From positions 31,670,001 to 31,734,000 of the forward strand of contig NC_092674.1 of NCBI RefSeq assembly GCF_964355755.1: a stretch of DNA of 64,000 nt, written 5' to 3'. Below are positions 1 to 64,000 of this stretch, one piece after another; position 1 is the first letter of the stretch; each line of letters starts with the position of its first letter. This DNA comes from Antedon mediterranea (taxonomy: Eukaryota > Echinodermata > Crinoidea > Comatulida > Antedonidae). The notes beneath the pieces were generated by a model. The model was not told where the DNA came from. It saw only the letters and a program-made list of their open reading frames with translations, and did no database searches. Made by a program: the position numbers and the translations under genes.

Positions 1-258
1 GTTCAGTGATTTTGTAGTAATTAACAGTACTGTTGAATAGTAGTCAGCCGTCATCTATTATTATGTTTCACCATGCTTTCATGATAACATTTTCTTGGTA
101 CTATCAAATTACATTACTGGTAGTACATAATGTCGACTCTATACCTAATTAGCATGAAAGTTCATCTGTGGTAATAATACTAAACTCTGTGAAATGGTTC
201 TCATGCAACAAATTAAAGTGTTTTTTTTAAATTTATTTCAATTTTCTTCATTAATCAG
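1..258. other. Intron upstream of first visible receptor exon
   Basis: AT-rich sequence ending in a pyrimidine-rich tract and CAG acceptor at 256-258. I see no coding exon here. Because the first recognisable exon (259) is internal and starts in phase 0, the receptor gene must begin left of the window. Confidence 0.6.
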
Positions 259-3200
259 AAAAACGAGTGTCTAATGTCGTGTTGCTGTTTGCAAAAGTTG
301 GCAGAATCCAGCGTGGATGCACATGGGTGCACCCAGGGTCGAACTTACATCTCAGCTTTTCAAGAGGTATTGCATTATTAAACCTATGATCACAGAATTA
401 TCCAATATTGACAGAATACGACTAGATATTATTCATAATATCATTATAATATCTTCGTTATAAATATTTGTAAATGTTATTGAATTAAATATCATTCTTT
501 GATGATAATTCACATTCCTAAACTAAACATTTTCTTTAGATTTTAATTATATTACGTTGACAGATAAAATGCTGAGTCAAACGATTTAAACTTCAATGTG
601 ACAGAATGCAAATAATATGGTGAATTCACATGGGATGTCAATCAAACACGTATTACGTTTATGATATGCATATTAAGTATTTCTGACCTAAAATGTGTCG
701 TTTAATTTGACATATATTTGCAGATGATAGTTGACGGTTTGTCCGGATCAATTCAATTTGATAACGTCACAGGAGAACGTACATCATACACGCTTCAAGT
801 TATTGGTATTAAGGATTCTGAATTCATACCGGTAAATACTCATGACTGAATGATTAAGTGTCTGTAGCCTACATTACTTAAGTATAACAAGATGGATTTA
901 AGTTTTATAAAGATTAAGTTTACGGTTGATGATGATGAGAATGAGAATTTAGATTCAAGTGTATTTCCTCCATGTTGATGATATGAGTTTTATTTTTGAT
1001 TATGATGATAATGACGACATTAATAATTTTCATATTAAACATTACGCGACCGATACTAAGGTTTAATCAAATTTGTTGATTACAATTATTATAGATTGCA
1101 ACATGGAAGTCAGATAGGAGCGTGCGTTTACAATTTGCTAATTTTACTGAAGATTCCGTTGACAATAAAGACGAGGTTGAAATTTTAAAACAAAGAGAAT
1201 TAATTGTCACTTCAATTTTGGTAAGGAAGTAAGGTATAGGTATTAGTCCTACACACTTAATGCAGCTTGTATTCGATATAGGACTAATAATTTTTTAAAG
1301 TTTTTGTTAATAAACACAAACATTAATGTATACTTCTCAATGCAAATATATATTTAACCTACTCATTCTTACAACATTTTTACAATAGTTATAATGTGTT
1401 TTTGTTTGTTTTGGAAAAGGACAAACCATTTTTGATGAGGAAGGATGACGAAGACAAGAACGCTGGGAACGAGCAATTTGAAGGTTACTGTGCTGATCTG
1501 CTAACCTATCTTGCAAACAAAATACACTTTAAATATCGAATAAAAATCGTTGCTGATCAACAGTATGGATCGAATAACACTGGTACATGGAATGGAATGG
1601 TCGGAGAAGTAATGACAGGGGTAAATGATGGTGGTGATGAATGTTAATCAATGTTTTTATTAAGAATTGAATAGTGGTAATGATCGTAATGGTGATGACA
1701 ACTATGTTAACAATATAGTGGAACTACAAGTTAGCATTTGATAAAATCAACGTTTACCAGATTTAACCCTTAAAACATACATTTTGTCTTACAGAAAGCA
1801 GATATGGCTGTAGCAGGATTAACAATAAACGCAGAGCGTGAGAAAGCTGTACTTTTTACAAAACCATTTATGAACATAGGAATTAGTATCATGTATAACA
1901 AACCTCATCACTCAACACCGGGTATATTCTCGTTTCTTAAGCCACTTCAAGCTAACGTGTGGACTTGTGTTGTCTTTGCTTATGTTGGTGTCACCGTAGT
2001 ACTTTACTTGGTGACTCGAATTAGTCCGTCTGAATGGAACTTATATGAAGTAGAACCTGAGACTTGTAGTCAGAAATCAGCAAATTCGAAAGAGAGTCCG
2101 ATATATTTCAATATGTACAACAGTGTTTGGTTCTCTTTCGGAGCCCTGATGCAGCAGGGTGGAGAAGTCACTCCAAGGTATGTTTTTATTATATTCCGAA
2201 CACAGCACAATGTATTTAATACTTGGTACTAAAACATGACTTGAATCAATGCAATTGAATCATTTTCGTAAACAACTAAACATGTTATGTATGATGTTCT
2301 TTATTTTCTTAGGTCAGTCGGCGGTCGTCTTGTCGGTGCAGTATGGTGGTTTTTTACGCTGATATTTATCGCATCGTACACAGCAAATCTAGCAGCATTT
2401 TTGACTATTGAAGTAATGATACCTGCTTTTAATTCTGTCGATGACCTTGCTAATCAGAGTATTATTAAATATGGTGCTGTCATAAATGGTTCAACTATGG
2501 ATTTTTTTAAGGTAAACTAATTTAATATTATGTGTACACTTTGGAACCTATTCTCAATAAACATTGTTACCTCCTCCTGGGAGGTTATATTTGTCTGAGA
2601 TATGTGTAGTTGTGTTTGTCTGTTAGCAGAATAACGTCAAAACTAAAAGACGGATCTTTACCAAATTATAACCACAGATAGATATGTGATCACGGACGAC
2701 TTCAGTAAATTGTGGAGGCAATGCGGACTAGGATCAAAATTGTTGGCCACTTTTTATTATTTTACTAATTTTAGGCTACAAGGCGGATCTTCATCACGAT
2801 TCTTGATCCTTCTTCTCTCCTTTTGCTCCTGGTGGATGTTGCAACTCTCTGATTGCTATTATTATTATTTACAGAATTCAAAAACACCAGTGTTGATGAA
2901 AATTTGGGATGGAATGAGAGAATCTTCCGATAACTTTGTAGCCGATAACAAGGAGGGTGTAGAACGAGTTCGACACTCCAAGGGGAAGTATGCATTCTTT
3001 TTGGAATCATCAGTTAATGAATTCAATAACCAGAGAGAACCATGTGATACAATGAAGATTGGACCGAACTTAGATTCTAAAGGATATGGTGTTGCATTCT
3101 CAAAGGAGAGAGATTGGCTGAGGTTTGAAGAAAAGAATTTAATAAAATGTGACGTATTAGTCAATTAAAACACGTCTGTATACTTAGTAGTAAAGTTGTT

Positions 3201-6200
3201 TGCTGGTGATTTTAAATTAAAAATATAATACATGTAATATCCGATCTTATAGGCATAGACCTATAGCTTTAATCTCGATATCCCCATTTGTGTTAACAGT
3301 TGTATAGAGTTTTTATATTGTTTTATTTAAATTGAGTCATTCACTATTGAAAAATAACCTCTGGCTTCTTTATGTACAGGAAACACTTCACCATTGCAAT
3401 TTTAGAACTAAGAGAAAATGGTACATTATTAAAGCTAGAAAATAAGTGGTGGTATCACAATAGCGAGTGTGTTGATGCTTCAAAGCCTAGGGTAAGTGTC
3501 GTGTTAATTCCAACATTCTTTTTGTCATGTTTTGGCAGTCAAAATGAATAACTTCCACAAAGGAATAATAAGGGTTTTTACTGAGAAACTTACTTGACTT
3601 TCAGAGGCGTTTGAACATGACAAATCTTGGTGGAGTGTTTTACATTTTGATTGTTGGTCTGTTTGTATCAATGGTCGTTGCAATACTCCAGTTTTGTTGG
3701 AAGTCCAAGGCAGTAGCAAAGAAGAGAAGGGTAGGAAATGGTTATTCAGTGAAAATATGAACAATAGATTGTCTTTACACTAATACTGCGTCATATTGAT
3801 GATGTAAAAAGAGAACAAAATGAAGTCGTTCTTAAAATGGATGCTGTACACAAGATGATCCAGAAAACCACAACTTGTTTCATGATAAAGTTTGTCAAAA
3901 TATTTTACACAAGAATGTATTTCCTCTGACATTAACAGTCACTACCTCTTAGACCCAAATTGTACCTCAAAAAAAAAAAACATATCATTTCAGCTTTTGT
4001 TATAATAAACCAATACAAACTATTGTCTGCTAATAGGGTACAAGAACACATAGAAACGATATATCTAACGTGTGAAATCGACAAATAGGCTAGTAAATTG
4101 CACGTTGTATTAAATACAATTAACATCTTTGAATGTATTTCCCAGACTCCTATATCAGTTGTGTTGAAGGAAAAGGCTAGGCTATCTGTGACAGGAGAGG
4201 GATTACCTCTAACTCCTCAGTATCGCGATACAAAGGCTGCGTTAACTCCTCCTAGTATGCGTTACACTCCGTCAACTACCAGCACGGTAAATCATTACTT
4301 AAACGTGGTAAGTTCATGAGATGACGTCATTATTACGTTGCGTGTAAAGTTAAAGAATGTTAAAATTGTAAGCAAAAGCGATAATATCATTGTACATTCT
4401 CGTTGCATTCTTTTGCATTTGGACGCAACTTTAAAATGTTGACGTAATATTGTGAAGTTACAGAACATGTAGATTTACCTTTGTAGAAATTATTTTTTTA
4501 GATATGTACAGATTTATAGCCAGTTTCTAACAGCGTAATAATTATTACTGGATTGAAATGAATTTGATTTGTTGTCCTTGTTTGTTTTGTAGATTAACGT
4601 ATTAAATTATAAATGTTATTAACCGTTAAAATGTTATTTAAGATTGTTAATAAAAACGTCTTGCATATTATTCAAATTCAGAATGTACTTTTTCTACAAA
4701 AACTAATAGACACTGTTGTTTAGAGTAAATGTATTACTTTCTAATACAGTGAAATTATATAGACTTTTGTAACTTAGCAGAACCTTTTTTATCCTTATAG
4801 CTTGAAAAGAAAGAAACGGTAAGGCAATTGCATCCTTTAATCAAGGCTCACAATTTTATTTACAAAAATATGTTCGTCTGCTTTTTAAATTCCCATTTCA
4901 GAATGTCATGTCTTCTGTTTAAAAATGCAGTATACATTGCTTATTCATTTTGTTCAAGACAACATTTTATATCACCCACGTATTAAAATCACATCTTCCA
5001 TCAAAAATGGTCCGACTGTATACTTTATATTTAATAAAGTCCGATAGATTTTTAAAGTAGAATTTATAGACTCTACTAATTATTAAAATAGTTAACACCT
5101 TGGCATAATATTTTCTAAGCCGTGTCTCGCAACAATTATATCTACTGTTTTTATTTGTTTACTTACTCAAAGTATTGTGTTCATTAACATCATAAACATT
5201 TTACTTATTTCATCTTAAATAAATTGCTAACTCTAATTATAGAAAGATTAGCCCATTTAACTTGTATTTGTTTGTTTGTCTATGTTCATTTATGTCGCCA
5301 TTTAATATACACTAACAAATACAATGTATGTATATCAAACGTATTTGCTTTTTAACATAAATGTCCTATTGTTTAGAATGCTTAACAATTAACAAATTAG
5401 AAAATATTGAAACTCGATCAGCGAAATTATTTGAACTAATCATAACATTTATTTTGTTATTAAAATGTCATTGTTTTTGTTAAATTGTATACATCTCCTA
5501 ACTGTCGATGAAAAAAGCATCCAAATTTTAGATCACGTTACTAGGCATATTGTTGTGTAAAAGTTTGTCCATTTTGTAATTCTCTTAATAAATTTCGTTT
5601 AAGGTACACCTGTTAATTCGGTGTGTTTCTGTATTTGTATTCTACTACATTCCACTAACTGTGTTTAATACTTACAATCAATCATACAAAACATTCATAA
5701 GCATCGTGTTATATTATATTGTTTGATTAAGATGCCTATGTGGTGTTTCGTCGTCCATATTTAATACTATAGTTTCAAAGCAAGAAGAACTTTATGCCTA
5801 CATAAATTGTATCAATAACAATGCTTTAAAAACAATAGCAACGTTTAATACTTTATTTAAAACTAACAACTCGCTTTATGTAATAAGCTCTGTACAAATT
5901 ATTTGGAACAAAGCATGTTCAATGAAGATGTCACAATGTTCATTATTTGGAACAAAGCATGTTCAATGAAGATGTCACAATGTTCATTATTTGGAACAAA
6001 GCATGTTCAATGAAGATGTCACAATGTTCATATTATACCTTATTATATACAATGTATCTTTATTACAATTCAATAATTTTTACAGAGCTTTCATTGTTGC
6101 TGAAAATAAATGTATCAAAATGCTTCATAGATGATAATATTTTGCCATTAGATCATCATTCTTTCCTTTAGAGTTGAATTCTGTTTGATTGATGTAGTCT

Positions 6201-6801
6201 TTTCTACAAAAATATTGTATTATTAGACTTTAGTAATAAGGCTGATACTTGTCTAAAAAAACATGTTTTTGCATGAAGGTAATTATAATAGCTTAATTGT
6301 GAAAAAAGAAATGTAGAATTTTAACATTATTTTGGTTTGCGCTGAACAACAAGGATATGAGTTTGAACTCCCGACATTCCCAATATTCACTGTATTGTAA
6401 TTTGTAATCAATATAACTTTTTTGATCTTTTGAGTAAATTAAAATAATAAAAAAAAAAACTGTAAATTTGTTAACATAAGCATTCTCAAATTTTGGATTT
6501 GTGCTTTCCATATGATTTACCGCCTATTTTAAAAATCGAGAAAAGATTATCTTTAAAAATAGAGAAGAGATTATGTTTTAATAATTATTGAAAATAAGGT
6601 ATGTTATTGGAGAGAAAAATTAATAGGCCTATAATCATAATGTTATATCTGTGTGCTACCAAGCACTACAACCGGTACTTTCACTAACTAATTGTCTTGT
6701 CTTGTCAGTTATTCTTATCTGAAGAAGATGACGATGAAGAGGAAGAAAGAAATACTGTTGATATTGCAAGTTTATATAGCCGAACTGGAACAGAAGTATG
6801 A
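259..6801 (+). CDS. AMPA-type ionotropic glutamate receptor subunit (5' partial)
   Basis: Ligand-gated cation channel subunit of the neuronal or neuromuscular membrane; the amino-terminal domain is incomplete. Exons: 259-366, 724-831, 1095-1220, 1420-1620, 1795-2177, 2313-2511, 2875-3122, 3380-3491, 3605-3730, 4146-4286, microexon 4801-4818, 6709-6801; all join in frame, giving 620 codons plus stop. Visible: ATD end (GLSGSIQF), S1 ligand lobe with LTINAERE (binding Thr and Arg kept; the usual Pro of APLT is Gly), M1, pore loop FGALMQQG with Gln at the Q/R site, M3 gate [12 protein letters not shown]2 with GSTMDFF and LESSVNEF (binding Glu), M4 [11 protein letters not shown], then a cytoplasmic tail. 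CDTMKIG, NKWWY and YGVAF resemble AMPA more than kainate receptors. The tail is acidic and ends TEV, a class I PDZ-ligand pattern. AATAAA lies at 7155-7160. Exon 2875-3122 has a weak GTTTGA donor. Confidence 0.9.
2560..2862. repeat. Diverged interspersed repeat in receptor intron
   Basis: Starts acctcctcctgggaggt and continues with tgtctgttagcagaataa, gatctttaccaaa, agatagatatgtg and ttgttggccact. The same order of motifs occurs at 30564-30745, so this is a second, decayed copy of that element family, lying just upstream of the acceptor at 2874. Confidence 0.65.
5896..6029. repeat. Three-copy 44-bp minisatellite
   Basis: Three near-identical units, each containing ttatttggaacaaagcatg and gatgtcacaatgttca, in the last receptor intron. 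No splice site is included. Confidence 0.9.
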
Positions 6802-7460
6802 AATCAAGGCCGAATAGATAGAGGCTATTACAACTTTATATAGCCGAATAAAGTATAATAACTCAAAATGGATTATTTGCAATGCCGAATAGATATTCTT
6901 AATAGCCTGATCATGTAAACTGTACAATGTGAGACAGTGATTTCAGAATCATTAATATCTTCTTTGTGTTCACCAGAAGTTATTCTAATTATTGTGTTAC
7001 TTCACCCTTTTGTTTTTGCCTTTTCTTTTTAATACCTTTAATGTAAAATTCATAATGTCAGATCGTAATGATGTACATAACTTACTATTAGCTAATTATT
7101 AATAGACTATCGATATTATAAATGTATTAATAGAAAATTACTACCTCTTAGTTTAATAAAAATGTGGGCCTAGTACCGTATGTCCTATAGTAGGCGACTG
7201 GCCTTTAGATTTGCGACGGCATAGTACCAAAGAATATTCTTTGATGATCTAATCAAATGTTCAAAGCAAAACAATGTTAGAATAATTTGTCAATTCCTGT
7301 GATATTACTGGTCATATGTTATTGATGGCATCACAATAGTTACAATGGGAAGCTAATACGAAGAAATTTAGATTAGTTGATGCTTCTTGACATTAAAGTA
7401 TGTGTGACAATTGTGTTCTTGTAAATATAGTAACTATAGGCTATATAATAATATTCGGCT

Positions 7461-7620
7461 AACATTTAATAGCTTTTAGCTCTATGTTGAAAGTATTACC
7501 TACGCTTACTAATATCAAATACATAGGCCTAAATACGAATATACAGCTAGAACATTTAATAGCTTTTAGCTCTATATTGAACGTATTACCTACGCTTACT
7601 AATATCAAATACATTGTACT
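7461..7620. repeat. Two-copy direct repeat, 90-bp period
   Basis: The block beginning aacatttaatagctttt and ending tactaatatcaaatacat occurs at 7461 and again at 7551, with TAGGCCTA between the copies at about 7523. Confidence 0.85.
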
Positions 7621-8700
7621 TTTTGTCCAATAATTGTAGGTAATTTTAATTATGCGAACAATTTTCACAATTTTTTAAATCAAAATGTTAGCATAATGTT
7701 TTGTTTATAGTCAAAGCAGCAGGTTGTTTATATATTAATACTAATGTCTACTGCAGCCATTATGATTCATTATTTGCATTTAAACTTTTGTAAATTAACC
7801 TGATTAAATTTTAGACTGATCGGCCATCTTAAATAACAATTTAAGTACTCCATAAGCTGTAGTAAAATGTAGGCCTATTTACCGCCATTAGTTGCACTGT
7901 AACTTGCAAAAAACTCCATTTTTGTAGACTGTAAATGTAAATACAATTTAACTCGTGTATGGCTGAATGCTCCTTATTAAATTAATGTTACATTTATCAC
8001 AGAAAAGCAATAAAGAGATAGCAAGCAACAGTAAACTGTCTGATTTGTATATATTGTATAATAAGTGTTGAAATTATACCGATGATGGGGTAAAAGTTTA
8101 ATACCGTAGTATGTCGTTGGTGGCGTGAGAAGCACTTCATGGATGCCTGGACCACTAGACCAAACATTTCGGTTGGCAAACAAAATGTTCCCTATTATGT
8201 CATAATTAATCATGAATTATTCATGACTTCTGCCCACGTTCGTCCTGGAAAAAAAATTACGCTGCCTGGATGCTTCTCGGGGGATCATTGCAGACAGTCA
8301 GACATTAAATTAATACGCAATTAATATGCATGGCATATATTATTTGCAATTCGAATTTTCTGGCCATCAATGGGAACATACCCTAAGCCCATGGAGTTCT
8401 TACATTTTTTTAGGACTCAGTGAATTCTTCTTTTTTTAGAGATATTTGCACCTTTTTTTTTAATTTCGAGATTACTTTTCAAACTAAAGAGGCGCCAATT
8501 CTTTTCGGAATGCTGTGACATTTTGTAAAACTAAAATTATTATATTCCCTTCTGTTTTACATGATTTGCCAAGGAAGCAGAAAAGAAGAAGAAAAGTTGC
8601 AATCACAGTAGGCCTATCATTTTGGAAAACAACACTCTTGTAAAATATTTTATGTGGCTTGTTGATTGTTGGGTCCATAAATAATGTGGACCTTTTGACA

Positions 8701-8830
8701 TTAAAAATGTATTTAATTGTCCCCCGAAAACATTAAAAATGAAGGTTGATAAAATCAGACTTTGAATATGCCATTTTTTACAAAGTTAACATCGAAAAAA
8801 AATGTTTCTGTGGGGGACAATACATCTTTA
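8701..8830. mobile_element. Short MITE-like element (GATGTATTGTCCCC family)
   Basis: The left end reads ttaaaaatgtatttaattgt then ccccc. The right end reads gggggacaatacatctttac, which is inverted relative to the left. A relative with better ends is at 13239-13488, so this is probably a small non-autonomous DNA transposon. Confidence 0.55.
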
Positions 8831-9788
8831 CAAAATACAGTCTCGAAAAGGAGCCTCATCTTGGGGTATTTAGTTGGCTTGATTTAGAGATGAGAATCTT
8901 TCGAGGTTATTATTGCAAATATCGAGATGGATCCTTTTCGAAAAAGAGGAAGCGCACTGTGCGAGGGTTTTCGAGTACTGTACTATGTTTGTTCGGCTTT
9001 GTTTATAGAGCGCCCTCTCTAACCCGGAAATATGGTCAACCCTGTGAGTTGTGTTGTTGCTTATATTGCAAGGGTGTGGACACATAAAATGGTGCTCATT
9101 TGTATATGTTGAAGCATTTTTTTAAATCTTTGGGGTTACATTCTCATTAAAGGAAACCGACTGTAAGGTAGGCATTTAAGTTGGCTTCAATAGCATTCAA
9201 TATCAGTTATTTCACATGCGAGAATTTAAGATAAATCAAACTTCCAAACAAAGCAAGTCTAGGCTACGCTCGCTTAAAAAGAGACTGGCAGGGCTGGTGC
9301 AGTAAGCCATGCATTTGACACTTTCTGAGTTGGTACAGAGGCTGTGTAAATAATAGAATGAATTTAGGTGGTAAGCCTAGAAAGTGTACTCGTGATACTG
9401 TACCTACTCTAGCATTGTTGTTGTTAGTAAACACAGGCGGTGCACATTCACAACGAAGCTAGTTATAAAGGCTATCTATACTGTACTTCTCTACAATAGA
9501 TAGACAATAAATACATCATCATTGATTGTAAATCATGTTCATAAAAAATTAATAATCATTCATCATAATAGGCTGAACCAGCTGGATTAACTTTATTCTT
9601 TATAAAACTGCATGCCATTGTATATAATAAAAGCATAACAAATTCATATTTTAAATGTTATGTGTTTCTTTTACTTTTTTAAATGTAAAATTTAGTAACT
9701 ACAGTATTTAGGAATAAATGGAAAAGTTTGACCATGGCTAGGGCCTTTTTTATAAAGTTGTTTTACGAAAAACTAATACATTTTGTAA

Positions 9789-22708
<12,920 letters not shown>

Positions 22709-24130
22709 AATCAACCTCATTCTGTAAACTGGCCTACGTATTAAAAATAAGCAGGTTGCATTTTCACATGCTACTCAAGGCTACTCAAGTTACAACAAAT
22801 TAATTTTTACTTCATAATTATTCTTAGATACTATAATCACTATAATATCATGTTTTCCTAAATTCAGAAGATTTTCAATATGATGACATGCTAGAAAATG
22901 TTCAATTATTACAGATTACCCTAATTGTACTCAAGTGATTATCATGTAAAAATGCAACAACAACCAATCTAACTGTAAGAAACCAGTTAAAACCTGAAAT
23001 GATTCCATATGGATACCTAAAAAAAGACTGAAACTTTTAATAATCTACGATTCCATATGGATGCCTAAAAAAAGACTGAAACTTAATAATCTATGATTCC
23101 ATGGATACCTAAAAAAAGACTGAAACTTTTAATAATCTATGATTCCATATGGATACCTAAAAAAAGACTGAAACTTTTAATAATCTATTTAATCATCAAA
23201 TACAATGGTATCTTGATAGTTTTGGTACTGCATTTTTAAAAAACCCATGCAATAATTTTGTTGTGTTTTTGAGTATTTTAATCAATGTCAAATACAATTT
23301 GTATCAAATAGCACCATAAATAAAATTATAGTTTTACATTTTGTTTGATCAAATAACAGTATAGGCCTTATAGTTTGGTAATCACATCGTAAAGGACAGT
23401 GATGTGTTCTAATGAAATCTAGAAGTTTATTTATAGACTAACTTATTTTGTACTGATTTTTGTTTATGCATTTATCCTTTTACTTATAATTAATTTTAAC
23501 CCAAAATACTGTAAATAAAAGATTGAGGGTGATTTATAACTATTTGATATGTAGTACAGCGGAATAATCTGAAGAAATAAAATATTAATACTTGATTATT
23601 AGTTTTCACACTTTTCTACTATATTACTGAGTGCACATTGTACCCAGTAAATGATTTCAATTTGTATATATGCACTGCCTTGTTGTTTTTAGGCAGTTTT
23701 TGAGTAACTTATCCTGTTTTATTCTTTTAAATCCATAATATATGTACAATTATTTTCACTGGATGATCATATGTCCACCACTAAACCACATGTTGGTTCA
23801 GTATAATTCTAGGTAGCTCTCCATGTATCAGATTCTTTCCACCGATGACATTGTATGCTTAAAATACCTAAACAACACCAAGAATATTAAGAATAATAAT
23901 ATTACAGCAAAGAAAACTAGTAACCATCTTGTGTAGATCAATGGTGGAATTTATATTATTGATTAAAACAAATGTACAGATGAAACAAATAAACACTACT
24001 ACTTGTTTATGTATTTATTAAAATTCATTTGTTGTAAAGTCATACAGGTTAAAAACAAAATGTTCATAAATCTCAACACATTTACCACTTATTTCAAGTA
24101 AAGTAGTCACAGTTTATCCATACAAATATA
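22709..24130. other. Convergent 3' ends of CYFIP and WDR55
   Basis: AT-rich. Holds AATAAA for CYFIP at about 23515 and 23575, and the reverse-strand AATAAA for WDR55 at 24013-24018. A four-copy repeat lies at 22995-23190. No further gene seen. Confidence 0.6.
22995..23190. repeat. Four-copy approx. 50-bp repeat in CYFIP 3' region
   Basis: Units contain gattccatatggatacctaa and agactgaaact; one unit lacks part of the ccatatgg. Probably within the CYFIP 3' UTR. Confidence 0.85.
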
Positions 24131-27100
24131 TCATAAATCTGCAAAAAAATCATTATTTCTTGTTGTTTTTAACCGTTTTGTTTTGTCCGTTTTCTTAGCT
24201 TTCTGTTTTGTGCTGAATTCAATGTCTTCCAGATTGGAAATATTCCAGAATTTAATTTTTTGGTCGTGAGAACAGCTTGCTAATAAGTCGCCCTCATGTG
24301 ACACGTCCATTGATTCTATTGGAAACTCATCATGATCTCCGACCACTCCAAGAAAACGATTTGGTAATATGTTTACCGCCCTAAAGAGCAAACAAAATAC
24401 ATTTGGTAATATGTTTACTGCCCTAAAAAGCAAACAAAATACATTTTATACTGCATAGAAATGTCTTATTTTGACAGTGTTTCTATACATTTTAAAATAT
24501 TGTATATGCTTTTATTAGTATTATTGGGAAAAGCCACTTGACAGTGCAATTATTGAATGCTACCATAGGCACCTGTATTGGAAAAATAACAAAATAAAAA
24601 TCCGTATAAAATTGGCATTTGAACATACCTTATTGTTCCATCAACAGACCCAGTGCAAATAATATTTTCATTTATTTTTACACATGTGTCTACCGATTCT
24701 GGGTGGCCAGGAAATCTATCGCTAATATTGCCAAATTCATTCCAGTTGAATAAATTGAGAGCACCGTCTCCTGCACCACACACAACCTTTTTCCCTTTCT
24801 GAAACAAAGTATAAATTAAATAGTTATACAGTCAGGGGAAAACTTCACTTTGTAACATGAACACAGCCATTTTCCTCCTAACTGTATACTGTATAAAGTT
24901 ACACAATTTTTATTTCAGGCGAGGCTATACAAATACTAAATCGTAATTATAATAAAGACAATATACTATACTTTAATTATTGACACAGTCATCATTTCAT
25001 CTTAAATCGTAATTATAACTAGACATGAAACTCGTCACTTTGACGAGTTAGTTATCCGCACGACAGATGCCACGTGCACGAAAATACAGGACCACCTCTT
25101 ATTATAGTTTTTAACGTATTATAATTATACAGTACACTGTGTATAAAAGGAGACATTAATTCTACATGATACAGAGGGCGGCAAACAACAATTTGCTCAC
25201 ATCAGAGACTATGCTGGTGTACATTGTACTACTGTATATTATATGACATATTAACTGAATTATGGAACCTGCCTTTAATTCAAATATTTAACATGACGTC
25301 ATAAAAAAAACAACACAACGATAGCAATTTCTGAAGAAAATTATCTTAGCAACAACATATTAACGTGTAGAAGAAATTTGAATACGTAAAATGTTGGTGC
25401 GCGCACATTTAAATGTGATGAACTATTACGCAAAATATGAAAATACGACTTTTTTTATTCAACTGGCAATATGATGACGTCACAACATCCGATTGGCAAA
25501 ATGTTTACATGAATTCGTATCTACAATCCTATAGCTTCCAGAAAATGTTTTAATCGTGATTATCACATTTTATTCTTACGAGCTATTACAGATTAAAATT
25601 TACTGTAAAGATGAAATTAATGACCCACGTAATTAAAATTTTTAGGCATGATGACGTTATAAAAATTTTAATATTTTTATCTCATGCTAAAGAAAGTTGA
25701 TTGACCTAGACAATATATAAATATAGGAGAAAAAGGAATACAGATAAGCGTGATGCGCTCCATTGAATGTGATGAGCAATAACGAAACAGACAAAAATCC
25801 TATATTTTACATTCGTGTGGCCATACGATTACGTCACAATGTTTTTTTAGCCTTATTGATGCATGATCCGACATCTGCAACTCATCAACTTCTAGATTTT
25901 GTAATAAAAATAAACGGTTCACGGTTTACTTTAGAAACTATGACTGTTTAAAAAAAGACATTATTTTGATGATTTTTTAAGCTTTTTCATAAAAAACGCG
26001 CACAAATTGTCTAATTCAACGTGTTCGTATGGCGTTATTTAAACTGGAAAAGTTCTAAATTGTTTTCAAAATTACTAGGAAAGGCTTGAAAAATATAATT
26101 CAAGAGAAAAAAATATGTTTTTTCGCTATGTGCGCACCGCGTGCGTAAAAAATTGCGCGCCCGTGGGAATTTTTGACATGCTCAAAATGACATGAAACGC
26201 GTAAAAAGTTGATTAGAAATTAATTTTGCGCATTTTGAAATTTTAAATGCGCGTGTGCGCGTAACTTCTTGTGAAACATGCCATTTTTAATCCGTAGAAA
26301 GTTTGCCCCTGATATGACTTAAATTTTGTCAAAGTGTCAATACTAAATGACTTTTGGTTTTTAATCTATGATCAATCATTGAAATTCATAAAATTGCGCG
26401 TAAGTCACGTTGCGCAACTATGACGTCATTCAAAAATAGGAGGTGCACAACTTCACGTAAATGCCCATATGTTGTCAAAGTTATGAAATGTTATGTTTAC
26501 ACATTTTAGAGAAACGCGACTCACAAAAAGGAAGGAAGGAAAGAAGAACTAGACATGAAACTCGTCACTTTGACGAGTTAGTTATCCGCACGACAAACGC
26601 CACGTGCACGTCATACGTTGGAATATTGCACACAGAAAAAGATTATGGCATTATGACCTGAACTGAAGAATATCATATCTTGTTAGTGCTGAATTCTGTC
26701 TATTTTGTGTCATATAGTATATACAGTATAATCTGTATACATATTACATACAGTGTAGAATAGGTGAAATTATGGGACGCACCGTTTATTCCAATTTTTA
26801 ACATGGTGACGGTATTAAAATTAAACACTAAGATAGCAATTTCGGAAGGACATTATCTCACCAACAACATATTAACGTGTAGAAGAAATTTGAATACGTA
26901 GAATATGGATGCGTGCTCGTTTAAATGTGATGAACTATGACGCAAAATATGAAAATACGACTTATTTTATTCAACTGGCCATATGATGACTTCACAACAT
27001 CCGATTGGCAAAATGTTCACATTAATTCGTATCTACAGTCCAATAGCTTCCAGAAAACGTTTTAATCATAATTATCACTTTTTATTCTTACGAGCAATAA

Positions 27101-30100
27101 CAGATTAAAATTTACTGTAAAGATGAAATTAATGACCCTGTTAATTATAATTTTTAGGCATGATGACGTCATAAAAATTAAAATATTTTTAACTCATGCG
27201 TAAGATAGTTGATTGACCTAGGCAATATTAAAATCTTGGAAAAAAAAGAATACAGAGAGGCGTGATGCGCTCCATTGAATATGATGAGCAATAACGAAAG
27301 AGAAAAAAATCCTATATTTTACATTCGTGTGGCCATACGATGACGTCACAATGTCCGGTTAGCCATATTGATTCATGATCCGATATCTACAACTCATCAA
27401 CTTCTAGAATATGTAATTAAAAAAAAGTTCTCCATGTAGTTTAGAATCTATGACTGTTTAAAAAAAGGCTTAATTTTGACAAATTTTTAAACTTTTTCAT
27501 CAAAAACGCACGTAAATTATCCAATTCAACGTGCCCGTATGACGTAGTTTTAAGTCGAAATTGTTTAAAAGTTGGTAAAATTACTAGAAAAGGCTGAAAA
27601 AACATAAATCACGCAAAAAAAAATGTTTTCAACGCTACGTTCGCACCATGCGCGTAAAAAAATGCGCGTGCGTGGGAATTTTTTACATGCTCAAAATGAC
27701 ATGAAACGCGTAGAAAGTTGATTAGAAATTGATTTTTCGCATTTCGAAATTTTTAAACGCGCGTGCGCGCGTAACTTCGTGTGAAACATGCCATTTTTTT
27801 TCCACAGTCAGCTAGCGCAAGATATAAATTAAACTTTTGTTAAGTTTCAATTTACGTTGTTATATGGTTTTCGATATATGTTAAAAACGTGAAATTCATA
27901 AAAACACGCGTAAGTTACGTTGCGCATTTCTGACGTTATTCACAATAGCAGGTGCACAACTTCATGTGAATGCCCACATGTTGACAAAGTTATAAAATGT
28001 TATGTTTACACGTTTTTGAGATACGTGTGACACAAAAATGACAGAAAGAAAGAAGAATACAGAAAAAAAAGATGATGAAACAGGACAGTTACAAGGAGTT
28101 ATCCGCTGAATGCGGATAACTAATAATACAGAAAAAAAATGTTGATCTCATACAATAACAAGGAGTTATCCGCTTGGTATACCAAGCGGATAACTAATAA
28201 ACACAATATACTTTAATTATTGACACAGTCATCATTTCATCTTCCATATTTTCAGACTGCATATCAAATCTCCTCCTGCGAACATTAAATGCTGATAAGG
28301 TTCCATCACCACTGAAACAAATGAAACAATGTTTACTTTTTGACTCAAATATTTAAAATTTAAGTTTTAATTTGTTTAATTAGTTAACATTTTCAGGGGC
28401 GCAGCCAGTGGGGGGGGTCCTGACCCCCCCTTTTTTTTAGAAAAAATAAATAAAAACATGAGACATCAATACAGATCAAATCATCCTGGAGATACTGTGG
28501 AAGATTACTACCGAGCACTATTACCAAATCAACTTCTTGATCATTTACAAACCGAGTTAAAAACCCGTTTTTCTTCCGATAACAGGTCATGCTTTAAAAT
28601 ATTTGGCGTAGCACCCGAGTCTATCGTGAAGTGTAATGTTGAAGAAGTCTTCAAGGAACTTGAATTTGGTGCGATGATCTGCCAAGACACGAACATCTTC
28701 ATTCCGAGCTTCAGTGATGGAAGAAGCGACTGTGTAAAATTAGCGGATCCAGATGTGTTCCCGAATGTGCGTTCACTTCTTCTAATCGCGTAGGCCAATT
28801 CCCGTAACGTCTGCTGAGCGGAGTTTTTCGACTTTGTGGAGAACGAAAACCTGTTTGCGAAATCACATGTCTTATGAGCAGCTTTCGGGATTGTGCCTCA
28901 TGAACATACACTTTAACATGAACATTAATACAGAGAATGTCATTCGCGAATTCTGTCTCCAAGCCGAGAAGAATGTTCCAAACTTATGTTTAAAGATGCA
29001 TCACGCGATGTCTAGAGCGCCGTTATAGTAACTAACGTAAAATGTATGATAATAATTTAGAAGTTAGTTATTACAATTATGTATAAGCTATCACCTATAC
29101 TATACATTCGAACAAAATAGGTATATTTTTAAACAAAATATTGTATGTACTGGGTATGATAAAAGCGTCTCACATACACACGGAGCCAAGATAGCTTCTT
29201 GGACTTGCACAGTGTATGAACTCTAACCTTACGGTTCTCATTTAATAATATCACTCCATGCTATCATTCTAATTTCTTTTTTCAAACTTTTGCAACTCTG
29301 CGTTCATTTCATGCAACTTTTGTATTGGTGAAAAAGGAGGAATTCAAATGATTCCTCCTCTGAGTTTACAGCCTCTCTACACAAATCAACAAACAAGCAA
29401 GAAAAAAAGTGTTTGTCTGTGGCAGCCTGGAATATAAAAATGTTCTGTAATGAAAATGAGAGTTGTTTTTGTTTTCTTTGTTTCAGTTTATTAGTGTTAA
29501 CATTGTCATATTTGTGTGTGCGTAAACCGATTCAAATGATCTAGATTGCGCTAGACCGCCAAAGCTTCCAGGGGGCGAAGCCCCCTGGACCCCAACCGGG
29601 GGCCCTTGGCGGCCCCCCTGGCCCCCAGCCCATGGTTGCTCGCTTCGCTCGCAAAATACTCGCATATTGGTTGACCCCCCCATTAATTCTTTGCTGGCTG
29701 CGCCCCTGATTTTGTAGTGCTGTACCTTGTTGCCAAGAGAATGCGGTTGTCATTGTCTGTTGCCATGTCACTAATGTAATCCTCATTTTGTTTAAAAGTA
29801 ATTATTGACTGTTGCTTCCTTGTATCCCACATCTAAAATGAAATGTATTTCTAATAAAGTAGGTATGGTATGTGGTTTAAAAAAATTATATTTGAAGGGA
29901 TTACTTGATTGTTATAAATGGGTGTTTATTTAGAGTATTGTGAGATTACTGAATATAGTATAGACAACAAACCTGTACAACACCATTATCATCCCCAGTA
30001 GCTAATGTATTCTCATTCACCACTAATACACTGTATATTGCACTGTCATGAGCTTTTAACATTTTAAACCCAATAGTTTCACTTTCCACATCAACAACTC

Positions 30101-32656
30101 TGATACTCTTGTCTTTGGATACGGTATACAGGACTGAAAGAAAGAAGTGTATTTATACATTATATCTGAGGTTATGTCCGATTATATGAAGGGAGCAGTC
30201 TTGTGACTCACTAAAATACAATTGCTAATATAACCATGAACGACGTACATGATATGTAGAGGTATTATTTCTGCTGAATTACAAATATATATCATTTCTT
30301 ACATTTTCCATCCTCTGAAAATGATATAGCCCTGCAGGACTTTTTGTGCACATCTATCTGAAGGAGGTCTTTAGGTTTACTTTCATCTTCTAAAATTGAG
30401 TATCTGTGTATAAAACCATCATACAAAATGCAATGTACAAAAAAAATCATAACAAAGTCAACACCTCAAGTAAAGAAGATATTTAAAACAAAATTACATT
30501 GCACGCAAGAGATTGTAAGATTTTGTAATTTGTATCAACTGTGAAAGGATATTTATTTATTTACCTCCGCCAAGGAGGTATATGTAATCGGTAGCGTGTG
30601 TTTGTTTGTTTGTTTGTTAGCAGGATTACTCAATCAAAAAGTAATTACAAGATCTTTACCAAAATGAATAGACAGATAGATATGTGGTCAAGGACCATTC
30701 CATTATATTTTGGGACCACAGCCCCAATTCTGGACCACTTTTTTGTATACTTGTTTAGACCTGCTAGTGTTAAAAGATAGGACAGAATTTTTCAAAAGCC
30801 GGCGAGCAGTCTTAAAGTAACAAGTAAACTGAAATTGCATTTTCTCGAGAACTACTTGTCCAAAAACCTTCATTTTTGAACAAGAGGCAAGAGTTATAAT
30901 TTGTGATTTGTAATTTTAAAACATAATTTGATTTAATGTGCACGTTTTTTGATGCGAGTAGTTTAAAAACCTATTTCTTTTCAAATTCACTCGTTTGATT
31001 TTCGCGTTGCTGTTCTATTGTTAGTCAACTGAAGCTATTGTTAATTGAAAGGCTTGTTACATAACCATTACACCAAACTCGCATACACATGCTTGTAATG
31101 AAATTAGCCTAAATCACAAACAGCATTAAGACACACACAAATATATATATATATATTTTTTACCAGAGAAATTTTATGTAGGAGAATTTTACATAAGGCG
31201 GAGGTATGCCCTCTCGGAGTGGCTTTCTAGTTCACAATATTTTACATACCAGGCGGCCAATCTGTCAAAAGAATGGTCACCTATGGGCCTGTCACGATAA
31301 ATATGGTCCGGGGCCAAAATCGGTCCGGACGGACCAGTTTTGGCTCTAAAATTGTGGCCAAAAGCAGTCCGCCACTGCCAAAATCGGTCCGGGCTTTTCT
31401 TCTGTCGATTTTAATTGAATTACTAGGCCTATGATGTTTATGGCTAGAAAAATATCCCATGATATATATTAGCATGGAGAAATATTTTCCATGATATTAG
31501 TAAGTTATCTTGTCGGATAAATACTATAAATAAATGTATTTTATCTAAAAACATGACTTAGGTGTTCACTCATATTTCGGCCTGCCACACACTCACACGA
31601 ACGGGTATGAGACGCTGATATTGCCAGCTAGATTTTATTTATGATTGAGGCCTTTTTCCTTCCTCAGCCTAATCAATATTGGATAATTGTTTTATAATAA
31701 TTGTATTGAATTGATATATTGATTGATTAACCATAAATAAATAATTAATAAATTAAATTGTTTTTAATATCATGGGGAAACGAAGATGTTAAAAAGAACA
31801 AAATGGATTAAAAACAGGCAGAGATACATATTGTATACAAAAAGCCTAACAATTAGTACTAATTGTTGATGAGTTACTACTAATAATGATAATAAAAAAA
31901 ACAGGCTTAATTTATAATATTAAAATAACAAATAAAACCTCGTAGTTTTCAATATAATGACTAATCATGGCCTTTTTTTTAATGATATATACATTATGAC
32001 TCATTTTGCGCACCATATATTTGTAAGACCGGACCATATACGGCGGTCAAAAACAGTCCTACTGCCTGGACCGATTTTATCCAGGCAGGCCGGATCAGTT
32101 TTGGCGGCCAAAATTGGTCCGGCCGGATAGGTTTTGGCAGCCATAAATGGTCCCACGGACTGATTTTGGCAGCCAAAACTGGTCCGCCGGATCGATTTTG
32201 GCCCGGACTGATTTTGGTGTGACAGGCCCTAGGTGGAAAAAATATACATGTATTATTTTATTATAAATTTAAATGCTTACAATTTTACAGATCCATCAAT
32301 GTGTGCAGCAGCAAGTATTTTTTTACTTGGATGAAATGCGAGGTTTAGAACAAGTTCATGTGATTCAATTGCTTTCGGTACAGCACTTTCAATCTACAAA
32401 ACAAATACACTGTAAACAGTAACGTTAGTTATTATACATGATCACTTCCTGCCATATATGACCAAGAGGGGGAAATGCATTATATTCTGTCGACAAGGTA
32501 CAACAGAAACAGGGACATAGGCTGCCTACTAGGCCCTAGCTTCTACTACTAAGTAGACCTAGCCTAGACCTTTACACATAGTCAACATCAACATAAAAGT
32601 TAAATAAATTATGCCTCTTGTTCATTGACGTCTTGCTCTTCCTCGGATGAAGACAT
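24131..32656 (-). CDS. WDR55: WD repeat-containing protein 55 (WDR55)
   Basis: Nucleolar WD40 beta-propeller protein needed for rRNA processing in vertebrates. Exons, 5' to 3' on the minus strand: 32656-32615 (tentative), 32393-32281, 30403-30303, 30133-29973, 29832-29726, 28311-28212, 24798-24629, 24380-24131. Exons 2-8 join in frame and follow human WDR55 along its length: LAFHPSKKILAAAHIDGSV, CRAISFSEDGK, VSKDKSIRVVDVE, LATGDDNGVVQMWDTRK, ISDMATDNDNRILLATSGDG, LFNWNEFGNISDRFPGHPES, ICTGSVDGTIRAVNILPNR, LASCSHDQKIKFW, ending DFFADL (family DDFFAGL). About 347 aa. Exon 1 starts MSSSEEEQDVNEQE; its donor is uncertain: no in-frame GT fits well, and GC at 32613-32614 would give phase 0. Introns are swollen by transposons. 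Confidence 0.93.
24360..24443 (-). repeat. 42-bp duplication of WDR55 exon 8 acceptor
   Basis: Two adjacent 42-bp copies, each with a pyrimidine tract, TTTTAG or CTTTAG acceptor and the exon start encoding RAVNILPN. The proximal acceptor gives the family-like protein. The distal one would add exactly 14 in-frame codons (NILPNVFCLLFRAV...), with no stop. Confidence 0.88.
24957..25003 (-). repeat. Displaced copy of WDR55 exon 6 end and donor
   Basis: A perfect 33-bp match (ctttaattattgacacagtc and onward) to 28211-28243, which is the 3' end of WDR55 exon 6 plus its GTATAT donor. The two copies flank the whole 3.2-kb repeat block 25004-28210 in direct orientation. Confidence 0.9.
25018..28056. 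repeat. Two diverged 1.53-kb direct repeats in WDR55 intron 6
   Basis: Copy A about 25018-26549 and copy B about 26550-28056, offset 1530 bp at the shared start tagacatgaaactcgtcac. Both begin with the palindrome AACTCGTCA-ctt-TGACGAGTT, then AGTTATCCGC, and end in gaaagaagaa. They share long blocks such as caacatattaacgtgtagaa with visible substitutions, and contain many cg-rich motifs (cgcgcgt) unlike the flanks. No coding frame. Likely a non-autonomous element duplicated in tandem. Confidence 0.85.
28097..28195. repeat. Two AGTTATCCGC palindromes, one a perfect 32-mer
   Basis: 28097-28121 has 10-bp arms (AGTTATCCGC) with a 5-nt spacer; 28164-28195 is a perfect 32-bp palindrome with the same arms. 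The same 10-mer sits near the start of both 1.53-kb repeats (25050 and 26580), so the composite carries inverted AGTTATCCGC motifs at both ends. Confidence 0.85.
28394..29708 (+). mobile_element. hAT-type DNA transposon remnant in WDR55 intron 5
   Basis: Perfect 15-bp terminal inverted repeats CAGGGGCGCAGCCAG at 28394-28408 and 29694-29708, typical in start and length of hAT elements, enclosing a degraded transposase. The flanks share the direct repeat ATTTT (5 bp visible; hAT usually makes 8 bp). A GC-rich hairpin region (agggggcgaagccccct and others) lies near the right end at 29568-29630. Confidence 0.88.
28458..29026 (+). pseudogene. hAT transposase C-terminal fragment, frameshifted
   Basis: First frame 28458-28793 starts MRHQYRSNHPGDTVEDYY and ends in TAG. 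The reading continues after a frame change at about 28790 with PVTSAERSFSTLWRTKTCLR and LSGLCLMNIHFN, the hAT C-terminal dimerisation motif. The N-terminal zinc finger and most of the catalytic core are missing. Non-functional. Confidence 0.85.
30564..31205. mobile_element. Non-autonomous DNA element, ACCTCCGCC ends
   Basis: Left end acctccgccaaggaggtata followed by a tttg run and ttagcaggattactcaat. Right end gcggaggtatgccctctcgg; ACCTCCGCC and GGCGGAGGT are inverted. Lies in WDR55 intron 2. A decayed relative is at 2560-2862. From memory, very similar sequences are common in many aquatic invertebrate genomes; I could not check this. Confidence 0.7.
31285..32229. mobile_element. Non-autonomous DNA element, GGGCCTGTCAC ends (945 bp)
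   Basis: Perfect 11-bp inverted ends GGGCCTGTCAC / GTGACAGGCCC; homology continues outward (CACCTA / TAGGTG). Both subterminal regions are packed with variants of ggtccgg and ttttggc, while the middle is AT-rich and non-coding. Sits in WDR55 intron 2 between exons 2 and 3. Confidence 0.85.
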
Positions 32657-33580
32657 CCCGTTAAGTTTTAATGTATTTTATAAACAAAGATTGCGTAATA
32701 ATAATATTAATAGTCAGTATCAACAAACGATCAATTCTCAACATGTGTAGTGTGCTTACGAAATACGACGAAAACTAGAAGCTTCGTACGTAATCAACAC
32801 CCGCCCTCAATGTTTGGACGGATAATACACTCACAACGCTTACTTTTTTTTTTTTTTTTTAGGTTCACACCCGTGCCGGGCTTCGAGATAGGCTTCGTTT
32901 CGAGATTATTTAATGCTGTAAATTTTGTGAATTACAAATTATCATAATTATGATTTTTGAGACATTTCCTAATAAGACGCAGAAAAGATGGTAACAAGAT
33001 GAAATCACAGTAGAAAATTGGAAAACAATTGTAGAATAGTAAAATAAGGTCATGATTATTATACCGTAGGATAACAACACGATATCAATACTGTACATTT
33101 CATTTGAAATCATTTTGAAATACATTTTATCTCGAAAAGAAGTTTAAATAAAAAATATTTGGCCCGGGAATAAGCTAAATCAACTGCAGAAGATAAAAAT
33201 GAATCATATATACATCCTCGACAAAATAGTTATGTATAATAATTAATACGGTACCCGATAGAGCCAGCTTTATGACTAAATAGAGTATTTTAGACTATAT
33301 TTTATGTCACACAAAATGTTTACGGTACTACTGATTGTTAAACTAAAATAATTGAGAATAAATCATTTTTTATTAATTATTAAATAGAATATCAATAAAT
33401 AAATTTGTTGAGTAATAGACAACAACAACATATTATTATTAAAAGTGTTTTGTATAGGCATATTTTTTTAATATTTTTTTTTTGTAGTGGTGTTGTGGGT
33501 TTGAAATTTTAAATATATTGTCTAAAAAATGATATTATACAATTCAGAAACCGCCAAAAATAAATACAAAAAGTATTGCT
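32657..33580. other. Intergenic upstream of WDR55
   Basis: Contains the WDR55 5' flank, a T tract at about 32846-32862 and AT-rich sequence. No gene or clear promoter motif seen. Confidence 0.5.
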
Positions 33581-33652
33581 TTCCCGTGCCGGGAATCGAA
33601 CCCGGGCCGCGTGGGTGAAAACCACGAATCCTAACCACTAGACCACACGGGA
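33581..33652 (-). tRNA. tRNA-Glu (UUC)
   Basis: 72 nt on the minus strand. Acceptor stem TCCCGTG / CACGGGA, D arm with GGTCTAGTGGTTAGGAT (A box), anticodon arm GTGGT-TTTCACC with anticodon TTC, T arm GGTTCGATTCC (B box), discriminator A. A run of five T follows shortly after the 3' end on the same strand (about 33569-33573), the expected RNA polymerase III stop. No intron. It lies between the divergent WDR55 and AGA genes. Confidence 0.97.
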
Positions 33653-33897
33653 GTGACATGAATAAAACTGTTTAATATTTCAATATAAATGTTAGTCACC
33701 ATTTTGACTATTATTTTATCGATTTCAATTATTGTATATGTAATAATATTTGTTTTAATTAATCATTTTCACGTTTTTTTCCTTCTTATAGCCTATTAAT
33801 CACGTCGCATTCAAAAACAGCCAGCTAGAATGATGATTCACTGAAAGCAGAGGGCGCTAGTATTATATTCCAGTTGTCACCTGATCACAACAGAAAC

Positions 33898-36800
33898 ATG
33901 GACACCACCATGGCTCTGTACTTTTTAGGACTGCTCTTTTCTGGGACCGTTCATGCTGCTTATTGTAACAGTTTTATTAGTTTTACTACTGGAAAAGAAA
34001 TATATAAAAAAGAAGATGCAATATTGCCAGTGGTTATAAATACATGGGCGTTTACGAATGCGACAAAGATCGGTAGGCACATCCATCATTCATAAACTTT
34101 TTTCTGTGTGTGTCTCTCTCTGACTGAGTCTCTATTCTATAATGTAGTTTAGGCCCTAGGCCTAGTAGTTATACAGCTAGGCCTAGCTAGGAGGACCAGG
34201 CAGGGCCCATAGGTAATTATTTCCTTATGCTAGGACGAAGGTTGCCGTAGGCATAGAATAATAAAATTGCAGTATCGACCTGCCGGCCCGTCGCGCGTGG
34301 TGGGTGGTGGTGTACTGTGTGTGGTCCAGGTTAGAGAGAGGGTAGGGTAGGCCGGATCTAGTCGAGCTTGTCAGTCAGGAAAAGGCAATAATAATAATAA
34401 ATAATAATGATATATTTAATATATTATTATTATTAGTGTTATTATTATTATATATAGGCTTTAATATAACCTACTATAGGCCTAGCTAGGCCTACTAGGG
34501 CCTAGGCTAGTCATTGGCCTACCTTATTTTTTATAATATAGGAGCCTATTTATATTTACAGTAATTTGTTATTTATATAATTATTGTTCATTATTGTTTA
34601 TATATTTGTTTGTTTGTAATAATGTATTTTATAATTTAAGAGGACCCCTAAATATCAGGGCTATAATTTATAATAATAATAATTATAATCTATTGTTTGT
34701 AGTACAAAACTGGGTGTTTTTGAAAATATAAATAAACGTTAAAGACACTCCCTACAATTTGTGACGTTTTGTAAAAATAATACATATACAGTATTTTAAA
34801 AACATTAAACCAGGTCATTCCTTGTCTTAAATGTACGTTTTATGGTAAATTATGATAAAAAGTGAGAAACAATTGTCGTATTCGATTGGGAACTTCCGTT
34901 GTCAACGTAAAGATTTGATGAGTACTTTTTGTATTCGAATTGTAAATTTTTGCTCAACAGAAAGTCATTCGAATAGAAAACGTTGACAACGAAACTTTTT
35001 CGTTAAGAACAATCTCAACGCTCAAAATACTCCGTTAAAGTACTCAACGGAAAAACTACTCAACGGTACACTCGAATACGACAAATGCACTACCTAAGTA
35101 GCTCGCGGCGACTGACCTCTTTTGGACGGTCTTTAGGCCTAGCCTAGCTAGGCTTAGTTTTGTAGGCCTAGCTGGTAAACATCGGTAACGTACGGACATC
35201 GTAAGCTAGCTATATACCTAGCCTGACATTAATTGTCTTTCTATTTTTGCTTGACTCCGTTGATACAAATTGGGGAAAACCCGGTATTTTCGCTGAAAAG
35301 TTAGGAGTCTTCTATTTGTTTTGGCTTCACGATCGATCGAAAAGTGGGTGAATTACAGAAGAAAAACAGAAATATCAATCCGTGCGCAATGCATTTTGGG
35401 ATTTATAGCGGGCCGCTATAATAATTGGAATCGACTTATTTTTCACATTTTTAACCATTTAAAGACGAAAAAAGTTATCGCAATAAGACCATATAGTATT
35501 ATTTTTACATTAAATATAGTTTGTGATCTTAAAATAGATTTAAAAAACGTAGGGAAGGTGTCTTTAATACAATGGTTACTAAAATGCAGTAGATGAAAAT
35601 AAATGAATATTAAAGACATTTCAGCAGTATCGACATTTAGTTTATTTTTCAAAATATAATTTTTGTTATGAATTTGAAATGTGGGAAAATTCAGGGGTTG
35701 GGCGAGACAGCGGGATAATTACTAGATACCAGATGCTTTACAGAGTAAATTTACAATGATTCAGCTTGGAAGATTCTTGCTAATGGAGGTTCAGCTTTAG
35801 ATGGTGTAGAAAAAGGCTGTACACAATGTGAAATTGAGCAATGTGATGGTACAGTTGGATTTGGAGGAAGTCCTGATGAGAGTGGAGAGACTACTTTGGA
35901 TGCTATGATCATGGATGGGTACGTCGAAAAACATCTAAATATAGCACACCAATTTATGTTTTAATTTTTTATACAAAATACAAGCATTACAAAAGTAGTC
36001 TACATTTAATTATATTGATTTGAACATAGTTGTTATTATTATGAACGAAATGTGAAATTGTTTTAGGGTAACCCATGATGTTGGATCTGTAGCAGATTTG
36101 AGAAGAGTAAAGAGTGCTATCTCTGTTGCAAGAAGTGTAATGACATACTCCAAAGAAACACTCATTGTTGGAGAATCAGGTACAAAACACAGCTTTTTAT
36201 ACCACAAACAGATGTATTTACTGTATTTTTCCAGTGAAGCTTTTTCAGATTGTTTTGCATTAATTCTGTATTCAGTTTTAATTTTTCTAAATTAAATGTA
36301 TTAAAGTTCAAAATTGTATTTAAATTGTAATTATGTTACTTATTCTATGATTTCAGCAACACAGTTTGCAGTTGAGATGGGTTTCAAATCAGAAAGCCTT
36401 TCTACAGACAAATCAAAGCAAGTCTAATTATACTCCTTTTGTTTGTTACAATAATTCATGTAAATATTTTGTATGGAATATTAAATTCATAGATTTTGAC
36501 TGTAATTTCTGAAAATCTATTACAATACATTCTTTTCAACTGTAGTTGTGTTAATATGTGTTAAATTGTATTAATTAAAAACTGTATAAAGGCAGTAACA
36601 TTTAAAATGCATATTATTCTTATTTTCTGAATAATTTAAATATTGACCTTTTCAGACAAATTTGGGAAGATTGGAAGAAAAACAATTGTCAACCGAATTA
36701 CCGAAATGTAAGTTGCAACAGATAGATTTTTCAGTTTGTTTTCAATTTTAATTTTATTGAGGGAATTAAACAACATTTTTAAAACAGGTTTAATTAAGGC

Positions 36801-37990
36801 AATTTCATTCATATCAATTACTCGGTAACCAATTATAAGTACTGTACTTTTTAATGTAATTTAAATTGGTTTAGGATTAAGTTGCTACAGATGAATGAAT
36901 GTTTTACTATTAAATTTATTCTGTAGAATGTTTCACCTGATCCTACCACCTCATGTGGGCCATATACACCACTAAAAGTACTACAAGCTGCACACAAGAA
37001 CTCTGAACCTAGGTTTAGTAAAGACATTTCCATTACAAACCATGACACAATAGGCATGGTGATAGTAGATACTGAAGGAAACTTAGCTGGAGGTACAACC
37101 ACCAATGGTGCTAATCATAAGGTACCTGGGTAAGTATTAAGTTTATTCATTACAGAATTTCACTTGTTTTTTTTATTTTTGTTTAATATTTATTTTATTG
37201 AACCATGTTTCATGAGGGTAGCCCATCCAGCAAAGCTGATCATTGGGGCCCTCGACAAAACAATACAAACAGCAAAAAAATATTATTATGAAATGTAGCA
37301 CCGATATGGCAGAGGTATAGAATGAATTAATTTGTGTTTGTTTTAGCCGTGTAGGTGACTCACCGATAGCTGGAGCTGGTGCCTATGTTGACAATGATGT
37401 AGGAGGAGCAGCTGCTACTGGTGATGGTGATGTCATGATGCGCTTTTTACCAAGGTTATATTTAATAATACTTAGTCTAAAAGACTTTCAGAAATCAAAC
37501 TTATTTAATTGATTACATCACTGATGATTAATAATGTTTAATTGTTATTTTGTTTAGTTACCAGGCAGTTGAAAGCATGCGACAAGGCATGGACCCAGCA
37601 ACAGCAGCACAGGATGCAATAAAAAGAATTCTCAGATTTTACCCCAAATTCAGTGGTGCCTTAGTTGCTGTTAATAAAACTGGAAACTATGGTAATGATT
37701 TTGATTTATTTTTATTTTATCAGAGTTATGATATTTTAAAACGTATGACCTTTACAAAATATATAATAATAATATTAAATAAGAGAAAATGACAGCTGCT
37801 TAGTAGGCAGATGAATAAATTTATTCTAAGTATTAGAATATTACATTCATGATTCAAATTTACATTACAATGTACTTTTATTTTCTTCATTACAGGTGCA
37901 GCTTGCCACGGATTTGGAACATTCCATTATTCTGTCCGCAATGCCAATATGAAAGATGTGAGTGTTGAAGAGGTCCCATGTATGACGTAA
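33898..37990 (+). CDS. AGA: N(4)-(beta-N-acetylglucosaminyl)-L-asparaginase (AGA)
   Basis: Lysosomal Ntn hydrolase that cleaves the GlcNAc-Asn bond in glycoprotein breakdown. Exons: 33898-34072, 35765-35918, 36067-36179, 36357-36417, 36656-36707, 36927-37129, 37347-37454, 37558-37691, 37896-37990; 364 aa against 346 in human. A signal peptide precedes AYC; a second in-frame ATG at 33910 is an alternative start. Family blocks present: [49 protein letters not shown], and the autocleavage site NHD-T at about Thr226 followed by IGMV, then [21 protein letters not shown] and [10 protein letters not shown]. Intron 4 uses a GC donor (AAA-GCAAGT); no GT donor keeps the frame. Intron 1 contains the second copy of a large MITE. 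Confidence 0.97.
34739..35567. mobile_element. MITE copy 2, inverted, with nested insertion
   Basis: Reverse-orientation copy of 17830-18460, ends TTAAAGACACTCCCTAC / GTAGGGAAGGTGTCTTTAA, in AGA intron 1. Similarity is high in blocks such as gaagatccta-like and cgatcgatcg regions, with scattered substitutions. It is longer than copy 1 because of the 212-bp insertion at 34873-35084. Confidence 0.85.
34873..35084. mobile_element. Nested 212-bp MITE with 13-bp perfect ends
   Basis: Ends TTGTCGTATTCGA / TCGAATACGACAA. The empty site is seen in copy 1 of the host MITE: reverse complement gagaaacaatgcactacc, against gagaaacaa-[element]-atgcactacc here. This leaves at most a one-base duplication if the full 13-bp ends are counted. 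Confidence 0.85.
37186..37270. repeat. Dispersed repeat fragment (relative of 15890)
   Basis: Contains gggtagcccatccagcaaag and gatcattggggccctc in AGA intron 6; see the related fragment at 15890-15985. Confidence 0.5.
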
Positions 37991-38675
37991 TACGTCACGA
38001 TTAGATTTAGTTCACACAAGATATAATTTATTTTCTTTGTATTCTTTGTATGCTTTTGATTACTTTATTTAAAAAACAAAACTCAGCCTAGAACAACCAT
38101 GTTTATGTACTTTTGAATGTACTTCCTATCAAGATGATCTTCCATTTAAATGATTGATAATGCAGTACTAAATAGAGTACACCGTCTTTCATAGTAAAAT
38201 GTAACAAGCTTTTCCTTAGTTATGGTAGTAGTTGCAGGGTTTTTTTTTTTTTTTTAGGACCGATGTGTTTATTAAATATTAATAGTGTGGTCGTATTAAG
38301 TTATTTATAAGACTGTCTACACATGAAACCCGTCTTTGGGTTGTTTTGACAGATGGATAGATAAACAATAATTTTAAATACACATGAAACCCGTCTTTGG
38401 GTTGTTTTGACAGATGGATAGATAAACAATAAATACAAATATATTGTAATAATAACGAGGATCTATTGAAGTATGTTGAACGTTTATTTGACAATGCACT
38501 TGAACACGTGTAGTTCAATTACTACGAAGTATTAGTGTTTCGTAGTTAACGTATGTTTATAACAATAACACTAAACATCTTCTACTAATTGCATCGGACA
38601 TAAGATGTTTTACAAAGTCTTTGATTAAAACCATTTAAGACGCCCATGAGCATCATTTGATGATCGTTGATGACA
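37991..38675. other. Intergenic between convergent genes
   Basis: Holds a two-copy 53-bp repeat (38323-38432, acatgaaacccgtctttggg) and a T run at about 38240. No gene seen. Confidence 0.6.
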
Positions 38676-40035
38676 TCACTTGGTCGTCGTCGACGTCTTT
38701 TTGTGATGGCTTCTCAACTTGAATGCCAGATCATTGATTACTTTTTCCTCCGCATCAATAGCTGTAAAATAAAAGGTTAAATTACCAATACAGTACTTAT
38801 TCGTTCTAAGCGAATTTTGGATGTGGGGTGGGGTGACTTGAATTAATTTAGTGAAAATAATGTATTCGTCTGGCTGGAAATCTGTCAATTAATGAAATCC
38901 AGTCAATTTATCTAAATCATTCATTATATTGGCTAAACCACTTTACAGATTCTTCTATATTTATACTATTTTTGGATATGGTTGTTTAGACACAGCATCA
39001 TCTCACAACCTCTTAAACATAGATCTATTTTGTTAATGGTTTATTGAAAGTGCATAATTATTATATAATCTCCAGGCGTTCCGATGGGAATTATAGACTT
39101 ATAACATCACAGTACAGTAGATGTTAAATAGTAAAGACCGTGTCAAACTAACATATTTATATATATTTTAGCAGGGAGTTACAAACAATTAATCTTACTT
39201 TTCTTGGTTGGTAAAGTGTTTTTTTCTGTTGTCGCAACTTTCTGAAGACTCTGTATTTCAAACCATTTCATTTCATGCATAGTGCAGTCATTTAAGTTAG
39301 GTCCGCCATGTGTTGGGTGTAGCCGAAATGGTTCTGGTTTAAAAGGTCTAAAATAAAATATAATATTTTAAACGAAATCGTTTTATTTTATCTAGTTAAA
39401 ACATACATATCTCAAATCTGCATGTTATTAAAGTGTGACAAACGGTATTTATCGAAGGATAATTACGGAAGTACATTCTGTGTATCACACTGTCGTCATG
39501 ACTGTGTAGCGCCCTTATTCATAAGACCTGGTTGCCATAGTTTCTGGAATACCGTTTTGCATTGTGTTAAATATGTTTTCAATTCATATAACGATTTCTT
39601 TGTAACCGAGGATTAACCATTTATTAGATTATGGTGACATAATCGTATTTCGTAACAAACCACTGAGTATTTTAAGCGTTATAATATCCTATTATTGTGT
39701 ACAGATCAGGAGGTATCTGACATGTTATGAAATTTAAAAACGTAATTTCTGTCAAGAGCTGCAAAAGCTGTACCCGGTTTATTTTCTCATAAATGGCCTA
39801 CCATTGCTATATGATTCATACCACTAGATGCGATACATTTTGAGTGTTCCACATTTTATAAGGCCTAAGTACCTCTTCAGACTCAGTTAAATCCAACTTA
39901 CCTGCGATGAATGTTAACCCATCCTTGTCTATTCGCCATCATGGTCCACTTGCATCCAGTTGAGTTGTCTCTTTTATAAGAATCAGTTTTAAATGGCACA
40001 CACGTCTTCTCTGCTAGTGTGTTTTTGTCTGCCAT
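38676..40035 (-). CDS. Unrecognised small basic protein, 122 aa
   Basis: Three exons on the minus strand: 40035-39902, 39347-39199, 38761-38676, with good GTAAGT/GTAAGA donors and TTTTAG/TTACAG acceptors and matching phases. Starts MADKNTLAEKTCVPFKTDSY, contains NSTGCKWTMMANRQGW, PFRLHPTHGGPNLND, TMHEMKWFEIQSLQK, and ends KKTSTTTK. Lys-rich, no signal peptide, membrane segment or coiled coil of note. The Trp/Pro/His-rich short motifs recall small axonemal or sperm microtubule-associated proteins, but that is only an impression; I do not recognise the family. It lies tail to tail with AGA and head to head with the first DOMON gene. Confidence 0.75.
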
Positions 40036-41291
40036 ACTATTTCTACCAAACATTGACGTACGATATCATGTATATCATCGCCCAGCGTGATGCTTTATTA
40101 AATCATTCCTTTTCATCTGTTGATTGCAACCGTTGTACAGTACACTGTATACCTGTTCGTGCGTAAAAATTAGTTTAGTATATCCTCATGGCGGCTATAC
40201 GTAATAGTATGCGTTGGTCTGTATAATCTGCTGCTATAAATCATGTACGGTCATACGTATGTTGTAAACATCTGAATATGTAAAATGTATAGGAAGCGGT
40301 GTTATATACACCTTGCATTCAAATGAATAGAGAGTAGAACACCACTGTGAAGGAATGATGATGTTGATAACATGATTAAAATAATTGGGAACGCGTTCCT
40401 GCTGCTATGGATATATCAAGTCATTGTTGAGCGATTTAATCGATGGAATCTTGTAATAAGTACGTATGATGCATAATGTGTGTGTAAATGATGAACTCTC
40501 ATATACAGCATACAGACAATGTTAATTTTGTAGCCTCACCAATTTCAAAAGTATTATAAATTAAAACAAATTAAGTAAATAACAGTAACTGTTAGACAAA
40601 TCGTTTTAAGTGGACAAGAATCATAAACTTTGGTTATGAAATTAATGAGTTTATTAAGTTCGTCATAATTTTGTTAATTTTGAAGTGTGTGGTTCACCTT
40701 TCATTTGAGATCCGAACCCGAGAGCAATAGCCTCAGTCAGCATGATGCCAAGAAGCATTATGGACGTAACCATAGTTACAGAAATTAAGTTAGGAGTCAT
40801 CCGTAATTTCTTCTCCTCAGTAGCCCTCTTGAAATTCCCTTTTACTTATCCTACTCATATGAGTTGTATTTGAAATAATAATTTAACACTGAAATAAATG
40901 TAGTCTGTGTGTAGGCCTAAATAATAAAAATAAATAAAATCAATTGAAGTAGGCCTTAACAAAGTGCAACAAAGAAGCGGACATTTTTCTGACTGTTGGC
41001 TAATATTTATTATCCTGGTGCAATTGAAGGAATATACGGAGTGCAATATACTTTAGCTTGAACTGGTAAACACGTTTGGCCATTACCTACACCCAGTGTG
41101 TTTCATGCTCCGCACCTAAATACACAATAACAGACTAGTACTATATGCTCTAGCATATAAACCTATGATCCAAAAAGATATTCAACTAACACGTATAGTC
41201 CTAATTGCGTTTCCGCCAATTTAATTTACTCTTTCCGCTCAATATCGTCACCACCCAATCCATGTTTTACTGACCAAATATCGCGGCAAAC
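40036..41291. other. Shared upstream region of divergent genes
   Basis: 1.26 kb between the minus-strand 122-aa gene and the plus-strand DOMON gene. Contains TAGGCCTA at about 40911 and a CCAAT motif about 30 bp before the DOMON start. No further gene seen. Confidence 0.45.
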
Positions 41292-42721
41292 ATGGCGCTA
41301 GTATATTTATTATGTATATTAAGTTTGTGTGCAATATCTACTGCTCATTCTGATCATGATCATCATGCCCCGTTTACGTGTCCCACAAACACGAGTTGTT
41401 ATAAGCAACCGGCTACCTGTAAACGAGACGATTGTATTTATTACTTGACTGTAAAGGAGAACCCAACAAACAGAAGGCAACTCATATTTGACATGCAGGC
41501 CAAGAGTGATGGATGGGTCGCTGTTGGTTTCTCAGAAGACAAGTTAATGGTAACTTTACTCCAAATAAACTAAAATGTGACTACGACTTGTTTTTCAGTT
41601 TACTGTTGCCTAAAGTCAGTATAATCATCTTTTTTATTTAAGTATGATAGGAATGATCACATGGAAGATTCAATCTTTCTAGTGGATATACAATAATGGT
41701 TGGAACAGTAGGCCTACCGGCGGTAGGGAAACTAATTGTATTTCACGAATTATATTTTAAACTTGTAACCTCTATTTTTTAGGGTAACGATGATGTATTA
41801 ATGTGTGATCGTGAAGCTCGAAGTGTTGCTTTAATTCATACATGGAATAATGACAAACACCAGAATGTACCATCTAGGGTTAATGTAAGTAATTACATTA
41901 CACTGATTTCTAAACTGAGAAATAACTGGCACACAATATGACATTATCGACAAAAACATACCTATTCTATTATATGATATAATATGATTAATAACTTGAA
42001 GTTTCTTACTAAAGTAAGATAAAATCTTAGTTAAAAGTAGCTAGGCCTAATTTGATTTGTTTATATTCAGTTTGGTTTCTACTCGCACGGAACTGGATAT
42101 ACTTACGTGAATGGACGGGTGCGTTGTCAATTTATAAGAGATAAGATTCTAACTTCACCTGGATATACTAACTGGTTTGACATGGAATCTAACCAATATC
42201 ATTTCTTGTTTGCATATGGACCAAATGGTAGACCGGGTAAGATCTCAACCTGATTTCAATACAATGTATAATGTGTATTCTGGGCCTAAACGAGAATATC
42301 CTAAATAGGTCTCGCATACGCCGACATATAGATTTTCAATGATTTTCTTTTAAAAGATCAAACAACATTATAATACATGTATCTGTTTATAACAATAAGG
42401 TACAATAATCACTTTTTAATTTTAGGTGAATCAGAAAAGCATACTACAACACCGTGTGTATCGACTAACAATGTGGATTTGAGCTTAAACCAAGCCATTG
42501 AAGCGCACTCAGACGACGACGATGATGCGTGCGCAACAACTGGTAAGTGTCAGTGTTATTATTATTAATATTATTGAATGCGTATAATTAAAATGTAAAA
42601 TATAAACATGGTATTTTGCACAGTGACGACACATCATAACACATTGTTTGTACTTATTATTTCAGCTTCTTTCGTATTAGTACTCGTCACTGCGTTGTTG
42701 TCTTTTGTCTTTAATAAGTAA
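41292..42721 (+). CDS. Secreted DOMON-domain protein, probable GPI anchor (paralog 1)
   Basis: Exons: 41292-41549, 41783-41884, 42071-42236, 42426-42542, 42666-42721; 232 aa. Signal peptide (LLCILSLCAISTAHS), then a cysteine pair region CPTNTSCYKQPATC and a DOMON fold: YYLTVKENP, SDGWVAVGFSEDKLMGNDDV, LMCDREAR, and the Phe-Ser-His strand FGFYSHGTGYTYVNGRVRCQF. DOMON domains bind haem or sugars and occur in ferric-reductase-like (FRRS1/SDR2) proteins; no cytochrome b561 or reeler part is present. The C-terminus is acidic (SDDDDDA) then hydrophobic (FVLVLVTALLSFVF) and ends NK, as in a GPI-anchor signal. Function not known. Confidence 0.88.
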
Positions 42722-43804
42722 TTGAACTTCAGATCATAAAGAAATAATTCTACAGGAAAATGGACGTCACCAGAAAATAACACTAGTAAAACGAGGTTCA
42801 TTCATCAATGCCATTTAACAACTTGAAGACACAAAATAGCTTTAACCACCAATCGCGAATAACGGCCCTTAAATGACTGAACGTCATTTTAATTTTGCAT
42901 TGTACATACAATAACCAACTCACGGAGAAATGTGCACATTATCAACAGGCATTTAAGACGGCGTGGACTGGTATATTAATGTTAAGATAGGTTGCATATT
43001 TGAGTTTGAGAAGTCATTCATGCGCCATTGATGTACCGGACAACATCTGATGTAACTTGAATACATTGCCCTAGACAGAATACTGCAATTGTTTCTCCAA
43101 CATGGATTCTGTTCATAATCCGATTTTGATTGAAATATTTATTATTATTATATTTCTTAATTAATCGAAATACGAAATGAAGACTACCAATTTAACCTCA
43201 TTTGCAGTGTATTATTTTGAATGATAATGTAGGCCTACTTAATGTATGTTATGATATTATTCACAACCGTAGATACTGATATAGGCTACTAAAAGTTGAG
43301 TACCGTACCCAATCTTCTAAATCACACTTTCTTGTAGTCATTTGTGGTTGAAATAATTCTCCGCAGTGTTCAATGCATGTGTATAAGATTTATTAATGTA
43401 TTTATATCAGGGTTCTTTACTTTATTTGGCGAAGGGCCATATTTTTTTACTTGTCATATCAAGCGGTAACTTTCCTGAGAAAAAATTGTCTGAGTCATGA
43501 ATTATGAGTAAGTATAAATGATTCTGTTTGATGAAGAGTAGTAAATAGAAGCTGTCCTGCGATTTAACTATCTATATTTCCTTATGTGGGTATGTGGATA
43601 AGTATGATTTAACACGAAGAAGAAAGAAATAAAACGTATAGTGCTTTATCTGCAGGAAATGCATTTGAGGCGATAAGCGAGGTCTTGCTGCAGTCACTTT
43701 GTCAGTTTGGACTTGAACTGCAAGCACTAAGTTGGCTTGAAAAGTTAGTCGTAAAGGTGAAGATTGGTTTCTAGGTGTCATCTGTTGGCATTCAGCAGGA
43801 AACC
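42722..43804. other. Intergenic between the DOMON paralogs
   Basis: 3' UTR of paralog 1 and 5' region of paralog 2; TAGGCCTA at about 43224. No gene seen. Confidence 0.55.
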
Positions 43805-46800
43805 ATGGCTTTCGTACTTTTGGCAGTAACCATTCTTTCTAAAGCTATCCTTATTGAGAGTTGGACAGAAACTAGATATATATGTCCAATAAATACGGTT
43901 TGTTTTAAAAGACCTGTAAACTGCGAGGTGAACGACTGCGATTATTTTGTTTCTGCCAAAGAAAATCCACGTAACCCGGAACAGGTTATCATTGATTTGA
44001 GAGGTAGATCCGACGGGTGGGTTGCACTTGGATTATCTCATGATGAAGTTGGCATGGTAAGTTCATTATTAATCATTATATTCTTTATTTATAGTTTAAA
44101 CTGCGAAATATAGGCCATGATTTATATGCAATAATTAAAAAGATGATGATGTAATTGGTAAAAAAAAATATTACCTTGACATAATTGAACGTATCGCTTA
44201 CATTAAGTAAAGTGCGTCTGATTTTGATTCACTTTCGTATTGAATTGACAGAATTAAGTTCTAATCGAATGGGGAACATGGCCTCAGTGCAATTACCGGT
44301 GATGATTTAGTCACTACCGCTGACCCGTTTAACTCAAATCAGAATATCTATACATATATAGCCGAAATGAATGCTCTAAAAAAGCCTTGTAAACTAACGG
44401 TCGTATAGGAATGTTCCCACAATTTACATTTACAACGATTTATAAAAAATATTAATTATTAATAGGTTTGTAGTGCATATAATTGCTGTTTCATTAAAAA
44501 AAGGTAACGTGATAAATCTAAAGTTAGGCTTCACGTTCGTGAATTGAATTGTTAAAATCATTTCAGCAAGAAGATGACGTTATGATGTGCATTCGCAGAG
44601 GAGATTATGTCACACTTGAGCGGCGATGGAATACAGGTGGTCTGAACCACATGTCCTCATCTCAGGTATTCATAACAGTACAACTTTTAAAACTTAAACT
44701 AAAGGCTTGATAATAATTGGTTGCATCACTGGTATATATTTTTTTTCAATAAAAACTTTAAAAATTCATAAAACCCTTGAGAAATGTTTTAAAATTATTT
44801 CGTGCCTAGCCTTTCTGGTATATTTACGATAAACCTACTAACATATTACTTAATATTTACTTGTAGGCTGGTGTGAACTCGTGGAACAACGCGTACAGTT
44901 ACACAAATGGAATTCTACGATGTCAATTTATCAGAGAAAAACAACTTCCTCAAGATCCTCTACACTTTTTTGAAATGGATTCCAATTGTCATTGGCTCGT
45001 AAATGCTATGGGTTTGACATCAGCTACAGGTATTTATTATTTGTATAACAATCAGCGTAAAACAAGTAAACTGAATCTTAACATAAAACACATCCCTTAA
45101 TCATGTCGGAGTTTCAAAGTGTTTATTTGAGTGGATTTAATAAGAATACAATTCAATTATTTTATTCCGTCAAGCACTCTGGCTCGAAAATTGTTTTGCT
45201 TGTTACGTATATAAAACATTACAACTATTATAAAATGGTTAACATACAAACAGCAAGGGGTAAAATACAAACAGCACGACACCAAGGGGTAAAATACAAA
45301 CAGTACGCGTCACCAAGGGGTAAAATACAAACAGTACGACACCAAGGGGTAAAATACAAACAGTACGACACCAAGGGGTAAAATACAAACAGTACGGTAC
45401 CAAGGGGTAAAATACAAACAGCACGACACCAAGGGGTAAAATACAAACAGTACGGTACCAAGGGGTAAAATACAAACAGCACGACACCAAGGGGTTAAAT
45501 ACAAACAGCACGACACCAAGGGGTAAAATACAAACAGTACGACACCAAGGGGTAAAATACAAACAGCACGACACCAAGGGATAAAATACAAACAGTACGA
45601 CACCAAGGGGTAAAATACAAACAGCACGACACCAAGGGGTAAAATACAAACAGTACGACACCAAGGGGTAAAATACAAACAGCACGACACCAAGGGGTAA
45701 AATACAAACAGTACGACACCAAGGGGTAAAATACAAACAGCACGACACCAAGGGGTAAAATACAAACAGTACGACACCAAGGGGTAAAATACAAACAGCA
45801 CGACACCAAGGGGTAAAATACCAACAGTACAACACCAAGGGGTAAAATACAAACAGCACGACACCAAGGGGTAAAAGACAAACAGCACGACACCAAGGGG
45901 TAAAATACAAACAGCACGACACCAAGGGGTAAAATACAAACAGTACGACACCAAGGGGTAAAATACAAACAGTACGACACCAAGGGGTAAAATACAAACA
46001 GTACGACACCAAGGGGTAAAATACAAACAGTACGACACCAAGGGGTAAACTACAAACAGCACGACACCAAGGGGTAAAATACAAACAGAACGACACCAAG
46101 GGGTAAAATACAAACAACACGACACCAAGGGGTAAAATACAAAAGCAACAAATGCAAATATGAAATAATAAATAGGTTAAAACATGGCAGTAGTAAAAAA
46201 TATCATAAAATTGTGGAAAACAGTGTCATATAAAATTGGATAAAAGTAAGTTCACCTGACAACATTGTCATTAAAAAGCCTCATAGCAGATGGGAGTAAA
46301 TAATTTCGTAATCTATTAATTTTCATCATAGAAAAGCGAATTCCACCACTTCTGTTAAGTACAACATGTTTGTTGAGTGGATTGGCTTTCCATTTTTAAC
46401 TTCCATGTTTTTGGTAAAATCTTTTGTGGCAATTTCTTCTAATGCATTAACATTGATACCAATTATTTTAGTAGCTGCTTTAATAATTTTCTCTAATTAT
46501 GAAGTGGCATATAGAATGGAAAATAAAATAACACAGTTTTTCTTTTCCCAACAAGCATATCTTTAGTTTCTACCATGTTATGTAATGATTGATGTTTTTT
46601 TTTTTATCTTAGGAAAACCACTTAAACATACAAAGCGGCCATGTATATCTTCACAGCAAATTAGTGTAACCGATCAAACGCCAGTTCCGGCATGTACACC
46701 ACCGAGAGATTGGAATCCAAATCGTGGACGTAGGCCAGGAGGAGGAGGTGGAAGAAACACCGGAGGTGGAAGAAACACTGGGGTAGGATTTGGTGGTGGT

Positions 46801-47204
46801 GGAGGAACGGTAGGAGGTGGAACATTTGGTGGAGGAGGTACTGGTGTTAACACTGGTGTTCACACTGGTGTTAACACTGGTGTTGGTACCGGTGGAGGAG
46901 GTACTGGTGGCGGTAACAATGGTTATGACTATTATGGTGGTGGCACAGATTATTATGACGGTGTAAATATTAATCATCATGGCGGAGAAAGTAGCGGAAA
47001 TATTTGGAAACCAGGTGTGTGACTCGAGTAATTCCTATCCTACCTATTTAACTATTTGTGTTGTTATATAATAATACAGTATAACTGGACAACGTTTTAA
47101 AAGTGTTTCGAATTCGTTATCTAATCATTAATATGTGTTTCATTTTATTTTCAGTGATTTTACTGGTTGTTGGACTATCATCAATGATACATTTATTTAT
47201 CTGA
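43805..47204 (+). CDS. Secreted DOMON-domain protein with Gly-rich linker (paralog 2)
   Basis: Exons: 43805-44056, 44567-44665, 44867-45029, 46613-47014, 47155-47204; 321 aa. Same exon phases as paralog 1, so the two arose by tandem duplication. Signal peptide MAFVLLAVTILSKAILIES, CPINTVCFKRPVNC, DOMON motifs YFVSAKENP, SDGWVALGLSHDEVG, EDDVMMCIR, YTNGILRCQFIRE. Exon 4 encodes a low-complexity linker (about 90 residues) of GGGG, GRNTGG and NTGVHTGVNTGVGTG repeats absent from paralog 1. The hydrophobic tail VILLVVGLSSMIHLFI suggests a GPI signal. Intron 3 carries a 900-bp minisatellite. Confidence 0.88.
45245..46145. repeat. 29-bp minisatellite, about 31 copies
   Basis: Unit contains caaggggtaaaatacaaaca then gtac or gcac then gacac. 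It lies in intron 3 of DOMON paralog 2. Because 29 is not a multiple of 3 and the unit has no minus-strand stop in any frame, all three minus frames stay open (up to 293 codons); these are not genes. In the middle the gtac and gcac variants alternate, forming a 58-bp dimer. Confidence 0.95.
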
Positions 47205-47280
47205 TAATGACTCTTTTATGAACGTTTGTTCATCGGTAATCATGCAGGCCTATACGCTCTTTGCCAGTAAACTAAAGTAG

Positions 47281-47474
47281 CCTGTTTTCCTGTCGACGTT
47301 ATTCGACGCTATCGTCGTTGATAGTTAACAGTTCAACGACGACGATCGTTTGACAACGATCAAGTTGAAAGGAACGATAGCGATTACCTTTTCCTGTAAA
47401 CATTTCAATGTTTACGTAGAAGATTACCGGTTATTGTTAACGATAGCATCGAATAACGTCGACAGGAAAACAGG
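47281..47474. mobile_element. 194-bp MITE with long inverted ends
   Basis: Ends start CCTGTTTTCCTGTCGACG and are inverted repeats for about 35 bp with a single mismatch. The interior also has short inverted pieces (aacgatcg, gttaac). No coding capacity. It begins 77 bp after the paralog 2 stop codon, so it may be in that gene's 3' UTR. Confidence 0.9.
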
Positions 47475-48963
47475 CTTTAAGCCTAGTTGAAAGATTTGTC
47501 TGAAATAAAAAAAAACAGATGATGTGCTTTAGCGAGTGGTATTCAGTGATGGAAGGATGATATGTTTTAAACATACCAATGTTAATGTTATAATTCAAAT
47601 GTATCATGCGTACACATCTTGTTATACACATGTCCTCTCATAATTAAGTCAATATTTCCGGTAGTTTTTTTGCGGTATGTGACAATCGTCATCCATGGAT
47701 GGTTTTCTTGAATTATTAAAAATGACGGATTATAAATTTAATAATAGAAATATTTGTATAGAAATAAAAAAATGAAGGACAACTGTTTGTATTATTTAAA
47801 TTAAGAATGTATGAAGTGAGGTTTTGATTTGGTTTTTAGTTTTTTCTTAGCAACACATTGTAAATGGATTGGCATGTATTTTATGGTTTCCTGTTATTTT
47901 ATACCACTAAATGATATACATTGTATTGTTCGTAGGTGTGTGTTTATTATTGTAGTTATTGAGATTAATTAGGTCGGGTCACAGCCATGTTTAAAAAAAT
48001 CTAATATTCGTTAAGAAAGTAAACAATGTGATATCTATTAAATTCTTGAGTGTAATGATTATTCGAAATACACATACCTTGAATACGTATACTATACCTA
48101 TTATTATTAACCAAACACAACAATCTAAAATGGCTTACATAAGCATTATAAGCCTGTTATCGGTTCAATTTTACAGTAACATTAATTGAACACGTTGGTA
48201 ATACATAGTAGGCCTACTTTTTTCGACACGCCTTTCAAGGCCCATTGCCATCTCATATTATAACGAAACCATTATCGACTCATAATTACCGACAATAACA
48301 CTTAAGTACACGTTTGTTTGAGAGTACGGGAGGTTCGGTTGAGAACACTTGTCATCATGGTATTAAACTTATGAGTAGTCTTCATAACTCGTTGAAAGTA
48401 CGCAATCTGGATAAATGGTTTTTACATTATAGTCGTCCTGCTTCTATAAACATATATACTGAACATCTTTTGAGAGAAATAATTTGGTTAGGTTTTTTTT
48501 CTGGTAGGAGGCCTAACTCTCCCAGACAAAAGGACCCTATTCCCCCTTCCCCCGCTGGCGCCAACCTTGAGCTGATTTCATTCGAACTCAAATAAATGCT
48601 ATTATTTTAACCCTTTGTAATTTATAGCGTCCACTTAATATTAAAAGCTTCTGAACGTCACTGTGGTCAACAAGTATCTCAATGATGACCGCCCAGTTGG
48701 AGCATCTTTTTCTTGTTCATATTTTATATTTATGCATAAACTACTCCCGTACAAATAAAATGACTTTTCGAATTGGTGGTATGGATCCATATCTTGACAT
48801 ACAACACATTATTAGTAAAATATTATTAACAATAACATTATCTTTTTTTAAATAAAATCACTGAAGATTGTTTGTTTATTCAAGTTGGCAGATGGTGATC
48901 CGACAGATTTCTTAACGGATGTTGTTTTCTTTTAATCCTCTTTAAGTGAATAATCCTAACCAA

Positions 48964-48971
48964 CTATATAT
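48964..48971 (+). promoter_or_regulatory. Candidate TATA box of the cysteine-rich gene
   Basis: TATATATA in the context caactatatataccgc, 79 bp before the ATG at 49050. The spacing would put transcription start near 48995-49000 with a short leader and no leader intron. Weak in an AT-rich region. Confidence 0.4.
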
Positions 48972-49049
48972 ACCGCATACTCACAGCAAGCAAATCATAA
49001 GCAAACATTTATTTACACATGCAACAAGAGAACAATATTATATCTCGAA

Positions 49050-52000
49050 ATGAATCTTAAATTGGTAGTCATTGGCCTTTTGGTATGTGCCGCTTTAATT
49101 GAAGCTTCAGGAAGCAGCAGTGGTAAGAGGAAGCATGGTGGTGGGGGAAGTAACAGTGGTAGTAGCGGTAGCGGCAGTAGTGGTAGCGGCAGTAGCAGTA
49201 GTAGTAGTAGCAGCGGCAGTAAGAGCAGATGTGGTAGCGATAGTAGTAGTAGTAGTAGTAGTAGTAGTTCAGGACAAGATGGGTGTGACTCCAACTCATG
49301 TCTAGCTCTTGGAAAATGGGTGAGAATTATTTTATTTTAAGCACTCACAGTTACAGCCAGGAATGTTGAATTATAGCAAACCGACTTATTTTGGAAGTTT
49401 TTTGTATTAGCCTATTGCTCTTACTCTAATTTCATTTAATTCCTAATAATTTCTTTTCAATAACAAATACAAAAAATCTTCTATAATAACATCAAATATG
49501 AAAAACGGTACCTCACTGTAAGTAAAGCTTTAATTGTGGAGTCCAAGCAAAAGTAATTATAAGAAAGGTATACGAAGAACATAACACAAAATAAAATGCA
49601 CGAGGTCAGATGGATGTAGCAGAAGCAGTTCATTGTTGTAAAATACTTTAATCACAATTGTTGGATTACCATAACAGCAAAACAATATTGCTCATATTAA
49701 TGTTACGATCGACTAATAGTCGTCCCTTATCTTATAGTGCAAATCAGACCGATCATGCTGTAGTGGACTTTGTCGTAGTAACAAATGCAAGAGTAGGTGT
49801 GGCGGAAATAATGCAGTTGTAAGTAGAATTGATACACCATGATAGGCTACTTTCACAATCTTAGATTTATAAACGCTATTCGTGCCGCCACTGATTTATA
49901 ATCCGTTAAAAACCTAAGCTTAAACTAACATTTAGAATTCAATCAATTGTTTGATAAAAGTAGATAGAAATTCGTTTATCCCATGGTAAGTTCAAACCAA
50001 ATTTTAAAAATAAAAGGGAGGAAATAGGGATGTTGAATCCGGATCTGCCACTGTATAGATATCAAGTCTTCAATAGTTCTTTTGAGGAATTGTTCTTATA
50101 ATACTCTTCTTAATAATACTATTTTAAACATCAACAGTGTACAAAGGACACTGACTGCTGTAGCAGAGATTGTAGGAATGGAAGGTGTTTTGTGTGCAGG
50201 CAGCCATGGCAGTCGGTAAATATAGAATTATTGTATAACTCAATAAAGAAATTACAGGTATGTGTATGTATATTATTAACATAACATTTTCTCTGTGGTC
50301 TTTAGTGCCGATTTGACAGTGAATGCTGTGATGGAAACTGTAAAGACAACAAGTGTGTTCTTTGTAAAGAAGTTGGAAAATCCGTAAGTTACTATAGTTA
50401 GTGACAAAGACACATCCAAGTAAATGTGCATGAATTCAAAGTGTATATCTCGTTCACTATTTTCTGCTATGAAATATTCAAAAATAATTCAGAAATTGTC
50501 TTTCATCTTACAAACTGATTCTGATCTATTTTAAGTGTAACTCAAACAGCGATTGTTGTAACAATGACTGCAGAAATCGAAGATGTTTTGAATGTAAACC
50601 AGAATTTGCCTGGGTAAGTTTATTTCAAATGTTCACCAACAGTACAAAATATTTTGTTATAATTAAAAATAATTATAATGTTTTATTGCACAATCTGTAT
50701 AAGTTAGTTGTAACGATTTATAGAAAGATTGTTCGTGTTCATTTAAACTTAAGTTAGTTAGTGATGAGCTACTCGGTATGTCAGATTTTTTGGGAGTAGT
50801 CGTATAATGATATACTGATCTAAAATAATATAAATTAAAAATAAATAATTATCTGTACAGTGCAAATCGGACAGTCAATGTTGTAATGGACAATGTAAAG
50901 ACAACAAATGTTTCACATGCAAGCAATCAGGTGACTCTGTAAGTACTTCTAACTGCCGTTGTTCACATAATTATCGTCCAAAAACCTAGCCTATACAATT
51001 TACATTAATTTTCATTATAGAAGTTGTCACGGTATAAAATACTTTGATGTTACATATGGACTTAATTTTTAATATGTCGTTAAAAAAAATAGTAAACAAT
51101 ATAATTCCCCTGTAACTCCTTTGGTTTTGTATCTTGGCATGGTATGGAATAACATTTGATTATTATTCTTTAAACAAACGTTTTGCCGTTTTTGATATAA
51201 TTATATCTTTATACTCTCCATATTCAGCAAATTTATTCAAAGATCCATGTATAACCGAAGCATGTCAATATAATATATAATAAGCCTGTAATTAACTAAC
51301 TAGTTGTGTTTTATTAGTGTACTTCAAGCTCTGACTGTTGTGAAGGAAACTGCAACAATATAATAAGCCTGTAATTAACTAACTAGTTGTGTTTTATTAG
51401 TGTACTTCAAGCTCTGACTGTTGTGAAGGAAACTGCAACAATATAATAAGCCTGTAATTAACTAACTAGTTGTGTTTTATTAGTGTACTTAAAGCTCTGA
51501 CTGTTGTGAAGGAAACTGCAACAATATAATAAGCCTGTAATTAACTAACTAGTTGTGTTTTATTAGTGTACTTCAAGCTCTGACTGTTGTGAAGGAAACT
51601 GCAACAATATAATAAGCCTGTAATTAACTAACTAGTTGTGTTTTATTAGTGTACTTCAAGCTCTGACTGTTGTGAAGGAAACTGCAACAATATAATAAGC
51701 CTGTAATTAACTAACTAGTTGTGTTTTATTAGTGTACTTAAAGCTCTGACTGTTGTGAAGGAAACTGCAACAATATAATAAGCCTGTAATTAACTAACTA
51801 GTTGTGTTTTATTAGTGTACTTCAAGCTCTGACTGTTGTGAAGGAAACTGCAACAATATAATAAGCCTGTAATTAACTAACTAGTTGTGTTTTATTAGTG
51901 TACTTCAAGCTCTGACTGTTGTGAAGGAAACTGCAACAATATAATAAGCCTGTAATTAACTAACTAGTTGTGTTTTATTAGTGTACTTAAAGCTCTGACT

Positions 52001-55000
52001 GTTGTGAAGTAAACTGCAACAATATAATAAGCCTGTAATTAACTATCTAGTTGTGTTTTATTAGTGTACTTCAAGCTCTGACTGTTGTGAAGGAAACTGC
52101 AACAATATAATAAGCCTGTAATTAACTAACTAGTTGTGTTTTATTAGTGTACTTCAAGCTCTGACTGTTGTGAAGGAAACTGCAACAATATAATAAGCCT
52201 GTAATTAACTAACTAGTTGTGTTTTATTAGTGTACTTAAAGCTCTTACTGTTGTGAAGGAAACTGCAACAATATAATAAGCCTGTAATTAACTAACTAGT
52301 TGTGTTTTATTAGTGTACTTCAAGCTCTGACTGTTGTGAAGGAAACTGCAACAATATAATAAGCCTGTAATTAACTAACTAGTTGTGTTTTATTAGTGTA
52401 CTTAAAGCTCTGACTGTTGTGAAGGAAACTGCAACAATATAATAAGCCTGTAATTAACTAACTAGTTGTGTTTTATTAGTGTACTTAAAGCTCTGACTGT
52501 TGTGAAGTAAACTGCAACAATATAATAAGCCTGTAATTAACTATCTAGTTGTGTTTTATTAGTGTACTTCAAGCTCTGACTGTTGTGAAGGAAACTGCAA
52601 CAATATAATAAGCCTGTAATTAACTAACTAGTTGTGTTTTATTAGTGTACTTCAAGCTCTGACTGTTGTGAAGGAAACTGCAACAATATAATAAGCCTGT
52701 AATTAACTAACTAGTTGTGTTTTATTAGTGTACTTAAAGCTCTGACTGTTGTGAAGGAAACTGCAACAATATAATAAGCCTGTAATTAACTATCTAGTTG
52801 TGTTTTATTAGTGTACTTCAAGCTCTGACTGTTGTGAAGGAAACTGCAACAATATAATAAGCCTGTAATTAACTAACTAGTTGTGTTTTATTAGTGTACT
52901 TCAAGCTCTGACTGTTGTGAAGGAAACTGCAACAATATAATAAGCCTGTAATTAACTAACTAGTTGTGTTTTATTAGTGTACTTAAAGCTCTTACTGTTG
53001 TGAAGGAAACTGCAACAATATAATAAGCCTGTAATTAACTAACTAGTTGTGTTTTATTAGTGTACTTCAAGCTCTGACTGTTGTGAAGGAAACTGCAACA
53101 ATATAATAAGCCTGTAATTAACTAACTAGTTGTGTTTTATTAGTGTACTTAAAGCTCTGACTGTTGTGAAGGAAACTGCAACAATATAATAAGCCTGTAA
53201 TTAACTAACTAGTTGTGTTTTATTAGTGTACTTAAAGCTCTGACTGTTGTGAAGTAAACTGCAACAATATAATAAGCCTGTAATTAACTATCTAGTTGTG
53301 TTTTATTAGTGTACTTCAAGCTCTGACTGTTGTGAAGGAAACTGCAACAATATAATAAGCCTGTAATTAACTAACTAGTTGTGTTTTATTAGTGTACTTC
53401 AAGCTCTGACTGTTGTGAAGGAAACTGCAACAATATAATAAGCCTGTAATTAACTAACTAGTTGTGTTTTATTAGTGTACTTAAAGCTCTTACTGTTGTG
53501 AAGGAAACTGCAACAATATAATAAGCCTGTAATTAACTAACTAGTTGTGTTTTATTAGTGTACTTCAAGCTCTGACTGTTGTGAAGGAAACTGCAACAAT
53601 ATAATAAGCCTGTAATTAACTAACTAGTTGTGTTTTATTAGTGTACTTAAAGCTCTGACTGTTGTGAAGGAAACTGCAACAATATAATAAGCCTGTAATT
53701 AACTAACTAGTTGTGTTTTATTAGTGTACTTCAAGCTCTGACTGTTGTGAAGGAAACTGCAACAATATAATAAGCCTGTAATTAACTAACTAGTTGTGTT
53801 TTATTAGTGTACTTCAAGCTCTGACTGTTGTGAAGGAAACTGCAACAATATAATAAGCCTGTAATTAACTAACTAGTTGTGTTTTATTAGTGTACTTAAA
53901 GCTCTGACTGTTGTGAAGGAAACTGCAACAATATAATAAGCCTGTAATTAACTAACTAGTTGTGTTTTATTAGTGTACTTCAAGCTCTGACTGTTGTGAA
54001 GGAAACTGCAACAATATAATAAGCCTGTAATTAACTAACTAGTTGTGTTTTATTAGTGTACTTAAAGCTCTGACTGTTGTGAAGGAAACTGCAACAATAT
54101 AATAAGCCTGTAATTAACTAACTAGTTGTGTTTTATTAGTGTACTTCAAGCTCTGACTGTTGTGAAGGAAACTGCAACAACCGTAAATGTACAACCTGTA
54201 AACCAGACGGATATCGTGTAAGTATAATTAATATTCATAGATTTATTTTAAATTAATTTTCAACAAGCTTTAGAAAATTGTTTTTATTTTCTCGTTTTTG
54301 TTTATCCTAGTGCTATCGGCCTGATGACTGTTGTTCAAAGCAATGCAAAGACATCGGATACGGCTACCCACAATGCCTCACGTGTAAAGGCTTTGGTTCT
54401 CAGGTAGGCAACGGACACTACTACAACTGTTAGACTTCTTCACACTATAGACATGGAGCACAACTTAATTAAACTATAATAATAATAATATGGATTATAC
54501 TCATTCTACACGGGAAAATAAAGTCACGGAAGAACGAAATGTCTTGCAATGTTTTTGTTTATTGGTTGCGGTTCATCAATAATTTAGATAAAAACACACA
54601 TACTGCCTACAATATTCAATTCACATGGTGAAGGTTAGACGGAACTACTGTATAAAGTGGGAATACAAAATGCACGTACTCGTATATAACATAAAGCACG
54701 CATTATTATTTGAGAGTAAATTTGGTGATGTCAAAGTTATTTTCACATTGTGTTATAGTCATGGCACAATGCCCCTTACCAATAATCTTACTGTCACACA
54801 TCAGTATTCATAATGCCACCCTCCTCGTCGATAATTTCACTATTTTATCTTCCATAATGTAACCAAACACAATATATTCTAAACGTTAAATGGTGATGAT
54901 TATGGTGGTGGGGGTATTGGTGGTGATAACTGGTAACGGTTGTGGCTATTGTAATAGAAATTTGTAAAATATTACTTTTTGGAAACGGGATATATATATT

Positions 55001-58000
55001 TTCTTTCTTAGAACTGTATGATTAAATAAATTATAAATACACAGCACAGACGAAAACTTTACCTTTCCTTTGTCTCACCTTTCCTTTGTCTAAGTATCGT
55101 AACTGAGCAAATTTATTATTATCCGATTATTATTATTATTATTATGATCATAATTGTTGCTGTTGTCATGTCATTGTTGTTACAATTTAATAATTCAATG
55201 TAACCGCGCGTTCCACTAAGGATGATGAGGTAATATTATTGCTATAGGTCATGGTAAAAAGAAACTACACATGCAAATTATCTTTAAAGAGATGTTATTG
55301 ACACTATATAGTCGAGATATTGAGAAGGAACGGTCTGGGACACGTATATAAATTCGACAAGGTGCATGTCCCGCGATGAACAGAATTGTATAGACAAAGT
55401 GACTCACATTTGTATTGTTTGCTTCTCTACGGTTTAGTTAGAATACTTTATTATTACGAGAGGAGGTGGGAAAAGAATGTGTTTATTGTGAAACCGATTT
55501 GGTTATTTTCTGAATCAATGTTTTGTATGACAGTGCAAGTGGGACCAGCAGTGTTGTTCAGAGCGATGTCGGCAACTCGGAACCGATGAAGAGAAAACGT
55601 GTGTAACATGTAAAGACATAGAGGAAGAGGTAGGGGAATTTCGATCAACATGTTTTAATCTTAAATAAATAAGATAATTACAATAAAGTAAATCATAATT
55701 TGTGGCATCGCCTTAAAAGATCATTCCGGCGCGTTTGTATCATTCAGAAACCGTTTATAAAAACCACGAACGCGTTTTCTTACAGTGTAATACAGCGGCT
55801 GACTGTTGTGAACAGAGTTGCATCAATAACAAATGTTCGTCTTGTTTTGATACTGATAAACAGGTAACTATACTTTAACAATCGTTATAATGTAAAAAAA
55901 AAACCAGGAATAGTATCAGAAAATGTTGCATTTTAGATTCACTGTGGACAAATCTAGTTATAGGCCTAATACTATACGACATTGGTCAAAATGATTGTGT
56001 ATTATGGTGCTTATGAACTAACTATATAACTTAAATAATATGTTATATAGTGTACTGCAGACTCTCAATGTTGTTCTGGAAGATGTCGTGTACTTGGTCA
56101 AAATGACTTGAGACAGTGTGTGATTTGCAAGGATCTGAACGAGAAGGTAGGTTGCTTTATCACTACAGGGAGCAGCGGTTTCGTTGACATACAATGATTC
56201 CTCTTAAATACTTGGAAAGTTGTACCAGAAACAAATATTAGGCCAAGAGTTGCAAAAGAAGGTTTATTTAAAAGAATAAGTCTACTCCAACCGACCTTTA
56301 TGTTTATTATGATCCCAGCATGCAAAGTTAGAATAATATCCTGTATTTATAAAGCAATTGGTAAGATTTAACATTATGTTTAATGACGTGCACACCTAGT
56401 ACTTTGACAATTTTGTTCATATTTTTTAAATAATTACACTTATATATTTTTTATTAATCAATGTAGTGTAATAAAGATCAAGATTGTTGTTATGGACAAT
56501 GCCTTGGTGGAAAATGTAACGTATGTAAAGAGGATGGTGTTCAAGTAAGTATACTGTGATTAAGATTGTTCCAAGAAACGCTTTATAGGCAATTATAGAA
56601 ATTCCAAAACTATCAACATGCACTATACTCTGAAATTGTGTTTTTAGTGCAAAGAAGACGTGGACTGCTGTTCTAATCAGTGTCGCTACAGCCCAGCAGT
56701 AGGGCATGGACTCTGCGTCAACTGTAACGATAGATTTGATTCAGTAAGTCACCGTTTTTATTCTTGTTTCTAGGACGGTTAATTACTAGTTACAGTTTTT
56801 ATGAATACTAACAAAATGTGTAGTTAGGTCAGAAAAACTTTTTAAAAACCAAAAATTAAATTTATAATTCTATTCAGTGTGAACAAACATCTGACTGTTG
56901 CCCTGGCAACGAGTGTATCAGTGGATTCTGCTTAAAACCAGTGAAACCGTGTGCCGGACAACTTGAAAGGGTAAAATATATAGGCCTACATACTATAATT
57001 ATGTTTTGTTTAGGATATCTACAATATTGTGTTACTTATAGCCGCATCTCCTCTAGCAGCTTGTAAAGCGGCTCCATTGATCCATTTATTCATCATTTTG
57101 ACATTTTTGTTTAACGATTTGCAGTGCCAGACAGACAAGGATTGCTGTGTTGGACAGTGCTCTAGTAATCAATGCAGATCTTGCAGAGGTGATCTCAATC
57201 TTGTAAGCATTGGTTTTAATACAATTATAGAAAAACCAAAACACCAATTAGCAACTATATGCATTACTTCTACTCCCCAAAACAAGCAAACAAGTGCGGG
57301 TACCTAAACTAACTTGTTTGAGGTTGAGTTAATGTATTGAGTTTTTGTTAACTTTGCTTCTAAATTTGTTTTTTTTTCAGTGCACTGACAACTCGGATTG
57401 CTGTTCTGGGAAATGTCAGGATGTTGGATCCGGATTTAAAACGTGTAATTCTTGTTTGGAAAAGGCTGAACAGGTAGGTTCGTTACTTGAACACAATACG
57501 TATAACTTATAGGCTGTTTTATTACATTGTTTTAATACAGTAAACCAGTTCATGATTCCTGTCTGCACTTATCATCAAATAATTATAATAGCTGTGACTC
57601 TTGCTTTTGTCCTATTAATAATTAGGATTAACAGACTAATTATAATCTCCTATAGTGCTCTGAGGATTCTGAATGCTGTTCAAATGAGTGCCGTAATGTT
57701 AAAGGCAAATTACAATGTGTTATTTGCTCATTGCCGAGCGATTTGGTAAGCGCTAATGTTACGCGGGCTATACCAGATCTACTAACACGGGTTTTGCACG
57801 GATTGCTGTTGTGACTGATATTTGTCATTTGTTGTTTCTATTGGTTTCTAGCTGCATGGCCGGTTTAGTGCTGCCTTTTCCTTTGTACAACTGTTGATAT
57901 AAAGTTTCACTATACTATATCGAAACATATTGATCGAAACGTCGAGAAACTCAATATCGTTCTTTTCAGATATTTTACGTGGTGTACCACAAACTTTATA

Positions 58001-59681
58001 TCAACATATTGATTTCGCCAAACATATACTATACAGTTACTCTACTATACAATTCTGCAGGAATAGGCCTACAGAACACCGTACTCATAGCAGCCACATT
58101 GATGGATTAACTCCCAAAGAATATTGTTCTACAATGTCATAGATTTAGAGGCAATTTAGAGGTTCAACTCCTTAAATCGCATGCTCTTGCTTAGTTATGT
58201 TTTGGCTTTTTACACGCTAGAATAGTACGGACGGTGCATTAATAGGCCTATAGTTAGAATAGTACGGATGTTGCATTAATAGGCCTATGCTTTTTACACG
58301 CTAGAATAGTACGGACGGTGCGCAATAATAATAGTTAATGTAATTTGCGCTAGAATAGTACGGACGGTGCAATAATATAGTTAATGTAATTTGCGCTAGA
58401 ATATTACGGACGGTGCAATAATATAGTTAATGTAATTTGCGCTAGAATATTACGGACGGTGCAATAATATTATAGTTAATGTAATTTGCGCTAGAATAGT
58501 ACGGACGGTGCAATAATATAGTTAATGTAATTTGCGCTAGAATATTACGGACGGTGCAATAATATAGTTAATGTAATTAGCGCTAGAATATTACGGACGG
58601 TGCAATAATATAGTTAATGTAATTAGCGCTAGAATAGTACGGACGGTGCAATAATATAGTTAATGTAATTTGCGCTAGAATATTACGGACGGTGCAATAA
58701 TATAGTTAATGTAATTAGCGCTAGAATAGTAGGCCTACGGACGGTGCAATAATATAGTTAATGTAATTTGCGCTAGAATAGTACGGACGGTGCAATAATA
58801 TAGTTAATGTAATTAGCGCTAGAATAGTACGGACGGTGCAATAATATAGTTAATGTAATTTGCGCTAGAATAGTACGGACGGTGCAATAATATAGTTAAT
58901 GTAATTTGCGCTAGAATATTACGGACGGTGCAATAATATAGTTAATGTAATTGGCGCTAGAATAGTACGGACAGTGCAATAATATAGTTAATGTAATTTG
59001 CGCTAGAATAGTACGGACGGTGCAATAATATAGTTAATGTAATTTGCGCTAGAATAGTACGGACGGTGCAATAATATAGTTAATGTAATTTGCGCTATGA
59101 TTACACGCTAGAATAGGACGGTGCAATAATATAGTTAATGTAATTAGCGCTAGAATATTACGGACGGTGCAATAATATAGTTAATGTAGCCTAATTTGCG
59201 CTAGAATATTACGGACGTTGCAATAATATAGTTAATGTAATTTGCGCTAGAATAGTACGGACGGTGCAATAATATAGTTAATGTAATTAGTGCTAGAATA
59301 GTACAGACGGTGCAATAATATAGTTAATGTAATTTGCGCTATGATTATTAATAATATGATTATTTCAGTGTACTCAAGCGAGTGACTGTTGCACGGATAT
59401 ATGTCGACCATGGTTTGTTGGAGGTGATAACCGATGTGGTTGTAATTCTGTAGGCGAAGGGGTGAGTAGGCCTAATAATAATATTGTTGTTTTACCTTTA
59501 ATCCGTATTATTGACTTCATTTATATATGGAGGTAATTCACACTCGCACACTTTTTTTTCTCAGTGCAAAACTGATAACAACTGCTGTTCCGGAATATGT
59601 AATCAAACATACAACCAATGCCAAGCGGTCGGTAGCTACTTTGCTGTGATTCAACCAAAACCTACTGATGCGGGATACTAA
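49050..59681 (+). CDS. Secreted modular cysteine-rich (knottin-like) repeat protein
   Basis: Exons: 49050-49316, 49738-49818, 50138-50215, 50306-50383, 50536-50613, 50861-50938, 54140-54217, 54311-54403, 55534-55629, 55786-55863, 56051-56146, 56467-56544, 56648-56743, 56878-56970, 57125-57202, 57381-57473, 57656-57745, 59369-59461, 59565-59681; 612 aa. Exon 1 gives a signal peptide (LKLVVIGLLVCAALIEA) and a Gly/Ser-rich stretch. Each of the 18 later exons is phase 0-0, starts with a Cys codon and encodes one module of 26 or 30-32 aa: C-x5-CC-x3-C-x4..10-C-x2-C in most (example CTSSSDCCEGNC then CTTC). The CC spacing resembles disulfide knots, but I cannot name a family or function; extracellular structural, binding or defence roles are all possible. 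Exon 7 sits at the end of a 35-copy acceptor array. Confidence 0.88.
51276..54181 (+). repeat. 83-bp tandem array: 35 copies of the exon 7 acceptor
   Basis: Acceptors (ttttattag) recur from 51318 to 54140 at exactly 83 bp: 34 intervals make 2822 bp with no indel. Each unit has about 40 bp of intron, the acceptor and the first about 41 nt of exon 7 (CTSSSDCCEGNCNN). Only the last unit continues into the module end and donor; in the other 34 the frame runs on to IISL and TAA. Variants (cttc/ctta, ctctgac/ctcttac, gaagg/gaagt, aactaac/aactatc) recur in a 6-unit order (498 bp), so blocks of units were amplified as well as single units. Confidence 0.97.
58200..59345. repeat. 46-bp minisatellite, about 24 copies
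   Basis: Unit contains gctagaatagtacggacggt and aatatagttaatgtaatttg, in the intron before exon 18 of the cysteine-rich gene. The array ends about 25 bp before the acceptor at 59368. Individual units carry small insertions at TA: GGCCTA at 58732-58737 and GCCTA at about 59189-59193. Confidence 0.95.
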
Positions 59682-61640
59682 GCACAATTAACCTATTTTG
59701 GACAAGGCGTCCTATTGGTGCGGGATACGAAAGCACAGTTAACAGGCGTCGCAGGCGATAGTTTACCTTTATTAAACAATAACATTATGCTAATTTTTAA
59801 ACAAGTCGAAATATATTATATCTTAAATAAATCGACCTTTATATGAAATACTTTAAAAGACTATCATATTTTTTCAGAAGATACAATGCTGTTATCCAGG
59901 TATTGCATCCAGGAGGTACGGACAGTGTTTCGTGCGCATAACACATTATGTGATTTTACACATGCAAATTTTTTTTCGCAAAATGGTAAAAAAACGACTT
60001 TTAAAATATTGAGGTAACATGCGCAAACCACATTATTTGATTTCGCACATGCCAATTTTTCAGAAACATAAAAGGTCCAAACTTGACCGTTTTCGACAAA
60101 TTTCCCTGTACTATAATAGTACGGAGTTTTTTTTCAAAAAATTACCAAAATATCGACTTTGTGTGAAATATGTTGAGGTAACATGCGCAGAATAAATTTC
60201 GTGATTCTGCGCATGTCAATTACTTCAGCAAAAACATCAACATTTTTAACATGCGTAGATCATATCGGTAAACCAGTTATGTCAAAAAATAAGGGTCAAA
60301 CACATTATGTGATTCTGCGCGTGACAATTTGACAGAGATTTTTTCAAAAAGTTACGAAATATCAATTATTTCAGCAATTTTAAATTTTCCCTGTACTAGA
60401 GATTGTTTTAAAAAATTAATAAAATATCGATCTTGTAAAATATAATTATTTCAGCAATTTTTCGAGATTTTTTTCGAAAAATGGCCAAAATATCAAGTTT
60501 TTAAAATTCAATTATTATGCGATAATATTAGTGTATATGATCATATATTGCGATATCATATTATAGTGCTCTAGAAATCATTTTTTTTTTTCGGGAAAAA
60601 TAGTCGAATATTGGCTATTTTTTCGAAAAATGGCCAAAATATCAAGTTTTTAAAATTCAATTATTATGCGATAATATTGCTGTATATGATCATATATTGC
60701 GATATCATATTATAGTGCTCTAGAAATCATTTTTTTTAAAAAAAAATCCCTCTACAGGGATATTTGATCATATATACCGATATCCTCATATAGAAACCAG
60801 TTATGTCGAAAAATCCCTGTAACAAATTACGTGATTCTGCGCATGTCAATTATTTCAGTCATTTATCGAAAATTTCCTTGTACTATAGTACATGGACAAT
60901 TTGCATTTAGGTCTATTAGTGCAGGTAGGGAACGTTTCTTTATTATTCATAAGATATTATAAAAACAAATAAAAACTATTACTTTTTAAATATTAATCTG
61001 CCAGAACATAATTTATACAGTACTCATATGGTATTTCGAGATTTAGCCTTCTAGATTAAGGTTATTCATTTTATTTTGTATGACTTTTAAAGTCACCAAT
61101 TATTAAAATTAATCCAAGTTCAAGTAATGTACATGTAATAGGAAATGCATTTTGATTTAAATTCTCTAATGGCGTATCTGCGTTTGTGTAATTATCTTCG
61201 CATGTTAAATCCAGGGAATAGATTAGTTTTTATACTCTTTCAATTCCTTGTATAATATAACATTTTGAGAGTGCAATATGGTACAAATACTTTCATGAGA
61301 TGAAAGATACTACTATAATGAAAATATAACGAAAATCAATGCTCATTTTACTGAAATTAAACGGTTAATGGCATATGTGTTTATTGGAGTAGTACTACTA
61401 TACTACTAATCTGATCCACAATCCTCCAATCAAATGACATGAATCTGCTCAGGTGTAAATATTAATAACTATTACGGTTTTACATCAGCTTCGGCTGACA
61501 AAACATAGAATTAATTCATTCAACCATGTCATGGTCACATAGCATAACAAATGTAAAATAAATATCGCTTCATGTCACACAGCATCCCACCCCCACATTG
61601 ACATTAACTGATCATCGTAATACACTATCTAAATGGCCAG
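59682..61640. other. Intergenic between cysteine-rich gene and WBP4
   Basis: AT-rich. Holds AATAAA at about 59825 and many degenerate copies of a motif like cacattatgtgattctgcgc plus catgtcaatt (59940-60870), and a two-copy repeat at 60468-60732 (cgaaaaatggccaaaatatc). No gene seen. Confidence 0.6.
60468..60732. repeat. Two-copy direct repeat, about 150-bp period
   Basis: The block from cgaaaaatggccaaaatatc to agtgctctagaaatcat occurs twice, separated by a short T-rich spacer. Includes gcgataatattagtgtatat and a gatcatatattgcgatatc palindromic stretch. Confidence 0.85.
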
Positions 61641-63902
61641 TTAACTGTTGTCATCTCGCTGTCTGATTTTACGTGACCCGGCATTGAATTTGCGTTTTTT
61701 GAAGCTAATATTAATGTTTCCTTCACTATCAGCTGACTGTAAAGATCCAACAGTTTTTTCTTTAAATTGCAACTTTTCTCTCTTTTGATGTTGCTCAGCC
61801 TGTGGTTTGTATTGACTGGTGGTGTAGTTGGCACTCTCCGGAAGCTGAAGGTCAACCGGATCATCATTTCTAATGAGTAAGGTACAAATAATTAAGAATC
61901 AACTTTGAGACGTGTGGACACTATTTCATTTTAATCTCACTATAAACTATAAATTATAAACTTTTGAAAATGTCTCTAGAAAATGTTTTATCAAAATATA
62001 GTGAAATAAAATAAATCTGTGAAGTGCATTTACTAAATAATGATAAGATAGTTGGTTACCTGACTTCAATCATTTGCCATTGTCCGTATGCATCACTTGC
62101 AGCTTTCCTTTTCTCTCCTTTAACTGTTTCATCTTCAGTTGTACCATCCATTGTTGTAGTCTATCATGAATAAAGTAATGAACATGTTAAAAACAATCAT
62201 CAATTATCTATCCTATCAATATTATTAAAACCATTGAAATGTTCCGATTGTCATTTTCATTATAAGCTCAATAGCGCATTTTTCAATAACGCATTTTTCT
62301 GCAATTATTATTGCTTATGTTATCCAAAACATTTTATTACTATATATTGCTATATAGTGTTGTCTAAATTTTAAACAGTATAATTTCAAACCAGTCTTCA
62401 GTATACATCACGAAGAAGCCTACTATCTAATTACAAAATGCAAGAACTTTATTAACAATAAAAACAATATAACACACTGGTTACTTGGTAAATGATTCTT
62501 GTATCTATCAAAAATCCAGTTAACTAATTTACAAGATAACAATTTTTATTTTAGCTGTATATTTTTCAGACACACATTTAATGGCATTCTAGTTAACAAA
62601 ATAAATTAAATGTACTACATTTGTAATGTAGATTAATTATTTAGTTTGTTTACACCAAATGGATTTATATTTACAATATGTGTAAATAAGTAAATAATAT
62701 CAACTCAATCGATTCATTGTATCATAATAAAATTTAAAATGTCAAAAAATACTAATAGTTAATTCCTAATGTTTTTACTTGAATATAATTATAATAAGTG
62801 GTAAAATAGCTTGCTAGAAGATATTTAAATAATATCTAAATTTTTGAAACAAAGTTTCTGATAGTTGTAACACTTATCAAAGACACTAGAACTGACCACT
62901 GCATTCTCTTCTTTGTCTTGTTGTTCTGCCAAAGAAACAAAGCTTCCTGGCACTTCCCAGGTTGTTTCTGTAAATAAACAAAACAATGATAATAGGAAAA
63001 AAGACGATGTACTCAGAAAAACCAAAAATGTCTTTACAATAACCTTCTATATAATCTTCTAAAAAATTGCACATTAATTTCCCTAACATATAAAGTTATA
63101 GATTATATATAACATAAATTGCACTACTTGTATATATGTATTTTTTGTCTTTTTAACCGGATGATAATATGGTTAAAAACACTTATTTTGGTAATATCAT
63201 TTTGATTTAAAAAAAAAACCATATCATGTATAATATGATCTGAAACTACACCACAATAAAAGCAACTATTGAGTCTCTACGCTGAATACTAATTTAGGAA
63301 AATACTATGCAACTAATTAACAAAATGTTTGTTATAACTTACTAGAGGTAATTGTGTTCCAATAATATGTGTACCCCTCTTCACTAGTTGCTTCCATCCA
63401 TGTCCCAATACTTTCATTGTCTTTTACTAATGTTTCTTTTTCCTTTGCTATTCTCTGTCGGTCTTTTTCATCCTTTTTAGCTTGATCTTATACAGTAATG
63501 TAAATTAGATTTTAAACGACTTTATTTTGTGACAAACCTTACGTTGATCATAGATAATAGTTCCCTATACCTGTAATATCTCTATGTTTTGATCCATGGA
63601 GCCCAGAATAAAAAGTGGGGTTTCAACTCTGACCGTTCATATAGTGGTCAAGTCACTGAAAGTGATTTTTAGGCAAATGTTTACCTTGGTGTTCACATAC
63701 ATGAACCAAATAGGCTGTAACATTTGAATATTTGCTGGCATAATGAATACTAACCACTTGTGAAATATGTAAATAAACAACGTGAATCAAATACTGTACC
63801 TTCAAGCTGCTTCTGTTTAAATTCTGCAGAAGCAGAAACACCATACTGACTGGCTAATGATGGGTCATTCTTTAGATCTTGTTCAAATGCTTTAAGAGCT
63901 GC
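61641..63902 (-). CDS. WBP4: WW domain-binding protein 4 / FBP21 (5' partial)
   Basis: Spliceosome-associated WW protein. Minus-strand exons: 63902-63800, 63486-63343, 62967-62897 (donor uncertain), 62160-62060, 61869-61641. Seen: the helical linker AALKAFEQDLKNDPSLASQYG, a charged coiled region KKDEKDRQRIAKEKE, one WW domain (TWMEATSEEGYTYYWNTIT then TTWEVP), YGQWQMIEV, VDLQLPES, FKEKTVGSL and the C-terminus FKKRKFNAG ending RKIRQRDDNS, which matches the family end (FKKRRTENGKSRNLRQRGDD). The N-terminal U1-type zinc finger must lie beyond the window. The 62897 junction uses GTCAGT, which keeps frame; a GTGTTA donor at 62873 does not. Only one WW domain is seen, whereas vertebrate FBP21 has two. 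Confidence 0.9.
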
Positions 63903-64000
63903 CTTTAAAAAAAGAAGATAGAGATGTTTAAAAGTAAAATCTATAGTAGTATATGTTTAGTATTCAGTTGATTGTAATTATCATTCATTAATTTATTATA

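Follow-up and report, generated by a model that had tools for sequence, protein, structure and literature searches.

An array of 35 intron–exon junctions in a predicted cysteine-rich protein gene of the crinoid Antedon mediterranea, most likely a neutral mirage

Introduction

Upstream of the single donor of exon 7 in a predicted cysteine-rich protein gene of Antedon mediterranea lie 35 near-identical splice acceptors, of which only the last is continuous with the remainder of the exon. This arrangement raises the question of how the real acceptor might be selected, and of whether the 34 surplus copies serve the gene or are merely tolerated by it.

Tandem repeats that cross exon–intron boundaries have been described in the globin genes of amphioxus, under the name 'mirages' that had been given earlier from Adh3 (PMC3087553). 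In the part of that report available, mirages involve either a 5′ or a 3′ end, have units of about 10–160 bp and carry AG or GT signals in many of their copies; the BflGb6 mirage has six and three units in two haplotypes, and the Adh3 data, together with RT-PCR on amphioxus globins, suggest no interference with regular splicing (PMC3087553). Amphioxus PGBD5 was subsequently added as a mirage, with TnC also cited (PMC3902484, likewise from the portion available). The tandem duplication of a segment that bears a splice site has additionally been proposed, in the available portions of three reports, as a model of intron gain (PMC3087553; PMC2812944; PMC4974935).

The host gene and the anatomy of the array

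The host gene was mapped by scanning for a cysteine pattern and for phase-0 exons. Its relevant features, in coordinates of the window (the whole 64-kb stretch of DNA that was analysed), are:

49050–59681, forward strand: predicted cysteine-rich protein gene, 19 coding exons
50939–54139, forward strand: intron 6, 3201 nt (379 nt minus the 34 extra copies)
51275–54179, forward strand: 83-bp array, 35 units, each with a branch-point-like TAACTAAC and a T-rich tract (by eye)
51275–54096, forward strand: 34 decoy acceptor units, 20 leading to CTSSSDCCEGNCNNIISL and a stop, 14 to CT and a stop
54097–54179, forward strand: unit 35, of consensus type A, the sole copy continuous with the remainder of exon 7
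54140–54217, forward strand: exon 7 (78 nt), in phase 0 at each end, module CTSSSDCCEGNCNNRKCTTCKPDGYR, donor GTAAGT

All introns of the gene are phase 0. Exon 1 is serine-rich, with a start that by eye resembles a signal peptide, and each of exons 2–19 harbours one cysteine module (exon 3, 50138–50215). When the 18 modules are aligned, five cysteines are invariant and a sixth is nearly so, and the exon 7 module has all six. The gene is a sequence-based prediction, since two limited protein searches gave no near-identical protein; the first was probably swamped by serine-rich words and the second, which covered proteins of about 337–1073 aa only, yielded 70 distant proteins with a best identity of 43%. 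The Pfam model Dickkopf_N (PF04706) matches two stretches of the product (34.9 bits, cut-off 25), with no further Dickkopf model listed, and cysteine spacing alone may account for this match in a protein of 18 short modules. The small-toxin families in the Pfam listing all fall under their own cut-offs, and short knottin structures were not used as relatives, their E values of 0.01 or worse resting on cysteine spacing. Two further minisatellites lie in or near the gene: a 46-bp repeat of 22 copies at 58299–59341, which makes up 1043 of the 1623 nt of intron 17 and stops 27 nt before the start of exon 18, leaving that junction outside the array, and a 29-bp repeat of 31 copies at 45250–46147, approximately 3 kb upstream of the gene, which has several open frames (more than one) on the minus strand.

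The exon 7 array is composed of 35 head-to-tail units of 83 bp, with no indels and 98% matches (Tandem Repeats Finder: 51275–54180, period 83, 35.0 copies), and is far beyond what chance would produce. One unit comprises 43 nt of intron end, including the AG, and the first 40 nt of exon 7. Once the units were cut in phase, the 34 near-identical decoys that the initial annotation had placed at 83-bp spacing before the real acceptor were borne out, as was its view that a junction and not a module had been amplified; the exon map confirmed its exon 6 donor at 50939, together with exon 7 and the donor of that exon. Its figure of about 41 nt of exon per decoy was correct in essence, the match measuring 40 nt plus one shared A. 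The array is present in the source assembly, on a 31.9-Mb contig in which the window lies at 31.67 Mb, and among the matches listed for a 166-bp array query against the genome, the best candidates having been scored, all 13 lie inside it.

Growth of the array

Four substitutions, C51A, G72T, G59T and A25T, are the variable sites of the array and define five unit types, which occur in the order AABAABAACDAEABCDABDAEABCDAEABAABABA. The consensus type A accounts for 17 of the 35 units, and the remaining 18 (B 8, C 3, D 4, E 3) carry one or two of the substitutions. As the array amounts to 35 whole copies plus 1 nt, the founding event was presumably a short tandem duplication that needed hardly any sequence match, sharing about 1 nt at its ends, and that would have taken in 43 nt of intron together with 40 nt of exon. 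The order of the unit types contains recurrent blocks, DAEABCDA beginning at units 10 and 19, nine units apart, and CDAEAB at units 9 and 24; a repeat as long as DAEABCDA arose in 60 of 5000 shuffles of the unit order. Units nine apart match in 14 of 26 comparisons (7.6 expected, P 0.002) and units 15 apart in 11 of 20 (5.9 expected, P 0.008), both P values being uncorrected for the 19 lags tested. These blocks point to multi-unit copying, and the expansion to 35 copies may have proceeded by slippage or unequal exchange of blocks of one to many units. The spread of few mutations across many units suggests recent growth or steady homogenisation.

Coding consequences and strength of the decoy acceptors

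Read in the frame set by the exon 6 donor, every one of the 34 decoys reaches a stop. The initial annotation had each of them leading to a TAA after four extra residues, which holds for the 20 that encode CTSSSDCCEGNCNNIISL; in the other 14, C51A places the TAA at the third codon, directly after CT. It had also let the decoy products end after module 6 plus half a module, a count that requires correction, as the exons give five whole modules (exons 2–6). The possibility that the array is coding was rejected, 83 not being divisible by three and each decoy running into a stop. Three of the four variable sites fall in the exon part of the unit, one of them being the stop of the 14 shorter decoys, and the decoys therefore appear to be without coding constraint.

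The splice signal has been retained in the copies, the 35 array units scoring 2.01 or 2.79 as acceptors and the real exon 7 site 2.01. Of the 180 AGs examined in intron 6, among them the terminal one, 38 equal or surpass the exon 7 acceptor in score, namely the 35 array units and three AGs (51021, 51228 and 51243) that precede the array and outscore that acceptor. A simple score consequently does not explain a choice of the real acceptor, because the decoys equal or slightly exceed it and three further AGs are stronger. For reference, the 43 donors of the two mapped genes range from 3.24 to 12.61, with a median of 7.77. The exon 7 donor ranks 30 from the weakest of these, and the best donor-like sites inside the units, 4.11 (35 copies) and 3.48 (3 copies), exceed only four and two of them, respectively, so that small internal exons within the array are unlikely. 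The last units and exon 7 (53848–54230) were also folded, and no signal of RNA structure was found in this region (z +2.33, 100 of 100 shuffles folding at least as well); as the region folds more weakly than all of the shuffles, no structural (docking) device is indicated.

Other junction arrays in the window

The exon 7 array is one of four junction arrays, in three genes, within the same 64-kb window. The other three are:

14980–15337, forward strand: CYFIP acceptor array, five 72-bp units of acceptor and exon start; the exon that agrees with the deposited protein starts at 15291, in the last copy
21248–22220, forward strand: CYFIP donor array, seventeen 57-bp units (16 forward, 1 inverted) of exon end and donor; the first donor, with the exon end at 21285, agrees with the deposited protein
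24359–24446, reverse strand: WDR55-like acceptor array, two 42-bp units of acceptor and exon start (RAVNILPN)

The four junction units match nothing else in the window, all 59 of their matches falling within their own arrays. The CYFIP gene could be spliced, by backtracking, to the deposited A. mediterranea protein P0001 over 1255 of 1255 residues in 26 exons, with one solution found, and this solution takes the last acceptor and the first donor, which are the copies beside the unique part of each exon. Use of any of the 15 forward donors after the first would introduce a stop at residue 1151. The deposited protein is a database gene model and, as such, offers the best evidence here that junction arrays may be passed over in splicing. 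The full agreement with P0001 assigns the window to A. mediterranea. A solved relative is CYFIP1 (3p8c). The inverted unit of the donor array lies inside it, at about 21875–21928. Elsewhere in the gene, two tandem 182-nt exons (12343–12524 and 12894–13075), approximately 67% identical in protein, look like mutually exclusive exons, and P0001 uses the second. Use of the upstream WDR55-like acceptor would insert 14 residues in frame; this gene owes its name to a match of 82.5 bits on a 100-aa piece, under the whole-protein cut-off of 200. The window also contains a partial ionotropic glutamate receptor-like gene at 1804–2232 (Lig_chan 56 bits, cut-off 30.8).

Arrays of period at least 30 in the CYFIP and cysteine-rich genes include a junction in three of seven cases, with 1.75 expected (P 0.24). 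For the expectation, the genes were collapsed and a single unit of each length was positioned in them at random, P being that of three or more, and the comparison has little power; two of the seven arrays, at 58218 and 58299, are neighbours and may form a single array, and the WDR55-like gene, whose exons are partly known, was left out and would add one array and one match. Amplification specific to junctions was accordingly not supported, with the qualification that the arrays are few. In 200 kb sampled from the genome (20 hand-chosen 10-kb stretches from ten contigs), 21 arrays of period at least 30 were found, four of them with at least 35 copies (114, 107.7, 52.4 and 35.0, the first two both of 88-bp period). 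Two of the 20 stretches, L020 (137–10000) and L028 (636–9998), consist almost entirely of a tandem repeat with an 88-bp period. The window, with 13 arrays in 64 kb, is about twice as array-dense as the sampled stretches. The exon 7 array resembles the ordinary minisatellites of this genome in unit length and copy number, and differs from them in that it includes a splice junction. Given capture near the chance rate and the long arrays of the sampled stretches, no special cause need be invoked for the inclusion of the junction or for the copy number.

How the real acceptor could be selected

The array is probably a neutral minisatellite, a mirage, that chanced to span the boundary of intron 6 and exon 7, with the last acceptor mostly used. 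The remainder of exon 7, with its donor, is present as a single copy that borders the array downstream, and the additional copies would thereby have become intron. The spliceosome would be expected to pair this single donor with the nearest acceptor across the 78-nt exon, and for this reason the last copy would mostly be used. Any transcript that joined a decoy would stop at once and be either degraded, presumably by nonsense-mediated decay, or short, and skipping of exon 7 would remove one module in frame.

Human data on competing splice sites bear on this reading in both directions. Among competing 3′ sites of similar strength, according to the available portion of PMC9225289, the class in which a long intron precedes the exon and a short one follows it mimics exon definition, which favours the site closest to the donor of the exon. 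Exon 7, with 3201 nt of intron upstream and 93 nt downstream (intron 7), would by analogy fit this class, and growth of the array would itself then shift the choice towards the right acceptor. In the same material the upstream site is preferred overall at alternative 3′ sites, and the downstream site in all four intron classes at 5′ sites (PMC9225289), preferences that would favour the decoys and count against a neutral array. The introns of the two mapped genes are, moreover, mostly short (median 178 nt, n=43), and the first acceptor may therefore be favoured, through intron definition. Some leakage into the decoys, visible as stop-bearing transcripts, is likely.

A functional switch at the array is possible, and would take the form of a splice rheostat in which the 34 decoys compete with the real acceptor, their use leads to a stop and the copy number sets the output of full-length protein. 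The decoys are suited to this role in that their sequence and score equal or slightly exceed those of the real site, all of them end in stops, upstream 3′ sites are preferred overall in the human data and the exon 7 acceptor is comparatively weak, its rank among 43, counted from the weakest, lying between 2 and 11 according to model width. Such a rheostat is nevertheless quite unlikely, as a like arrangement recurs in unrelated genes of the window, the CYFIP model ignores its arrays, junctions are not significantly enriched among arrays and the region of the last units lacks a structural signal. An elaboration of it, in which copy number varies among individuals, the stop-bearing acceptors set the full-length share and the decoys act as a gene-conversion store of stops for exon 7, must be considered highly doubtful. 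A general tie between arrays and weak acceptors was also considered, on the strength of ranks 3 and 4 among 43 when counted from the weakest, but was rejected; these ranks shift with model width, and the link fails for the WDR55-like acceptors and the CYFIP donor. The initial annotation had offered a kinetic splice switch or recent junk held in check by splicing, and it is the latter that is favoured by the three further junction arrays, the bypass in the CYFIP model, the lack of significant enrichment and the abundance of long arrays in the samples, the switch having gained nothing beyond the equality of the site sequences.

Two other explanations concern the skipping of exon 7 and an error of assembly. 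Exon 6 could join exon 8 in frame, the loss of one module being harmless and the array consequently free to decay and grow, and exon 7, at 78 nt with phase 0 at each end and as one of 18 similar modules, would suit such skipping. Were the exon unused, nothing would prevent its decay, yet unit 35 and the remainder of exon 7 are intact, with all six cysteines and a donor of rank 30 from the weakest, making this unlikely. That the array is an assembly artefact, with a true copy number much smaller or larger, appears very improbable. An amphioxus draft assembly appeared to be wrong at one mirage (PMC3087553, in the portion available), and the CYFIP protein is listed with a contig of 31,901,198 bases, against 31,897,500 here, such that another assembly version may differ somewhere. 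Against this, the five unit types occur in blockwise order, the array is only 2.9 kb long, other long arrays are present in the sampled stretches, and an assembly of 354 Mb in 18 contigs suggests that long reads were used.

Relationship to mirages and implications

The neutral reading places the exon 7 array within a class that the initial annotation, although right that a junction had been amplified, did not mention as already described in amphioxus. The array has several of the features by which mirages are recognised: its unit spans the boundary, it comprises several head-to-tail, minisatellite-like copies and the splice signal is kept. Like the amphioxus mirages of Adh3, BflGb6, BflGb9, TnC and PGBD5, it consists of tandem copies of an intron–exon boundary. 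It differs in host, A. mediterranea being a crinoid echinoderm and not a lancelet, and in size, with 35 near-identical copies in the one haplotype represented here against the six and three of BflGb6. The resemblance to intron gain by duplication lies in the tandem copying of a segment with a splice signal; in contrast to that model, the array needs no new intron, and the donor-like sites of its units are weak. No report of an echinoderm mirage was recognised in the literature searched, which consisted of titles and the beginnings of abstracts, with most subscription papers outside its scope, and the available portions of PMC12783039 and PMC2206037 gave no further usable junction arrays. The array thus represents a large instance of a kind already known, most likely a neutral one, from a phylum for which the literature searched yielded no earlier report.

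The phenomenon of mirages is hereby extended from lancelets to a crinoid, and the findings suggest that a minisatellite-rich, intron-dense genome may yield them as a by-product. The 35 near-identical acceptors before one donor constitute a natural test of how the spliceosome chooses by position alone, and the sixteen forward donors that follow one acceptor in the nearby CYFIP gene provide a matching natural test for equal sites.
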